Part shown: one piece after another, positions 1 through 56,601 of the stretch
Layout of the letters: every line of letters begins with the position of its first letter
Position numbering within the stretch: the stretch's first letter is position 1
Origin: Alphaproteobacteria bacterium
GTDB lineage: Bacteria; Pseudomonadota; Alphaproteobacteria; CADEGL01
Length of the DNA stretch: 56,601 bases
Direction: 5' to 3'
Assembly (NCBI GenBank): GCA_026400755.1
Contig: JAPLOM010000004.1
Coordinates: 66,688 to 123,288, forward strand
Translations under genes and position numbers: made by a program
Notes under the pieces: generated by a model
Databases searched by the model: none
Told to the model about the DNA's origin: nothing
The model's input: the letters and a program-made list of their open reading frames with translations, nothing else

Positions 1-1
1 C

Positions 2-682
2 GTCGTGGGCGAAAGTGGCTCGGGTAAGACGACCCTGGGCCTCGGCCTCCTGCGTCTCGTGTCGAGCCAGGGGCCGATCCGCTTCCGCGGCCGCGACATC
101 CAGGGCCTGAGCTTGGGCGCCCTGCGCCCCTTACGGCGCGAGATGCAGATCGTCTTCCAGGACCCCTTTGGCTCTCTCTCCCCGCGCCTGTCGGTCGGCC
201 AGATCGTCGAAGAGGGCCTCAAGGTTCACAAGCTGGGCGGAAACGCGGCCGAGCGCGAGACGCTGATCGTCGACGGCTTGCGCGAGGTCGGGCTCGACCC
301 CGAGACACGCCACCGCTATCCGCATGAGTTCTCCGGCGGCCAGCGCCAGCGTATCGCCATCGCCCGCGCCATCGTTTTGAAGCCCCGCTTCGTCGTGCTG
401 GACGAGCCGACCTCGGCGCTGGACGTCTCGATCCAGGCACAGATCATCGACCTGTTGCGCGAGCTGCAGCAACGTCACAAGCTGGCCTACTTGTTCATCA
501 GCCACGACCTTCGCGTCGTGCGCGCCCTGGCCGACGAACTGATCGTCATGCGGGATGGAAAACTGGTGGAACGCGGAACGGCGGCGTCCATGTTCGCCGG
601 ACCCAAGGAAGCCTATACGCGCGCGCTGATGGCGGCGGCGTTCGATTTGGAAACGGTTGAAAGCGGAGCGGTGAGGACCTGA
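2..682 (+). CDS. Oligopeptide-type ABC transporter ATP-binding protein, 5' truncated by window
   Basis: The gene enters the window already in frame; only its C-terminal ATPase domain is present, so the true start lies upstream. Visible motifs in order are Walker A GESGSGKTT, a Q-loop FQDP about 48 residues later, the ABC signature FSGGQ and Walker B VVLDEPTSALD, then a switch histidine in FISHDL. The text QIVFQDPFGSLSPRLSV resembles the second nucleotide-binding domain of the YejF/OppF group, which powers import of dipeptides, oligopeptides or microcin C-like peptides together with two permeases and a periplasmic binding protein. A fused two-domain YejF-type protein is possible but the first half is out of view. 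The stop is one base before the next ATG, so it probably heads or continues an operon with the dehydrogenase genes downstream. Confidence 0.9.
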   Translation, partial: VVGESGSGKTTLGLGLLRLVSSQGPIRFRGRDIQGLSLGALRPLRREMQIVFQDPFGSLSPRLSVGQIVEEGLKVHKLGGNAAERETLIVDGLREVGLDPETRHRYPHEFSGGQRQRIAIARAIVLKPRFVVLDEPTSALDVSIQAQIIDLLRELQQRHKLAYLFISHDLRVVRALADELIVMRDGKLVERGTAASMFAGPKEAYTRALMAAAFDLETVESGAVRT

Positions 683-683
683 C

Positions 684-1610
684 ATGGTTTTGATGATGAA
701 GAGCGGCGCAGCGCGTATCCCCTGGTGGTTGGAGGAGTTCAAACGTCAGGCGCCCGATCTGCAGGTTCGCGTTTGGCCGGATGTGGGCGACAAAAAGGAC
801 GTCGAGTTCGCGTTCGTCTGGGCGCCCGACCCCGGCGACCTGAAGACCTATACGAACCTGAAGGCCATCTTCTCCATGGGGGCCGGCGTCGACCATCTGT
901 TCAAAGACCCGGATCTGCCGAACCTGCCGATCACGCGCGTCGTCGACATCAACATGACGCGACGCATGACCGAGTTCATCGTGCTGCAGGTGTTGCGCCA
1001 CCACCGCCAGCAGCCGGCCTATGACGCGCTGCAGCGCGAGGGCAAGTGGCAGGAGCTGAAGCAGCCGGCCGCCGACCAGCGCATTGTCGGCATCCTGGGC
1101 ATGGGAACGCTGGGTTCGGATGCGGCTAAGAAGCTGTCCAGCCTGGGCTTCAACGTCGTCGGCTGGAGCCGCACGAAGAAGAAGGTCCCGAAGGTGAAGA
1201 GCTATGCCGGGCTGAAACAGCTCAACAAGTTCCTGAGCCTGAGCGAGATCCTGGTTTGCCTGTTGCCACTGACCAAGGAGACCGAGAACGTCCTGAACAA
1301 GGACGCTTTCGCCATGCTGCCCAAGGGCGCCTCGCTCGTGAACGCGGGCCGCGGCGAGCAGGTGGTGGATGCCGACCTGATCGAAGCGCTCGATTCCGGG
1401 CACATGTCTCACGCCACCTTGGATGTCTTCCGCAAGGAGCCGCTGCCGGCGGACCATCCCTACTGGTCGAACCCAAAGGTGACGGTGATGCCGCACGTGG
1501 CGAGCTATACCGACCCGCGCACGGTGGTGAGCCAGGTGCTGGAAAATATGCGCCGCGCCCGCGCGGGCGAACCGCTGCTCAACACCGTCGATATCAAGCT
1601 GGGGTATTGA
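684..1610 (+). CDS. GhrA-like 2-hydroxyacid dehydrogenase, paralogue 1
   Basis: A 308-residue member of the D-isomer-specific 2-hydroxyacid dehydrogenase family, closest in layout to glyoxylate/hydroxypyruvate reductase A, a cytosolic NADPH-dependent reductase of 2-oxo acids. The Rossmann motif GMGTLG is at residues 139-144, followed by GWSRT whose arginine suits NADP(H). The expected catalytic triad is visible as R223 (NAGRGEQ), E252 (KEPLPADHPYW) and H271 (MPHVAS). It starts one base after the ABC ATPase stop and is followed five bases later by a paralogue, so the genes are surely co-transcribed. Substrate cannot be told from sequence; linkage to a peptide-type importer suggests reduction of a 2-oxo acid derived from an imported compound, which is inference. 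Confidence 0.9.
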   Translation: MVLMMKSGAARIPWWLEEFKRQAPDLQVRVWPDVGDKKDVEFAFVWAPDPGDLKTYTNLKAIFSMGAGVDHLFKDPDLPNLPITRVVDINMTRRMTEFIVLQVLRHHRQQPAYDALQREGKWQELKQPAADQRIVGILGMGTLGSDAAKKLSSLGFNVVGWSRTKKKVPKVKSYAGLKQLNKFLSLSEILVCLLPLTKETENVLNKDAFAMLPKGASLVNAGRGEQVVDADLIEALDSGHMSHATLDVFRKEPLPADHPYWSNPKVTVMPHVASYTDPRTVVSQVLENMRRARAGEPLLNTVDIKLGY

Positions 1611-1614
1611 GCCT

Positions 1615-2547
1615 ATGGCCGCGCTTCTGTTCCACAGCCCCTACGACGATCCCGGCGCCTGGCGCGATCTGTTCGCCAAGGAAATGCCGGACCTGCCCGT
1701 CCGCGTCTGGCCCGACGCAGGCAACCCGGCGGAGATCGAGTTCGGCTTCATCCAGAGCCTGCAGCCCGGCGAACTGAAGCGCTTTCCCAACCTGAAGGCC
1801 GTCTTCTCCGGCGGCGCGGGCGTCGATCATTTGTTGAAGGACCCCGAGTATCCGCGCCAGGTGCCGATCGTGAAGATCGTGCAGAAGCAGATGACGCTGG
1901 GCATGACGCAATACGTCGTGCTGCACGTCCTGCGCCTGCACCGGCAGCAGCCGGCCTATCAGGCTCAGCAACGCGAGCATGTCTGGAAGGAAATCCCCCA
2001 GCCCGGCGCATGGGACCGCACCGTGGGCCTCATGGGACTGGGCGATCTGGGCGGAGCGGCCGCGAAGGCGCTGGCGGAGCTGGGCTTCAAGGTGCGCGGC
2101 TGGAGCCGCACGAAGAAGCGCCTGAAAGATATCGAGTGCTTCCACGGCAAGGACGGGCTTGAGCCGTTCCTGAAGGAAACCGAAATCCTGGTCTGCATGC
2201 TGCCGCTGACGGCGGAGACGACGGGCATCGTCAACGCCCGCAAACTTTCCATGCTTCCCAAAGGCGCCTGCTTCATCAACCTGGCGCGCGGCAAGCAGCA
2301 TGTGGACGCCGATCTTCTGGCCGCACTCGATTCGGGACAACTGTCCCACATGACCTTGGACGTGTTCTTCCCCGAGCCGCTGGCGCCCGATCATCTGTAT
2401 TGGAAACATCCAAAGGTGACGGTGACGCCGCATCGCGCGGGCAATTCCAGCCGCGAGGCCGTCATTCGCGACACGCTGGAGAACATCAAGGACTTCCGGG
2501 CCGGCAAGAAACTGCGCAACCGGGTCAATACCAAGGCCGGTTACTAG
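1615..2547 (+). CDS. GhrA-like 2-hydroxyacid dehydrogenase, paralogue 2
   Basis: Second of three tandem paralogues, 310 residues. Rossmann motif GLGDLG at 141-146, the GWSRT cofactor loop, and catalytic R225 (LARGKQ), E254 (FFPEPLAPDH) and H273 (TPHRAG) are all present, so it should be an active NAD(P)H-dependent 2-oxo acid reductase. It shares blocks such as AGVDHLLKDP, LPLT.ET and the terminal AGK.L.N pattern with its neighbours yet has clearly diverged elsewhere, so the duplication is not recent. The start ATG lies five bases after the previous stop. It could be a glyoxylate/hydroxypyruvate reductase; the individual role among the three copies is unknown. Confidence 0.9.
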   Translation: MAALLFHSPYDDPGAWRDLFAKEMPDLPVRVWPDAGNPAEIEFGFIQSLQPGELKRFPNLKAVFSGGAGVDHLLKDPEYPRQVPIVKIVQKQMTLGMTQYVVLHVLRLHRQQPAYQAQQREHVWKEIPQPGAWDRTVGLMGLGDLGGAAAKALAELGFKVRGWSRTKKRLKDIECFHGKDGLEPFLKETEILVCMLPLTAETTGIVNARKLSMLPKGACFINLARGKQHVDADLLAALDSGQLSHMTLDVFFPEPLAPDHLYWKHPKVTVTPHRAGNSSREAVIRDTLENIKDFRAGKKLRNRVNTKAGY

Positions 2548-2606
2548 TGACCCCGGCCACCCGCATTTGCTAGAACCCGCGACGGCTTGAAGAGGGGGAG
2601 ACGTCC

Positions 2607-3536
2607 ATGGCGCTCGTGTTCAAAAGCGTGTTCGACGATCCGGTGGCGTGGACCAAACGGCTGCAGGAGCAGGTGCCGGGACTCGAGGTGCGGGTGTGGC
2701 CCGACGTCGGCCGCGTCGAGGACGTGGAATACGTCCTGGCCTGGAAGCCCGAGCCCGGCGACCTGAAGCGCTATCCCAAACTCAAAGTCATCCTGTCCCT
2801 TGCGGCGGGCGTCGACCATATCTTCGCCGATCCGCATCTGCCCAAGGGCGTGCCGGTTTGCCGCATCGTCGACCCCGACCTGACGGCGCAGATGAGCGAA
2901 TACGCCATCTATGGTGTTCTGCATTATCACCGCCGCATGGCGAGCTATGCCGAGGCGCAGGCGCAGCGCAAATGGACCAAGCTCGGCCGCGGCGACACCG
3001 CCAAGACCAGCGTTGGCGTCATGGGTATCGGCCAGATCGGCGCGGACACAGCGAAAAAGCTCGCTGCGCTAGGCTTCCAGGTCCATGGCTGGAGCCGCTC
3101 GCCGAAGAACGTGCCGGGGATCACCTGCCATCACGGCGAGGCGGGGCTCAAGCCGTTCATGGCCGCCTGCCAGTATCTTGTCTGCGTCCTGCCGCTGACC
3201 GACGCGACCAAGGGCATCCTGAACAAGAAGACCTTGGCCATGCTGCCCAAGGGGGCTTACGTCATCAACATGGCGCGCGGCCTGCACGTGGTCGACGCGG
3301 ACATGATCGCGGCACTCGATTCCGGCCACCTGGCCGGCGCCATGCTGGACGTGTTCTTCCCCGAACCCCTGCCCGCCGATCACCCTTACTGGACGCACCC
3401 CAAGGTGATCGTGACGCCGCACATCGCGGGCGATCCCAACCCGGACACGGCGGCGCAGCAGGTGGGCGAGAACATCAAGCGCGCCCGCGCCGGCAAGGCA
3501 CTGATCAACGAGGTCAATCCCGACGCCGCCTACTGA
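2607..3536 (+). CDS. GhrA-like 2-hydroxyacid dehydrogenase, paralogue 3
   Basis: Third tandem paralogue, 309 residues. Rossmann motif GIGQIG at 140-145, cofactor loop GWSRS, catalytic R224 (MARGLH), E253 (FFPEPLPADHPYW) and H272 (TPHIAG). A strong Shine-Dalgarno-like run (gagggggaga) precedes the ATG, and the 59-base gap from paralogue 2 is longer than between the first two, so it may also have its own translation or promoter control. It is convergent with the aminopeptidase gene, which ends only six bases away. Same family role as the others: cytosolic reduction of a 2-oxo acid using NAD(P)H, substrate undetermined. Confidence 0.9.
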   Translation: MALVFKSVFDDPVAWTKRLQEQVPGLEVRVWPDVGRVEDVEYVLAWKPEPGDLKRYPKLKVILSLAAGVDHIFADPHLPKGVPVCRIVDPDLTAQMSEYAIYGVLHYHRRMASYAEAQAQRKWTKLGRGDTAKTSVGVMGIGQIGADTAKKLAALGFQVHGWSRSPKNVPGITCHHGEAGLKPFMAACQYLVCVLPLTDATKGILNKKTLAMLPKGAYVINMARGLHVVDADMIAALDSGHLAGAMLDVFFPEPLPADHPYWTHPKVIVTPHIAGDPNPDTAAQQVGENIKRARAGKALINEVNPDAAY

Positions 3537-3542
3537 GGCCCG

Positions 3543-4922
3543 TCAGCGCGCGTAGCGCTCGGCGATCAGGCGGAACAGCGCACGCATGCCCTGCGCCTCG
3601 CCGCCCTTGGGGCGGCCGGCGCGCGGCGCGGGGTTCCAGCCCATCATGTCGAGATGGACCCAGGCCCGCTTGTCGGAGACAAAGCGCTCCAGATACAGCG
3701 CGGCCGTGATGGCGCCCGCGAAGGGGCCGTCGGAGATGTTGTTGAGGTCGGCCACCTTGCTGTCGAGGGTGGCGCGGTAGCCGGGCCACAGCGGCAGGCG
3801 CCAAAGCGGATCACTCTCGCGCCGCGAGGCCGCCATCAGCGCGTCGGCCGTCTTGTCGTCGTTGGTGAACAGCGCCGGCATATCGGGACCCAACGCGACA
3901 CGCGCGGCGCCGGTGAGCGTCGCGCAATCGACGATCAGGTCGGGCTGCTCGCGATCGGCCTCGGCCAGCGCATCGCACAGGATCAAGCGGCCCTCGGCAT
4001 CCGTGTTGCCGATCTCGACCGTCAGGCCCTTGCGCGTGCGGATGACGTCGAGCGGCCGCATGGCGTTGCCCGATATGCTGTTCTCCACCGCCGGGACCAG
4101 AACGCGCAGGCGCACACGCAGCTTGGCGCCCATGATCATGGCGGCCAACCCCAGGATCTGCGCCGCACCGCCCATGTCCTTCTTCATCAGGAGCATGTTG
4201 CCCGAGCCCTTGATGTCGAGCCCGCCCGTGTCGAAGCACACGCCCTTGCCGACCAGCGCGACCTTGGGGTCGCTGGCCCGGCCCCATCGGATGTCGATCA
4301 GGCGCGGCGCGCGCGTGCTCGCACGGCCCACGGCATGGATGGTGGGGTAATTCTTTTTCAACAACGCATCGCCCACGATCACGCTGAATTGCGCGCGGTG
4401 ACTCTTCGCGAGCTTGCGCGCCTCGGCCGCCAACTCGGCCGGCCCCATGTCGTTAGCGGGCGTGTTGATCAGGTCGCGGACCAGGAAGGTGGCCTCGGCC
4501 GTGCGCTCGACATGGCCGCGATCGGCGCCTTTCGGCCAGACCAGCGCGCGGGGCCGGTCTTTCCGCGCCTTGTAGCGGGTGAACGCGTACGCACCCAGCG
4601 CCCAGCCGAGCGCCGCACGCGTCGCGGCCTCTTGCGGCAACGTGGCATCGAACGCGTAGCTGCCAGTCGGTAGTTTTTCTCGCAGGCTCGCGTACGCCCA
4701 TGGCGTCTCACCCGCGCCGATGCCCACCAGAACGCGCGCGAGGCCGCCATCCGTGCCGGGTACGGTCAACAGTGTTTCCGGAGACGCATCGAAGTCGGAC
4801 TCTTTCACCCACCGGCGCAGCGACGCACTTTGGCCCGTGAGAAATTTCGCCAGCGACGAGGCACGCAGCACGGTGATGGGCACAGTGCCGCGTTCGGGCC
4901 GGGGCAGGAAAAGTCCGCGCAT
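3543..4922 (-). CDS. M17 family leucyl aminopeptidase
   Basis: A 459-residue cytosolic metallo-exopeptidase that removes N-terminal residues from peptides using two divalent metals. The M17 signature NTDAEGRL is at residues 306-313, and the metal and bicarbonate-region residues are visible in GKGVCFDTGG (225-234), KKDMGG (247-252, D249) and D308/E310. The N-terminal non-catalytic domain is short, as in the PepB-like branch of the family. I chose the ATG at 4922 (MRGLFLPRPE); the reading frame stays open another 24 codons upstream but that part is unlike the family. Probably monocistronic, divergent from the glutathione transferase gene and convergent with the dehydrogenase cluster. Confidence 0.92.
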   Translation of the reverse strand: MRGLFLPRPERGTVPITVLRASSLAKFLTGQSASLRRWVKESDFDASPETLLTVPGTDGGLARVLVGIGAGETPWAYASLREKLPTGSYAFDATLPQEAATRAALGWALGAYAFTRYKARKDRPRALVWPKGADRGHVERTAEATFLVRDLINTPANDMGPAELAAEARKLAKSHRAQFSVIVGDALLKKNYPTIHAVGRASTRAPRLIDIRWGRASDPKVALVGKGVCFDTGGLDIKGSGNMLLMKKDMGGAAQILGLAAMIMGAKLRVRLRVLVPAVENSISGNAMRPLDVIRTRKGLTVEIGNTDAEGRLILCDALAEADREQPDLIVDCATLTGAARVALGPDMPALFTNDDKTADALMAASRRESDPLWRLPLWPGYRATLDSKVADLNNISDGPFAGAITAALYLERFVSDKRAWVHLDMMGWNPAPRAGRPKGGEAQGMRALFRLIAERYAR

Positions 4923-5071
4923 GGATGACCTCGTTCCGTCACAAGCGAAAACGCCGGGAGCATGGACCGCTTCCGGCAGGCTGAAAAGCCCCAACGGGAT
5001 AACGATCGGCGCTTGCCAGGAGCCGCTTCATCCACTCCAATGGCGCCGCTCGAGTTTCCCGGGAGGAGCAC

Positions 5072-5725
5072 ATGGCCGACTGGACGATCGTGGTCGCCAA
5101 CAAGAATTATTCGTCGTGGTCCCTGCGCGGCTGGCTGGCCTTGAAGCAGACCGGCGTCGCGTTCGAGGAGGTCGTCATCCCTCTCGACGAGCCGACCACG
5201 CGCGAACAGATCCTGCGCCATTCGCCGTCGGGCAAATTGCCGTTGTTGAAGCACGGCGAGACGGCCGTGTGGGAATCGCTGTCCATCGGCGAATATCTGG
5301 CCGAACAGTTTCCCCAGGCTGGCCTGTGGCCCCAGGACGCCGGTGCGCGCGCCTACGCGCGCTCCATCTCGACCGAGATGGCGACCAATTTCATGGCCAC
5401 GCGCCAGAACATGCCCATGAACATGCGCGCCTCCCACGCGGGCAAAGGCATGGGTGCTGGCGTGCAGGACGAGGTCAACCGCATCAGCGCGATCTGGCGC
5501 CATTGCCGCGAGCGTTTCGGCAAGGATGGGCCGTTCCTGTTCGGCGCCTTCTCGATGGCCGACGCCATGTATGCGCCGGTCGCCGCGCGCTTCACGACCT
5601 ATCACGTCAAGCTGGATGAAGTGTCCGAAGCCTACCGTCAGGCCATCCTGGCGCATCCAGCCTATCAGGAGTGGTTCGCGGCCGCGAAGAAAGAACCCTG
5701 GATCATTCCCAAGTACGAGCTGTGA
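5072..5725 (+). CDS. Glutathione S-transferase family protein
   Basis: A 217-residue two-domain protein. Residues 1 to about 80 form the thioredoxin-like glutathione-binding domain, starting WTIVVANKNYSSWSLRGWL and containing the usual cis-proline segment GKLPLL and the glutamate-serine motif WESLSI; the rest is the helical domain. The SxxSxR-like N-terminus is typical of many uncharacterised proteobacterial GSTs. Such proteins conjugate or reduce small electrophiles or peroxides in the cytosol. The start is supported by a gggaggag ribosome-binding site. It is convergent with the TAXI-type binding protein gene, which ends seven bases downstream. Specific substrate is not predictable. Confidence 0.88.
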   Translation: MADWTIVVANKNYSSWSLRGWLALKQTGVAFEEVVIPLDEPTTREQILRHSPSGKLPLLKHGETAVWESLSIGEYLAEQFPQAGLWPQDAGARAYARSISTEMATNFMATRQNMPMNMRASHAGKGMGAGVQDEVNRISAIWRHCRERFGKDGPFLFGAFSMADAMYAPVAARFTTYHVKLDEVSEAYRQAILAHPAYQEWFAAAKKEPWIIPKYEL

Positions 5726-5731
5726 CCGCTC

Positions 5732-6796
5732 CTACTTGAGCATCCGCACTTCGCGGTAGTAACGCGCGGCGCCCGGATGCAACGGGACGCCGAGCCCATC
5801 GAGCGCCGCTTCCGGTTTGATCTGTTTCCCCTCGGGCGTGCGCGAATCGAGAAGCCGGCGCGTCGTGGCGTGCCACAGCGCGCGGGTGATTCCGTAGACC
5901 ACCTCTTCCGGCACCTTCTCCGAGACGATCCACTGGGCCGGAACGCCCAGCGTGGACGTTTCGCCGATTCCCTTGTAGGTGCCCGCCGGAATCCGCACGA
6001 CCACGAGAAAGGGCAGCCGCCCGATCAGGGTCTGGGCCTGCTGGTCCGCAAGCGGCACGATCTCGATCTCCATCGACGCCGCCAGTTCGCTGACAACATC
6101 GGAGCGGCCGGCCGCGGTCACGAAGAACGCGTCGATCTGACCTTTTTTCAGAAGCTCGGCGGCCTGCTTGGGCGCGTCGTAGCGTAACTTCGCCTTGGCG
6201 GATGTTACGCCGTAGACCTGCAGGATTTCGCGCGCGGTGTCCGCATCGCCCGAACGCTCGGGCCCTAGCGAGATGCGTTTGCCCGCCAGCGCTTTCACGT
6301 CATGGATCTTGGCCTTGCGCGCGACCACCAGATGGATCGTCTCGGGGTAGAGGCTGGCGATGGCGGTCAGGTTGCGGAACTTGCCGCGGCCTTGGAACGG
6401 CCCTTCGCCGCGATAAGCCCAATAGGCCGTGTCGGCCGACAAGAGCCCCGATTCCAACTTTTCACCGTTCACCATCTCGACGTTCGCCACGGGGCCTTCG
6501 GTGGAGACGGCCACCGCGATCAAGCCGGGCACGCCGCAACTTCCGCCCGCGGAACAGGCGCGCGAGCCGGGTGGCTTGCTGATGGCGCTGGCCAAAAGCC
6601 CGCCGATCGCGAAAAAGGGGCTGTCCGACGACCCTGTGGCGATGCGGAAGAAAGACGTGTCTTCGGCGCCCACGCGCGCGGCCAGGCCAATACCCATGGC
6701 CAGCGCCACGACAAGGGCAACAAGACGGCTGAAGCCGCGCGGACGGAACGGCGGAAAACACCGCGTCGCATCCGATCCTGCCAGCCTGCCCTTCAC
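5732..6796 (-). CDS. TAXI-type TRAP transporter solute-binding protein
   Basis: About 354 residues from a GTG start at 6796, which is followed by a signal-anchor-like hydrophobic segment (LVALVVALAMGIGLAA) ending before AEDTSFF. The mature protein opens with RIATGSSDSPFFAIGGLLA, the conserved opening of TAXI family periplasmic receptors, and contains the paired cysteines of a short loop (residues ACSAGGSCG) seen in many members. Such receptors deliver a ligand, often glutamate or related acids, to a fused TRAP permease. No TAXI permease gene is adjacent, so this is an orphan receptor or one working with a distant permease. The frame is open 49 codons further upstream, but that extension would precede the signal peptide and is rejected. 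Confidence 0.82.
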   Translation of the reverse strand: MKGRLAGSDATRCFPPFRPRGFSRLVALVVALAMGIGLAARVGAEDTSFFRIATGSSDSPFFAIGGLLASAISKPPGSRACSAGGSCGVPGLIAVAVSTEGPVANVEMVNGEKLESGLLSADTAYWAYRGEGPFQGRGKFRNLTAIASLYPETIHLVVARKAKIHDVKALAGKRISLGPERSGDADTAREILQVYGVTSAKAKLRYDAPKQAAELLKKGQIDAFFVTAAGRSDVVSELAASMEIEIVPLADQQAQTLIGRLPFLVVVRIPAGTYKGIGETSTLGVPAQWIVSEKVPEEVVYGITRALWHATTRRLLDSRTPEGKQIKPEAALDGLGVPLHPGAARYYREVRMLK

Positions 6797-7218
6797 TTGA
6801 AGCCGCCTCGTCCCAAGAGGCGCGCATCTTACGTGAGAGAGTGCGCGGATGAAACCGGCCACCGCGCCGTGAAATGGCCGTATTTCCCTGAGCTTAGTGA
6901 CCGGACTGGCGTTTTCGGATCGGGCCTGACGGGCGTGCGACAAATCGAGGATTTTCTTCTCTCCCCTGGACGAAACATGGCCAAATGCCTATATCGAACC
7001 CGGTCAAAGGGCCGGGAGCGGTGGAAATCCGCCACCTATGGAACACCCGCCCCAGGGGCAAGTTCACAGGATTGTACGGTTCGGCTGCGCGTGCACGGGG
7101 ACCTGATGAATCAGGCCCCTGACAGACAACGCCTCCGGGCCGGAATCGACGCAAACCAACCCGCCGCCAGCACGGATAGCCCGGCGCGGATCACGCGCGA
7201 GGCGAGCAGCACGTTCCG
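6797..7218. other. Intergenic region between the TAXI and glycosyltransferase genes
   Basis: This 422-base divergent gap contains no convincing gene; the open frames through it are shadows. It must hold the promoters of both flanking genes. On the plus strand TGGACG at 6967-6972, 17 bases and TATATC at 6990-6995 form a passable sigma-70-like pair for the glycosyltransferase, which would give a leader of over 200 bases. A partly mismatched hairpin lies at about 7098-7119. Neither is strong evidence of regulation. Confidence 0.45.
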
Positions 7219-9525
7219 ATGAAGGTCTATTTCAAGGTTTCCTCGCTCCTCATCCTGCTCGCGCTATCGCTCGCGAATGTCGGTCTGTGGGCTTTCGTCA
7301 ATCGGCCCATGCAGGAGAAACCCTGGAGCGGAGTCTTCCGCGGCCTCTCCTATTCTCCCTTCCACGGCGACCAGGACCCGCAAGCCGGCGCGGTCGCGTC
7401 CTACGCCGAAATCGACGAAGACCTGCGCTTTCTTCAGGATAAGACCACCACCATTCGCACCTACAGCGCGCTGGACGGCATTGAGCAGGTTCCACGCATC
7501 GCCGCCAAATATGGCCTGCGCGTCGTGGCCGGCGCCTGGATCGACAACTACCTCGACAAGAACGAGCGCGAGGTCCAGAGCCTGATCTGGAGCGCCAACC
7601 ACAATTCCAACATTGATCGCATTCTCGTCGGTAACGAGACGTTGCTGCGCGCCGACGTGACGCCCGGGCAGATGCTCGAATATGTCCGTCGCGTCAAAGA
7701 AAAGGTGAAGCAGCCGGTCAGCACCGCCGAGCCCTGGCACGTCTGGCTCAAGAACCCGGAGCTGGCCAAGGAAGTGGACTATATCGCCGTCCACATTCTT
7801 CCTTATTGGGAAGGCCAACCGCTCGACCGCTCGATGGATTTCATCCTCGAGAAATATGACCTGCTCGTGCAAGCCTATCCCAACAAGCACATCGTCATCA
7901 CCGAGGTCGGCTGGCCCAGCGACGGGCGTATTAAAAAGGGCTCGGTGCCGTCCTTGAAGAACCAGGCGCTGTTCCTGCGCCAGTTCCTCAACCTGGCGAA
8001 CTCGCAGAAGCTCGACTATTCGCTGATGGAAGCCTTCGACCAGCCGTGGAAGCGGCATATGGAAGGCAGCGTCGGCAGCTATTGGGGCATCTACGACAAC
8101 AACCGCAATTTGAAGATCGCCATGGCCGGGCCGATCGTGAACGTGCCCCACTGGCCCTATCTGGCCGCGGCTTCGACCATCCTGGCATTGATCCCCATGG
8201 CCTGGTTCCTGGGCAGCGCGGGGCGCATGCGCGCGGGCGGCCGCATCTTCTATGCTTCCATCATCCAAGGTGTGGCCACGACGGGCGTGTGGGCCTTCCA
8301 CATCGCGACCGATCAGTACCTGACGCAAAACGAGATCGTGACCTGGTGCGCATTGGGCTTCGGCTTGGCGCTTTTGATGGCCATCTTGTTGGCCGAGGCA
8401 TTCGAGCTCGCGGAATCCTTCTGGCTGCGCCTCGCGCGACGCCCCGATCCGGTGGCGGCGGACCCCAGCACGCACATGCCCCGCGTCTCGATTCATATTC
8501 CGATCTACAACGAACCGCCAGAGCTGGTGATCGAATCCCTCGAGGCCCTCGGCCGCCTCGACTATCCCAACTACGAAGTCGTGGTGATCGACAACAACAC
8601 CAAGGACCCCGCGGTCTGGGCGCCCGTCGAGGCCTGGTGCAAGGAACGCCCCGACATCTTCCGATTCTTCCACCTGGATCATTGCCCCGGCTTCAAGGCC
8701 GGCGCCCTGAACTACACGCTGAAGCACATGGATCAGGCGGCCGAAGTCGTGGCCGTGATCGATAGCGACTACACCGTGAAGCCCGACTGGCTGAAAAGCT
8801 TCGCGCCCTATTTCAACAAGCCCGAAGTCGGCTTCGTGCAGGCGCCCCAGGATTACCGCGACTGGCGGCAGAACCTGTTCAAGGAGATGTGCTACTGGGA
8901 ATACGCCGGGTTTTTCCACATTGGCATGGTCGTGCGCAACGAGCGGAACGCGATCATCCAGCACGGCACCATGACCATGGTGCGCAAGACCGCGTTGGAA
9001 GAGGTCGGCGGCTGGGCCGAATGGTGCATCACCGAGGATGCCGAATTGGGCATCAAGCTGATGGCCCACGGTTACGACTCGCTTTACCTCAACCAGAGCT
9101 TCGGCCAGGGCGTCACGCCCGACACCTATGCGGGCTATAAGAGCCAGCGCTTCCGCTGGGCCTACGGCGCCATTCAGATCATGAAGCGCCACTGGCGCGA
9201 GTTCGTTCCCTGGGCGGGCGGCAGCCTGACTCCGGCGCAGCAGTACCATTTCGTCGCGGGCTGGCTGCCCTGGATCGGGGATGCGCTCAACACCGTCTTC
9301 ACCTTCTTCGCCCTATTCTGGACGATCGGCCTGATCGTGTGGCCCAAGGCGTTCGATTTCCCACTAACGATCTTCATTTCCGCGGCGCTGGGCCTGTTCG
9401 CCTTCAAGACCGTCAAGTCGTTCGCGCGACCCACACGGTCGGCAAAGCCGTGTGGAGCGGCATCTTCACTTCGGGCAAACCCTTCCTGCGCACGCCCAAG
9501 CTGGAAGACCAACCGGCGGTGCTGA
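7219..9525 (+). CDS. Membrane GH17-GT2 glucan glycosyltransferase, frameshifted near C-terminus
   Basis: Three parts are visible. Residues about 35-300 are a GH17-like (beta-1,3-glucanase/transferase fold) domain with probable acid and nucleophile glutamates in GNETLL (near 139) and TEVGWPS (near 229). Several membrane helices follow at about 310-395. A GT2 domain spans about 415-650 with DSD at 514-516, TED at 605-607 and QRFRW at 643-647. This architecture occurs in enzymes that make cyclic or modified beta-glucans at the inner membrane of alphaproteobacteria. The last 30-odd residues after FKTVKSFAR are out-of-frame sequence: the expected C-terminal part (THTVGKAVWSGIF onward) continues in another frame from 9426. 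The GT2 catalytic motifs are intact, but the last membrane helices are lost as read. Confidence 0.85.
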   Translation: MKVYFKVSSLLILLALSLANVGLWAFVNRPMQEKPWSGVFRGLSYSPFHGDQDPQAGAVASYAEIDEDLRFLQDKTTTIRTYSALDGIEQVPRIAAKYGLRVVAGAWIDNYLDKNEREVQSLIWSANHNSNIDRILVGNETLLRADVTPGQMLEYVRRVKEKVKQPVSTAEPWHVWLKNPELAKEVDYIAVHILPYWEGQPLDRSMDFILEKYDLLVQAYPNKHIVITEVGWPSDGRIKKGSVPSLKNQALFLRQFLNLANSQKLDYSLMEAFDQPWKRHMEGSVGSYWGIYDNNRNLKIAMAGPIVNVPHWPYLAAASTILALIPMAWFLGSAGRMRAGGRIFYASIIQGVATTGVWAFHIATDQYLTQNEIVTWCALGFGLALLMAILLAEAFELAESFWLRLARRPDPVAADPSTHMPRVSIHIPIYNEPPELVIESLEALGRLDYPNYEVVVIDNNTKDPAVWAPVEAWCKERPDIFRFFHLDHCPGFKAGALNYTLKHMDQAAEVVAVIDSDYTVKPDWLKSFAPYFNKPEVGFVQAPQDYRDWRQNLFKEMCYWEYAGFFHIGMVVRNERNAIIQHGTMTMVRKTALEEVGGWAEWCITEDAELGIKLMAHGYDSLYLNQSFGQGVTPDTYAGYKSQRFRWAYGAIQIMKRHWREFVPWAGGSLTPAQQYHFVAGWLPWIGDALNTVFTFFALFWTIGLIVWPKAFDFPLTIFISAALGLFAFKTVKSFARPTRSAKPCGAASSLRANPSCARPSWKTNRRC

Positions 9526-9830
9526 AAGGCCTTCTGATGGCGTGGGAAGAATCACTTCTCACGATCCTGCTGTGGGTCGCCGCCGTCGGCATCGTCATGG
9601 CCAACGGATCGGATTCGCCCGAGTCCTGGCTATGGGCCGCCATGCTGGTGGTGCAGTCGATTCCCTATGCCGCGTCCTTCATCACGGCGATGGTCAGCAT
9701 CGGGCCCCAGCTCTTCAAGCGGCGCCCGCCTGCTTCCGCCGCGGAACAGCCGCGCCTGCCCTCGGTCACACCGTCGCCGTCCGCGGGCGCTCTGCCGCTC
9801 AACCGCGTGACGCGCGACCGCGACTCCTAG
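9426..9830 (+). pseudogene. Out-of-frame C-terminal part of the GH17-GT2 glycosyltransferase
   Basis: This segment encodes ATHTVGKAVWSGIF, then a block ending PFLRTPKLED and two hydrophobic helices. In full-length homologues that block directly follows the GT2 and membrane region, so it belongs to the gene starting at 7219. The two frames meet around 9420-9430. From memory of the family, homologues carry some 20 extra residues between the FKTVKS-like and HT(V/I)GKAV-like segments, so the lesion is more likely a small deletion of 3n+1 bases than a single-base slip. It has no start codon or ribosome-binding site of its own near the junction. A real mutation and an assembly error cannot be told apart here. 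Confidence 0.75.
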
Positions 9831-9840
9831 GCGGACGCGC

Positions 9841-10671
9841 ATGGGTGGCGTTAGCGTCGTCATCCCCGCGTTCCAGGCACAGGCCACCATCGCCCGCGCG
9901 GCGGCCAGCGCCCTTTCCCAGGGTCCCACCGAAATCATCGTCGTTTCCGACGACGGCGCAGACTATGCGCCCGTCTTGGCCCACGCAGGCGTGCGCGATC
10001 CCCGCCTTCGTCACGCCACCACCGGGCGCAGCGGCGCCGGCCCCGCCATCGCGCGCAATCTGGGCCAGGCCACGGCCACGGGCGAGATCGTGGCGTGGCT
10101 GGACGCCGACGATCTGTTCCATCCCGGCCGCCTGGCTGCGCTCGTGCCCTTGGCGCGCGAACGGGGTGCGGCGGCCGACAATGTGCGCGTCGTCGACGAC
10201 GCGACCGGCCGTGAGCTGCAATGCCTGTTTCCACCGGGCGATGGCGTGATGGAAATGAACGCCGAGGATTTCCTCGCGACCTCGGTGCCCATGATGTTCG
10301 CCGTGCGGCGCGCGCTGGACCTGCGGTGGGACGAAGATCTGCTGCTCGGCGACGACGTGGCCTACAACCTGCGCCTGATCGACCGGCTGGGGCCCCTGCC
10401 CATCACCCTACGGCCATTTCACGACTATCGCGTGCGGCTGGGCTCGATCTGCCACGCCGACGATTCCGCGGCGAAGGCCGAGGAAGGGTATGGCGTCATG
10501 CTGCGCCGCCTGAGCGCGGACGGCTTCGGCTTCACACAGCCGGAAATCCGCGCCGCTTTCACGGCCTCACTTCAGCGCAAGATTGCGCTCAATCGCGAGT
10601 TCGACGCGGCGCACCGCGCCGGCCGCGCAACCACGTTCCAGGATTTCATTGCCACTCGGCGCGGGACGTAG
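9841..10671 (+). CDS. GT2 family glycosyltransferase
   Basis: A 276-residue soluble glycosyltransferase of the GT-A fold. The N-terminus VSVVIPAFQAQATI is the standard nucleotide-sugar-binding opening, and AWLDADDLFHPG supplies the DxD metal motif near residue 84-88. A second acidic cluster (LLLGDDVAYNLRL) fits the acceptor/base region. It starts ten bases after the end of the glucan synthase frame, so it is probably co-transcribed and may decorate or extend the same polysaccharide or a glycolipid. Sugar donor is not predictable. Its 3' end overlaps that of rlmJ on the other strand by 26 bases. Confidence 0.85.
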   Translation: MGGVSVVIPAFQAQATIARAAASALSQGPTEIIVVSDDGADYAPVLAHAGVRDPRLRHATTGRSGAGPAIARNLGQATATGEIVAWLDADDLFHPGRLAALVPLARERGAAADNVRVVDDATGRELQCLFPPGDGVMEMNAEDFLATSVPMMFAVRRALDLRWDEDLLLGDDVAYNLRLIDRLGPLPITLRPFHDYRVRLGSICHADDSAAKAEEGYGVMLRRLSADGFGFTQPEIRAAFTASLQRKIALNREFDAAHRAGRATTFQDFIATRRGT

Positions 10672-11512
10672 CGCCCTCTTCCGACACCAGCCATTCGATC
10701 CGGCGTGACGCCCCGGCGGACCGGCCGAGCGCCTTGACCAGGAAATCGAGAATCTCTGTGGCCTCGCCCTCAAAGGTCCAAGGCGGATTCACCAGGATTA
10801 CGCCACAGCCGACCAAACGGTTGGGCTGCTCAGCCTCGAGGCGCAACTCCACCGCCATGGTGCGCGGAAGCGCCAATGCCGCGACCTCGGCGTGGAAAGC
10901 GGCCACGGCGTCGCGGTTCTTGATCGGATACCAAAGCATATAGATGCCGGTCGCCCAACGCCGATGCGCCTCCTTGAGCCCACGCGCAAGACGCGCGAAT
11001 TCATCGGTCGCCTCGAACGGTGGATCGACCAGGACGAGCCCGCGGCGCTCGGCCGGCGGCAACAGAGACTTGAGCGCGTTGTACCCGTCCATGGTCTGGA
11101 TCTTCACGGAGGGATCGCCCGCGAATTCGTCGGCCAGAAGCCGCGCATCCTCGGGGTGCATCTCGACCGCCGCGAGGCGATCTTGATCCCGCAGGAAGGT
11201 ACGGATCAGGCGCGGCGAGCCGGGGTACCAGCGCAAGCCCTCCTCGCCGTTGAGACCGCGCACGGCGGAAAGGTACGGCGCCAATGCGGTCGGGGCGCCG
11301 GGGCGCGTCAGAACGCGCGCGATCCCGTCGCGCCATTCGCCCGTGCGCAGCGAGCGTTCGTCCGACAGATCGTAGAGACCGAGCCCGGCATGGCTGTCGA
11401 GCACGAAGAACGGCTTGTCCTTCGTTTTCAGGCGCTGAAGTAAAACGGACAGCAGCGCGTGCTTGAAGACATCCGCGAAGTTGCCAGCATGGAAGACGTG
11501 ACGATAGTTCAT
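10646..11512 (-). CDS. rlmJ: 23S rRNA (adenine(2030)-N6)-methyltransferase RlmJ
   Basis: A 288-residue Rossmann-fold methyltransferase that makes m6A2030 in 23S rRNA. The N-terminus MNYRHVFHAGNFADVFKHA is highly characteristic of the RlmJ family, SAM-binding residues lie in LDSHAGLGLYDL (38-49), and the catalytic DPPF motif is at 163-166, matching the DPPY position of the E. coli enzyme. I placed the start at the ATG at 11512 because the family begins exactly there; the upstream in-frame extension runs through a terminator hairpin. It follows aqpZ on the same strand but is separated from it by that terminator. Confidence 0.95.
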   Translation of the reverse strand: MNYRHVFHAGNFADVFKHALLSVLLQRLKTKDKPFFVLDSHAGLGLYDLSDERSLRTGEWRDGIARVLTRPGAPTALAPYLSAVRGLNGEEGLRWYPGSPRLIRTFLRDQDRLAAVEMHPEDARLLADEFAGDPSVKIQTMDGYNALKSLLPPAERRGLVLVDPPFEATDEFARLARGLKEAHRRWATGIYMLWYPIKNRDAVAAFHAEVAALALPRTMAVELRLEAEQPNRLVGCGVILVNPPWTFEGEATEILDFLVKALGRSAGASRRIEWLVSEEGATSRAEWQ

Positions 11513-11542
11513 GAAAACCCAGGCGGTTGCGACGCGCGAGTA

Positions 11543-11578
11543 TAGGCAAAAAGAAAGGGGCCCCGGAGGGCCCCTTTC
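11543..11578 (-). terminator. Rho-independent terminator of aqpZ
   Basis: An 11-bp perfect stem (11553-11563 with 11568-11578) closes a four-base loop; reading the minus strand, the stem is followed by TTTCTTTTTG. It starts 23 bases past the aqpZ stop codon and lies just upstream of the rlmJ start, so it should end aqpZ transcription and insulate rlmJ. Confidence 0.88.
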
Positions 11579-11600
11579 CGACTTTCGGCTTAGGTGGCGG

Positions 11601-12299
11601 CTATTTTCCGTTACCGAACAGGAAACGGTAAACCCCACCGCCCACGAGCCCGCCCACCAGCGGCACGACCCAGAACAGCCAGAGCTGCTGCAACGCCCAG
11701 CCGCCGACGAACAAAGCCGGCCCCGTGCTGCGCGCGGGGTTCACCGAGGTGTTGGTGACCGGGATGCTGACCAGGTGGATGAGGGTCAACGCCAAGCCAA
11801 TGGCCAGGCCCGCGAAGCCCGCCGGCGCGCGCTTGTCGGTCGCACCCAGGATGATGATCAGGAAGCCGAAGGTCATCACCAGTTCGGATACGATCGCCGA
11901 GGACATGACGTACTTGCCCGGCGAGTGGTCGCCGTAGCCATTGGCGGCGAAACCGTTCTGAACATCGAAACCGGGCGCACCGCTGGCGATCACATAGATC
12001 ACGGCCGCTGCGGCGATGGCGCCAATCACCTGGGCGACGAAGTACGGGATGACGTCCTTGGCATCGAACCGCCCGCCGGCCCACAGGCCGATCGTGACCG
12101 CCGGATTGAAGTGACCGCCGGAAACCGGGCCCAGCGCATAGACCATGGTGAGGACGGTCAGGCCGAAGGCCAGCGAAACGCCGGCCAGCCCGATGCCGAC
12201 TTCGGGAAAACCGCCCGCGATAACGGCGCTGCCGCAACCGCCGAGAACAAGCCAGAACGTGCCGATCAATTCGGCCGCGAAACGCTTGGACATACCCAT
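11601..12299 (-). CDS. aqpZ: Aquaporin Z
   Basis: A 232-residue six-helix inner-membrane water channel. Both NPA boxes are present (HFNPAVT with NPA at 65-67; SVNPARS with NPA at 187-189). The selectivity-filter residues of AqpZ appear as F45, H175, T184 and R190, the water-specific set rather than the glycerol-facilitator set. The AEL.GTFWLV start and [16 protein letters not shown] segment are typical of bacterial AqpZ. An AAGGGGG ribosome-binding site precedes the start. Monocistronic, with a strong terminator downstream. Confidence 0.96.
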
Positions 12300-12397
12300 C
12301 TAAACCCCCTTATCCGTGGATGACGTCGTACGCGTTCCCCCGCGCACCATAATCATGCAGCGGCTTCGGAAGGTTTCAAAGCAATTCCGAGCCGCGT

Positions 12398-12425
12398 TTG
12401 CGGCGCGCGCGAGCCTTCGTATAAT
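12398..12425 (+). promoter_or_regulatory. Putative sigma-70 promoter of the TRAP binding-protein gene
   Basis: A perfect TATAAT is at 12420-12425, preceded at 16 bases by TTGCGG (12398-12403), which matches the -35 consensus only in its first three bases. It lies in the 228-base gap between aqpZ and the TRAP receptor gene and would give a leader of roughly 95 bases. The rest of that gap shows nothing else I can support. Confidence 0.5.
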
Positions 12426-12527
12426 GCCGACCGAACCGGTCGAAACTGGAAAATCCACGGCCCCAAGGCATTTTTTCGCCGACGGAGCGCCGCAACGAAT
12501 TCAGTCAGGCTTAGGGAGCCCCGCCCC

Positions 12528-13622
12528 ATGGAACGACGGAAATTCTTGAAGACGGCCAGTTTCGGCTTGGCCGCCAGCACCATCGCCGCACCTGCGATCG
12601 CGCAATCGTCCTCGAACCCCGAGATCAAATGGCGCCTGGCGGCAAGCTGGCCCAAGGGCCTCGAGGCCCTGTGGGGCGGCGTCGATCTGATCGCCAAGCG
12701 CGTGGCCGCAGCCACGGACGGCAAGTTCCAGATCACGCCTTCCGCGGCGGGCGAGATCGTTCCGGCGCTACAGGTCCTGGATGCGGTACAGAACGGCACC
12801 GTCGAATTGGGTCACACGGCCAGCTATTACTATGTCGGCAAGGACCCCACCTTCGCGTTCGACACCGTCTTGCCGTTCGGCCTGAACGCGCGTCAGCAAA
12901 ACGCGTGGATGTATCACGGCGGCGGCATCGACCTGATGCGCGAGTTTTTTGCCGGCTACGGCATCCACCAGATCCCGGCCGGCAACACCGGCGCCCAGAT
13001 GGCCGGCTGGTTCCGCAAGGAGATCAAGACGGTCAAGGACCTGAACGGCCTCAAGTTCCGCATGGGCGGCATCGCCGGCCAGATCATGACGAAGCTGGGC
13101 GTGGTGCCGCAGCAGATCGCCGCGCCAGATATCTATCCCGCATTGGAGAAGGGCACGATCGACGCCGCCGAATGGGTCGGCCCGTATGACGACGAGCGTC
13201 TCGGCCTACAGAAGGTGGCCAAGTACTACTACTATCCCGGCTGGGCCGAAGGCAGCGCCCAGTTGTCGCTATACGTAAACCAGAAACAGTGGGACACCCT
13301 GCCCGCCAACTATAAAGCGGTGCTAGAAGCGGCCTGCGGCGATGCGAACGTGTGGATGCTGGCCAAATACGATGCGCAGAATCCGGCGGCGTTGAAACGT
13401 CTGATCGCCAACGGCGCCCAGCTTCGGGCGTTCAACAAGGACATCCTGAACGCGCTCTATAAGGCGGCCAACGAGCTGTATGACGAGATCGGCGCCAAGA
13501 ACGACAAGTTCAAGAAGATCTACGACCAGTGGAGCGCGTTCCGCGACGAGGAGTTCCTCTGGTTCCGCTACGCGGAAAATTCCTACGACAACTTCGCCTT
13601 CACGGCGGGCGCGAAGAAGTAG
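12528..13622 (+). CDS. DctP-type TRAP transporter solute-binding protein
   Basis: A 364-residue periplasmic receptor. The N-terminus MERRKFLKTASFG is a twin-arginine export signal with a likely AIAQ cleavage region near residue 25. The mature protein has the layout of the TakP/monocarboxylate-binding branch of DctP receptors: WRLAASWPKGL, the ligand-carboxylate arginine region GLKFRMGG and the segment TIDAAEWVGPYDD. Members of this branch bind 2-oxo acids or lactate-like monocarboxylates, often with a cation. It is transcribed toward its probable partners dctM and dctQ, which lie on the opposite strand, so the three are convergent rather than in one operon. Confidence 0.92.
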   Translation: MERRKFLKTASFGLAASTIAAPAIAQSSSNPEIKWRLAASWPKGLEALWGGVDLIAKRVAAATDGKFQITPSAAGEIVPALQVLDAVQNGTVELGHTASYYYVGKDPTFAFDTVLPFGLNARQQNAWMYHGGGIDLMREFFAGYGIHQIPAGNTGAQMAGWFRKEIKTVKDLNGLKFRMGGIAGQIMTKLGVVPQQIAAPDIYPALEKGTIDAAEWVGPYDDERLGLQKVAKYYYYPGWAEGSAQLSLYVNQKQWDTLPANYKAVLEAACGDANVWMLAKYDAQNPAALKRLIANGAQLRAFNKDILNALYKAANELYDEIGAKNDKFKKIYDQWSAFRDEEFLWFRYAENSYDNFAFTAGAKK

Positions 13623-13644
13623 GGTTCACCGCCAGAAACGACGG

Positions 13645-13674
13645 AAAGCCCCGCACTTGCGAGGCTTTTTCTTT
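13645..13674 (+). terminator. Terminator of the TRAP binding-protein gene
   Basis: A 10-bp stem with one mismatch (13645-13654 with 13659-13668), a four-base loop and a following T-rich run (tttttcttt) begin 22 bases past the stop codon. It also sits at the 3' end of the convergent dctM gene, where the reverse complement begins with AAAG and could help terminate that transcript too. Confidence 0.8.
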
Positions 13675-13679
13675 GGCGC

Positions 13680-15107
13680 CTATGGGTTGGCCTTGGGCTG
13701 CGGCGGCTCTTCCGTATCGGGCGGCGGCGGCGGCGCGTCCGATTCCGGCAGTTGCATCTCGATGGCCGCCGGGTCGGCAGGCGCATCCTTGGGCACGAAA
13801 TCCAGCACGAGCCCCGGCCAAGCGATCAGGATCGCCACCAGGATGAGCTGAAGGCCGACCCAGGGCAGTGCACCCCAATAGATGTCCGAGCTTTTCACCT
13901 GCGGCGGCGCGATGCCGCGCAGATAGAACAGCGCAAAGCCGAAGGGCGGATGCATGAACGAGGTCTGCATGTTCGCGCCCAGAAGGACGCCGAACCAGAT
14001 CAGATCGATGCCCAGCTTCTGCGCCACGGGCCCAAGAAGCGGGATGATGATGAACGCGATCTCGAAGAAATCGAGGAAGAAGGCCAGGACGAAGACCAGG
14101 ATGTTGACGAAGATGAGGAAGCCGACCGCGCCGCCCGGCAGGCTGGTCAGCAAACCTTCGATCCAGCGGTCGCCGTCGAGCCCACGGAAAACCAGCATGA
14201 AAACGGTGGAGCCGATCAGAATGAAGATCACCATGGCGGTGATCCGCATGGTCGACGACATGCCCTGGTAAAGAAGCGGCCACGTCAGGCGGCGCTGCAT
14301 CGCGGCCAAGCCCATGGCGCCCACCGCCCCCATGGCACCGCCCTCGGTCGGCGTCGCCAGGCCCATGAGGATGGTGCCAAGGACGAGGAAGATCAGCGCG
14401 AGCGACGGTAGGATGCCCTTTGCGCAACGCCACGCCAGCGCGCCGACGCTTTCGGTGATCGCTTCACGCGGCAGGGCCGGCATATGCTTCGGCCGAAGGA
14501 TGCTCAGCACGAAGATGTAAATGCAGAACAACAAGATCTGCATCAGGCTGGGACCGATGGCGCCGGCATACATGTCACCGACCGAGCGGCCCAGCTGGTC
14601 GGCCAGAACGATCAGAACCAAGGCCGGAGGAATGAGCTGGGTGATCGTGCCCGACGCCGCGATCACGCCAGTTGCCAGACGCATGTTGTAGCCGTGGCGC
14701 ATCATGGCGGGCAGCGAGATCAGCCCCATGGCGATGACCGAGGCCGCGACCGTGCCGGTCACAGCACCCAGCACCGCGCCGACCAGGATGACGGCATAGG
14801 CCAGGCCGCCGCGAATGGGACCGAACAGCTTGCCCAGCCCTTCGAGCAGGTCCTCGGCCAGGCCGCAGCGCTCTAGGATCGCGCCCATGAAGGTGAAGAA
14901 GGGGATCGAGAGCAGCAGGTCGTTGGCCATGATGCCGTAGACGCGCTCGGGCAAGGCCTGCAACAGCGCCGCTGGAAACAGGCCCATTTCGATGCCGATG
15001 ACGCCGAAGAACAGCCCGAGCCCGGCCAGCGAGAAGGCCACGGGATAACCGATCAGCATGAAGAGGATCAGCCCGCCGAACATCAGCGGGCCCATGATGC
15101 CGGCCAT
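13680..15107 (-). CDS. dctM: TRAP transporter large permease, DctM family
   Basis: A 475-residue polytopic inner-membrane protein, the 12-helix ion-coupled transport subunit of a TRAP system. The family landmarks LLSIPFFTFMGAILE, AASGTITQLIPPALVLIV and LLGANMQTSFMHPPFGFALFYLRG are all present; the last is typical of the monocarboxylate/2-oxo acid TRAP group, which agrees with the neighbouring receptor. The C-terminal 30 or so residues are a proline- and acid-rich tail (SDAPPPPPDTEEPPQ) of unknown role. The ATG directly abuts the dctQ stop codon, so the two are translationally coupled. Confidence 0.94.
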   Translation of the reverse strand: MAGIMGPLMFGGLILFMLIGYPVAFSLAGLGLFFGVIGIEMGLFPAALLQALPERVYGIMANDLLLSIPFFTFMGAILERCGLAEDLLEGLGKLFGPIRGGLAYAVILVGAVLGAVTGTVAASVIAMGLISLPAMMRHGYNMRLATGVIAASGTITQLIPPALVLIVLADQLGRSVGDMYAGAIGPSLMQILLFCIYIFVLSILRPKHMPALPREAITESVGALAWRCAKGILPSLALIFLVLGTILMGLATPTEGGAMGAVGAMGLAAMQRRLTWPLLYQGMSSTMRITAMVIFILIGSTVFMLVFRGLDGDRWIEGLLTSLPGGAVGFLIFVNILVFVLAFFLDFFEIAFIIIPLLGPVAQKLGIDLIWFGVLLGANMQTSFMHPPFGFALFYLRGIAPPQVKSSDIYWGALPWVGLQLILVAILIAWPGLVLDFVPKDAPADPAAIEMQLPESDAPPPPPDTEEPPQPKANP

Positions 15108-15647
15108 CTACTGGACCGCCTTCTGGTACTTGTAGGTGATCTCGTACTGGCCGCGCAGCGCCGCGATGCGCTTGATCACCTCCGAGATGCCCTGAAGCAG
15201 AAGCAACAGGAAGCCGACCGGCAGCATGAGCTTGATCGGCCAGCGCAAGAGCCCGCCCGCGTTGCCCGAGACTTCACCGATGGCATAGGACTGCGCGAAG
15301 ACCGGCCATGACAGGTAGCCGATCAAGGCCGCCATGGGGATTAGGAAGAACAACCCGCCGAGAAGGTCGACCCAAAGCTTGCGGCGCGGCGAGAGGCCGC
15401 CATACAGCACGTCCACGCGCACATGCTCGTTCACCAGCAGCGTGTAGGGCGCGCCCAACAAGACCAACGCGCCGAACATGTACCACTGGATCTCGAGCCA
15501 GGCGTTCGAACTGAGATCGAAGAAATAGCGCGTCAGCGCGTTGCCCGCGCTGACGACGCAGGACAGAAGTACGAGCCAGTTGGCGATCAGCGCGACCTTG
15601 GAATTGATCGCGTCGATGAAGCGGCTGAAGCGCAGAAAGGCCTGCAC
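15108..15647 (-). CDS. dctQ: TRAP transporter small permease, DctQ family
   Basis: A four-helix inner-membrane subunit of about 179 residues from a GTG start at 15647, chosen because a GAGGGGA ribosome-binding site precedes it; the frame is open 17 codons farther, where no such site is seen. Hydrophobic spans are visible at KVALIANWLVLLSCVVSAG, MFGALVLLGAPYTLL, LLGGLFFLIPMAALIG and LMLPVGFLLLLLQGI. The pattern NEHVRVDVLY after the second helix is the DctQ hallmark. It partners DctM in the same operon and the receptor encoded on the opposite strand. Confidence 0.92.
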   Translation of the reverse strand: MQAFLRFSRFIDAINSKVALIANWLVLLSCVVSAGNALTRYFFDLSSNAWLEIQWYMFGALVLLGAPYTLLVNEHVRVDVLYGGLSPRRKLWVDLLGGLFFLIPMAALIGYLSWPVFAQSYAIGEVSGNAGGLLRWPIKLMLPVGFLLLLLQGISEVIKRIAALRGQYEITYKYQKAVQ

Positions 15648-15734
15648 GAACCGGTCCCCTCGGTTACCCCCAACGCTTCTATCACAGAGGCGTCCCACGC
15701 CGAAGCCGGGGCGTCTCGCGTTATGGGAATTTTA

Positions 15735-15776
15735 ACGGGACCAAACGCAAGAAGGGCGCCCTCGCGGACGCCCTTC
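15735..15776 (-). terminator. Probable terminator of the luciferase-like gene
   Basis: A stem of 8 bp extended by 2 more after one mismatch (15751-15761 with 15766-15776) surrounds a four-base loop, 26 bases beyond the stop of the minus-strand monooxygenase gene. The tail on that strand, TTGCGTTTGG, is only moderately T-rich, so efficiency is uncertain. Confidence 0.6.
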
Positions 15777-15801
15777 CCGTGTTCGAATCCGGAGTCCGGC
15801 C

Positions 15802-16920
15802 TTACTCGGCGGCCGCGGCCTTCGGATGGGTGGCCAACGGCTTCTGTCGGATCACCGGGAACTTCGTCCCCCGGCGCTTGAACTCTTTCTCGACGGCCGG
15901 GATGACCTTGGAGCCGAGCGCCTCCAGCGTCTTCATGGTGCGCGCATGCGGCACGCCGCCCAGCTGGACGTTGAAGGCCACATGGCTGTGCCGCATGACC
16001 TCGTAGTCCTCGAGGATGCGCTGAGCACAGGTTTCCGCGTCGCCGATGATGTAGTTCTTCTCCATCTGCTCGATGGGTGGCTCGTTCTGCGCGGCCTGCT
16101 CCTCGACGTAGATGCCGTTGATCTTGGAATAATTGAGGCGCAGGGAGAGCGACAGGCGTGAGGAATAACGAGCGCGCTCGGCTGCCTCGCGGGCCTCGGC
16201 CTTGCTGTCTGTCACATGGACGAATCGCATCAGGCTGAGCGGCAGTTCAGACGGGTCGCGGCCGATCGAACGATAGACGTCGTCATAGGCCTGGCGTGCC
16301 TTGGTCAGGGTCGAGACATGATTCCAGCTGGGCGTCAGGAACGGCACATAGCCGCTTTCGGCCACGCGCTTCTGCACCTTGGGGTGCCCCATCAGGCCGG
16401 CGACCCAAATCTCCGGCAGCGGCTTCTGCATCGGACCGACCGCCACCTGGGTGGGCGGCAATTGATAATGCTTGCCGTTGTACGAGAAGACGTCCTGGGT
16501 CAGACCCAGTTCGATCATGTCGAGAATTTCCATCGTGCGGTCGATGGCCTCGTCGATGCGCACGCGAAAACGCTGGAACTCGTAATCCTGATAGCCCGAG
16601 CCGATGCCGAGGACTAGGCGGCCGTTGGTGATGACGTCGGCCTGACCAATCTCCTGCACGATACGCGCGGGCTCATAGAGCGGCAGCACAAGGATGGACG
16701 TGCCCAGGCGGATCTTCGACGTCATGCCCGCCATGTAGGTGCAGGCCAACAGCGGCGACGGGCACAGGCTGTAATTGTTGAAGTGGTGTTCGGCGAACCA
16801 GGCCGTCTCGAAGCCGATCTGCTCGGCCAGCTTCACATTCTCCGCCACGGAGTCGTAGGTGCCGCGGTCGGTCCAGCTTTCGTCGCGCTTCTGCAGCAGA
16901 CTGAACAGGTCGAATTTCAT
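15802..16920 (-). CDS. LLM class flavin-dependent oxidoreductase (luciferase-like monooxygenase)
   Basis: A 372-residue TIM-barrel enzyme of the bacterial-luciferase family, which uses reduced FMN to insert oxygen into small organic substrates. Diagnostic segments are AEQIGFETAWFAEHHF, the SKIRLGTSILVLPLYEP strand region and GRLVLGIGSGYQDYEF. Length is normal. An AGGAG ribosome-binding site precedes the ATG. Immediately upstream, between this gene and a GntR/FCD regulator gene on the same strand, sits an AT-rich segment with two abutting palindromes, so its expression is probably controlled by that regulator. Substrate unknown. Confidence 0.9.
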   Translation of the reverse strand: MKFDLFSLLQKRDESWTDRGTYDSVAENVKLAEQIGFETAWFAEHHFNNYSLCPSPLLACTYMAGMTSKIRLGTSILVLPLYEPARIVQEIGQADVITNGRLVLGIGSGYQDYEFQRFRVRIDEAIDRTMEILDMIELGLTQDVFSYNGKHYQLPPTQVAVGPMQKPLPEIWVAGLMGHPKVQKRVAESGYVPFLTPSWNHVSTLTKARQAYDDVYRSIGRDPSELPLSLMRFVHVTDSKAEAREAAERARYSSRLSLSLRLNYSKINGIYVEEQAAQNEPPIEQMEKNYIIGDAETCAQRILEDYEVMRHSHVAFNVQLGGVPHARTMKTLEALGSKVIPAVEKEFKRRGTKFPVIRQKPLATHPKAAAAE

Positions 16921-16996
16921 GGTCTCGCTCCTGGGATGTCTGTGGCCCTGGGCCGTTCGGACTCAAGAAATATCAATAAAAACAATGCTCTAAGAT

Positions 16997-17018
16997 ATAA
17001 CGTTATGTGTTATAACAC
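16997..17018 (-). promoter_or_regulatory. Double palindromic operator-like element upstream of the luciferase-like gene
   Basis: Two perfect inverted repeats abut: ATAACGTTAT at 16997-17006 and GTGTTATAACAC at 17007-17018. They share the GTTAT/ATAAC half and lie in a 60-base AT-rich island 77-98 bases upstream of the monooxygenase start and just downstream of the GntR/FCD gene. FadR-type GntR proteins bind short dyads of this size, so this is a strong candidate operator, by inference. Confidence 0.65.
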
Positions 17019-17033
17019 TTTATCGAAAGACTC

Positions 17034-17729
17034 TCAAGCTAGCTTCAGGGCTTCCGGCTGCTTGGCGCGCAGTTCGGCCTCCAGATGCTCGGCCGAATAG
17101 CGGATATCGAACTCGATCGCCGCGCGCAAACCCTCGGCATCGCGCGCCTTCAGCGCCCGCGCTGCGCGCTCGTGATTTTCGATTCCCTTCCGCGCCAGAC
17201 CGAACGCCGGATAGATCAGGTTGACGTAGGTGCCCGTGCGCAGCCACAAGCCCTCGATCATCTTGATCAAGGTCGGCATGCGGCAGCCGCGGTAGATACC
17301 GAAATAGAACTCATGGTTGCGCAGGATCGCGCCCTTGAAGTCCTCGGCCTTGGTCGCGCGCGTCAGCGCCTCGTTGGCGGCAACGATGCGCGTGATCTCG
17401 CGCTCGTCCAGCAGGCGCGCGGCACGTTCCGCCGCGAGGCCTTCGAGCGCGATGCGGATGCGGGTGATCTCGGCCAGCCGGTCGATGCTGAGCGGCGGCA
17501 CCATGAGCGTGCGGTTGGCGCCGAACTCGAGCGCGCCTTCGGCGGCCAGGATGCTGAGCGCCTCGCGCGCGGGCGTGAGGCTGACGCCCAGCGATTTGGC
17601 CACGGCGCGGATGGTGATCTTGTCGCCCGGCGCGAAGACGCCGCCGATCAACGCCTCGCGCAGCTTCTCGGCCACCTGGGCGGTCAGGGTCTCGCTGCGC
17701 TCGATCAGATCCAAACGATGGACGGCCAC
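17034..17729 (-). CDS. GntR family transcriptional regulator, FCD (FadR) subfamily
   Basis: About 231 residues. A winged helix-turn-helix occupies roughly residues 10-75 (LREALIGGVFAPGDKITIRAVA, then SLTPAREALSIL), and the remainder is the all-helical FCD ligand-binding domain with the usual metal-ligand histidines in NHEFYFGIYRG and HERAARAL. FCD regulators sense small carboxylic acids and usually repress adjacent catabolic genes. I prefer the GTG at 17729, preceded by AAAAGGCGAG; a TTG five codons earlier (17744) is possible. It lies on the same strand as the luciferase-like gene downstream, with a palindromic element between, and 67 bases past the end of the RND pump gene. Confidence 0.9.
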   Translation of the reverse strand: MAVHRLDLIERSETLTAQVAEKLREALIGGVFAPGDKITIRAVAKSLGVSLTPAREALSILAAEGALEFGANRTLMVPPLSIDRLAEITRIRIALEGLAAERAARLLDEREITRIVAANEALTRATKAEDFKGAILRNHEFYFGIYRGCRMPTLIKMIEGLWLRTGTYVNLIYPAFGLARKGIENHERAARALKARDAEGLRAAIEFDIRYSAEHLEAELRAKQPEALKLA

Positions 17730-17796
17730 GTCTCGCCTTTTCAAGTTCCCGCGAGGGCCACCATACGACGATCGGCGATTGCCGGGAAACCCCGGC

Positions 17797-20700
17797 TCAT
17801 TCGGCCGGCGGTGCCGCGGGCGCGGGCGGCGCGTGATGGGCGGGCGCTTCCGGCTTCTTCCGCCGTTCGCTCAAGCGTTCCAGCACGACGAAGAAGGACG
17901 GCACGAACAAAACCGCCAGGCAGGTCGAGGCCAGCATGCCGCTGAATACGGCGATGCCGATCGACTTGCGCGCGGCGGCGCCGGCGCCCGAGGCCAGCAC
18001 CAGCGGCACGACGCCCAGGATGAAAGCGAAGGACGTCATGACGATGGGCCGGAAGCGGATCTTGGCGGCCTCGACCGCCGATTCCACGATGCTCTTGCCT
18101 TCCTTCAGACGTTTCTCGCGCGCGACTTCGACGATCAGGATGGCGTTCTTGCTGGCCAACGCGATGAGCAGCACCAAGCCGATCTGCGTATAGACATTGT
18201 TAGCGATACCCAGGCCCTTGAGCGCGATCACCGTGCCCAAGAGCGCCAACGGCACCGCGAAGATGACCGCCGCAGGTGCGCTCCAACTTTCGTACTGGCC
18301 GGCCAGCACCAGGAAGACAAGCGCGATGGCCAAGCCGAAGACCAGGAAGACCTGATTGCCGACCAGTTTTTCCTGATAGGAAATGCTGGTCCATTCGTAG
18401 TCGACGCCCGCCGGCAGTGTCCTGGCCGCGACCTGCTCCATGACGGCAAGCGCCTGACCCGAACTAAAGCCCTCGCCCGCCATGCCGTTGATGGCCGCGG
18501 TCGGATAGAGATTGTAGAGCGAGATCAGCGCCGGCCCCTGCGTGTAGCGCACGTCCGTCAACGTGCCGATGGGAACCGTGTCGCCGAACTCGTTGCGGAC
18601 ATAAAGGCGGCGAAGATCCTCCGGCGTCAGGCGGTACTGGTGGTCGGCCTGGACGAAGACCGGGAAGGTGCGGCCGAACTTCGTGATCTGGTTGACATAG
18701 GTCGAGCCCAGATAGGTCTGCAGCGTGTCGAACAGGTTCTTGATCGGAACCTTGAGCGTCTCGGCCTTCACGCGATCCACATCGGCCTTGATCTGCGGTA
18801 CCGATGCACGGAACGGCGTCATCAAATGCTGCAGGCTGGATTGCGCGCCGCCGTTGGCGACCATGGCATCGGCGGCCTGCTGCAGCTTGACGAAATCGAA
18901 GGTCCCATCGGTCAGCTCCAGCTGCATCTGGAAGCCGCCGGATTGGCCCAGGCCCTGAATCGGCGGCGGGATCAGGACCAGCGCGCGCGCCTCCTGAATC
19001 TGCGACATCTGGCCCTGGAGATTGAAGTAGATCGAGCGCAGGTCTTCGCCCTTACCGCGCACGCCCCAATCCTTGAGGATCACATAAGCCACGGCGCCGT
19101 TGGCCAGGCTGGCGTTGTTGTCCAGGACCGAGATTCCGCCGATCGTCACGACGTGATCGACGCCCGGCGTACCCTTCGCGATCTCGTTTACCTTCTGCAT
19201 GACCGCTTCCGTGCGCTCCAGCGAAGCCGCATCGGGAAGCTGAACCGAGACGATCACGTACCCTTGGTCTTCCGGCGGGATAAAGCCGGTCGGGATTGTG
19301 GTCAGCCCCCAGAACGAGAGCGCGACCAGAACGGCCGCGATCGCGACCATCAAGCCGCTGCGATGGACCATGCGGTCGATCAGCCGGACGTAGGCGTGCT
19401 CGACCGGCAGATAGGCGCGGTCGAACGCGCGGAAGAAGATGTTCTTCTTTCCCGGCTTGGGCGGGCGCAGCCAGAGCGCGCACTGGGTCGGCTTCAAGGT
19501 GGCCGCGTTGATGGCGCTGATCAGCGCCGTCGCGGCAATGACCAGGGCGAACTGGCGGTAAAGCTGGCCCACGATACCTGGCAGCATGGCTGCGGGCAGG
19601 AAGACCGACATGAGCACCAGCGTGATGCCGATGATGGGGCCCATCAACTCGGCCATGGCATTGATGGCGGCCTGCTTGGGCGCCACGCCGCGCTCGATAT
19701 GCTGGGATGCGCCTTCCACCACCACGATGGCGTCGTCGACTACGATACCGATGGACAGGACGATCGCGAACAAGGTCATCAGGTTGATGCTGAAGCCGAG
19801 AGCCGCCATGGCCGCGAAGGCGCCGATGATCGTCACGGGCACGGTCGTCGCCGGCACCAGCATGGCGCGGAAATTCTGCAGGAACACCATGATGACGATG
19901 AGGACGAGGATGCCGGCCTCGAACAGCGTGGTGTAGACCTCGTTGATCGAGGCCACGACGAACTTGGTGGTGTCGAAAGGCACCGAGTACTGCAGCCCTT
20001 GCGGGAAGTTCTTCGACATCTTCTTCATCGCCTTGTCGACTTCCTTGGCGACGTCGAGCGCGTTGGCGCCCGGTAGCTGGAAGATGGCGATGCCGGCAGA
20101 GGGCCTGCCGTCGAATTTACAGAATTGGCTATAGGTCTGGGCGCCCAGCTCGACTCGCCCGATGTCCCGGATGCGCGTGATGCGGCCGCCGCTGGCGTTC
20201 TCGGATTTGACGATGATGTCCGCGAACTGACTCGGATCGTCGAGCCTGCCCGGCACGTTGACCGTCAGCTGAAAGCTTTGCCCGATCGGCGCAGGGGGCA
20301 TGCCGACCTGTCCCGCCGCGACCTCCTGGTTCTGGGCGCGAATGGCGTCCATCACATCGGTCGGCGTCATCGACCGCGCATAGAGCTGCTCGGGATCGAG
20401 CCAGATGCGCATGCTGTACTGGCCGATGCCAAACACGGTGACGTTGCCCACGCCTGGCAGGCGCGCCAGTTCGTTGACCAAGCTGATGGTCGCGTAGTTG
20501 CTGAGGAATAGGCTGCTGTATTGGTCGTTTTCCGACGTCAGCGTGATGATCTGCAGCATGGCCGTCGACTTTTTCTGAGTCGTGACGCCTTGCTGCTGCA
20601 CGGCCATGGGCAACTGCGCCATGGCCGCGGAGACGCGGTTCTGCACCTGGACTTGCGCGATATCCAGGTTGGTGCCGACCGCGAAGGTGATGATCAGGTT

Positions 20701-20964
20701 GTAGGTGCCGTCGTTCGCGCTGGTCGACTGCATGTAGATCATGTCTTCGACGCCGTTGACCTGCTGTTCGATTGGCAGGGCCACGGTGTTGACGACGGTC
20801 TGCGCGTTGGCGCCCGGATAAGAGGTCTGAACCTGTACCGTCGGCGGAACGATTTCCGGATACTGCGAGATCGGAAGACCGATAAGCGCGACGACGCCGA
20901 TCAGCATGATCACGATCGCGAGAACGTTCGCGAGGATCGGCCACTCGATGAAAAATTTCGCCAT
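17797..20964 (-). CDS. RND family multidrug efflux transporter, inner-membrane permease
   Basis: A 1055-residue HAE-1 type proton-driven pump of the AcrB/MexF class. The N-terminus MAKFFIEWPILANVLAIVIM and QYPEIVPPTVQV are typical, and the proton-relay aspartate pair appears in LSIGIVVDDAIVVVEG. The C-terminal half ends with FSGMLASTCLAVLFVPSFF followed by a 30-residue alanine/proline-rich tail. It works with the periplasmic adaptor encoded 12 bases upstream and an outer-membrane factor encoded before that. All three lie in one minus-strand operon. The pump itself looks intact although the outer-membrane factor gene is damaged. Confidence 0.96.
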   Translation of the reverse strand: MAKFFIEWPILANVLAIVIMLIGVVALIGLPISQYPEIVPPTVQVQTSYPGANAQTVVNTVALPIEQQVNGVEDMIYMQSTSANDGTYNLIITFAVGTNLDIAQVQVQNRVSAAMAQLPMAVQQQGVTTQKKSTAMLQIITLTSENDQYSSLFLSNYATISLVNELARLPGVGNVTVFGIGQYSMRIWLDPEQLYARSMTPTDVMDAIRAQNQEVAAGQVGMPPAPIGQSFQLTVNVPGRLDDPSQFADIIVKSENASGGRITRIRDIGRVELGAQTYSQFCKFDGRPSAGIAIFQLPGANALDVAKEVDKAMKKMSKNFPQGLQYSVPFDTTKFVVASINEVYTTLFEAGILVLIVIMVFLQNFRAMLVPATTVPVTIIGAFAAMAALGFSINLMTLFAIVLSIGIVVDDAIVVVEGASQHIERGVAPKQAAINAMAELMGPIIGITLVLMSVFLPAAMLPGIVGQLYRQFALVIAATALISAINAATLKPTQCALWLRPPKPGKKNIFFRAFDRAYLPVEHAYVRLIDRMVHRSGLMVAIAAVLVALSFWGLTTIPTGFIPPEDQGYVIVSVQLPDAASLERTEAVMQKVNEIAKGTPGVDHVVTIGGISVLDNNASLANGAVAYVILKDWGVRGKGEDLRSIYFNLQGQMSQIQEARALVLIPPPIQGLGQSGGFQMQLELTDGTFDFVKLQQAADAMVANGGAQSSLQHLMTPFRASVPQIKADVDRVKAETLKVPIKNLFDTLQTYLGSTYVNQITKFGRTFPVFVQADHQYRLTPEDLRRLYVRNEFGDTVPIGTLTDVRYTQGPALISLYNLYPTAAINGMAGEGFSSGQALAVMEQVAARTLPAGVDYEWTSISYQEKLVGNQVFLVFGLAIALVFLVLAGQYESWSAPAAVIFAVPLALLGTVIALKGLGIANNVYTQIGLVLLIALASKNAILIVEVAREKRLKEGKSIVESAVEAAKIRFRPIVMTSFAFILGVVPLVLASGAGAAARKSIGIAVFSGMLASTCLAVLFVPSFFVVLERLSERRKKPEAPAHHAPPAPAAPPAE

Positions 20965-20976
20965 TGCGGATTGGAC

Positions 20977-22155
20977 CTACTTGGACGTCGGCACGGGTGT
21001 CTGCGCGATCTCGCCCTGTTTGGTCGTGACCTTGGCGCCCGGCGCAGCGAACTGCAGCCCATCGATGACAACTAGATCATCATCGGTGATGCCTTCCGTG
21101 ATCACACGCAGGCCATTGACCAGCGCGCCAGTCTTGACGCGCCGCTGCTGCACCGTGTTGTCGTTTCCAACGATCAGCAGATACTGGCCGGCCTGGTCGA
21201 GATTCACCACCTTGTCCGGCACCAAAAGCTGGGGCTCCGCCTGCCCCAGGGGCAAGCGCAACCGCACGAAAAGCCCCGGCAACATCGAGATGTCGTTATT
21301 GGTGAAAACGGCGCGGCCCTGAATTGTGCCGGTCTTGGTGTCGAGACCGGTAGCCACGAAGTCCAGCGTGCCTTCGTGCGGATAGCCCTGTTCGTCCTGC
21401 AGGCCCGCGTAGACCGGTATGCTGGGGACGGTGCCGACCGGGATATTCTGCTCGCGCGCCCATTTGCGGATGCGCAGCAGGTCACGCTCGTTGACGGTGA
21501 AATAGGTGTAAAGCGGCTTGAGCTGCTCGATCATGGCCAACGTGGTCGGCTGACCCGCGCCCACCACGTTGCCAGGGTCGACCAAGTGCCGGCCAACGCG
21601 GCCGGCGAAGGGCGCCAGCACGCGGGTATAGCCCAGGTTGATCTTCGCGACTTCCAGGTTCGCGCGCGCTTCTTCCAGACCCGCGGCGGCCTCGTCGCGC
21701 TGTGCACGCCATTTGTCCACGGTCGCCTGCGAGGTCGCGTTCTGGGCCAGCATACGTCCCTGGCGGTCGAACTCGGTCTGAGCGTTGAGAAGCTGCGCCT
21801 TTTCCGCCGCGATGGTCGCTTCTTGCAGCTTCACTTGCGCGATATAGGGCGCCTGCTCGATCACGAAGAGGAGCTTGTCCTTCTCGACCAGCGTGCCGTC
21901 TTCGAAATTGACCGAGGTCAGATAGCCCTCGACGCGCGCGACGAGAGAGACCGCGTTGAAGGCGGCCGTGGTGCCGGTGGCCTCCAGATAATTGGACACC
22001 TTCTCGCGCACCGGTGGGCTGACCGTGACGGTCGGCGGCGGCGGCGCTTGATAGTTGTTCTCTTCTTTGCATGCGGCCAAAAGCGCGGACAGCGCCAGCG
22101 CCATGACCGCGATCTGCGGTGTCCTCATCATCGTCCGTCCATTCGCTTGCCGCAT
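20977..22155 (-). CDS. RND efflux system periplasmic adaptor (membrane fusion) lipoprotein
   Basis: A 392-residue adaptor that links the inner-membrane pump to the outer-membrane channel. A lipoprotein signal ends in SALLAAC, so the mature protein should be lipid-anchored at residue C29. Barrel-sandwich (lipoyl) halves are visible around ARVEGYLTSVNFEDG and YTRVLAPFAGRVGRH with a helical hairpin between them, followed by beta-barrel and membrane-proximal domains. A start at 22155 has a GTGAGGA site; the paired ATGs at 22131/22128 are alternatives. It begins 11 bases after the outer-membrane factor stop and ends 12 bases before the pump start. Confidence 0.94.
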   Translation of the reverse strand: MRQANGRTMMRTPQIAVMALALSALLAACKEENNYQAPPPPTVTVSPPVREKVSNYLEATGTTAAFNAVSLVARVEGYLTSVNFEDGTLVEKDKLLFVIEQAPYIAQVKLQEATIAAEKAQLLNAQTEFDRQGRMLAQNATSQATVDKWRAQRDEAAAGLEEARANLEVAKINLGYTRVLAPFAGRVGRHLVDPGNVVGAGQPTTLAMIEQLKPLYTYFTVNERDLLRIRKWAREQNIPVGTVPSIPVYAGLQDEQGYPHEGTLDFVATGLDTKTGTIQGRAVFTNNDISMLPGLFVRLRLPLGQAEPQLLVPDKVVNLDQAGQYLLIVGNDNTVQQRRVKTGALVNGLRVITEGITDDDLVVIDGLQFAAPGAKVTTKQGEIAQTPVPTSK

Positions 22156-22165
22156 GGGTTGATCC

Positions 22166-23776
22166 TCACCAATCCGGCGCGCGGATCAGCGCGTCGCGCT
22201 GGTCCTGTGTGGGGGTCTGATGGTTGGCGGGATCGAGCAGGTTGCCCCAATCGGTCCGCTTGGCCATGGCCTCCTTGATGTCGTTGGGCACGAAGTCGTT
22301 GCCGTCGCGCAGCTCCCAGCCGCCGCCGAGCGCGCGGTACACCGAGACCAGCCCCTGGGGCACGTTGCCCAGGCTGATGGCTAGGTTGTCTTGCACCGAG
22401 AGAAGCTGCTGCTGCGCCGTCAGCACCGTCGTGTAATCCGTTTGCCCTTCGCGATAGCGGACCAGCGCCAGGTCGGCGGACTTCGCCGCCGAGCGCGCCG
22501 CTTCGCGGTAGCGCGCAACGCCCTGCTGCGCCATGAGATAGGCGGCCAAGCCGTCCTCCACTTCCTTTTGCGCCTGCAAAACCGTGTTCTGGTATGCCAG
22601 TGCGGCCTTCTGGAACGCGGCATCCTGCGCGCGCACCTGGTTGGTGAGCTGACCGTAATTCAGGAACGGAAACGTCACCGAGGGGCCGATCGACCCCGTC
22701 CGGCTGCCCCAGGTGAACACGTCGCTGAGCGAGGCCGTGCCGACGTTGCTGGAGGCGAAGCCGAAGAAACCGCTGAGCGAGAAGGCCGGATAGAGCTGGG
22801 CCTTCGCGACGCCGATCTGGGCCGATTGAGACGCCGCGACCAGTTCGGCCTGACGGACGTCGGGACGCCGGCGCAACAGATCCTTCGGAATGCCGATCGC
22901 GATTTGCGACGGCGCCGCGGGAATGGCGCTTGGCCCTTCCAATAGCGCGCGGACGCGCGCGGGCGGAACACCCAGCAGAACCGCCAGTGCATTCTTGGCC
23001 TGGCGCAAGCTGGTTTCAAGACCGGGAATCTGCGCCTCGGTCTGAGCCAGTTCCGTCAACGCCTGCTCGACGTCCAACAGGCTGGTCTCGCCTTCATTGT
23101 AGCGGACATTGGCGATGCGAAGGCTTTCCTTCTGAATCTCGACGTTCGCGCGCGCGATGCGGATACGATCCTCGAAGGTGCGGATCGTGATATAGGTGCT
23201 GGCCACGTCAGCGGTCAGCGTGACGAGCGCCGAATCGTAACCCGCGATGGACGACATCAGCGTGGCGTCGGCCGATTCGATCGCGCGGCGGAATTTGCCC
23301 TAGAAATCGATTTCCCAACTGGCGGTCAGACCGAACTGGGTCGACTAGCTGTTGAGCGTCTGGAAACCCGGAATCGGGATGGCAGTCGAGGAATTGGGGC
23401 TCTGACGCGCGGCCGTGTAATCGCCCGTCAGCGCCTGCTGCTGGGGATAGCTTTGGCCGATCGCGACGCCCAACTGCGCGCGTGCTTCGAGGACGCGCAC
23501 GCCGGCGATCTGCAGCGAATAGTTGCTCTTATAGGCTTCGTCGATCAGGCGGTTGAGCGCGGGATCGCCGAGCGCCTCCCACCACTTGTCGCTCTTGAAC
23601 GGCGTCTCGGGCAGCGCGCTGTCCTCGTTCTCCGTCCACTGGCTGGAAACCTTGGCCTCCGGCGTCTCGAAATCGGGGCCGACCTTGAAGCAGGCCGTCA
23701 CGAGAAGAGCGGCAAGGACCGGCAAAAGCCGGACGCAAGGGACGCGAAATGGGGCTGTCGGCAGTGCTGCGCGCAT
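22166..23776 (-). pseudogene. RND outer-membrane factor (NodT/OprM family) with two in-frame amber codons
   Basis: Read through, this is a 536-codon gene: signal and lipobox (LLVTAC) near residue 29, the family opening KVGPDF..P, and two OEP repeats. TAG codons interrupt it at 23345-23347 (codon 144) and 23300-23302 (codon 159). The sequence between and around them stays perfectly family-like (STQFGLTASWEIDF, then GKFRRAIESADATL), so no frameshift is involved. The second TAG falls where homologues have the W of an FWGK motif, consistent with TGG to TAG; the first could come from a TAC, TAT or TGG codon. As it stands only a 143-residue fragment and a possible internal restart could be made. 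Genuine decay, suppression or sequence error remain open. Confidence 0.82.
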
Positions 23777-23872
23777 CGATCCATCGAGTACCGCGCAAAC
23801 GCACCCGGGGGACGCGATCTGAGGATCCGCTCGACCCCCCGAACGCGAATGAAGCGCTTGTTCTGGCTTCTA

Positions 23873-23901
23873 TATATAGCCGTCTAGGGGGAGTGCGGCA
23901 A
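23873..23901 (-). promoter_or_regulatory. Putative promoter of the RND efflux operon
   Basis: On the minus strand TTGCCG (23896-23901) is followed after 17 bases by TATATA (23873-23878), inside an AT-rich run unusual for this genome. It lies about 95 bases upstream of the outer-membrane factor start, in the 139-base gap behind the GMC gene. Confidence 0.5.
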
Positions 23902-23915
23902 CAAAATGTGGGCAG

Positions 23916-25553
23916 TTAACCGCCCTTTTGCCCATAAAACGCCGCCGCGTGGGGCACCGGGGGCGTCTTGCCGCGAATCGCGTCGGCCAGCTTCTCAGCC
24001 ATCATGATGGTGGGTGCGTTCAGGTTGGCGGTTAGCATGCGCGGCATGATGGAGGCGTCGATGACGCGCAAGCCCTCGGCGCCCCGCACCCGGGCGGCGG
24101 AATCGACCACCGCCATCTCGTCCACGCCCATCCGGCAGGTACAAGCCGGATGATACTCGGTGCCCAAGGTGGCCCGCAGGCAGGCCAAAATCTCGGCATC
24201 GGTCTTCACATCCGGGCCGGGGAAAATCTCCTCGGCGCGGTACGGGTTCCAGGCGGATTGCTGGCCGACCTCCCGCGTGCGCTTGAGGGCGTCGATCAGA
24301 TCCTGCCGGTCCTCCGCCGTATCCATGTAGTTGGCGACCATATGAGGTTTCGCGGCCGGGTCGGCCGAGCGCAGCGTGATCCGCCCCCGGCTGGTCGGCC
24401 GCAACAGGTGGATGCAGTACTGATAGCCGTGCACGACCTCGAGCCGGTTCGGCTTGGCCACGCGAATGATGGGCAGGAACTCGTGCTGGATGTTGGGCAC
24501 TTCGATCTCGGGCCGCGTGCGGAAGAGCGCGCCGGTCTCGAAGAAGTTGCTGGCGCCGAGGCCCTGCTTCAGAAGCAGCCATTCCGCCGCCAACCTGATG
24601 CGACCGGCGAAACCCAATTGATGCGCCAGCGAGCGCACGCCGTCGCGCGCGCGGTACTGCACCGCCGTGGCCGGATGGTCCTCCAAATTACGCCCCACGC
24701 CCGGCGCATGGATCGCGGCCTGGATGCCGTGTTCGCGCAGATGCCCGGCATCGCCGATGCCGGAGAGCATCAGAAGCTGCGGGCTGTTGATAGAGCCCGC
24801 GCACAGGATGACCTCGCGCGCGCAGGCGACCGTCTCGACCGTGCCTTTGTGACGCAGGCGTATGCCGGCCGCCCGCTTGCCGTTCAGAAGCACGGCCTCG
24901 ACCAGGCACCGCGTACGCAGCTTTAGATTGGGCCGGTGCAACGCCGGGCGCAGATAAGCGCTGGCCGTGTTCCAACGGCTACCCCGATACGTGGTCCGCT
25001 GTTGCAGATGGACGCCCTCGGGCTTGAAGCCATTGGGGTCCTCGGTGAAGCCCAAGCCGGCCTGCTTGCCAGCCTCTAGAAAGGCTTGGAAAAACGGCTC
25101 CTCGCCTTTCGCCGTGGTGATGCGCAACGGCCCGTCGCCGCCGCGCCATTCATCCGCGCCGCGGTCGTAATTCTCGAGCTTGCGGAAATAGGGCAAGCAA
25201 TGGACCCAGCTCCACTCGGGCAGTCCGGCGGCGGCCCACCCGTCGAAATCGAGCGGATGACCGCGCACATAGGTCATGCCGTTGATGGAGGACGAGCCGC
25301 CGAGCACGCGCCCGCGGGGATGGAAGATCATGCGGCCGTTGAGATGGGGCTCGGGCCCCGCCTCATAGCTCCAATTGAAACGCGGCGCGCGATAGGCGAA
25401 GGGAAGCGCGCCCGGCATCTGCAGAAACGGGCTTCGATCCGAGCCACCAGCCTCGATCAAAAGAACGCGCGTGCTGGCGTCCTCGCTCAGCCGGTTGGCC
25501 AGAACGCAGCCGGCGGAGCCGGCGCCGACAATGATGTAGTCGAATTCAGCCAT
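23916..25553 (-). CDS. GMC family FAD-dependent oxidoreductase (choline/alcohol dehydrogenase-like)
   Basis: A 545-residue flavoprotein that oxidises an alcohol to an aldehyde or ketone. The dinucleotide fold DYIIVGAGSAGCVLANRL opens the protein, the first GMC signature region GRVLGGSSSINGMTYVRG is present, and the catalytic histidine and asparagine appear in EYHPACTCRMG and TANLNAP near the C-terminus. The ATG at 25553 overlaps the stop of the TauD-like gene (TGATG), so translation is coupled and the start is secure; the frame upstream is a shadow. Context with two TauD-type dioxygenases, a racemase-like enzyme and a Rieske oxygenase suggests a shared oxidative pathway for one imported compound. 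BetA-like choline activity is not supported by context. Confidence 0.92.
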   Translation of the reverse strand: MAEFDYIIVGAGSAGCVLANRLSEDASTRVLLIEAGGSDRSPFLQMPGALPFAYRAPRFNWSYEAGPEPHLNGRMIFHPRGRVLGGSSSINGMTYVRGHPLDFDGWAAAGLPEWSWVHCLPYFRKLENYDRGADEWRGGDGPLRITTAKGEEPFFQAFLEAGKQAGLGFTEDPNGFKPEGVHLQQRTTYRGSRWNTASAYLRPALHRPNLKLRTRCLVEAVLLNGKRAAGIRLRHKGTVETVACAREVILCAGSINSPQLLMLSGIGDAGHLREHGIQAAIHAPGVGRNLEDHPATAVQYRARDGVRSLAHQLGFAGRIRLAAEWLLLKQGLGASNFFETGALFRTRPEIEVPNIQHEFLPIIRVAKPNRLEVVHGYQYCIHLLRPTSRGRITLRSADPAAKPHMVANYMDTAEDRQDLIDALKRTREVGQQSAWNPYRAEEIFPGPDVKTDAEILACLRATLGTEYHPACTCRMGVDEMAVVDSAARVRGAEGLRVIDASIMPRMLTANLNAPTIMMAEKLADAIRGKTPPVPHAAAFYGQKGG

Positions 25554-26404
25554 CAGCGCGGGCGGTCGCCTTCGATCGTCACGCGGTGCATGACCCGGCG
25601 TTTGCCGAAATAGTCGTCGATCGGCGTGTGCTGGGTGCAGCGATTGTCCCACAAGCCGAGCGAGCCTTCCTGCCAGCGCAGGCGGCAGGTGAATTCGGGG
25701 CGGGTCGAGAATTCGAAGAGATAGGCGAGCAGCGGTTTGCTCTCTTCCTCCGTCCAGCCCTTGAAGCGCAGCGCGTAGTGGGGGTTCACGAACAGCGCCT
25801 TGCGGCCGGTTTCCGGGTGGGTGCGGATGACCGGATGTTCGGTCTCCGTCTCGGCCGCCGTCTTGCGGTCGGCGACCAGCTTGGCGTTGGTGATCGCGCT
25901 GGTGGGCTCGTCCCCATAGACATTCCGGCCGCCGTGGATACCGATCAAGTCGTCCAACATCGACTTCATGCCCAGCGTCATGGCCTCGTAGGCCATGTAC
26001 TGGTTGGCGAACAGTGTGTCGCCGCCGATGGTGGGAACCTCCTTGGCATAGAGCATGGAGCCCAGCACGGGGCGTTCCTGGTAGGTCACGTCGGAATGCC
26101 AGCCCTCGGCGAAGATCTTGCGATCCGTCGGCTCGCGCCGGATCTCGAGAATCTCGGGATGGCCGTCCAGACCTTTCAGGAATCTATGAGTGCTGAGCGG
26201 GCCGAAGCGGGCCGCGAATTCTTTCTGCTGGCCCGGCGTCAACGCCTGATCGCGGATCGCGATCACCAGATGATCGAGGAACGCCCGGTGGATTTCGGTA
26301 AACATCTCGTCGTCGAGTCGGGACAGGTCCGCGCCGAAGATCTCGGCGCCGAGCGCGCCGGTGAGCGGGCGGACTTCGATGCGGCGGTAGGATGCGCTGG
26401 CCAT
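25553..26404 (-). CDS. TauD/TfdA family Fe(II)/2-oxoglutarate dioxygenase, first copy
   Basis: A 283-residue non-haem iron dioxygenase. The HxD pair is in GWHSDVTYQERP, the third iron ligand in NRCTQHTP, and the 2-oxoglutarate-binding arginine in RRVMHRVTI. The N-terminus IEVRPLTGALGAEIFGADLS is classic for the family. Such enzymes hydroxylate substrates such as taurine, alkylsulfates or aryloxyacetates, leading to their cleavage; the substrate here is unknown. It is coupled to the GMC oxidoreductase downstream by a TGATG overlap and follows a small ABM-like gene by 40 bases. Confidence 0.92.
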   Translation of the reverse strand: MASASYRRIEVRPLTGALGAEIFGADLSRLDDEMFTEIHRAFLDHLVIAIRDQALTPGQQKEFAARFGPLSTHRFLKGLDGHPEILEIRREPTDRKIFAEGWHSDVTYQERPVLGSMLYAKEVPTIGGDTLFANQYMAYEAMTLGMKSMLDDLIGIHGGRNVYGDEPTSAITNAKLVADRKTAAETETEHPVIRTHPETGRKALFVNPHYALRFKGWTEEESKPLLAYLFEFSTRPEFTCRLRWQEGSLGLWDNRCTQHTPIDDYFGKRRVMHRVTIEGDRPR

Positions 26405-26444
26405 GGCGGAGTCTTTCCCCTCCGCCGCGATAAAGTCCAGCCCG

Positions 26445-26738
26445 CTAGACGACCGAGGCGGGAACCTCGCACTGCACGATCTGGGGCTCGGAGGCGAAGA
26501 AGGTGCGAAAATGCGCCATCACGTTCTTCAGTTCCGGGCTGTTGAGGTTACGCTCGATGGCGGCCTCGCTCTCCCACAAGGTGACCGACATCACCTTGCA
26601 GGCCTTGCGGTCCATCAGCAGCATGTAGCCCGCGATCAACCCCTTACCCTTGAACACGCCCGTCGCGCGCGGCCATTCCGCGATGGCGGTTTCCAGCTGG
26701 TCGGGCTTCATCGTCACGGAGAACACGCGGGCGAGCAT
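26445..26738 (-). CDS. Small ABM-like dimeric alpha/beta-barrel protein, first copy
   Basis: A 97-residue protein with the pattern of antibiotic-biosynthesis-monooxygenase-like ferredoxin folds: an N-terminal strand MLARVFSVTM, a helix, and MSVTLWESEAAIE. Such proteins act as cofactor-free monooxygenases or as small isomerase or accessory subunits. It is clearly homologous to the 97-residue product of 47433-47726: both open M.ARV, have EW and FK near the middle, then DR, S.T.WESE and NSPE or GSPE. An AGGAG ribosome-binding site precedes the ATG. It lies between the binding-protein gene and a TauD gene, so a role in the same pathway is likely but the reaction is unknown. Confidence 0.75.
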   Translation of the reverse strand: MLARVFSVTMKPDQLETAIAEWPRATGVFKGKGLIAGYMLLMDRKACKVMSVTLWESEAAIERNLNSPELKNVMAHFRTFFASEPQIVQCEVPASVV

Positions 26739-26764
26739 CGGTCAGCTCCTCGGTTGCAGGCAAA

Positions 26765-26807
26765 GGAAAGACCCGCCGGGACCGCGGCGTCGAACGGTCC
26801 CGGCGGG
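26765..26807 (-). terminator. Terminator of the PotD-type binding-protein gene
   Basis: A perfect 13-bp GC-rich stem (26772-26784 with 26795-26807) and ten-base loop lie 8 bases beyond the stop of the minus-strand gene at 26815; the minus strand continues TCTTTCCTTTGCC. It may only attenuate, since no promoter is obvious before the next minus-strand gene 26 bases on, which would then depend on read-through. Confidence 0.82.
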
Positions 26808-26814
26808 CGGCGTC

Positions 26815-27918
26815 TTAGGTGAGCTGCCAGGCCTTGAAGCGCTTGGTCAGTTCGTCCAGGCGGCCGGGCTCGCCCCACCATTCCGGGTTGACCACGAGAT
26901 GGTTGGGATTGTTCGGGTCGGGCACCCAGTCGCGCCGAATCTCCGGCTTGACCATCTCCATGCCCTTCTTCTTCACCGGCGCGTAAGTCATGACGTCGCA
27001 GAACTTGGCCAGCAGGTCGGGCTTCACCTGATAGTTCAACAGCTTCATGGCCGCCGTCTTGTTCTTGGCGCCCTTGGGCACGGTGTAGGTGTTGAGGAAG
27101 ATCAGCATCTGCTTCTGAGCGTATCCCAACGGCAGACCCTCGGCCTGCGCCGCGAAGACGCGGCCGCTGTAGGTGTTGGTGAAGTCCAGCTCGTTCTTGG
27201 CGATCAGCTGCACCGTCTGGGGCGTCGAATCGATCCAGATGTTCACGTGCGGCTTGATGCGATCCATCACCTTGAACGCGCGCTCCACGTCGATCGGATA
27301 GACGTTCTTGGGCGCGACGCCGTCGGCCAACAGCGCGATCTCGAACGTGTCGTTCGGGCGCGGACGCAGGCCGCGGCGGCCCGGAAATTTTTTCACGTCC
27401 CAGAACTCGGTCCACGTCGCCGGGTACTTTCCTTCGGGAAAGCGTTTGGCGTCATAGCCGATGCTAGCCGTGTAGCTGTAGGCCGAGACCCAATACTCGG
27501 CCTTGGCCTCGGGATAGATCAGGTCGTCCATCTGCACGATGGAATAGTCGATCTTCTCCAGAAGCCCGTCGCGCGCGGCGGACACAGATTGGGTCGGCAA
27601 CGCCTCGACCACATCCCACTCCACGTTGCCCGTGGCGACGCCCGCCTTCAGCTTGGCCATGTCCACGGCGGCGGTGGAGACGACCTTGATGCCCGTCTCG
27701 GCGGTGAACGGATCCCAGAAAATCTTGCGCAGCCATTCTTCGTATTGGCCGCCGTAGCTCGCGATGTAGATGGTCTCGGCCGCCCGGGCCTTGCCCGGCG
27801 TGAGAATCAGCGGCCAGCTCACAGCGGCCGCCGCCGCGCCCGTGCCGATGAGGAATTTGCGCCGGGACGCATCCACGCGCCGGCCCGCTTGCGTCTTGCC
27901 CAACCGTTTGTCGGTCAT
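26815..27918 (-). CDS. PotD-type ABC transporter periplasmic binding protein with Tat signal
   Basis: A 367-residue receptor of the extracellular solute-binding family that includes spermidine/putrescine and other amine receptors. It begins with a twin-arginine signal (SRRKFLIGTGAAAA) ending near ARAAE, then TIYIASYGGQYEEWLRK and ETGIKVV, the family opening. The start at 27918 has a GGAGCAGGA ribosome-binding site; the longer frame to 28023 overlaps the divergent gene's regulatory region and is rejected. No permease or ATPase gene accompanies it, so it is an orphan receptor in this window. It is divergent from a TauD gene, with a 177-base shared promoter region that contains an operator-like element. 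Confidence 0.9.
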   Translation of the reverse strand: MTDKRLGKTQAGRRVDASRRKFLIGTGAAAAAVSWPLILTPGKARAAETIYIASYGGQYEEWLRKIFWDPFTAETGIKVVSTAAVDMAKLKAGVATGNVEWDVVEALPTQSVSAARDGLLEKIDYSIVQMDDLIYPEAKAEYWVSAYSYTASIGYDAKRFPEGKYPATWTEFWDVKKFPGRRGLRPRPNDTFEIALLADGVAPKNVYPIDVERAFKVMDRIKPHVNIWIDSTPQTVQLIAKNELDFTNTYSGRVFAAQAEGLPLGYAQKQMLIFLNTYTVPKGAKNKTAAMKLLNYQVKPDLLAKFCDVMTYAPVKKKGMEMVKPEIRRDWVPDPNNPNHLVVNPEWWGEPGRLDELTKRFKAWQLT

Positions 27919-28012
27919 GGTCCTGCTCCCTGACGTTGCATGCCTCCGTTGTCCGCGTCCGTGCGCGGCGTCTGCCTTTGCGGCTTGTTCATCAAGTATC
28001 CGATTCCGTAAG

Positions 28013-28030
28013 TGGTCAATCAATCATTTA
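28013..28030. promoter_or_regulatory. Operator-like element, copy 1 (divergent binding-protein/TauD region)
   Basis: The 18-base sequence TGGTCAATCAATCATTTA matches the element at 31066-31083 at 16 of 18 positions. It lies 66 bases upstream of the TauD start and 95 bases upstream of the binding-protein start. The two copies suggest binding by the TetR regulator encoded at 31114-31848; this is inference from repetition and position. Confidence 0.6.
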
Positions 28031-28095
28031 TTGCTTTACACAATCCGCGCGCGGGTCCTAGGCTTGCCGGCTTGGCTCTTCGAGGAGGAACGGAG

Positions 28096-28962
28096 ATGTC
28101 CGTCACACTGTCGTCGAAAATCGAGGTCGTCCCCAGCGGTGGGGCCTGCGGCGCCGAATTGAAGGGCGTCGACGCCTCCCGGCTGCTGTCGCCGGAGGCC
28201 AAGAACGCGGTCAAGCAGGCCCTGTTCACGCACGGTGCCGTCTGCCTCCGCGATCAGAAAATCACCGATGCCCAGCTCGTGGCCTTTGGGCGCAGCTTCA
28301 GCGATCTGCACGCCTATCCGGTGACGGAGTACGAGAAGCCGAAGGGCCTTCCGCCCGAGGTCGAGCTGATCTCGAACATCCTGGTCGATGGCAAGCCGAT
28401 CGGCGCGCTCGGTTCGGGCGAAGCGACTTGGCATTCGGACATGTCGATGTTCGACATCCCCGCCTCCTTCACCTACCTCTACGCCGAGAAGGTGCCGCCT
28501 GTGGGCGGCAACACACGCTTCGCCAATCTGTATGCCGCGTATGACGCGCTGTCCGACGATCTGAAACGGAAGATCGAAGACCGCAAGTCGATCCACGACA
28601 TCGCCTATATCGCCGACGGGCGCCTGCGCCCGCCCTACAAGCACGTCACCGACAAGTCGAAGGGGCCCGGCGCGCAGCATCCGATCGTGCGCACCCATCC
28701 CGAATCGGGACGCAAGGCGCTCTATCTCGGGCGCAAGGGCTACGGCTACATCTTCGGTTACCCGGTGCCGGAAAGCGACGTTCTGCTCGACACGCTGTGG
28801 GATCACATGGTCAGCCCGCAATTCGTGTGGGAACACGAGTGGCGCGTGGGCGACGTCCTGATCTGGGACAATCGCGGCGTGGCGCACAGCCGCGGCACGA
28901 TCGACCCCACCCTGCCCCGCCTCATGCGCCGCATCGTGGGCATGGGCGAACCGCCGGTCTGA
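28096..28962 (+). CDS. TauD/TfdA family Fe(II)/2-oxoglutarate dioxygenase, second copy
   Basis: A 288-residue dioxygenase of the same family as the product of 25553-26404 but from a different branch. Iron ligands are visible in WHSDMSMFDIP and WDNRGVAHSRG, with the 2-oxoglutarate arginine in RLMRRIVG. The start at 28096 is supported by gaggaggaacggag; the frame extends 28 codons upstream through the regulatory region and is rejected. The next gene starts three bases after its stop. Its substrate is unknown; pairing with a racemase-family enzyme and an orphan binding protein implies catabolism of an imported, possibly chiral, compound. Confidence 0.92.
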   Translation: MSVTLSSKIEVVPSGGACGAELKGVDASRLLSPEAKNAVKQALFTHGAVCLRDQKITDAQLVAFGRSFSDLHAYPVTEYEKPKGLPPEVELISNILVDGKPIGALGSGEATWHSDMSMFDIPASFTYLYAEKVPPVGGNTRFANLYAAYDALSDDLKRKIEDRKSIHDIAYIADGRLRPPYKHVTDKSKGPGAQHPIVRTHPESGRKALYLGRKGYGYIFGYPVPESDVLLDTLWDHMVSPQFVWEHEWRVGDVLIWDNRGVAHSRGTIDPTLPRLMRRIVGMGEPPV

Positions 28963-28964
28963 CC

Positions 28965-29699
28965 GTGGCCATCTATAAAAAGCGTCCTCACGCCGAGAGT
29001 TACGGCAACGCCGTCGGCATCCTTCTGCTCGACGGGCGCGCGCCCTTCGTGCCGGGCGATGTCGGCAACGCCTCCAGCTATTCCTATCCGGTCGTCTACA
29101 AGACGGTCGAAGGCCTGACCACCATGCGCCGCCTGAACCAGGAGCCGGGCTGGGAAGACAAAGTGGTCGAGGCCGCGAAGGAGCTGGAGCGCCAAGGCGT
29201 GCGCGGCATCTCGAGCGACTGCGGCTTCATGATCCAGTACCAGGACGCGGTCTGCGACGCCGTGCACATTCCCGTCTTCCTTTCGACCCTGCTGCAGCTG
29301 CCCTTCATCGGCCGCACCTTGGCGCCGGACCGGCCCATCGGCGTGGTGACCGCCGATTCCAGCAACTTCAACGAAGACTTCATGCGCCGCACGGGCACGC
29401 TGCCGCCCAACCCCATCGTGATCCGCGGGCTTCAGAACGAGCCCGAGTTCGGCACCGCGGTGATGCAGGAGAAAGGCACGCTCGATTCGGACCTGATCGC
29501 GGGCGAAGTCGAGGCGGCCTGCCGTGACATGGTGCGCGAGCGTCCCGACCTGGCCGCGATCCTGCTGGAATGCTCGCTGCTGCCGCCCTATGCCAAGCGC
29601 GTGCAGGACGCGTTGGACTTGCCGGTGTTCGATTTCATCTCATTGATCGACTATGCCGAGGGCGGCACCCGCCAGCGGCATTACACCGGCAATTACTGA
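28965..29699 (+). CDS. Asp/Glu/hydantoin racemase superfamily protein
   Basis: About 244 residues from a GTG start at 28965, three bases after the TauD stop. Both catalytic-cysteine regions of the superfamily are present: SSDCGFMIQYQ in the first half and LLECSLLPPYA in the second. The opening GVGILLLDGRAP-like segment (AVGILLLDGRAPF) and PVVYKTVEGLT are typical of the broad group that includes aspartate/glutamate racemases, hydantoin racemases, maleate isomerase and arylmalonate decarboxylase. Which reaction applies cannot be decided; a two-base (thiol-thiol) racemisation or isomerisation is expected. The 3' end overlaps that of the convergent Rieske gene by seven bases. Confidence 0.85.
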   Translation: MAIYKKRPHAESYGNAVGILLLDGRAPFVPGDVGNASSYSYPVVYKTVEGLTTMRRLNQEPGWEDKVVEAAKELERQGVRGISSDCGFMIQYQDAVCDAVHIPVFLSTLLQLPFIGRTLAPDRPIGVVTADSSNFNEDFMRRTGTLPPNPIVIRGLQNEPEFGTAVMQEKGTLDSDLIAGEVEAACRDMVRERPDLAAILLECSLLPPYAKRVQDALDLPVFDFISLIDYAEGGTRQRHYTGNY

Positions 29700-31036
29700 G
29701 ACAATTCCCGCAAGTGCCGTGTGACCTCCGGCTGCCGCTCGCCGTCGGGCAGCGCCTCGTACTCCACATAGATCGCGGCCACTTTGCGCGACAGCTCTAA
29801 GATCGCGGCGCGGTCATCCGTGCCGGCGCGCGCGGGTGCGCGCAGGACCGTGTCGCCGGCATGGCTCGGCACGCATCCGTTCTTGGCCAGATCCATCGGC
29901 TGCACGGGACGTTCGCCGGCCGCGGTCGCGCGGATGGCCGCGCGCAAACGTTGGCGCCGCATGGCCACGCCCACGTCCGTCGTTCCCAGATGTTCCGCCG
30001 CATGGACGACAATGGCGCCTTGGCTTTCCAGCGCCTCGAAGTCGCTGGGCTCGCGCCTCCGCTGCTCGTAGGGGCGGTCGCGCAGGCCGCCCGCTTCCAG
30101 TATCTGGAACGCATCGGGCGTCTTGTCCGCATCGCGTGGCGGATCAGAGCGCGGGCCGAAATAGCGCAGTCCGAAAACGCGCGTATGGGTGTCGTCCACC
30201 GGCACGATCCAGCGGCTGAAACCCGCGCGACCGAAGAGGCGTTCCTTTTCGCCGTCGAGCGAAGTGACCGCGCCCGACTGCGCCATGTTCGGCGCGACAT
30301 TGTCGTGGGTGCGGATCCAAACGTAATCGCCAACGCGGCGGGCGTTCGTGTAGAAGAAGCCGAGCGGACGTTGGTGATAATCGACCACCGGCAAGGCGCC
30401 GAAGATGGCCGAGAATTGCGGCCCGCTGATGGACGTGTGCAGAAACGACGAGTGCACCGGGTCCATGCTGTTGTCCATGATCTGCAGCCAGTTGCAGTGA
30501 TAGGGCACGCAATAGGTCACAGATTCCGCGCCGGGTAATTCGAACGTGTCGAAGATGGGGAATTCCGGCGTCTCTTCCGGCGGGCCGAAATAGGCGAAGA
30601 TCAGGCCCTTGTACTCGCGTACCGGATAGGCCGGCTGAAACACCTTTTCCTTGAGGCGGCTCGTCGGCGGCTCGCCGGGAGTCTCGAGCACGGCGCCGTC
30701 GGGCGCGAACAGCCAGCCATGATAACAGCAGCGCAGGCCGCTTTCCTCGACGCGGCCGAATTCGAGCGACGCGCGGCGATGGACGCAATGCTTGTGCAGA
30801 AGCCCGACCTGCCCCTGCCCGTTGCGGAAGATCACCAGCGTCTCGCCCAGGATCGTGACCAGGCGCGGCTCGGTGCCTAGCTCCGTCGCCATCAGGATCG
30901 GCTGCCAGAACCGGCGAAGATATTCGCCGCAGGGCGTGCTTGGGCGCACATGGGTCAGCTCGGCGTCTTCCGCCGGCTCGCGGGTACGGTGGTAGCCCGA
31001 ATAGCGCATCTCTTGAGAGCTGCCGCGAACGCTCAT
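29693..31036 (-). CDS. Rieske [2Fe-2S] aromatic ring-hydroxylating-type oxygenase, alpha subunit
   Basis: A 447-residue oxygenase. The Rieske cluster ligands are CVH and CCYHGW, about 20 residues apart, at residues near 90-112; the mononuclear-iron motif NSMDPVHSSFLH follows the bridging segment NWLQIMD, so both metal sites are intact. The protein resembles the phthalate-dioxygenase/vanillate-demethylase branch, whose members hydroxylate or O/N-demethylate substrates. A GGAGG site precedes the ATG at 31036; the apparently longer frame upstream runs through the TetR gene and is a shadow. No reductase gene is nearby, so electrons must come from elsewhere. An operator-like element lies 30 bases upstream. 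Confidence 0.93.
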   Translation of the reverse strand: MSVRGSSQEMRYSGYHRTREPAEDAELTHVRPSTPCGEYLRRFWQPILMATELGTEPRLVTILGETLVIFRNGQGQVGLLHKHCVHRRASLEFGRVEESGLRCCYHGWLFAPDGAVLETPGEPPTSRLKEKVFQPAYPVREYKGLIFAYFGPPEETPEFPIFDTFELPGAESVTYCVPYHCNWLQIMDNSMDPVHSSFLHTSISGPQFSAIFGALPVVDYHQRPLGFFYTNARRVGDYVWIRTHDNVAPNMAQSGAVTSLDGEKERLFGRAGFSRWIVPVDDTHTRVFGLRYFGPRSDPPRDADKTPDAFQILEAGGLRDRPYEQRRREPSDFEALESQGAIVVHAAEHLGTTDVGVAMRRQRLRAAIRATAAGERPVQPMDLAKNGCVPSHAGDTVLRAPARAGTDDRAAILELSRKVAAIYVEYEALPDGERQPEVTRHLRELSQ

Positions 31037-31065
31037 CGCGCCCTCCTTCGCTGCCTTGCCCTTAT

Positions 31066-31083
31066 TGGTCAATCTATCACTTA
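31066..31083 (-). promoter_or_regulatory. Operator-like element, copy 2 (upstream of the Rieske gene)
   Basis: TGGTCAATCTATCACTTA, 16 of 18 bases identical to 28013-28030, in the 77-base gap between the Rieske start and the TetR stop. On the coding (minus) strand it contains TTGACC. Its location between regulator and target makes TetR binding the simplest explanation. Confidence 0.6.
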
Positions 31084-31113
31084 GAAAGCGGCGGGCGAAA
31101 GAGCGCCGAAGCG

Positions 31114-31848
31114 CTAGCCCCGCCGCCGGCGCCGGTCGAGTTGCTCGACCTTCAGGCTGTCCTCGGCGTCGCCCGCATGCAGGCGGCGAAGCTGGCTTCG
31201 CGCGCCTTCCAGGAACGTGCCGACCTGCAAGCAGACCAGATCGGACATGTCGTCCGGCATGGGCATGCCGTAAACGTGCTTGCGGATTCCGAGGAAAACC
31301 ACGGCGCCGTGCAGGATCATGGCCAGCTCGCGCTCGCCGCGCATCATCGGCTGACGCTCGAAATCGGGCAGGCCGCAATCCGCGCGAAGCTCGGCGATCA
31401 CAGGCCGCAGCATCTGGTCGGTCAGAGGCACGCTGTAGCGCCGCGCCATGTCGGCGCCGTCCAGACCGGCGCGCACGAACAGGCGCACGGCGATGGAATC
31501 GGCGCGCTCCATATAGGCGACGTAGAGACGAACGAGCCTTTCTTCCAACGGCTGCGCGCGATCGGCGATCAGCATATCCCACGCATCGTCCCACAGCCGG
31601 ACGAAGGTGGTTTCGAACACGCGTTCGATGAGCGCCTGCTTGGAGGGGAAATAGCGGTAGATCAGAGCCTGGGCCACGCCCAGGCGGTCGGCCAACTCAC
31701 GCGTCGAGGTCTCGAGTCCATGCTCGGCGAAAAAGGCGGCGGCTTCCTCGACGATGCGGCGGCTGCGCTCCGCGGGCCGAAGCCGGCGCCGCGGCGGTGA
31801 TTCGGCCTGCAACCCGTTCTTGGTGTCCCCAGCGGCGGCTTTGGCCAT
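31114..31848 (-). CDS. TetR family transcriptional regulator
   Basis: About 244 residues from the ATG at 31848. The helix-turn-helix is ERSRRIVEEAAAFFAEHG, then TSTRELADRLGVAQALIYRY and FPSKQALIERVF, a textbook TetR N-terminal domain; the C-terminal ligand domain is not assignable. The upstream ATG at 31884 would add 12 residues. It is followed on the same strand by the Rieske gene, and the intervening gap carries one of two copies of an 18-base element, so it probably regulates that gene and the divergent binding-protein/TauD pair. The last residues are very basic (LDRRRRRG). Confidence 0.9.
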   Translation of the reverse strand: MAKAAAGDTKNGLQAESPPRRRLRPAERSRRIVEEAAAFFAEHGLETSTRELADRLGVAQALIYRYFPSKQALIERVFETTFVRLWDDAWDMLIADRAQPLEERLVRLYVAYMERADSIAVRLFVRAGLDGADMARRYSVPLTDQMLRPVIAELRADCGLPDFERQPMMRGERELAMILHGAVVFLGIRKHVYGMPMPDDMSDLVCLQVGTFLEGARSQLRRLHAGDAEDSLKVEQLDRRRRRG

Positions 31849-31896
31849 GGGCGTCACGCTAGCACGATCCCGGCGTGAGGGCATAGGAGAAGGCCC

Positions 31897-32655
31897 TTAG
31901 CCCCGCCCGATCAGCGGCATTTTGGTCGCCATCACCGTCATGAACTGGACGTTGGCGTCGAGCGATAGGCTGGCCATGTAGACCACGGCCTTGGCCACGT
32001 TCTCCACGTCCATGGTGGGCTCGGGCATGATCGTGCCGTTGGCCTGGGGCACGCCATCCTTCATCTTCGCGGTCCTGGGCGTGCCCGCGTTGCCGATGTC
32101 GATCTGCCCGCAGGCGATATCGAAATGGCGGCCGTCCAGCGAGGTCGATTTGGTCAGGCCCGTGATGGCGTGCTTGGTCGCGGTGTAGGGCGCCGAGTTC
32201 GGCCGCGGCGCCTGCGCCGAGATCGAGCCGTTGTTGATGATGCGGCCGCCGCGCGGCGTCTGATTCTTCATCAGGCGGAACGCCTCCTGCGTGCACAGGA
32301 ACGGCCCGGTCAGGTTGGTGTCGACGGCGCCCTTCCATTGCTCGTAGGACAGATCCTCGAGCGGGATCGGCGGCGCGCCGATGCCGGCGTTGTTGAAAAG
32401 GAGGTCGAGGCGCCCGAACGTCTCCTTGGTCTTGGCGAACAGCGCCTTGACCGATGCGGGGTCGCGCACGTCGGTCGGCACCACCAGCGTGCGGCGGCCC
32501 GACGCGGCGCCGAGCTTGACCGTCTCGTCCAACGCCTCACGCCGGCGGCCCGCCAGCACGGCGTCATAACCGGCCTTCATCAAGGCCAGGGCGACATGCC
32601 GTCCGATCCCCGTGCCCGCCCCCGTGATGACAGCGATCTTCTCCTGCGTGCCCAT
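31897..32655 (-). CDS. Short-chain dehydrogenase/reductase
   Basis: A 252-residue classical SDR. The cofactor motif TGAGTGIG is at residues 11-18, NNAG at about 89-92, and the catalytic set N, S (NGSIS), Y and K (PYTATKHAI) is complete, so an NAD(P)-dependent alcohol/ketone oxidoreductase is expected. A GGAGGGG ribosome-binding site precedes the ATG. It lies upstream of the TetR gene on the same strand (48 bases apart) and may be part of the same catabolic module, perhaps following the alcohol-forming oxygenases. Confidence 0.9.
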
Positions 32656-32786
32656 GGTCCCCTCCGCGTTCCGATCTGGAGCGGAAAAATACAGGGAAAC
32701 GCGCCGGCTTCATGCTCAAACTTTCCTGGTTCCGGAACGCTGTTGCGGGAGGCCGGTTTCTGGCCTAATTCCGGCACCATGATGGG

Positions 32787-34463
32787 ATGGCACGGCCGAT
32801 GAATGGCGTGGCGGCGGCCCCTGCGGCGACCGGCCAAAGGCGGGGCAAGATCCTGTTCTGGCTGCGCGCCATCGCCGGGCATGCCGCGCTCGGCGGGATC
32901 TACCTCGCGGCCTATGTCGGGCTCGATTGGCTCAGCTTCTTCGAGGAGTTCCGCGGCCTCGACGTCACGCTGTGGAACCCCCAGCCCGCCCTGACCCTGA
33001 TCCTCATCATCCAGCGCGGCACGGCCTACACACCCTACGCGCCGGCCGCTCCGTTCCTGTCCGATTGGATCGTCCGCGACTTCCCGCTCAGCCTGGCCGG
33101 CACCCTGGCTTATGACGGGATCTTCGCCGTCGGCTATGTCGCCCTCGCGTTCCTCATGCGGCAGTTCCGCAGCATCACCGCCGATGACGCGCGCGTGCAG
33201 GACATGGTGTGGCTGGTCTCGACCATCGTGCTGGGTTGCCTGATCATATCGTCGGCATGCGCGGAGACGTTGGAGCTTCTCGGCATCATCAAGGAGCACC
33301 GCGTGCGCCAGATCATCGGCGCGTTCTGGATCGGCGACGCGTCTGGCATCCTGGCCTTCCTGCCGTTCTTCATCACCTGGCCCGACGCGCTGCGCACGTG
33401 GCGCCGGGGAACCTCGCGGCAACGGATCATCGATCTTTCGGTGTTTGCCTTCACCGTGGCCTTCGCGCTGTTCATCGTCTTCGGGATCGACGATGCGCGC
33501 AGCCCGGGCTTCTTCTATCTCCTCTTCATTCCCGTCTGCTGGGCCGCGGTGCGCCTGGGCGTGGGCGGCGCGGCGACGGCCTGCGTGACGGTCCAGCTTG
33601 TCCTCGTCCTGACGCTCGACCTGCTGGACTATCCGCCGCAGGAATTCCGCCCCTTCCAGGTCATGATGCTGGCGCTCACGGGCACGGGTCTCTTGATCGG
33701 CACGGTGATCACCCAACGCGGCCGCGCCGAGGCCGCGCTGCGCGCGCGAGAAGCCGAGCTGTCCCGTCTCGGCCGGGTGACGTCCCTGGGCGCCATGGGC
33801 TCGGCGCTGGCGCACCAGATCAGCCAGCCGATCGCCTCCGTCGCCACCTACGCCCATGCGGCGCAACGCATGGTGGCCGCCGAGGCGCCCGACCTTGGCC
33901 GCCTGAATGAGGTCCTGTCGAACATCGCGGGCGACGCGCGAAGAGCGGGCGAGATTTTGCGCCGCCTGCGCGACTTCATCGCCCATGGCGGACAGCAGAC
34001 CCAGTCGATCGACGTCACAGCACTGCTCCAGCGCAGCGTGCGAACCGCACGGGAAAGCGAAAGCGGCCACGTGCTCGACATCCGCCTCCGCGCTGCCTTG
34101 CTGCCGGCCGTCATGGGCGACGAGCTGCAATTGGAGCAGGTGTTCCTGAACCTCCTGCGCAATGCCATCGACGCCACCGCGCAGATTCCCGCCGGGCGAC
34201 GGCGCATCGCCATCGAGACCACCGCAACCGATGGAGCCGTCGAAATCGCGATCGAGGACAATGGCGCGGGTATCGCCGCGAACTTTGAACCCCTTTTGTT
34301 CGAGCCGTTCGAGACCACCAAGGCCACGGGCATGGGCTTGGGTCTGTCGATCAGCCGGCAAATCGTGGAGTCGCACGGCGGAAAGCTGTGGTATGAGCGG
34401 GGCGAAGGGGGCGGCGCGCGTTTCGTCGTCCGCCTGCCGTCCGTGAAGGGAGCATTGCCATGA
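32787..34463 (+). CDS. MASE1-type membrane sensor histidine kinase
   Basis: A 558-residue kinase. The first 310 residues contain about eight hydrophobic segments with MASE1-like features (RGTAYTPYAPA, FWIGDASGILAFLPF), so sensing is probably within the membrane. The transmitter follows: H-box LGAMGSALAHQISQPIASV with the phosphorylated H343, N-box NLLRNAIDA, G1 IEDNGAGI and G2 GMGLGLSISRQIVESHGG. The H-box type matches the FixL/DctB/TodS group. The final ATG overlaps the response-regulator start (ATGA at 34460), giving a coupled two-component pair. The signal is unknown. Confidence 0.9.
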   Translation: MARPMNGVAAAPAATGQRRGKILFWLRAIAGHAALGGIYLAAYVGLDWLSFFEEFRGLDVTLWNPQPALTLILIIQRGTAYTPYAPAAPFLSDWIVRDFPLSLAGTLAYDGIFAVGYVALAFLMRQFRSITADDARVQDMVWLVSTIVLGCLIISSACAETLELLGIIKEHRVRQIIGAFWIGDASGILAFLPFFITWPDALRTWRRGTSRQRIIDLSVFAFTVAFALFIVFGIDDARSPGFFYLLFIPVCWAAVRLGVGGAATACVTVQLVLVLTLDLLDYPPQEFRPFQVMMLALTGTGLLIGTVITQRGRAEAALRAREAELSRLGRVTSLGAMGSALAHQISQPIASVATYAHAAQRMVAAEAPDLGRLNEVLSNIAGDARRAGEILRRLRDFIAHGGQQTQSIDVTALLQRSVRTARESESGHVLDIRLRAALLPAVMGDELQLEQVFLNLLRNAIDATAQIPAGRRRIAIETTATDGAVEIAIEDNGAGIAANFEPLLFEPFETTKATGMGLGLSISRQIVESHGGKLWYERGEGGGARFVVRLPSVKGALP

Positions 34464-35077
34464 ACCGGGATTCGACCGTCTACATCGTCGAGGACGATCA
34501 CTCCATGCGGGGCGCCCTGGCCCTGCTGCTGGAAGGCGAAGGTTACCGCACCGAGCAATACGGCTCGGCCGAGGAGTTCTTGTCGGCCGCCGACGAGCCG
34601 CGCACGGGCTGCGCCCTGGTCGACGTGCGGCTTCCCGGCAAAAGCGGCCTGGATCTTTTGCGCACGCTGACCGAGAAGGCGGCACCCGTTCAGGTCGTGA
34701 TGATCAGCGGCCACGGCGACATTCCCATGGCCGTATCGGCCATGCGCGCGGGCGCCCTGCATTTCATCGAAAAACCGTTCGAGCCGGCGGCGCTGGTGGG
34801 GATCGTCTCCGAGGCCGTGCGGCTGGCCGAAAGCCGGCCACAGAACACCGATTCAATCGAATCCCTGCGCACGCGTTTCCATACGCTGACCCCGCGCGAG
34901 CACGAAATCCTGCGCCATGTGGCCCAGGGCCTGTCCAGCAAGCAGATCGCGGCGGAGCTTCGCATCAGCCCGCGCACGGTCGACAATCACCGCGCCAGCA
35001 TCATGGACAAGATGAAGGCCACGAACCTGTCGATCCTGATCCGCATGACGATGCTGCTGGGCGGCGACCGGCCCTAG
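34460..35077 (+). CDS. FixJ-type response regulator
   Basis: A 205-residue regulator. The receiver domain (1-120) has acidic pocket E11/D12/D13, phospho-acceptor D55 in VDVRLPGKSG and conserved K105 in EKPFEP. A LuxR/FixJ helix-turn-helix follows at about 140-200 (LTPREHEILRHVAQGLSSKQIAAEL, then SPRTVDNHRASIM; a usual 'T-PRE' linker). It is the cognate partner of the kinase with which it overlaps by four bases. Its targets are not evident. The stop shares a CTAG palindrome with the stop of the convergent gene. Confidence 0.93.
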   Translation: MNRDSTVYIVEDDHSMRGALALLLEGEGYRTEQYGSAEEFLSAADEPRTGCALVDVRLPGKSGLDLLRTLTEKAAPVQVVMISGHGDIPMAVSAMRAGALHFIEKPFEPAALVGIVSEAVRLAESRPQNTDSIESLRTRFHTLTPREHEILRHVAQGLSSKQIAAELRISPRTVDNHRASIMDKMKATNLSILIRMTMLLGGDRP

Positions 35078-35832
35078 CCGCGATGGCGGATGAAGGGGCT
35101 GTGCGAGGGTGATTCGGGCTTCAGTCGCCCGCCCTGATCGAATTCCTCGATCGCGTTGAAGCGTAGGGGCTTAAGGCCGTCCAGGCCGCGCAAGGTCGTG
35201 GCCAGGCGCTCCTTATGTCCATCGAGGCGCGCCGCGATGGCCTCGGGGCTGGAATATTTCAATCCGCCCTCGACGCCGCAGGCGACGAAGGGCGGCAGCA
35301 CGTCGAAGCCGATGTAATAGAGCGTGTAGTGCATCGGCCACAGCAAGAGGTCCGCGTCGGCGTTGCGTCCGTCCGGCCCATGGGTGGTTTCAGGCGCGCC
35401 GGTCGTGATCGACAGCATGGCCTTCTTGCCCTTCCACGGCCCATGGTTGTAACGCTGGGTCGAGGTGTAGAGGCCGTAGACGAAGACGCGGTCGATCCAG
35501 CCCTTCAGGATCGCGGGCGAGCCGAACCACCACATCGGATACTGGATAAAGACGAAATCGGCCGCCACGACCTTGTCGATCTCGGCCTGCACCGCGGGCG
35601 ACAACGCCTTGTCGTTCCACGCCGCGCGCTGCTCGGCCTGGGTATCGAACCACGACGCATCCACCCGCTTCGGATAATGGCGCGGCCCTTCGACCGGATC
35701 GAAACCCATGGCGTAGAGGTCGGACACGTCGACCGTGTAGCCGGCTTTCGAGAGGGTCTCGACGGCCACGTCATTCATCTGACTGTTGAAGGACTTTTTC
35801 TCCGGGTGAGCGAGGACGGCAAGCGCGCGCAT
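35074..35832 (-). CDS. NAD(P)H dehydrogenase (quinone)/flavodoxin-like NQO family protein
   Basis: A 252-residue flavoprotein of the NQO1/KefF-like fold. The start MRALAVLAHPEKKSFN and later segments DFVFIQYPMWWFGSPAILKGWIDRVF, then KKAMLSITTGAP, are hallmark FMN/FAD-binding loops. Such enzymes reduce quinones or other electrophiles by two electrons using NAD(P)H. I use the ATG at 35832, where the family begins and an AAAGGA site is upstream; the frame to 35970 is open by chance. It is convergent with the response regulator and divergent from the dienelactone hydrolase gene. Confidence 0.92.
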   Translation of the reverse strand: MRALAVLAHPEKKSFNSQMNDVAVETLSKAGYTVDVSDLYAMGFDPVEGPRHYPKRVDASWFDTQAEQRAAWNDKALSPAVQAEIDKVVAADFVFIQYPMWWFGSPAILKGWIDRVFVYGLYTSTQRYNHGPWKGKKAMLSITTGAPETTHGPDGRNADADLLLWPMHYTLYYIGFDVLPPFVACGVEGGLKYSSPEAIAARLDGHKERLATTLRGLDGLKPLRFNAIEEFDQGGRLKPESPSHSPFIRHRG

Positions 35833-35923
35833 CGGGCGATATCCTTTCGGCTGCGGGACTTCGGGACGGCGAAGGGGATAAGCTGGTGGGCGGATCGAGG
35901 GTAAGGATAGGGCGGAGGCGGGA

Positions 35924-36595
35924 ATGGGCAAGACCACGAGTTTCGACCGGCTGGACGGCGCGAAGGCCACTGGCTACTTGGCCGAGACACGCGATCCGAA
36001 GGCGCCCGGCATCGTGGTCATCCAGGAATGGTGGGGCGTGTCCGGCCAGATCACGGGCATCTGCGACAAGCTTGCCGCCGCCGGCTATCACGCGCTGGCG
36101 CCCGATCTCTACGAAGGAACCGTCGTGCCCTACCACGACTCCAAGGCCGCCGAGCGCACCATGAACGCATTGGATTTCCGCTCGTCCACCGATCAGGTGG
36201 TGCGCGGCGCGGCGCTGACCTTGAAGCGCAACGGCGGCAAGGTCGGACTGACCGGCTATTGCCTGGGCGGCATCGTCGCGGCGCTGGGCGCGATCCGCAT
36301 CGCGGATTTCGACGCCTCAGTCTGCTTCTACGGATTGCCCTCGCCGGAACTGGCGAACCCGCGCGATCTGAAAGTGCCGTTTCAGGGACATTTCGCGCGG
36401 AAGGACGAATGGTGTACGCCCGAGGCGGTGGATGCGTTCGAGAAAGGCCTTACCGGCGTCAAGTTGCCGCATGAGATCCACCGCTACGACGCCCAGCACG
36501 GCTTTATGAACGAGGAGCGGCCCCATTTCGATCCGGCGGCCGCCAAGCTGGCCTGGGAACGCAGCCTCGCTTTCTGGCGGATGTATCTCGGCTAA
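35924..36595 (+). CDS. Dienelactone hydrolase family protein
   Basis: A 223-residue alpha/beta hydrolase. The triad matches the classic dienelactone hydrolase arrangement: C113 in GYCLGG, D161 (ARKDEW) and H192 (AQHGF), with E35 (QEWWG) as the supporting glutamate. These enzymes hydrolyse cyclic lactones such as those from ortho-cleavage of chlorocatechols, and many paralogues have other ester or lactone substrates. A GGAGGCGGGA site precedes the ATG. Divergent from the quinone reductase gene, with 91 bases between. Confidence 0.92.
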   Translation: MGKTTSFDRLDGAKATGYLAETRDPKAPGIVVIQEWWGVSGQITGICDKLAAAGYHALAPDLYEGTVVPYHDSKAAERTMNALDFRSSTDQVVRGAALTLKRNGGKVGLTGYCLGGIVAALGAIRIADFDASVCFYGLPSPELANPRDLKVPFQGHFARKDEWCTPEAVDAFEKGLTGVKLPHEIHRYDAQHGFMNEERPHFDPAAAKLAWERSLAFWRMYLG

Positions 36596-36730
36596 CGCGG
36601 ATCACCGGCCGGCCACACGGATGGCGCGCCAGCGCCTTAATTTCGTCTCAAAACCCGATCTAAATCGCAGTTTCGGGCATCGCGTCCGGCGGCGCCTTGC
36701 GCCGTGTTCATGGGCTATCAGGGAGATTGT

Positions 36731-37207
36731 ATGTCGCTCGCCAAACTCGGCATCGCCGTTGTCTGCGTCGCCATGCTCGGTGCCTGCGCGCAACAGGACA
36801 GTGGCGGGATCGGCACCAAGACCGCGGTCGGCGCGGCCGGCGGCGCCGCGGGCGGCGGCTTGATCGCGGCGGCAGCCGGCGGTGGTGCGCCTGCCATCGC
36901 GGCGGGCGTGATCGTGGGTGGCCTTCTGGGCGGCGCGGCGGGCAACATGCTGGATGACCAGGACAAACGCACCGCGCAGCAAACGACGCAGAACTCGCTG
37001 GAATCCACGCCCACGGGGCAAGCCAGTACGTGGAAGAATCCAGACAACGGCAATAGCGGCACGGTCACGCCCACACGCACCTACACCAACGCGCAAGGCC
37101 AAAACTGCCGTGAGTTCCAGCAGACCATCTCTGTCGGCGGCAAGATTGAACAGGGTTATGGCACGGCCTGCCGTGACGCCAACGGCAATTGGCGCATCGT
37201 CAGCTAG
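36731..37207 (+). CDS. Glycine-zipper surface-antigen-like lipoprotein
   Basis: A 158-residue protein from the ATG at 36731, preceded by GGGAG. A lipoprotein signal ends in AMLGAC, then a Gly/Ala-rich double helix segment (about residues 25-75, with GGAAGGG and GGLLGGAAG repeats) forms a glycine-zipper 2TM-type domain, and a small C-terminal domain (TYTNAQGQNCREFQQTI then GKIEQGYGTACR) resembles the 17-kDa surface antigen family, with two cysteines that may pair. It likely sits in the outer membrane or periplasm; role unknown. Confidence 0.82.
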   Translation: MSLAKLGIAVVCVAMLGACAQQDSGGIGTKTAVGAAGGAAGGGLIAAAAGGGAPAIAAGVIVGGLLGGAAGNMLDDQDKRTAQQTTQNSLESTPTGQASTWKNPDNGNSGTVTPTRTYTNAQGQNCREFQQTISVGGKIEQGYGTACRDANGNWRIVS

Positions 37208-37276
37208 TTCCGCGCCCACGCTCGGCCACACAGCCGGGGCTTAGAAACGCGCACCAACCCACAAGGGGGCATCGAC

Positions 37277-37900
37277 ATGCTCAGACGAACGATTTTGATG
37301 GGCTTTGCCGCCGCCGCCATGGTGGCCGCGGTGCCCGCCCGCGCGGATACGGCGGACGATGGCGCCAAGCAATTCGTGAAGGGCATCTCCGATCGCGCCC
37401 TCGCGGCGCTGAAGGACAACGCGCCCAAGGCCCAGCGCGACGAAACGTTCCGCGCCATTCTGCATGACGGCTTCGCCACGCAAGCCATCGCGACCTTCTG
37501 CCTGGGCAGCTATTGGCAGAAGGCGTCCGAAACCCAGCGCCAGGAATACCAGAAGCTATTCGAGGATCTGATTGTCCAGTCTTATTCCCAGCGCTTGCCC
37601 AGCGTCTATAACGGCCAGGAGCTGGTCTTCGGCGCCACCCGTCCGGACGGCAAGACGGGCACCTGGGTGTCCAGCCGCTTCAACGCGGCGTCGAACGTCC
37701 CCTCGGAAGAGGTGTTATGGCGTGTCCGCCGGACAGAAAGCGATCAGTACCGCGTGGTCGACGTGGTGTTCGCCAGTGTCAGCCTGGTGGTGACCCAGCG
37801 CGACGACTTCGTCAGCATCCTGCAGCGCAACGGCGGCAACATGGACGAGTTCCTGACCACCCTGCGCGACAAGGTCGCCAAGCTGCAATCCGCGGCGTAG
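37277..37900 (+). CDS. MlaC/Ttg2D family phospholipid-binding periplasmic protein
   Basis: A 207-residue protein with a signal peptide cleaved near ARA-D (residues 22-24). The mature fold matches MlaC, the periplasmic shuttle that carries phospholipids between the outer-membrane MlaA complex and the inner-membrane MlaFEDB transporter: FRAILHDGFATQAIATFCLGSYW, YQKLFEDLIVQSYSQRL and VVDVVFASVSLVVTQRDDFVSIL. The other mla genes are not in the window, so this may be a lone copy or one serving hopanoid/lipid transport. A CAAGGGGGC site precedes the ATG. Confidence 0.88.
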   Translation: MLRRTILMGFAAAAMVAAVPARADTADDGAKQFVKGISDRALAALKDNAPKAQRDETFRAILHDGFATQAIATFCLGSYWQKASETQRQEYQKLFEDLIVQSYSQRLPSVYNGQELVFGATRPDGKTGTWVSSRFNAASNVPSEEVLWRVRRTESDQYRVVDVVFASVSLVVTQRDDFVSILQRNGGNMDEFLTTLRDKVAKLQSAA

Positions 37901-37958
37901 GGGCTGTTCGCGAAGCCTCTTGATCCTTGGCACCCATCCGCGTTGGATAAGGCGCGCG

Positions 37959-37994
37959 CGGGGATCCGCCCCGTGACGCGTCAGTCCGGGGCGG
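37959..37994 (+). promoter_or_regulatory. Mutually exclusive hairpins covering the ribosome-binding region of the DadA-like gene
   Basis: CCCCG at 37969-37973 can pair either with CGGGG at 37959-37963 (5-base loop) or, as part of an 8-bp stem 37966-37973, with 37987-37994, whose arm covers the region just before the ATG at 37998. The loop of the second hairpin holds a perfect palindrome, TGACGCGTCA (37974-37983). This could modulate translation or terminate the upstream transcript, though GC-rich chance pairing is possible. Confidence 0.4.
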
Positions 37995-37997
37995 CTC

Positions 37998-39251
37998 ATG
38001 AACGGCGGTGCAATCCGTAAAGTGACGGTGATCGGCGCCGGCGTGGTCGGCCTGGCAACCGCCGTGTCGCTGCGCCGCGACGGGCACGAGGTCACGGTCA
38101 TCGACCGCCTGCCGCCCGGCGAGGCCTGTTCGTTCGGCAATTCGGGCGCCATGCCGCGCAACCACGCGGTGCCCATGTCGACGCCCGGCATCCTGCGCAA
38201 GGTGCCCGGTTATCTGCTCGATCCCCTTGGCCCCCTGGCCTTCCGCTGGCGTCATCTGCCCGCGTTGGCGCCCTGGCTCGTCACCTTCCTGCGCTCCAGC
38301 ACGCCCGAGCGCTTCGACCACATTCTGACCACGCTGACAAAGCTGATGCAGCAGAGCCACGCCGATTGGAGCGTGCTGCTGAAAGACGCCGGCATGACGG
38401 ACCGGGTGCGCGAGAACGGCGCGCTCTCGATCTATCGCAGCGCCGAGGCGCGCGAAGCCGCGTGGCCCCTATGGCGGATGTTGATCGAACGTGGTGCTAA
38501 GCTCGAACGGTTGGACGAAGACGCGCTGCGCGCGATCGAACCCGGCCTGCCCGCGGGCTATCGCTGCGCCGTGCTGGAACATGACTACCGGCACGCAACG
38601 GATTCCCACCGCATTCCGACCGGCCTGGCCGAATACTTCCTGCGGTTGGGCGGGGTGATCCGGCGCGAGACGGTGAGCGAGATCGAGATCGGCCCCACCG
38701 GCCCCAGCACCTTGCGCACCAATCAGGGCGAGCATCCGCTCGACCTTCTGGTCGTGGCCGCGGGCGCCTGGTCCGGGCCGTTCGCCGCGCGCCTCGGCCA
38801 CAAAGTGCCGCTCGAAGCCGCGCGCGGCTACCACGTCACCTTTCTCGACCCCGGCGTGACAATGCCGAGCCACGTCCTATTCGTCAGCGACATGCGCCTG
38901 TCGCTGACACCGATGGAACGGGGCTTACGCGTCGGCGGCAACGTGGAGTTCGCAGGGCTCGGCGCGCCGCCCGATTTCCGCCGACCTGCGCGCCAGATCG
39001 AAAACGTGCGCCGCCTGTTCCCGCATATGCGCCCGGAGCCGCATACGAAATGGTCCGGCGACCGGCCGATGATGCCGGATTCGCTGCCCGTGATCGGCCG
39101 CAGCCCGATCCATCGCAACGTGCTCTATGCCTTCGGGCACGGTCAGTACGGATTGGCGTTGGCCGCCGCGACGGGACGGCTGGTGGCAGAGTTGGCGGCG
39201 GAACGTCCGCCGGTTGTGGATCTGTCGCCGTTCCGGATCGACCGCTTCTGA
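37998..39251 (+). CDS. FAD-dependent D-amino acid dehydrogenase/oxidase family protein (DadA-like)
   Basis: A 417-residue DAO-superfamily flavoprotein. The dinucleotide fold VTVIGAGVVGLATAVSLRRDGHEVTVID starts at residue 9, EACSFGNSGA follows as in DadA, and the C-terminal FAD segment GHGQYGLALAAATGRLVAEL is intact; W-G-RP-like SGDRPMMPDSLPVIG is the substrate-side signature. Members deaminate D-amino acids, sarcosine or related amines at the membrane or in the cytosol. Starting context suggests folding of the leader over the start site. Convergent with the SDR gene immediately downstream, ends abutting. Confidence 0.9.
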   Translation: MNGGAIRKVTVIGAGVVGLATAVSLRRDGHEVTVIDRLPPGEACSFGNSGAMPRNHAVPMSTPGILRKVPGYLLDPLGPLAFRWRHLPALAPWLVTFLRSSTPERFDHILTTLTKLMQQSHADWSVLLKDAGMTDRVRENGALSIYRSAEAREAAWPLWRMLIERGAKLERLDEDALRAIEPGLPAGYRCAVLEHDYRHATDSHRIPTGLAEYFLRLGGVIRRETVSEIEIGPTGPSTLRTNQGEHPLDLLVVAAGAWSGPFAARLGHKVPLEAARGYHVTFLDPGVTMPSHVLFVSDMRLSLTPMERGLRVGGNVEFAGLGAPPDFRRPARQIENVRRLFPHMRPEPHTKWSGDRPMMPDSLPVIGRSPIHRNVLYAFGHGQYGLALAAATGRLVAELAAERPPVVDLSPFRIDRF

Positions 39252-39989
39252 TCAGGTGAAGCGGTAGCCGCCGTCGATGTCGAGGGTGGTGCCGGTCGCG
39301 AAGCCGTTCTCCATCAGGAACAACATGCCTTCCGCGATCTCCTGGGCTTCGCCCAGACGCTTCACCGGCTGTGCCTGCGCGATCTTGTCCCACATCGCAC
39401 GCCGCTCCGGCGGGATATGGTCGGTGCCCGGAGTCTGGATGAAGCCCGGCGCAATCACGTTGACGCGGATAGGCGCCAGTTCGATGGCCAGAATGCGTGC
39501 CAGCGATTCGATAGCGCCCGCCGCGGCGCAACTGGCCGAATAGCGCGGGATTGTCTTGCGCGGCTGGCTGCTGGACATGAAGACGATCGAGCCTTCCTTG
39601 CTCATGTGCGGCGCGCCATAGCGGGCGGCCCAGCACTGGCTCCAGAAACGGTTGCGGAAGACGGCGTCGAAGGTGGCCGGCTCCATGTCGAGGAACAGGC
39701 CGAGCTTGGACGACAGCGATTTGTCAGGTGCCGAGGGCACCAGAACCGTCAGATGGTCGAACTGCCCGGCGCGCGAAAAGAAGGCCTTGATGCCCGCTTC
39801 CGTGGTGGCGTCGACCTGGTAGGTCTCGACCTTCCCGCCGATCTCATCGGCCGCGGTCTTCAACCGCTCCAGCGTCCGGCCCCCGATGACGACCTTGGCG
39901 CCGCGCTTGGACGCCTCCTTCGCGGTCTGCAGGCCGATGCCCGCGCTGCCGCCGATGATGACGATACGCTTGTCCTTGAGCGAAGACAT
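39252..39989 (-). CDS. Atypical SDR family protein lacking the catalytic lysine
   Basis: A 245-residue short-chain dehydrogenase fold with an intact cofactor loop GGSAGIG (13-19) and DATTEAG acidic region, but the active-site YxxxK reads Y150-SAS-C154, so the lysine that lowers the tyrosine pKa is a cysteine. Serine is retained (MSSSQ near 139-142). NVIAPGFIQTPG and the C-terminal GTTLDIDGGYRF are standard. It may be a non-catalytic or altered-mechanism member, related to SDR subgroups that keep the fold with AAVN-type replacements. It is the last gene of the RidA/ABC operon, seven bases beyond the ATPase gene. Confidence 0.85.
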   Translation of the reverse strand: MSSLKDKRIVIIGGSAGIGLQTAKEASKRGAKVVIGGRTLERLKTAADEIGGKVETYQVDATTEAGIKAFFSRAGQFDHLTVLVPSAPDKSLSSKLGLFLDMEPATFDAVFRNRFWSQCWAARYGAPHMSKEGSIVFMSSSQPRKTIPRYSASCAAAGAIESLARILAIELAPIRVNVIAPGFIQTPGTDHIPPERRAMWDKIAQAQPVKRLGEAQEIAEGMLFLMENGFATGTTLDIDGGYRFT

Positions 39990-39996
39990 GGAAACC

Positions 39997-40803
39997 TCAG
40001 CGTTGAATGCGCTCCATGAGCGCGATTTGCTGCAACACCTCTTCCTGCACGCTGTCCCAGATCTGGCTCTTGAGTTCCAGATAGCGGGGCGTGAGCTGCG
40101 CCGAGGCGCTGCGCGGCTTGGGCAGATCGTTTTCCAGGATCGCCTTCACCCGTCCGGGGCGGGAAGAAAACACGGTAATACGATCCGAAAGGATCAAGGC
40201 TTCGTCGATGCTGTGGGTGACGAAGATGACCGTCTTCCGGGTCTTGGCCACGATGTCGACCAACTGGTCCTGCAGAAGCTGGCGCGTCATGGCGTCAACC
40301 GCCGCGAACGGCTCGTCCATCAGAAGAATTTCGGGGTCGTTGGCCAAGGAGCGCGCGAGCGCCGCGCGCTGGCGCATGCCGCCGGACAGCTCGGCCGGAT
40401 AGGCCTTCTCGAAACCCTCCAGCCCCACCAGCTTGATGAACTTGGCCGCCGTCTCGCGCCGCGTGGTCTTGTCGACGCCTTTCATCTTCAAGCCGAACTC
40501 GACGTTGCTCTGCACCGTCTTCCACGGGAACAATGCGTATTCCTGGAAGATCATGCCGCAGCGTGTGTCGATGCCGGTGATGGGCTGGTCGCGTAACAGG
40601 ACCCTGCCCTCCGTCGGCTTCAGGAAGCCCGCAATGATATTCAACAACGTCGACTTGCCGCAGCCGGAGCTGCCGACGATGCACAGGATTTCGCCTTCGC
40701 GCACGTCGAGCGAGAGGTCGCCGAGAGCGCGCACCACTTCGACGCCGCGGGCGTACTCCATGCTGACGTTTTCGGCGCGGATGATGGGCCGGTCTGACGC
40801 CAC
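39997..40803 (-). CDS. Nitrate/sulfonate/taurine-type ABC transporter ATPase (SsuB/TauB family)
   Basis: A 268-residue nucleotide-binding subunit. Walker A GSSGCGKST is at 44-52, Q-loop FQEYALFPW at 86-94, signature LSGGM at 139-143 and Walker B LLMDEP at 160-165. I use the GTG at 40803, which has an AGGAG site and lies eight bases past the permease stop; the frame extending to 41238 is a shadow of the permease gene. It energises the import system made by the two permeases and the binding protein of the same operon. Confidence 0.94.
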   Translation of the reverse strand: MASDRPIIRAENVSMEYARGVEVVRALGDLSLDVREGEILCIVGSSGCGKSTLLNIIAGFLKPTEGRVLLRDQPITGIDTRCGMIFQEYALFPWKTVQSNVEFGLKMKGVDKTTRRETAAKFIKLVGLEGFEKAYPAELSGGMRQRAALARSLANDPEILLMDEPFAAVDAMTRQLLQDQLVDIVAKTRKTVIFVTHSIDEALILSDRITVFSSRPGRVKAILENDLPKPRSASAQLTPRYLELKSQIWDSVQEEVLQQIALMERIQR

Positions 40804-40811
40804 GGGAACTC

Positions 40812-41633
40812 CTATCGCTTGTCCTGGCCGCGGTGCCACGGGAGCATGCGGTGCTCCATGCCGCGGATGATGGTGTCGAGCGCCAGCACGGTCAGGCTGA
40901 TGGCCAGCATGCCGATGATGACCTGGCTGATGTTGGACAGATCCTTGCCGTTCCAGATCAGGAAGCCGAGCCCCTTGGTCGAACCCACCATCTCGGCTGA
41001 GATGATGCAGGTCCAGGCCAGAGCCAGCGTGACCTTGAGCGCCGAGATGATGCTGGGGAGCGCGCCCGGAAGGATCACCTCCCACATGATACGAAAGCGG
41101 CCCGCGCCCAGGTTCTGGGCCGCGCGGGTGTAGATCGAATCGACGCGCATGGTGGCGTCGGTCACGAACACGACCAAGGGCGCGATCGTGCCCATGAAGA
41201 CGATGGAATATTTCTGCTCCTCGCTGAGGCCGAGCCACAGCATCGAGAGCGGAATCCAGGCTAGCGAGGGAAGCGGCCGGATGATCGAGATGATCGGCTC
41301 GACGATCCAGCGGATCACCTTGGTGGTGCCCAGAAGGATACCCAGCGGAATGCCGATTCCGGCCGAAAAGACGAAGCCGATCAGGACGCGCCGCGTGCTA
41401 ACGAGGATAAAGTCGAAGATGCTGCCGTCGGCCACGAGCCGTTCGAGCTCGTGCCAGACATAACTGGGCGGCGGAAAGAATTGCGGATCGATCGCGCCAG
41501 TAGCCGCCGCCAATTCCCACAGGCCGATGAAGCAGATCGCCGACACGGCGCTGATGGCCGTGTAGCGATACCGCCAAGGCGGACGGGGGATGCGCGTGGC
41601 ACCCCCCGCCGTTTCTTTCGGCCGCATGGTCAC
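40812..41633 (-). CDS. ABC transporter permease, SsuC/TauC family (copy A)
   Basis: A 273-residue inner-membrane permease of the nitrate/sulfonate/taurine class, with about six helices and the EAA-type cytoplasmic loop (AAQNLGAGRFRIMWEVILPGALPSI). From the second helix to the C-terminus it closely matches the permease at 42732-43568: RPLPSLAWIPLSMLWLG, EEQKYSIVFMGT, ALAWTCIISAEMVG and IIGMLAISLTVL. GTG at 41633 is used; ATG two codons later is possible. It lies between the binding-protein and ATPase genes in the operon. Confidence 0.93.
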   Translation of the reverse strand: MTMRPKETAGGATRIPRPPWRYRYTAISAVSAICFIGLWELAAATGAIDPQFFPPPSYVWHELERLVADGSIFDFILVSTRRVLIGFVFSAGIGIPLGILLGTTKVIRWIVEPIISIIRPLPSLAWIPLSMLWLGLSEEQKYSIVFMGTIAPLVVFVTDATMRVDSIYTRAAQNLGAGRFRIMWEVILPGALPSIISALKVTLALAWTCIISAEMVGSTKGLGFLIWNGKDLSNISQVIIGMLAISLTVLALDTIIRGMEHRMLPWHRGQDKR

Positions 41634-41658
41634 GGCGACGGTTTCCCGGTCGACGGCA

Positions 41659-42657
41659 TCAGCCCTCGATGAGGTCCATCCGGACCCATTCGCGGTAGTT
41701 CGGCTTGTTGTCGATCTTCTTGATCACGGCGTACATGAACTCGATCATGATATCCATGACGGGATAGGTGCCCTTGTCGGACATCTGCTGAATTTGGTCC
41801 TTGCGCGTGTAGCGCACCGACTGCTTCTCCCAGGCCAGCCAGTCCGCCTGGCTCTGCTTGCTGATCTTCTCGGCGATCGCGGCGGCTTCCTTCTGGTTGT
41901 CGATGATCCACTGCTGCGACTTCCAATAAGCGGCCAGGAAGCGCTTGGCGCCGGCCGGGTCCTCGTCGACGAACTTCTTGCTGAGGATCAGCGCGTTGGG
42001 CGCCGGGATCTGCTTGTACTTCTCCCAGAAGCCCGTATCGGCGACGGACGCGATCTTGTGGAAGCCAGGCAAGTCCTGAAGCTGGGCGTATTCCGGATAC
42101 CACGCGCCGGCCGCGTCGATCAGGCCTTGCTTCATGGCCTGGACCATTTCCGACTGCCTCAGGTTCACCAGCTCGACATCCTTGTACATGTCGAGGCCAG
42201 CGTTCTTGAGGATGATGTAGTCGGTGATTTCTTCGGAACCGCCGAACTGGATGGCCAGCTTCTTACCCTTCAGATCCTTGACCGACTTGATGTCCTTCTT
42301 CGCGACGATGCCCGAAATATCGGACGCGCCATCGGGCACGCCGACCCAGTAGAAGTTCTTGTTGCCCTGGGCCATGGCCGCGACGACGGCCTGCGAGCCC
42401 GTGCCCGCCATGACGGCGTCGCCCGACGAGACGATCGTGACGCGGTCGGACGAGCTGGCCACCAGCTTCCATTCGACGTCGAAGCCGGCTTCCTTGAAGA
42501 AACCCTTATCGATGCCCACCCAATAGGGCGCATGCACGCCCGCCGTCGACGAGACGACGGTCACTTTCTTCGGCGCTTGCGCGTTGGCCACGCCGGACAC
42601 GGCAAACGCCGCTCCGACGGCCATCGCACCCGCGATCAGGCTGCGAAATTTAAACAT
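41659..42657 (-). CDS. ABC transporter substrate-binding protein, NMT1/SsuA/TauA family
   Basis: A 332-residue periplasmic receptor with a Sec signal ending ANAQA near residue 27. KKVTVVSSTAGVHAPYWVGIDKGFFKEAGFDVEW is the standard family opening (here split as VHAPYWVGIDKGFF and AGFDVEW), and LKGKKLAIQFGGSEE plus the C-terminal two-lobed pattern fit the nitrate/sulfonate/taurine/thiamine-precursor receptors. The ligand is not predictable. It sits between two permease genes, 25 bases before copy A and 74 bases after copy B. Confidence 0.92.
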   Translation of the reverse strand: MFKFRSLIAGAMAVGAAFAVSGVANAQAPKKVTVVSSTAGVHAPYWVGIDKGFFKEAGFDVEWKLVASSSDRVTIVSSGDAVMAGTGSQAVVAAMAQGNKNFYWVGVPDGASDISGIVAKKDIKSVKDLKGKKLAIQFGGSEEITDYIILKNAGLDMYKDVELVNLRQSEMVQAMKQGLIDAAGAWYPEYAQLQDLPGFHKIASVADTGFWEKYKQIPAPNALILSKKFVDEDPAGAKRFLAAYWKSQQWIIDNQKEAAAIAEKISKQSQADWLAWEKQSVRYTRKDQIQQMSDKGTYPVMDIMIEFMYAVIKKIDNKPNYREWVRMDLIEG

Positions 42658-42731
42658 GATTCCCTCTCCCTTTTTTCCAAAATCTCTTGTGTCGATGTCT
42701 GTCCGCTTCGCGCGGCTCTCTCATTCCAAGG

Positions 42732-43568
42732 TCAGTGTCGACGCTCGTTGCGGCGCCATGGCGTCAGGCGCCGCTCGACGAGGCGGTAGATGATGTCCAA
42801 GACCAGGACCGTCAGGCTGATCGCCAGCATGCCGACGATCACCTGCGCGATGTTGGCCCAATCCTTCGCGTTCCAGATCAGGAAGCCCAGGCCGCGTGTG
42901 GCACCGACCATCTCGGCGCTGATGATGCAGGCCCAGGCCAACGCCATGGTGACCTTCAAGGCCGAAAGGATGCTGGGCAAAGCGCCCGGCAGGATCACCT
43001 CCCACAACACTCGCACCTGGTTCGCGCCCAGATTGCGCGCGGCGCGGATCAGCAAGGGATCGACGCGCCGCGTGGCATCCACCACGAACACAAGCGTCGG
43101 CGCCAGCGTGCCCATGAAGACGATGGCGTATTTCTGTTCCTCGCCAATGCCGAGCCACATCATGGACAAGGGAATCCACGACAGCGACGGAAGCGGCCGG
43201 ATCAACGACACGATGGGATCGAACACGGCCTTGAGCGGCCGCCAGACGCCCATGGCCAGGCCCAGGATGATGGCCGCCGTGGACGACAGCGCGAAGCCTA
43301 TGAGGACGCGGCTGGCGCTGGCCGTGGTGTGTTTGTAAAGCGCGCCGTCCGAGATCAGCTTCCACGCGGCCTTCGAGACTGTTTCGGGCGAACCGAGGAA
43401 GGCCTTATGCACAAGGCCTGTCGAAACCAGCCCCTGCCAGACCGCGAGGAACGTGATGACCGACAGTGAGCCGACCACGACGGCGCCGATGCGGTCGCGG
43501 CGCACCTGACGGTCGCCGCCGACGGCGGCCCGAGTCGATTTCGGAGATGGGACGGCCTGGACGCTCAC
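42732..43568 (-). CDS. ABC transporter permease, SsuC/TauC family (copy B)
   Basis: A 278-residue permease, paralogous to copy A across most of the membrane domain (RPLPSLSWIPLSMMWLG, EEQKYAIVFMGT, AARNLGANQVRVLWEVILPGALPSIL, WACIISAEMVGATRGLGFLIWN). It begins at GTG 43568, 27 bases after RidA. The two permeases probably form a heterodimeric channel serving the single receptor and ATPase of the operon, or are alternative homodimers; sequence alone cannot decide. Confidence 0.93.
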   Translation of the reverse strand: MSVQAVPSPKSTRAAVGGDRQVRRDRIGAVVVGSLSVITFLAVWQGLVSTGLVHKAFLGSPETVSKAAWKLISDGALYKHTTASASRVLIGFALSSTAAIILGLAMGVWRPLKAVFDPIVSLIRPLPSLSWIPLSMMWLGIGEEQKYAIVFMGTLAPTLVFVVDATRRVDPLLIRAARNLGANQVRVLWEVILPGALPSILSALKVTMALAWACIISAEMVGATRGLGFLIWNAKDWANIAQVIVGMLAISLTVLVLDIIYRLVERRLTPWRRNERRH

Positions 43569-43595
43569 GCTTGCCTCGATCCCATCCGCCGTGTG

Positions 43596-44042
43596 TTACC
43601 GACGCCGTGCCCGGGCGCGCGCCGCGGGGCGTGCAGCCTTTTTCTTGGCGGGCTTTTTCTTGCTCTTGCCGACATGGGCGGTGGCCATGATGACCAGCCC
43701 CACGTCCTTCACGCCGATTTCGTTGACGATGACCGTCGCGCGGTTGGGATAGGGCTTGGGAAACGCCTTGGCCCAGATCTCGGTGATGGGGTCGATGAAC
43801 TCGCGCTTGGTGACATAGAGCATCACCTGCGTGACGTCGGCCATGGAGCCGCCGGCCGCCTTGAGCGATTGCGCGAGATTGGCCAGCACCAACGTCGTCT
43901 GCTTGCGGATGTCGCCGGTCTCCGCCGTGCCGTCCGCTTTGACGGGCGCCGCGGCGGCATAAAAGATGCCGTCCGCCACGATGGCCCACTCGAACGGCCG
44001 CGAATGACGCGGAATCCCGGTTTCTAAGGCTTTCTTGACCAT
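43596..44042 (-). CDS. RidA/YjgF/UK114 family protein with polybasic C-terminal tail
   Basis: A 148-residue protein whose first 125 residues are a RidA-like trimeric enamine/imine deaminase fold; the substrate-carboxylate arginine is in YPNRATVIVNEIG. RidA proteins hydrolyse reactive 2-aminoacrylate and similar imines. The last 24 residues are almost entirely Lys, Arg, Ala and Pro (KSKKKPAKKK then AARPAARARARRR), which is unusual for this family and looks like a nucleic-acid- or membrane-binding tail. A GGGAGGGG site precedes the ATG. It is the first gene of the RidA/ABC/SDR operon, so imine-forming metabolism of the imported compound (amine or amino acid) is plausible. Confidence 0.88.
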   Translation of the reverse strand: MVKKALETGIPRHSRPFEWAIVADGIFYAAAAPVKADGTAETGDIRKQTTLVLANLAQSLKAAGGSMADVTQVMLYVTKREFIDPITEIWAKAFPKPYPNRATVIVNEIGVKDVGLVIMATAHVGKSKKKPAKKKAARPAARARARRR

Positions 44043-44261
44043 CGTTTCCCCTCCCGCGCCGGCTTTTTCGGCCGATGGATGCGCGTCAATTGCGCTCCAA
44101 TCACCCCATGCGGCTTGTTTTTAAGGAACCACGGCGGCGCGATGGAGTCCATGGACAACGTGCGCTTGAAACACAACTTCGCGGCTTCTAGTGTTTTTCG
44201 CGCGTCGCAATGATCGAATGCCTATCGCATCTCGATAACCGCAAACATCGCAGGTCATCTC

Positions 44262-45404
44262 ATGTCGGAATTCCCGACGTTGCAGGATTTGGTTTGGGCC
44301 GCCCGAGAGAAGCTGCCCAGCGCCGTGTGGGAGTTCGTGACTTTCGGCACGGAGAGCGAGACCACCCTGCGGCGCAACCGCCATTCGCTCGACAGCGTGG
44401 CGTTCATCAACCGCGTCATGCGCGATGTCAGCGAGGTGGACACCACGACCTCGCTGTTGGGCGTGAAGCTGCGCATCCCGGTGGTGTTTGCGCCGGTGGG
44501 CTCGATCGCGTTGCTGGATCCCGGCGGGGCGTTGACCGCGGCCAAGGTCGCCGAGGAATTCGAGATCATGCATGTGGTCAGCGGTTTCGCCGACCCGGGC
44601 TATAAAGCCGTGGCCGAAGGCATCAAGGACAAGTCGCGCATCGTCTACGCGCTGCATCCGCGCGCGGAGCAGCCGTTCCTCGACGATCTGGTCGATGGCG
44701 TGAAGGCCGCCGGCTACAAGGCCATCACCTTCGTCAGCGAAGGCGCCTATTACAGCCGCCGCGAGCGCGATCTGATGAGCGGCCTGGCGACGAAGGCCAA
44801 GCGCAGCCGCACCTACGCCAGCTATCTGCAGCAGCAGCGTGACGAACGCGCGGCCGGCAAGACGCCCAGCAAGGAAGGACTGCTCGGCACCGTTATCACC
44901 TGGGAGATGCTGGAGCGGGTGAAATCACGTTCGGGCCTGCCGCTGATCCTGAAGGGCGTCACCAACGCGCAGGACGCGCGCCTGGCCATGGAGCATGGCG
45001 TGGACGTGATCTATGTCTCGAACCACGGCGGCCGGTCGCTCGACCACGCGCGCGGCACGATCCAATCCCTGCCCGACGTTGTCGATGCCGTGAAGGGCAA
45101 GGTCGACATCATCGTCGATGGCGGTTTCGTGCGCGGCAGCGACGTGCTGAAAGCCGTGGCCATGGGCGCCAAGGCCGTCTCCATGGGGCGCATGCAGTCT
45201 TGGGCCCTGGCTGCCGCGGGCCACGCGGGCCTGATCCGCATGCTGGAAATCCTGGAGGAAGAAATCATCGTCGCCATGGGCCTGCTTGGCGTGACCAAGC
45301 TGGACCAGCTCAACCGCGATTACGTCACGCCGAGCCACCCGGTCACCCAGCCGCACCCCTTGAGTGCGTTTCCCGTGGTGATGGAGCGAATTGCTAAGGA
45401 GTGA
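44262..45404 (+). CDS. FMN-dependent alpha-hydroxy acid dehydrogenase/oxidase family protein
   Basis: A 380-residue TIM-barrel flavoenzyme of the LldD/glycolate oxidase/mandelate dehydrogenase family, oxidising L-2-hydroxy acids to 2-oxo acids. LPSAVWEFVTFGTESETTLRRN at the start, VVFAPVGSIAL, the FMN-phosphate lysine in LPLILKGV and the catalytic histidine in VSNHGGRSLDHARGT are present, as is the phosphate loop DGGFVRGSDVLKA. Slightly longer insert after the first third (SYLQQQRDERAAGKTPSKEG) is unlike the short loop of LldD. Divergent from the RidA operon with 219 bases between. Confidence 0.9.
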   Translation: MSEFPTLQDLVWAAREKLPSAVWEFVTFGTESETTLRRNRHSLDSVAFINRVMRDVSEVDTTTSLLGVKLRIPVVFAPVGSIALLDPGGALTAAKVAEEFEIMHVVSGFADPGYKAVAEGIKDKSRIVYALHPRAEQPFLDDLVDGVKAAGYKAITFVSEGAYYSRRERDLMSGLATKAKRSRTYASYLQQQRDERAAGKTPSKEGLLGTVITWEMLERVKSRSGLPLILKGVTNAQDARLAMEHGVDVIYVSNHGGRSLDHARGTIQSLPDVVDAVKGKVDIIVDGGFVRGSDVLKAVAMGAKAVSMGRMQSWALAAAGHAGLIRMLEILEEEIIVAMGLLGVTKLDQLNRDYVTPSHPVTQPHPLSAFPVVMERIAKE

Positions 45405-45407
45405 GCG

Positions 45408-46193
45408 TCAGCGCCCTGTGAAGCGGGGCAGACGCTTTTCACCAAAGGCGCGCACGCCCTCGCGGTAATCCTCGCTTTCGAGCGCGGTTTGGACGGCCGC
45501 TTCCATGGCGCCGTGGCGTTCCTTTGTCTTACCCGCGGCCAGCGCGTTCACCACCGTCTTCATGCCGGAGATGCTCAGCGGCGCGTTCTGCGCCATGGGC
45601 TTGGCGAAATCGCGCGCGGTCTCGACCGGGTCATCGCTGGTCACCTCGTCGATCAGACCCATCAGCCGCGCGCCCATGGCGTCGATCTGTTGGGCGCCGA
45701 ACAGGATCTTCTTGGCGTTGGTCACACCCACGGCCGCGATCAGGCTTTCACACTCCAATTGGCTGTAGACGATGCCGAGCCGCGCGGCGGGAATGGCAAA
45801 GCGCGCACCGCCCGCCGCGACCCGGAAATCGCAGGCCAGGGCCAGGGCCACGCCGCCGCCGATGCAATACCCCGCGATGGCCGCAATGGTCGGCTTCGGC
45901 ATGTCGATCAAGGATTGCGTGCCGTGTTTCACGGCCTCGTCGTAGGCCGCGCCCGTGGCCGCGTCGGCGCGCACGGTCTTGAACTCCGAGATGTCGGCGC
46001 CCGCGCAGAAATGACCGCCCGCGCCAGTCAGGATCACCACGCGCACGGCACGATCCGCGCCCAGCTCCGCGAACAAATCGCCCAGCTTGCGCCATTGCGC
46101 AAAGTTCACCGCGTTGCGCCGCTCGGGGCGGTTGAGGGTGACCACGGCCACGCCGTCGTCGTGGCGGGTCAGAAGAACTTCATCTTTTTCCAT
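45408..46193 (-). CDS. Crotonase (enoyl-CoA hydratase/isomerase) family protein without catalytic glutamates
   Basis: A 261-residue crotonase-fold protein. The oxyanion-hole loops are normal: GHFCAGADISEF and GYCIGGGVALALACD. Yet the two glutamates that catalyse hydration in rat enoyl-CoA hydratase (in GGCELAM and QPEILLG) are alanines here (GGVALAL and IPAARLG), so a hydratase reaction is unlikely and another acyl-CoA reaction of the superfamily is more plausible. I use the ATG at 46193, preceded by GAGGGAA; the 42 codons upstream are unlike the family. Divergent from the CoA-transferase gene, with 78 bases between, in a cluster of CoA-related genes. Confidence 0.88.
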   Translation of the reverse strand: MEKDEVLLTRHDDGVAVVTLNRPERRNAVNFAQWRKLGDLFAELGADRAVRVVILTGAGGHFCAGADISEFKTVRADAATGAAYDEAVKHGTQSLIDMPKPTIAAIAGYCIGGGVALALACDFRVAAGGARFAIPAARLGIVYSQLECESLIAAVGVTNAKKILFGAQQIDAMGARLMGLIDEVTSDDPVETARDFAKPMAQNAPLSISGMKTVVNALAAGKTKERHGAMEAAVQTALESEDYREGVRAFGEKRLPRFTGR

Positions 46194-46271
46194 GGAATTC
46201 CCTCGCTCGCGCGGCGCGCTATACTCGCCCACCTCTCCGGCCAAAATGGCCACAAGACGAAGAGACCCGCA

Positions 46272-47426
46272 ATGGCAAACGCGCTCGACGGCGTCCGTAT
46301 CATCGACTTCACGTCCCATCTGTCAGGACCGTTCTGCACCATGATGCTGTCCGACATGGGCGCCGACGTGATCAAGGTGGAGCGGCCGGGCCTCGGCGAC
46401 GAATCGCGCAAAAGCGCGCCCTACGTGAACGGCGTAAGCGCCTTCAACATGCAGGCCAACCGAAACAAGCGCAGCGTCGTCCTCGATCTCAAAACCGAGC
46501 AGGGCCGCGCCGATTGCCGGCGCCTGATCGATTCGGCCGACGTGGTGGTCGAGAACTACAAGCCCGGCACGATGGAGAAGCTGGGCTTCGGCTACGAGGC
46601 GCTGAAGACGCGAAATCCGCGGCTGATCTATACCGCCATCTCCGGCTTCGGTCAGACCGGCCCTTACAGCCATCGCGGCGGCTTTGACCTCATGGCCCAG
46701 GCCATGTCCGGGCTGATGTCGATCTGCGGCGAGGTGAACGGCGATCCCTTGCGCCTGCCCATCCCCATCTCGGATCTGGCCGGCGGCATGTACGGCGCGC
46801 TCGGCACGTTGAACGCCCTCTATGCGCGCGAGCAAACCGGCAAGGGGCAGTTGGTCGACGTGTCGCTGTTCGAATCGGCTTTGTCGTTCAGCCCCTACGA
46901 GGTCTCGGGCTTCTTCGCGACCGGCAAGCGGCCCACGCGTATCGGCGCGACCCACCGCAACGCCGCGCCCTACCAGAATTTCCGCACCGAAGACGGCTGG
47001 CTGGCGCTGGGCGCCGCGACGCAAGTGCTATGGCTGAAATTCTGCGACGAGGTGATCAAGGCGCCGGACCTGCCCAAGGACCCACGCTTCGAAACCAATG
47101 CACTGCGCATTCAGAACAACGCGGCGCTGAGCGAGGTCGTCACGCAGTATCTGGCCAAGGAGAAGACGGGCCATTGGCTGGCCCTGCTCGAGAAGGCCGG
47201 CATTCCGGCCGCGCCCGTCCTGTCCTACGACGAAGTGCTGAACGACCCGCACTTCCTCGCGCGCGATCAAGTGGAAGCGGTCGAACATCCGGTGGCGGGA
47301 CCCACCAAGCTGCTGCGCACGCCGATCAAGTTCTCGGGAACGCCGGTTTCGATCCGGCGCCCGGCGCCCACCCTCGGCCAGCATACGGACGAGGTGCTGG
47401 CCGAGTTGAATGCAAAGAAGCGCTGA
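46272..47426 (+). CDS. CaiB/BaiF family (class III) CoA-transferase
   Basis: A 384-residue enzyme that moves CoA between acids. The N-terminus LDGVRIIDFTSHLSGPFCTMMLSDMGADVIKVE (here cut as LSGPFCTMMLSDMGADV) is textbook, and the catalytic aspartate is D168 in PIPISDLAGG, equal to D169 of formyl-CoA transferase. Residues VENYKPGTMEKLG and GTLNALYAREQTGKGQ are also typical. It probably activates a carboxylic acid intermediate as the CoA thioester for the crotonase-family enzyme encoded divergently next to it. The frame open upstream to 45489 is a shadow. Confidence 0.94.
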   Translation: MANALDGVRIIDFTSHLSGPFCTMMLSDMGADVIKVERPGLGDESRKSAPYVNGVSAFNMQANRNKRSVVLDLKTEQGRADCRRLIDSADVVVENYKPGTMEKLGFGYEALKTRNPRLIYTAISGFGQTGPYSHRGGFDLMAQAMSGLMSICGEVNGDPLRLPIPISDLAGGMYGALGTLNALYAREQTGKGQLVDVSLFESALSFSPYEVSGFFATGKRPTRIGATHRNAAPYQNFRTEDGWLALGAATQVLWLKFCDEVIKAPDLPKDPRFETNALRIQNNAALSEVVTQYLAKEKTGHWLALLEKAGIPAAPVLSYDEVLNDPHFLARDQVEAVEHPVAGPTKLLRTPIKFSGTPVSIRRPAPTLGQHTDEVLAELNAKKR

Positions 47427-47432
47427 GTGCCC

Positions 47433-47726
47433 CTACTCGATGACTTCGAGCACTTCGTAGCCCATGGGCTGCGGGGGGCCTTCGAAGTACTTCACCGTCA
47501 TGGCCTCGCGGCCCGCCTTCTGCTCCGGGCTGCCGGCGTTCTTCTTCTGAACCTCTTCGCTTTCCCAGATCGTGATCGAGAGATACTTGCCCGTCTCGCG
47601 GTCGACGAACATGTACGCCTTCTTCATCCCGCTCTTCTTGAACGGCTCGATATGGGTCCGCCATTCCTTGCCGGCCTCGTCGATCGTGGCCTTCTTCAAA
47701 TTCGTGCTCATCACGCGGGCGTACAT
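47433..47726 (-). CDS. Small ABM-like dimeric alpha/beta-barrel protein, second copy
   Basis: A 97-residue protein from the ATG at 47726, preceded by GAGGAGAG (frame open ten codons upstream). It is homologous to the 97-residue product of 26445-26738: the opening M.ARV, the EW and FK positions, the DR motif and the S.TIWESE segment correspond, and both end in a short beta segment. Expected to be a ferredoxin-like homodimer; possible cofactor-free oxygenase or isomerase. Its RidA neighbour starts within the same gap (stop of that gene lies 27 bases on). Function not known. Confidence 0.75.
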   Translation of the reverse strand: MYARVMSTNLKKATIDEAGKEWRTHIEPFKKSGMKKAYMFVDRETGKYLSITIWESEEVQKKNAGSPEQKAGREAMTVKYFEGPPQPMGYEVLEVIE

Positions 47727-47752
47727 TTGGGCTCTCCTCGGTTGGAACGCGT

Positions 47753-48217
47753 TCAATCGATGTAGAACATGCCTTCGATGATCATGGCCAGGTCGGCCGG
47801 CAGCGACACGACGCCGACCGTGAAGCGCGAATGGCGTCCCTTGTCGCCGAACACCTGGACCATCAGGTCCGAGGCGCTGTTCATCACGCGGCCATGGTCC
47901 TTGAACTCCGGCGTCACTGCGATGAAGCCGCCCAAGCGCACGCAGCGGCGCACGCGGTCGAGGTTACCGTCCAGCACCGCGCTGAGGGCGCCCAGCACGT
48001 TGATGGCGGTGATGCGGGCGCAATCCTCGCCCTCGGCCAGACTGACCTCGGCGCCCATGCGCCCGGCGTATTTCACCTTGCCGTCCACCACGGGCGCTTG
48101 GTTCACGATGGCGATATTGCCCTCCAAAGCCGCGGGCACATAGTTGCCCAGCACCTTGGCCGGCGGCGGCAAGACGATGCCCAGCTCCTTCAAGCGGGCG
48201 GCGACGGTTCCGGTCAT
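47753..48217 (-). CDS. RidA family protein, second copy
   Basis: A 154-residue protein from the ATG at 48217, longer than RidA proper and in the branch that opens LGIVLPPPAKVLGNYVPA and is often annotated as a YjgH/endoribonuclease L-PSP-like protein. A conserved arginine is in GRHSRFTVGVVSLP. Like RidA it should form trimers; enamine deamination is likely but not certain. It shares its 5' region with the divergent SDR gene and is followed by the ABM-like gene, which begins 26 bases after its stop. Confidence 0.85.
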   Translation of the reverse strand: MTGTVAARLKELGIVLPPPAKVLGNYVPAALEGNIAIVNQAPVVDGKVKYAGRMGAEVSLAEGEDCARITAINVLGALSAVLDGNLDRVRRCVRLGGFIAVTPEFKDHGRVMNSASDLMVQVFGDKGRHSRFTVGVVSLPADLAMIIEGMFYID

Positions 48218-48343
48218 GTCTCTCTCCCCAATTCCCGTGTCGAACGTAAGGCCCCGTCCACCGCAATCCAAGTCCGCGCTGTTGACTCGCGGTGCTCGCT
48301 CTTGAAAGGTTCGTTCATCAATCCAACGTCACGGGGTGGGACG

Positions 48344-49177
48344 ATGGCGGCGCGCAAGACGACCAAGAGCCAGGGCGCGAAGCCGGGCAAGGACGCGCCC
48401 GTCGCCCTCATCACCGGAGGCGGCACGGGCATCGGCGCCGCGACGGCCAAGCTGTTGGCCGCCCACGGTTGGAATGTCGCCATCAACTACCGCGCAAGCC
48501 GCGAGGAGGCCGAGGCCACCGCCGCCGCCTGCCGCAAGCTGGGCGCGGACGCCACAGCCCTCCAGGGCGACGTCGTCGCCGACGGCGATTGCCGGCGCAT
48601 GGCGAAGCAGGCCCTTGCGCGCTGGGGCCGCATCGACGGGCTGGTCAACAACGCCGGCATGACCAAGGTGGTGGCGGGCGCCGACCTGGAGGGTCTGAGC
48701 GCCGAGGATTTCCACGCCATCTATGCGACCAACGTGGTGGGCGCCTATCAGATGACGCGCGCCGCGGCCCCGGCGCTCAAGGCAAAAGGCAACGGCTCCA
48801 TCGTCAACGTCTCTTCCATCGTCGGCATCGTGGGCGGCGGCAGCTCCACCGCCTATGCGGCGTCGAAGGGCGCACTCAACACCATGACCATGGCGCTGGC
48901 CCGCGCGCTGGCGCCGGAAATCCGCGTCAACGCCGTGTGCCCCAGCTTCGTCGAGACGCGCTGGGTTACCAGCAAGATGGACGCGAAGCAGTACAAGCAG
49001 GTGAAGGCGGGGGTCGAAGCCAATTCGCCCCTGCAGCGCATCTGCAGCGCAGAGGACGTAGCCGAATCGGTGGCCTGGTTCATCGAGGGCGGCCGCGCCA
49101 TCACGGGCGAGATCCTGATGATCGACGCGGGTGTGCATTTGTTCGGCCTGGGCGCCGCCTATCAAAAGAAGAAATGA
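48344..49177 (+). CDS. Short-chain dehydrogenase/reductase (FabG-like)
   Basis: A 277-residue classical SDR with a 20-residue basic N-terminal extension (AARKTTKSQGAKPGK). Cofactor motif TGGGTGIG at residues 24-31, NNAG, catalytic S (VNVSSIVG), Y and K (AYAASKGAL) all present. Probably an NADP-dependent 3-oxoacyl or keto/alcohol oxidoreductase. The stop overlaps a possible start of the next gene (ATGA), so translation is coupled to the enolase-superfamily enzyme. Start at ATG 48344; the upstream open frame is a shadow. Confidence 0.92.
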   Translation: MAARKTTKSQGAKPGKDAPVALITGGGTGIGAATAKLLAAHGWNVAINYRASREEAEATAAACRKLGADATALQGDVVADGDCRRMAKQALARWGRIDGLVNNAGMTKVVAGADLEGLSAEDFHAIYATNVVGAYQMTRAAAPALKAKGNGSIVNVSSIVGIVGGGSSTAYAASKGALNTMTMALARALAPEIRVNAVCPSFVETRWVTSKMDAKQYKQVKAGVEANSPLQRICSAEDVAESVAWFIEGGRAITGEILMIDAGVHLFGLGAAYQKKK

Positions 49178-49188
49178 AGGGACCGACG

Positions 49189-50313
49189 ATGCGGATCACC
49201 AAGATCGAGACCATCCCCTTGCATATGCCGGTCAAGGAGCCGCTGGTGGAAAGCCACGGCACCTTCAGCATCTTCGACCATGTGGTCGTGAAACTGCACG
49301 CCGACAACGGCGTCTTCGGCCTGGGTGAGGTCGAGGCCTATCCCAGCTTCGAACGGCCAGGCTGCGAGACCCAGGAAGGCATCGTCGCGATCATCCGCGA
49401 CTATCTGGGGCCCGCCATCATCGGCGAGGACCCGTTCAACATCGCGTTGATCTGGAAAAAGATGGACAGCGCCGTCGAGGCGTATTGGCGCGTCAAGGCC
49501 GCGCTCGACATCGCGCTCTACGACCTGTTGGGCAAGCATCTGGGCATACCCTCTTACAATCTTCTGGGCGGCAAGGTGCGCGACAGCTACGTCGTCGAGG
49601 GCGTGGGCTATGGCATGTCGATCGACACGCCCCAGAAGATGGCCGACGTGGCCAAGAAGGCCGTCGCGCGCGGCTATCGCCAGCTAGAGCTGAAGTCAGG
49701 CGACGGCGAGAAACCGGAGCGCGATGTGGAGCGGCTGCGCATGGTGCGCGAGGCCATCGGCACGGACATTCCTATCAAGGTCGATTTCAACGGCTTCTAC
49801 GAAACCAAGACCGCCCTGCGCCTGATCAAGCAAATGGAGCCCTTGGGCGTCCAGATGATCGAACAGCCCGCGAAGTATTGGGATCTGGAAGGGCTGGCGC
49901 TGATCCGCAACAACACGACCACCACCATCGTTGTCGACGAATCGGTCGAAACGCCTCAGGACATGATGCGGGTGATCCGCGCGGGCGCGGCCGACGCCGT
50001 GCACATCAAGCCGACCGTGAAGGGCGGCCTGACCATGGCCAAGAAGATCGCGGCGGTGGCGGAAGCGGCCGGCCTCGGCATCGTGCCGGGCAGCTCGGCG
50101 CCCTCCGGCGTCGGGATCGGCGCGGTGCGCACCTTCATCGCCACTTGCACGAACCTGGCCGGCGGCACGCATGGCTCGCCATCCGATACGCTGGTGGAAG
50201 ACATCGTCACGAACCCGATTCCCCCGGACACGACCATGGTGCAGATCCCGTCCGAGCCGGGATTGGGAATCGCGCTCGACGAGGCAAAGGTCCACCGATA
50301 CCGAGCGAACTGA
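49189..50313 (+). CDS. Mandelate racemase/muconate lactonizing enzyme family protein (enolase superfamily)
   Basis: A 374-residue TIM-barrel enzyme that abstracts the proton alpha to a carboxylate with Mg2+. Metal ligands are D199 (VDFNG), E225 (IEQP) and D250 (VVDES); the acid/base lysines are K169 (LELKSG) and K274 (VHIKPT), placing it in the MLE subgroup (racemase, cycloisomerase or dehydratase), though the usual KxK of that group is ExK here. I use the ATG at 49189, after GAAGGGA, twelve bases beyond the SDR stop; an overlapping ATG at 49174 is an alternative. Substrate unknown, but with the hydroxyacid oxidase, CoA-transferase and SDR it forms a carboxylate catabolic cluster. Confidence 0.9.
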   Translation: MRITKIETIPLHMPVKEPLVESHGTFSIFDHVVVKLHADNGVFGLGEVEAYPSFERPGCETQEGIVAIIRDYLGPAIIGEDPFNIALIWKKMDSAVEAYWRVKAALDIALYDLLGKHLGIPSYNLLGGKVRDSYVVEGVGYGMSIDTPQKMADVAKKAVARGYRQLELKSGDGEKPERDVERLRMVREAIGTDIPIKVDFNGFYETKTALRLIKQMEPLGVQMIEQPAKYWDLEGLALIRNNTTTTIVVDESVETPQDMMRVIRAGAADAVHIKPTVKGGLTMAKKIAAVAEAAGLGIVPGSSAPSGVGIGAVRTFIATCTNLAGGTHGSPSDTLVEDIVTNPIPPDTTMVQIPSEPGLGIALDEAKVHRYRAN

Positions 50314-50316
50314 GCC

Positions 50317-51384
50317 TCAGGCGGCGGGGGCCGGCGCCTCGCCGTTCGGCGGCCCGGCCAGCGCGCTCTTCACCAGCCCGTATTTGACCTGGGCCGTCGT
50401 GGCCTCGCGGTAATAGTTGATCAGGTCGGTCCACGGCTCCTTGAGCTGGCTCAGGCCCGAGAGGAACGCGACGATCGTGCCGGCCTGGGTGCGCCCATCG
50501 ATCACGAACCAGCCGCCGACCAGAAGCACGCCCACCACGCCCAGGTGGTGCAGCGAGTTCATGTAGAAGTTCATCGTGTATTTCAGGCGGTAGATCTGGA
50601 TGTTGAGCTCCAGCACCGTGGTGATCTTGCGGTCGAAGTAACGCTTGTCGTCGGACGCATCGATCTCCATCTCCTCGATCAACTGCGCGCCCACCTTGCG
50701 CACGGTTTTGATGCGGACGGCCGCGCGCCGGTTGATCGCCGCCTGCATGCGCGGCACGAAAAAAATCTGCGGCGAGAACAGCACAATGCTGAGCAAGCCC
50801 ATCCACGGTTGGAGATAGACCAGATAGGCGAAGGTGAAGATCAGGATGCCGCCCTGCAGGACCGGCTCGGAGATGGCCATGCCGACGAAACCGCCGACCG
50901 GCTCGACCTCGGCCACCGCGACGGAAACGGTGGTGCCTTCATTTTCCTTCCGTTCGTCGCCGTTGGATTCGGCCGGCTTGACCACCGCGTGGACTTTTTT
51001 GCGCAAAGCCAGGGTCGCGCGTTCGCTGACAATGCCGCGATAGACGTTGATCCAGCGCTTGATCCAGCCCGCCACCAGCGCGGTGACGATATAGATCGCG
51101 CAGAGATAGGCCAGAGTCCGCAGATGGCGCTGCTCCAGCGCCTCGTTGACGACGCGGCGCTGCATCTCCAGCGGAATAAGGGCGAGAAGGAAGCTGGCGG
51201 TCGAGCCGACGCAGAGCCAGATCTGCCCTACGCGGCTGACCTTCCAGACATAGCCGAAAATGGTTTCCGGCAGGCGCATCCGCTCCGCGCCCTCGATGGC
51301 GCGCGCATCCGCCCCCAGCACGCGCTCCTCGCGGCTGTCTTCGTCCCCCGGCGCAGGGCGGGCGGCGTCTGGCGTCATCACCAT
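50317..51384 (-). CDS. ABC transporter transmembrane-domain protein without an ATPase domain
   Basis: About 355 residues from ATG 51384 (ATG 51378 and the frame to 51414 are alternatives). The sequence resembles the membrane half of type IV ABC exporters, with six probable helices (SFLLALIPLEMQRRV, LAYLCAIYIVTALVAG, QGGILIFTFAYLVYL, MGLLSIVLFSPQIFF, LHHLGVVGVLLVGG, GTIVAFLSGLSQLKEP) and a long coupling loop, but it ends after the last helix with an alanine/proline tail and no Walker A or ABC signature follows. Such orphan half-proteins exist and may pair with an ATPase elsewhere or act alone. No ATPase gene is adjacent. Confidence 0.78.
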   Translation of the reverse strand: MVMTPDAARPAPGDEDSREERVLGADARAIEGAERMRLPETIFGYVWKVSRVGQIWLCVGSTASFLLALIPLEMQRRVVNEALEQRHLRTLAYLCAIYIVTALVAGWIKRWINVYRGIVSERATLALRKKVHAVVKPAESNGDERKENEGTTVSVAVAEVEPVGGFVGMAISEPVLQGGILIFTFAYLVYLQPWMGLLSIVLFSPQIFFVPRMQAAINRRAAVRIKTVRKVGAQLIEEMEIDASDDKRYFDRKITTVLELNIQIYRLKYTMNFYMNSLHHLGVVGVLLVGGWFVIDGRTQAGTIVAFLSGLSQLKEPWTDLINYYREATTAQVKYGLVKSALAGPPNGEAPAPAA

Positions 51385-51511
51385 TCCGATCGATTGGGCG
51401 GGCCGCGGTCGCAAAGGCCCCAGGGAAAACGCGCCCGCCGGGCGGATGTTCCCCGCCCCGCCCAGCCGCTAGGATGCCCGCCCTTATCGATGCTCCGGAA
51501 AAACCGACCCA

Positions 51512-51973
51512 ATGATCGATCGAATCTTGAAGCTGCTGAACGGCGAAGAAGGCCTCCCCTCCTCCAAATCTCTGGATTCTCTACAAGTGGCCGTGGCGGC
51601 CCTTTTGGTCGAAGCCGCACGTATGGACGACCACTTCGAGGGCCCCGAGCGCCAGACGATCGAGCGGCTTTTGATGGAGCGGTTCGACTTGCCAGTCGAT
51701 GCCGCAAGCCTCCTATTGCGCAGCGCCGAGGTCGAGGTCGCGCGCTCGACCCAGCTTTTTCCCTTCACCAGCCTGACGGTCAAACGCCTGGATGAAGCCG
51801 AGCGGGCCCGCGTGATCGAGATGCTGTGGGAGGTCGCCTATGCCGACGGCGTGCTCGACCCCCAGGAGGACATGCTGGTGCGCCGCATCGCGGGCCTGAT
51901 CCACGTGCCCGATCGCGTGCGCGGCGAGGCGCGGCTGCGGGCCATGGCGCGGCTTGGTATTACGCCGCAGTGA
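51512..51973 (+). CDS. TerB-like tellurite resistance family protein
   Basis: A 153-residue all-helical protein. The two acidic loop segments diagnostic of TerB-like domains appear as VEAARMDDHFEGPERQTI and VAYADGVLDPQEDMLVRRIA, which likely bind a metal ion. TerB-like proteins are widespread, and most in alphaproteobacteria are not linked to tellurite. Divergent from the orphan ABC membrane gene (about 130 bases). No further clue to its role. Confidence 0.85.
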   Translation: MIDRILKLLNGEEGLPSSKSLDSLQVAVAALLVEAARMDDHFEGPERQTIERLLMERFDLPVDAASLLLRSAEVEVARSTQLFPFTSLTVKRLDEAERARVIEMLWEVAYADGVLDPQEDMLVRRIAGLIHVPDRVRGEARLRAMARLGITPQ

Positions 51974-52040
51974 GCCGCCCTTGCGCCGTCCGCCGCGCCG
52001 CGATTGGATAAGACCTGGACCCTAGCCAACGGATATAGCC

Positions 52041-52517
52041 ATGGGCGAAATCCCGACGATCGTGAAGCGCCGCCTGCAGGCACAGGTCATCAAACCGATT
52101 TACGACGAGATGGTGGCCGCGTTGGGCGAGGAGAAGGCACAAGCCATCCTGGACTCGGCCGTCCGCAAGGCGGCGATCGCCGAGGGCAAGGAATTCGCCG
52201 CCAAGGCGCCCGGCGGCAAGACCAGCATGCGTGACTTCATCGCGCTCTATGACCATTGGAAGGCGGACGGCGCGTTGGAAATGAACGTGCTGGAAGCCAG
52301 CGACGACACGTTCAATTTCGACGTGGTGCGTTGCCGTTATGCCGAGATGTACCGCGAGATGGGACTCGGTCCTATCGGCCATTTGATGTCGTGCAACCGC
52401 GACGGCGTCTTCTGCCAGGGCTACGATCCCGCCATCAAGCTCGACCGCGCCCAGACCATCATGGGCGGCGCCAAGACCTGCACGTTCCGCTATCGCGACG
52501 AACGCGCGAAACCCTGA
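52041..52517 (+). CDS. L-2-amino-thiazoline-4-carboxylate hydrolase-like protein
   Basis: A 158-residue protein of the ATC-hydrolase family: the segment RCRYAEMYREMGLGPIGHLMSCNRDG, here noted as CRYAEMYREMG and GHLMSCNRD, plus the C-terminal LDRAQTIMGGAKTCTFRYRD pattern (RAQTIMGGAKTCTF) define it. The characterised member opens the ring of a cysteine-precursor thiazoline; most homologues have unproven substrates, so only the family is assigned. It is followed 26 bases later by a NIPSNAP gene and they appear to form a two-gene unit. Confidence 0.82.
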   Translation: MGEIPTIVKRRLQAQVIKPIYDEMVAALGEEKAQAILDSAVRKAAIAEGKEFAAKAPGGKTSMRDFIALYDHWKADGALEMNVLEASDDTFNFDVVRCRYAEMYREMGLGPIGHLMSCNRDGVFCQGYDPAIKLDRAQTIMGGAKTCTFRYRDERAKP

Positions 52518-52543
52518 GACACGAGAAACAGGAGACGACCGCC

Positions 52544-52852
52544 ATGGTGCACGAGCTTCGTCACTACGTTGCCGGCGAGGGCAAGGACGCTCAGATGCTG
52601 AAGGTCATGAAGGAAGACATCCTGCCGATCTTCGCGCGTCTCGGTTTCAAGATCACCGACTTCTGGGTGCAGGACGGCGCGCCACGCCACATCTGGTACA
52701 CCATGCCCTGGCCCAGCGCCGAGGCTATTCCGCAAGCCTGGACCAAGTTCCGCGAAGATGCGGAATGGCTGAAGGTCAAGGAACGGAACCCTGGACTGTT
52801 CGAGAAGGTCGAGTCGTTCGTCTTGCGCGACGTGCCGGGCGCGAAGCTTTAG
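52544..52852 (+). CDS. NIPSNAP family protein
   Basis: A 102-residue ferredoxin-like protein of the NIPSNAP family: HELRHYVAGEGK at the start, GFKITDFWVQDG in the middle and WPSAEAIPQAWTKFREDAEW at the end. Start ATG 52544 preceded by caggagacgacc. Often found with dioxygenases or transport genes, function not established. Co-directional with the ATC-hydrolase-like gene. Confidence 0.8.
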   Translation: MVHELRHYVAGEGKDAQMLKVMKEDILPIFARLGFKITDFWVQDGAPRHIWYTMPWPSAEAIPQAWTKFREDAEWLKVKERNPGLFEKVESFVLRDVPGAKL

Positions 52853-52880
52853 GCCTCGCTTATCGCGATCTAGAAATGCG

Positions 52881-52914
52881 AAGGTCGCCCACGGGATTAC
52901 CCATGGGCGACCTT
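52881..52914. terminator. Bidirectional terminator between convergent genes
   Basis: A perfect 11-bp stem (52881-52891 with 52904-52914) with a 12-base loop lies between the NIPSNAP gene (ending 52852, plus strand) and the DUF883 gene (ending 52929, minus strand). Flanking T runs are weak (minus strand CGCATTTCT), so it may be a partial terminator for both. Confidence 0.65.
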
Positions 52915-52928
52915 AAGCAAACGAAACC

Positions 52929-53234
52929 CTATTCCCGATCGGCCGCTTCGCTCCGGTTGCGGGAGCCCGAGCGCAAGCCTATCAGGAAGGCCGCGACGGC
53001 GCCCGCGCCGAACGCCGCCGCCACCGAGACCAACGGGCGCTCGCGCACCGTATCGCGGGCTGCGGTCACCGCACGTTCGCCCTCGGCCTTGGTCGCGTCG
53101 ATCACCGAATGGAACGTGTCGTTGATGACGGCACCCGCGCCAGATACGACGCCCGAAAGATTGCTTTGAATGCCGTTCAGGTTGGTATGGACCTTGGCCA
53201 CCGCGCGGCTATGGCCATTTGTCGATTTGCGCAT
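52929..53234 (-). CDS. DUF883/ElaB-YqjD-like membrane-anchored protein
   Basis: A 101-residue protein. A helical N-terminal part (AKVHTNLNGIQSNLSGV, then VIDATKAEGERAVTAARDTVRERP) leads to a single C-terminal transmembrane helix (LVSVAAAFGAGAVAAFLIGL) and a short basic end. This layout matches the DUF883 family, including E. coli ElaB/YqjD, which anchor to the inner membrane and can bind ribosomes in stationary phase. Role here not shown; an upstream stretch of about 100 bases separates it from the hairpin of the DUF4142 gene. Confidence 0.78.
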   Translation of the reverse strand: MRKSTNGHSRAVAKVHTNLNGIQSNLSGVVSGAGAVINDTFHSVIDATKAEGERAVTAARDTVRERPLVSVAAAFGAGAVAAFLIGLRSGSRNRSEAADRE

Positions 53235-53284
53235 GATTGTTCTCCTTTTATTCGTGCAAGCCGCAAGCCTTTAACCCATGCGGC

Positions 53285-53315
53285 AACGAATTCCTCGGCG
53301 GTTCAACCGCCGAGG
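53285..53315 (-). terminator. Probable terminator of the DUF4142 gene
   Basis: A perfect 10-bp stem (53293-53302 with 53306-53315) and three-base loop starts 16 bases after the minus-strand stop codon at 53331. The tail on that strand, AATTCGTTG, has few T residues, so it may be intermediate strength. Confidence 0.6.
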
Positions 53316-53330
53316 ACCGGAGTCGGTTCC

Positions 53331-53885
53331 TTACAGTTTGGGACCCGGCGTGATGGGCGGCGCGACGCGCACCTTCTGGGCCATGTTCAGGTGGTCCTGG
53401 ATCATGGGCACGGAATCGGACGCGTACTGGCGCAAGGCGGGGTCGGTCCCGTCAGAGGCATAGCGGCGGTTCAGTTCCAACGCCTGCTTATGCCCGTCGA
53501 TCTGGAGCTGCATGTATTCCATGTTGAACTTCATGCCCGAGATGTTCTCGAAACGGATCAACGTGTTCTGCTGGGTCGAATCGAGCGTCGTCGGCAACAG
53601 CGCGGCCATCGTACCCGCGGCGGCGCGCAGCTTCTGGAGCGACGCGGTATGGGCGGTCACCATCTGTTCGGCGAAGCCGCGCACGCTCTGATCCTCCGAC
53701 TTGTCGAGGATGAGCTGGCTCAACGCGATCTCATACAATTCGCCCTGGGCCTGCCGGCGGGCATATTCCTCGGCCGACAGGGACGCGCGGGTGGCTGGTG
53801 CGGTGGCTGTCTGGGCCATGGCCGGCAGGGTGGCGAAACCCATGCCGCCAATCAGCGCCGCAACGATGGCTGTGCGAATCTTCAT
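53331..53885 (-). CDS. DUF4142 domain-containing periplasmic protein
   Basis: A 184-residue protein with a Sec signal (IVAALIGGMGFATLPAMA, cleavage near AQT) and an all-helical DUF4142 domain: SLSAEEYARRQAQGELYEIALSQL, the KSEDQSVRGFAEQMVTAHTASL segment and HKQALELNRRYASDG. Such proteins often occur in stress-response settings (bacterioferritin-like four-helix fold has been suggested; I cannot verify it here). GGAGCC precedes the ATG at 53885. Divergent from the lipoprotein gene (166 bases). Confidence 0.85.
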   Translation of the reverse strand: MKIRTAIVAALIGGMGFATLPAMAQTATAPATRASLSAEEYARRQAQGELYEIALSQLILDKSEDQSVRGFAEQMVTAHTASLQKLRAAAGTMAALLPTTLDSTQQNTLIRFENISGMKFNMEYMQLQIDGHKQALELNRRYASDGTDPALRQYASDSVPMIQDHLNMAQKVRVAPPITPGPKL

Positions 53886-54050
53886 GACTGGCTCCTGCCA
53901 ACAACCAAACAAAGGGCTTGGGAAACGTCCGTGAAGGAAACGGGAAATGCCCCCTTCGGTTCCCGCACTATCCCGCCCAAATGCGGCACTTTCTTGACGC
54001 GTCCCCCGGTAATTGGAAGAGTTTCCCAGGACGTGCGCGGGGGGAACCTA

Positions 54051-54758
54051 GTGAGAAGAGCGATTTGGGTCATCGTCGCCGCGATGGCGCTGGAAGCCTG
54101 CGCGTTCGGCAACGAATCCGATTTCCGGGCCGCGAAACCCAGCCTCCAGATCGCGACCACCCAAGAGATCGCGATCGGCACCCAAGACCGACGGCCGAAG
54201 GTGGTCAGCGGCAGCTATTCCGTCACCTATACCGGTGAAGCGCGCTCCCAAGCCAATATCCCGTTCGGCCTCCATACCGAGTCCGGGCGGCCATTGGCCG
54301 AGGACGTCAACCTCGCGGTGGCCAGCGCTCTGACCGCGAAGAACATCCGCGTCACGTTGGTGTCCATCCCGCCCAAGGATGACCGCGCGGACGCCATCAA
54401 GCGCCTGACCGACCTCGGTAAGCCGCGCGCGCTGCTGGTGTCCATCGACGAATGGCAAACCGATATGGGTCCCAACAGCATGGACATTCGCACCACCCCC
54501 AGCGGCCCCGCCTATAACGCCAGCACGGTCGGCATCAGCGTCGCGTTAACCCTGCGCGCCGACGTATTCGACGTCCAAGGCAATGAACTCGCGTCGTCTG
54601 ATGGCGTCCGCTACGGCCGGGTCAAGGATGTGATGCAGGACGCGAGCATGTGGACGGTCAATGTCCACACGCCCGCATCCAGAAAAGCCGTAGCGATCGC
54701 CCAGGAGGTTCTGCAGAAGCTTCTCAACGATCCGAAGATCGTCGAGGCGCTGCGCTGA
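54051..54758 (+). CDS. Putative lipoprotein of unknown function
   Basis: A 235-residue secreted protein from a GTG start at 54051, preceded by GGGGGAA; the upstream frame belongs to another strand's shadow. A short signal RAIWVIVAAMALEAC ends with a cysteine in a non-ideal lipobox (LEAC). The mature part, about 215 residues, has no motif I recognise; it contains GLHTESGRPLAEDVNLAVA and IDEWQTDMGPNSMDIRTTPS and ends with a helical segment ALAQEVLQKLL-like. Likely periplasmic or outer-membrane anchored. Convergent with the encapsulin gene, four bases apart. Confidence 0.65.
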   Translation: MRRAIWVIVAAMALEACAFGNESDFRAAKPSLQIATTQEIAIGTQDRRPKVVSGSYSVTYTGEARSQANIPFGLHTESGRPLAEDVNLAVASALTAKNIRVTLVSIPPKDDRADAIKRLTDLGKPRALLVSIDEWQTDMGPNSMDIRTTPSGPAYNASTVGISVALTLRADVFDVQGNELASSDGVRYGRVKDVMQDASMWTVNVHTPASRKAVAIAQEVLQKLLNDPKIVEALR

Positions 54759-54761
54759 AGC

Positions 54762-55592
54762 TCAGCGTTTCTTCGCGCCACCCTTCGTTGACCCATGGGT
54801 CAAGGCCACGGCCGCCTGGGGCGAGAGCACGCGGAAGGTGAAGCTTTCCTCCAGATACAGACGAACCGTGTCGTCGGTGTGGTCCAGGAAGCCGATCGAT
54901 AGATCCTCACCGACCGTCAGCGCGAAATCGCCACCACGCATGGACAAGACGACCGCGCCGTCGAGCGCCGGTGCCCAGACGATGGGGCCGTCGAGAAGGC
55001 GCCGCACATGGGGAAGGATCGGATAACCGCCCTTGGTCCTCTCCGTGAGGCCGACATAGCTTTGGCGGCTGAGTGCCATGGCATACGGCCCGTCCACGCC
55101 CGCGGCATGGAGGCGCGCGATGGCGTGTGCGACCGCGACGGGATACTCCTCGAAATTCGCGGGCAAGCTCACGGTGTTCTGAGCAGCCTGGCAGATCCCT
55201 TCGATCGTCGCGGCGGCATAGCCATGGAAAATCGCACGATCTTCTGCTTCCGCGACGCGCTGGGCCGCATGGGTGACGGGATCCAGATCGGCATCCTTGG
55301 CGCCGTGATCGATGGCGTCCAATTCGGCGCGCGACAGTTCGAACGGCACGCGCAGTTCGACCAGCGGCTGGCTCTGCCGTAGGCGCGCGCCTACACCACC
55401 GCCGGACAGCGGCGGCGAAACCGGCTTGATACGGCCGGTACTGACCGCGGCAGTGCAACGGCCGAGAGGCCAGACGAAATCGACAAGCTTCCGGCCGGCC
55501 AGGCTGGCCTTGAGCGTGCGCTTAGCTTCCTCGTCGATCTCGTCCCACGTAGCCTTGGAAATCGGCGCCAGATGGCGAAACAGCGTTCCCAT
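54762..55592 (-). CDS. Encapsulin shell protein (family 1)
   Basis: A 276-residue HK97-fold protein that self-assembles into a nanocompartment. Recognition rests on the opening GTLFRHLAPISKATWDEIDEEA (as TLFRHLAPIS and WDEIDEEAKRTLKASLAGRKLVDF), the mid-segment DLDPVTHAAQRVAEAEDRAIFHG, QSYVGLTERTKGGYPILPHV and the C-terminal VRLYLEESFTFRVLSPQAAVALT, all typical of the family. The ATG at 55592 is two bases after the cargo stop, with GGGAGG inside the cargo gene; coupling ensures co-production. The cargo is the encapsulated ferritin encoded just before. Length is slightly above the usual 265 because of a lysine-rich tail (STKGGAKKR). Confidence 0.93.
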   Translation of the reverse strand: MGTLFRHLAPISKATWDEIDEEAKRTLKASLAGRKLVDFVWPLGRCTAAVSTGRIKPVSPPLSGGGVGARLRQSQPLVELRVPFELSRAELDAIDHGAKDADLDPVTHAAQRVAEAEDRAIFHGYAAATIEGICQAAQNTVSLPANFEEYPVAVAHAIARLHAAGVDGPYAMALSRQSYVGLTERTKGGYPILPHVRRLLDGPIVWAPALDGAVVLSMRGGDFALTVGEDLSIGFLDHTDDTVRLYLEESFTFRVLSPQAAVALTHGSTKGGAKKR

Positions 55593-55594
55593 GA

Positions 55595-55999
55595 TCAACC
55601 TCCCACCACCGCGATGCCGCCCACGCCGCGCAGGCTGCCAATGCCAAGCGAACCTTCTTGATCGCTCGCCTCGCCACCCTCGCCGTCACCCTCCTCGCCG
55701 TCCTTCTCGATGGAAAGGATCGGCTTGTCGGTGAACAGGTAGGTGCGCAGATTCTGGTCCCACTTGGCGTCGCGGCGGCGCAGCCATTCCAGCAGCATGG
55801 AGGCGTGCTCCTTCTCCTCATCGCTGTTGTGCTTGAGGATCGTCGTCAGCTCGCCATCGGTGGCTGCATCAACGCGCTGTTCGTACCAGTCCGTGGCCTC
55901 GATCTCCTCCATGAGGGAGACGATGGCGCGATGGTTGTCGATGGTTTCCTGTTTCAGTTTCTCGGCATCTTCGTGAAGCGTCGCGCTCGAAGCGGCCAT
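55595..55999 (-). CDS. Encapsulated ferritin (EncFtn) with encapsulin-targeting peptide
   Basis: A 134-residue iron-oxidising ferritin-like protein. The ferroxidase-centre residues of EncFtn are visible at the positions known from the Rhodospirillum rubrum protein: E32, Y39 (WYEQRVDA), E62 and H65 (EEKEHASM), which iron-bind at a dimer interface of decamers. Residues 97-113 are an acidic flexible linker and GSLGIGSLRG at 116-125 is the classic cargo-loading peptide; nine further residues (VGGIAVVGG) follow it, which is unusual. Start at ATG 55999, with GAGGA upstream. It delivers ferroxidase activity into the shell encoded next, storing iron and limiting oxidative stress. Confidence 0.95.
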   Translation of the reverse strand: MAASSATLHEDAEKLKQETIDNHRAIVSLMEEIEATDWYEQRVDAATDGELTTILKHNSDEEKEHASMLLEWLRRRDAKWDQNLRTYLFTDKPILSIEKDGEEGDGEGGEASDQEGSLGIGSLRGVGGIAVVGG

Positions 56000-56247
56000 G
56001 GGCGAGTCCTCTCTGCATTGAACGGTCGCGCGCGTCTCGGGCGCGAGGCAAACAGACCGCGTTAACGCGCCAAGGCCGGCCCGTGATCGCAGTCCCCTCC
56101 TCCAACGCGCCCGCAGCCGGATTGTTTCCGGGTCCCGGACCAAGGCCAGAAGCCAAAATTCGCTGAAAACCGCCGGTTTTTCAGGGACGTGTCGCCTTGG
56201 CGCACCGGCCCTGCCTTGCTATGGTCCGCGCCGTTCCGAAAGGAACT

Positions 56248-56337
<90 letters not shown>

Positions 56338-56601
56338 ATTTCATTTTGCAAACTCGTAAAGGCCCACCAACAGCGGCGGAATTCTTTGTGTATTCAAAGG
56401 GGTTTGGCCAGACCAAGCGAACCTCAGAGACTGGCAGCGCGGCGATTTTCGGTCTCTGATGGGCTTTTGTCTCTTTCTGAGCGAACCTCGCCAGATTAGG
56501 TTCGGTCAAAGAAAACACCATGTTTTCCGCTACTTGGCGTTTCGCGCCGACCGAACTTTTTACCGCCGTTTTGCCGCTAGGCATGCAATCAGAGACACCC
56601 G
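56338..56601. other. Hairpin-rich, AT-richer region downstream of tRNA-Ser
   Basis: No protein gene is supportable in these 264 bases. They are visibly less GC-rich than the rest of the window. Features include a 10-bp direct repeat AGCGAACCTC (56416-56425, 56480-56489), a 7-bp stem 56425-56431 with 56452-56458, and a three-way-junction-like fold (8-bp outer stem 56500-56507 with 56549-56556, inner hairpins 56511-56527 and 56536-56548) followed by TTTTT at 56557-56561. It may contain a small RNA or be the edge of an integrated element at the tRNA. The single CDS-like frame across the tRNA on the minus strand is a known artefact. Confidence 0.4.

Follow-up and report, generated by a model that had tools for sequence, protein, structure and literature searches.

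Most regulators of the TetR family are repressors, AtrA being an activator (PMC3511530). The same survey covers TetR with tetA and other TetR repressors that act on divergent neighbours. The locus described here resembles these systems in the TetR_N domain of its putative regulator, in a palindromic predicted operator placed between divergent genes and in local targets, most of which are enzymes. It lies within 56,601 bp of alphaproteobacterial DNA, the whole of which is referred to as the window, and consists of an island of oxygenase and binding-protein genes with a tetR gene at one side.

A repeated element in two intergenic regions

Two 18-mers, both on the + strand, occur at 28013-28030 and 31066-31083. 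They are identical at 16 of 18 positions and differ at two, as the preliminary description had reported, and both are intergenic, one before the genes of a periplasmic binding protein (PBP) and a dioxygenase (TauD2) and the other before a Rieske oxygenase gene. The count expected from dinucleotide shuffles of the window is 0.03 per window at up to 3 mismatches. When the entire genome (3.36 Mb, 87 contigs) was searched at the same tolerance, these two matches were the only ones obtained; a scatter of unrelated copies, which the preliminary description had regarded as fatal to its reading, was not seen. The reversed control pattern gave no match at up to 3 mismatches in the same 87 contigs.

Comparison with relatives indicated that the full element is 22 bp long and begins four bases before the 18-mer. 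It is an imperfect palindrome, TAAGTGRT-N6-ATCAYTTA, at 28009-28030 and 31062-31083. The two 22-bp copies are identical to each other at 18 of 22 positions, and their self-complementarity is modest (14/22 and 12/22 positions). The first copy, TAAGTGGTCAATCAATCATTTA, is the predicted operator 1 and occupies the gap between the divergent PBP and TauD2 genes. The second, TTATTGGTCAATCTATCACTTA, is the predicted operator 2 and precedes the Rieske gene, 25 bp from its start codon.

Other matches were considered and set aside. The symmetrical consensus also matched at a third place in the genome (C35:16827-16848; L121:1501-1522), immediately before a threonine aldolase gene; this match is kept in neither of the two relatives described below and was taken as chance. 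A profile match at C4:22734 is partial (positions 2-19) and has no counterpart in the sister species. Matches to the 22-mer were present in 27 other genomes of the class; among the four closest ones that were read, two lie inside the coding sequence of EF-G, and no homologues of the island proteins were found near any of the four. Literature searches on the operator string or on the island gene set returned nothing relevant.

Genes of the island and candidate promoters

The leftward unit, on the - strand, spans 23916-27918. It begins with PBP (26815-27918), a periplasmic solute-binding protein of the SBP_bac_8, PotD/GABA/agropine type by domain and family matches, and continues with a small ABM-domain protein of the antibiotic biosynthesis monooxygenase fold (26445-26738, domain match), TauD1, a 2-oxoglutarate-dependent dioxygenase of the TauD/TfdA family (25553-26404, domain and structural-relative match), and a GMC oxidoreductase of the choline-dehydrogenase subfamily (23916-25553, domain and family match). 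The genes are separated by gaps of 76 and 40 bp, followed by a 1-bp overlap. The rightward unit, on the + strand, comprises TauD2, a second TauD/TfdA-family dioxygenase (28096-28962, domain and structural-relative match), and an Asp/Glu/hydantoin-racemase-like protein (28965-29699; PRK07475, domain and family match). The Rieske oxygenase alpha subunit, phthalate-4,5-dioxygenase/LigXa-like by domain and structural relatives, is encoded at 29693-31036 on the - strand. It is followed at 31114-31848, on the same strand, by the gene of a 244-aa TetR-family regulator, the proposed binder (Pfam TetR_N, PF00440, 8.8e-16, above the cut-off). An SDR dehydrogenase gene (31897-32655, - strand, domain match) lies upstream of tetR in the same direction; no operator precedes it and its membership in the regulon is uncertain.

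The nearest solved relatives of PBP are GABA-sensor, agropine and polyamine binding proteins; those of TauD1 are phenoxypropionate and taurine dioxygenases, that of TauD2 is a 2,4-D dioxygenase, and those of the Rieske protein are of the phthalate-4,5-dioxygenase type. From these similarities it may be guessed that a small compound, either nitrogen-containing or an aromatic ether, is taken up and cleaved oxidatively. Of the Rieske relatives found in other places, with 42-51% identity, 17 were read, and within their short flanks none had an adjoining island gene. No permease or ATPase gene for PBP is present in the island. A PBP paralogue with 59% identity (C57:14352) is likewise without a recognised ABC permease beside it, and the nearest permeases of the window, at 40.8-43.6 kb, flank an NMT1-type binding protein. 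The left flank of the island (17797-23257) carries an AcrB-type RND pump and a NodT-type outer membrane efflux gene, unrelated to the operator. A MASE1-domain histidine kinase and a LuxR-type response regulator (32787-35077) directly adjoin the island on the other side.

Promoters in the gap between PBP and TauD2 were read from the sequence; a consensus promoter scan detected nothing. The candidate PBP promoter (27995-28023, - strand) has TTGATT (28018-28023, inside operator 1), a 17-bp spacer and GATACT (27995-28000). It matches the consensus at only 8 of 12 positions and was missed by the scan; its hexamers and spacing are kept in the second genus. The candidate TauD2 promoter (28035-28064, + strand) has TTTACA (28035-28040), an 18-bp spacer and TAGGCT (28059-28064). 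It is kept in both relatives and falls below the threshold of the scan. The end of operator 1 is 5 bp upstream of the -35 hexamer of this promoter.

Conservation of the sites in relatives

The locus was compared with that of a sister species of the same genus (G001) and with that of a member of another genus of the family (G002). In G001 the same island is present and both sites are identical letter for letter. In G002 the island consists of ABM-PBP, the divergent TauD2-racemase unit and Rieske-TetR, with protein identities of 62-76%, and a FAD-dependent DAO oxidase is found beside ABM where the window has TauD1 and GMC. The G002 gap between PBP and TauD2 contains TAAGTGATCAATCAATCACTAA, a counterpart of operator 1 that is closer to symmetrical than the window copies. 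In this comparison the operator block and the promoter hexamers are among the best-conserved stretches of the gap.

A counterpart of operator 2 is absent directly before the Rieske gene of G002. A second strong site in G002, TAGCTGGTCAATTGCTCAATAA, occupies the gap that separates tetR from an EamA transporter gene in divergent orientation (L034:12194-12215), which suggests autoregulation and an added target at that position. As tetR in G002 is directly upstream of the Rieske gene, the operator on the tetR side may still govern the latter through a tetR-Rieske transcript.

A shared motif beside homologous regulators

Were the product of tetR the binder, operators of a similar kind would be expected beside its homologues, even among different neighbouring genes. 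A genome scan yielded homologues with 33-61% identity in Alpha-, Beta- and Gammaproteobacteria. Their neighbours are mostly unrelated to the island genes and, as named by sequence reading, include a P460-type cytochrome, a cupredoxin-like protein, a flavin monooxygenase with a hydroxyisobutyrate-dehydrogenase-like gene, amidohydrolases and others. With a model built from three island sites, 36% of 42 homologue loci gave a score of at least 15 bits in the vicinity of tetR, as against 1.7% for length-matched intergenic DNA farther away. This contrast understates or blurs the signal and is not a clean negative control, because the motif also turned up in two of three draws when the farther DNA of these loci was searched. 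Its occurrence there may reflect larger regulons. The clean control is provided by loci of unrelated TetR proteins: with the de novo motif described next, none of 51 reached 15 bits, and EM on these loci gave other, weaker motifs.

De novo motif discovery was carried out by palindromic EM on 37 dereplicated homologue loci from which the clade of the window had been excluded, related loci not being independent of one another. EM converged on TAATTTATCAnnTGATAAATTA from the twelve best seeds. Within the 56.6-kb window this motif ranks the sites at 31062 and 28009 first and second, with 25.7 and 23.7 bits, followed by 10.1 bits for the next match (a 13-bit lead); 8 of 1000 column-permuted motifs also place both window sites in the top two. 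The two G002 sites are likewise ranked first and second (26.8 and 23.2 bits; next 10.8). Of the 41 best sites with a score of at least 15 bits, 40 either just overlap a called gene start or precede one by no more than 300 bp, and the remaining one is operator 2 of the window, whose Rieske gene was missed by the simple gene caller. About a third of the homologue loci have no such site within 2.5 kb. Since dinucleotide-shuffle p-values were too permissive for intergenic DNA (p<=0.05 was reached in 15 of 46 control regions), reliance was placed on score comparisons and on the unrelated-TetR loci.

The homologues conserve the HTH and recognition-helix region, TRELAxRLGVxQxLIYRYFPSK, and other TetR proteins of the genome match this TetR weakly, in the HTH region only. 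Three homologues with 53-61% identity (L035:9633, L036:7753 and L042:11554) are encoded beside a conserved P460-type cytochrome-like gene, accompanied in L042 by a cupredoxin-like gene, and nearly perfect palindromes such as AAAGTTGTCAATTGACAACTTT are found at nearby gene starts of these loci.

A motif learned beside the homologues ranks the window sites at the top and does not reach 15 bits at any of the 51 unrelated TetR loci. These results suggest that the neighbouring TetR (31114-31848) is very probably the binder of both sites. The preliminary description had proposed the nearby TetR as the simplest binder; the proposal gains support from this motif and from conservation of the motif and of the tetR-containing island in a second genus.

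Proposed regulation and alternative explanations

The sites obtained by computation are rare and conserved, and they fit the operator type seen beside the homologues. On this basis we propose with good confidence that the TetR-family protein encoded at 31114-31848 has the repeated element as its operator and would repress the PBP, TauD2 and Rieske units until released by a compound of the pathway. Each of the 22-bp palindromes (28009-28030 and 31062-31083) would be occupied by a TetR dimer. On operator 1, which is common to the two divergent units, the dimer would cover the PBP -35 region and abut the -35 of the TauD2 promoter, so that PBP-ABM-TauD1-GMC and TauD2-racemase could both be kept off by a single dimer. 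On operator 2, which would serve the Rieske gene only, it would cover the stretch just before that gene. A compound imported by the pathway or formed in it would presumably bind TetR and cause its release.

The preliminary description had taken the genes from 23.9 to 31.8 kb as a single regulon. This span appears slightly too wide: the PBP unit, the TauD2 unit and the Rieske gene each have a predicted operator, whereas none is found in front of the SDR-tetR unit in the island of this genome. The extents of the units are judged from gene spacing, and TauD1 and GMC, both missing from the G002 island, are included on the basis of this operon layout.

The mode of action calls for separate consideration. 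Relative to the TauD2 promoter, operator 1 would span roughly -62 to -41, where activators typically bind, and it stops 5 bp short of the candidate -35; the survey cited above has one activator, AtrA, among nine tested proteins (PMC3511530). Activation or mixed regulation by the bound TetR nevertheless seems unlikely, as the PBP -35 hexamer is inside operator 1 and TetR proteins are mostly repressors (PMC3511530), and the promoter positions behind the argument are themselves inferred. Given the operator position and the behaviour of most members of the family, TetR most likely acts by repression, which a compound of the pathway would lift.

Binding by another regulator is highly improbable. 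The LuxR-type response regulator (34460-35077), whose kinase gene (MASE1, 32787-34463) is beside the SDR gene, might be considered, since the pair adjoins the island and is kept in the sister species. G002, however, retains the operator and tetR but has EamA, pseudouridine synthase and ABC exporter genes in place of the kinase pair, and the motif learned de novo goes with TetR homologues. A role of the repeat as a shared promoter element or sigma-factor site, as its overlap with a candidate -35 might suggest, has even less to recommend it: the genome has just two copies, sigma sites are not palindromes spanning 22 bp, and the element is found again next to TetR homologues but not next to unrelated TetRs. 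The copy number of just two would also be compatible with chance similarity or with recent duplication of an intergenic fragment. Such an origin can be practically discarded, as 0.03 copies are expected per window, homology ends at the element, and conservation in G001 and in G002, the latter of another genus, refutes it.

Wider reading and comparison with known systems

If a repressor operator is accepted as the preferred reading, an anonymous oxygenase and binding-protein island becomes a defined regulon, open to testing, whose operators have exact coordinates, and a reporter carrying operator 1 could serve in screening for the substrate or inducer. It appears somewhat better supported than not that the homologues form an undescribed TetR subfamily across Alpha-, Beta- and Gammaproteobacteria, in which the operator type (TWAKTKATCRnnYGATMAMTWA) and the recognition helix have stayed the same while target genes and presumably inducers have been repeatedly exchanged. 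The operator would also be mobile within the regulon, the G002 copy being before tetR and not directly before the Rieske gene. Such a conserved operator code with exchanged targets is a broader point of moderate interest, and the motif could be used to predict targets of homologous TetR regulators in many proteobacteria.

In contrast to TetR/tetA, tetR of the window does not diverge from the main target genes. The principal operator is found at a distance of 3 kb, in the gap between two target units, and in this genome no operator belongs to tetR itself. The locus is like that of BetI with betA in having a TetR-family regulator together with a GMC enzyme of the choline-dehydrogenase subfamily, but the GMC gene is missing from the G002 island. 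Identity with BetI was rejected, the regulator scoring 23.6 and 23.0 bits against cut-offs of 118 and 201.3, and identity with KstR was rejected likewise (23.8 bits against the NCBIfam cut-off of 280). KstR/KstR2 and Mce3R show weak HTH-level similarity to the window TetR, in the N-terminal half only, and they too represent TetR control of oxygenase-rich catabolic genes. The regulator carries the TetR_N domain, and its predicted palindromic operators are near the promoters of its targets, as expected of the TetR family. A pair of TetR operators defining a small catabolic regulon is an ordinary kind of gene switch.
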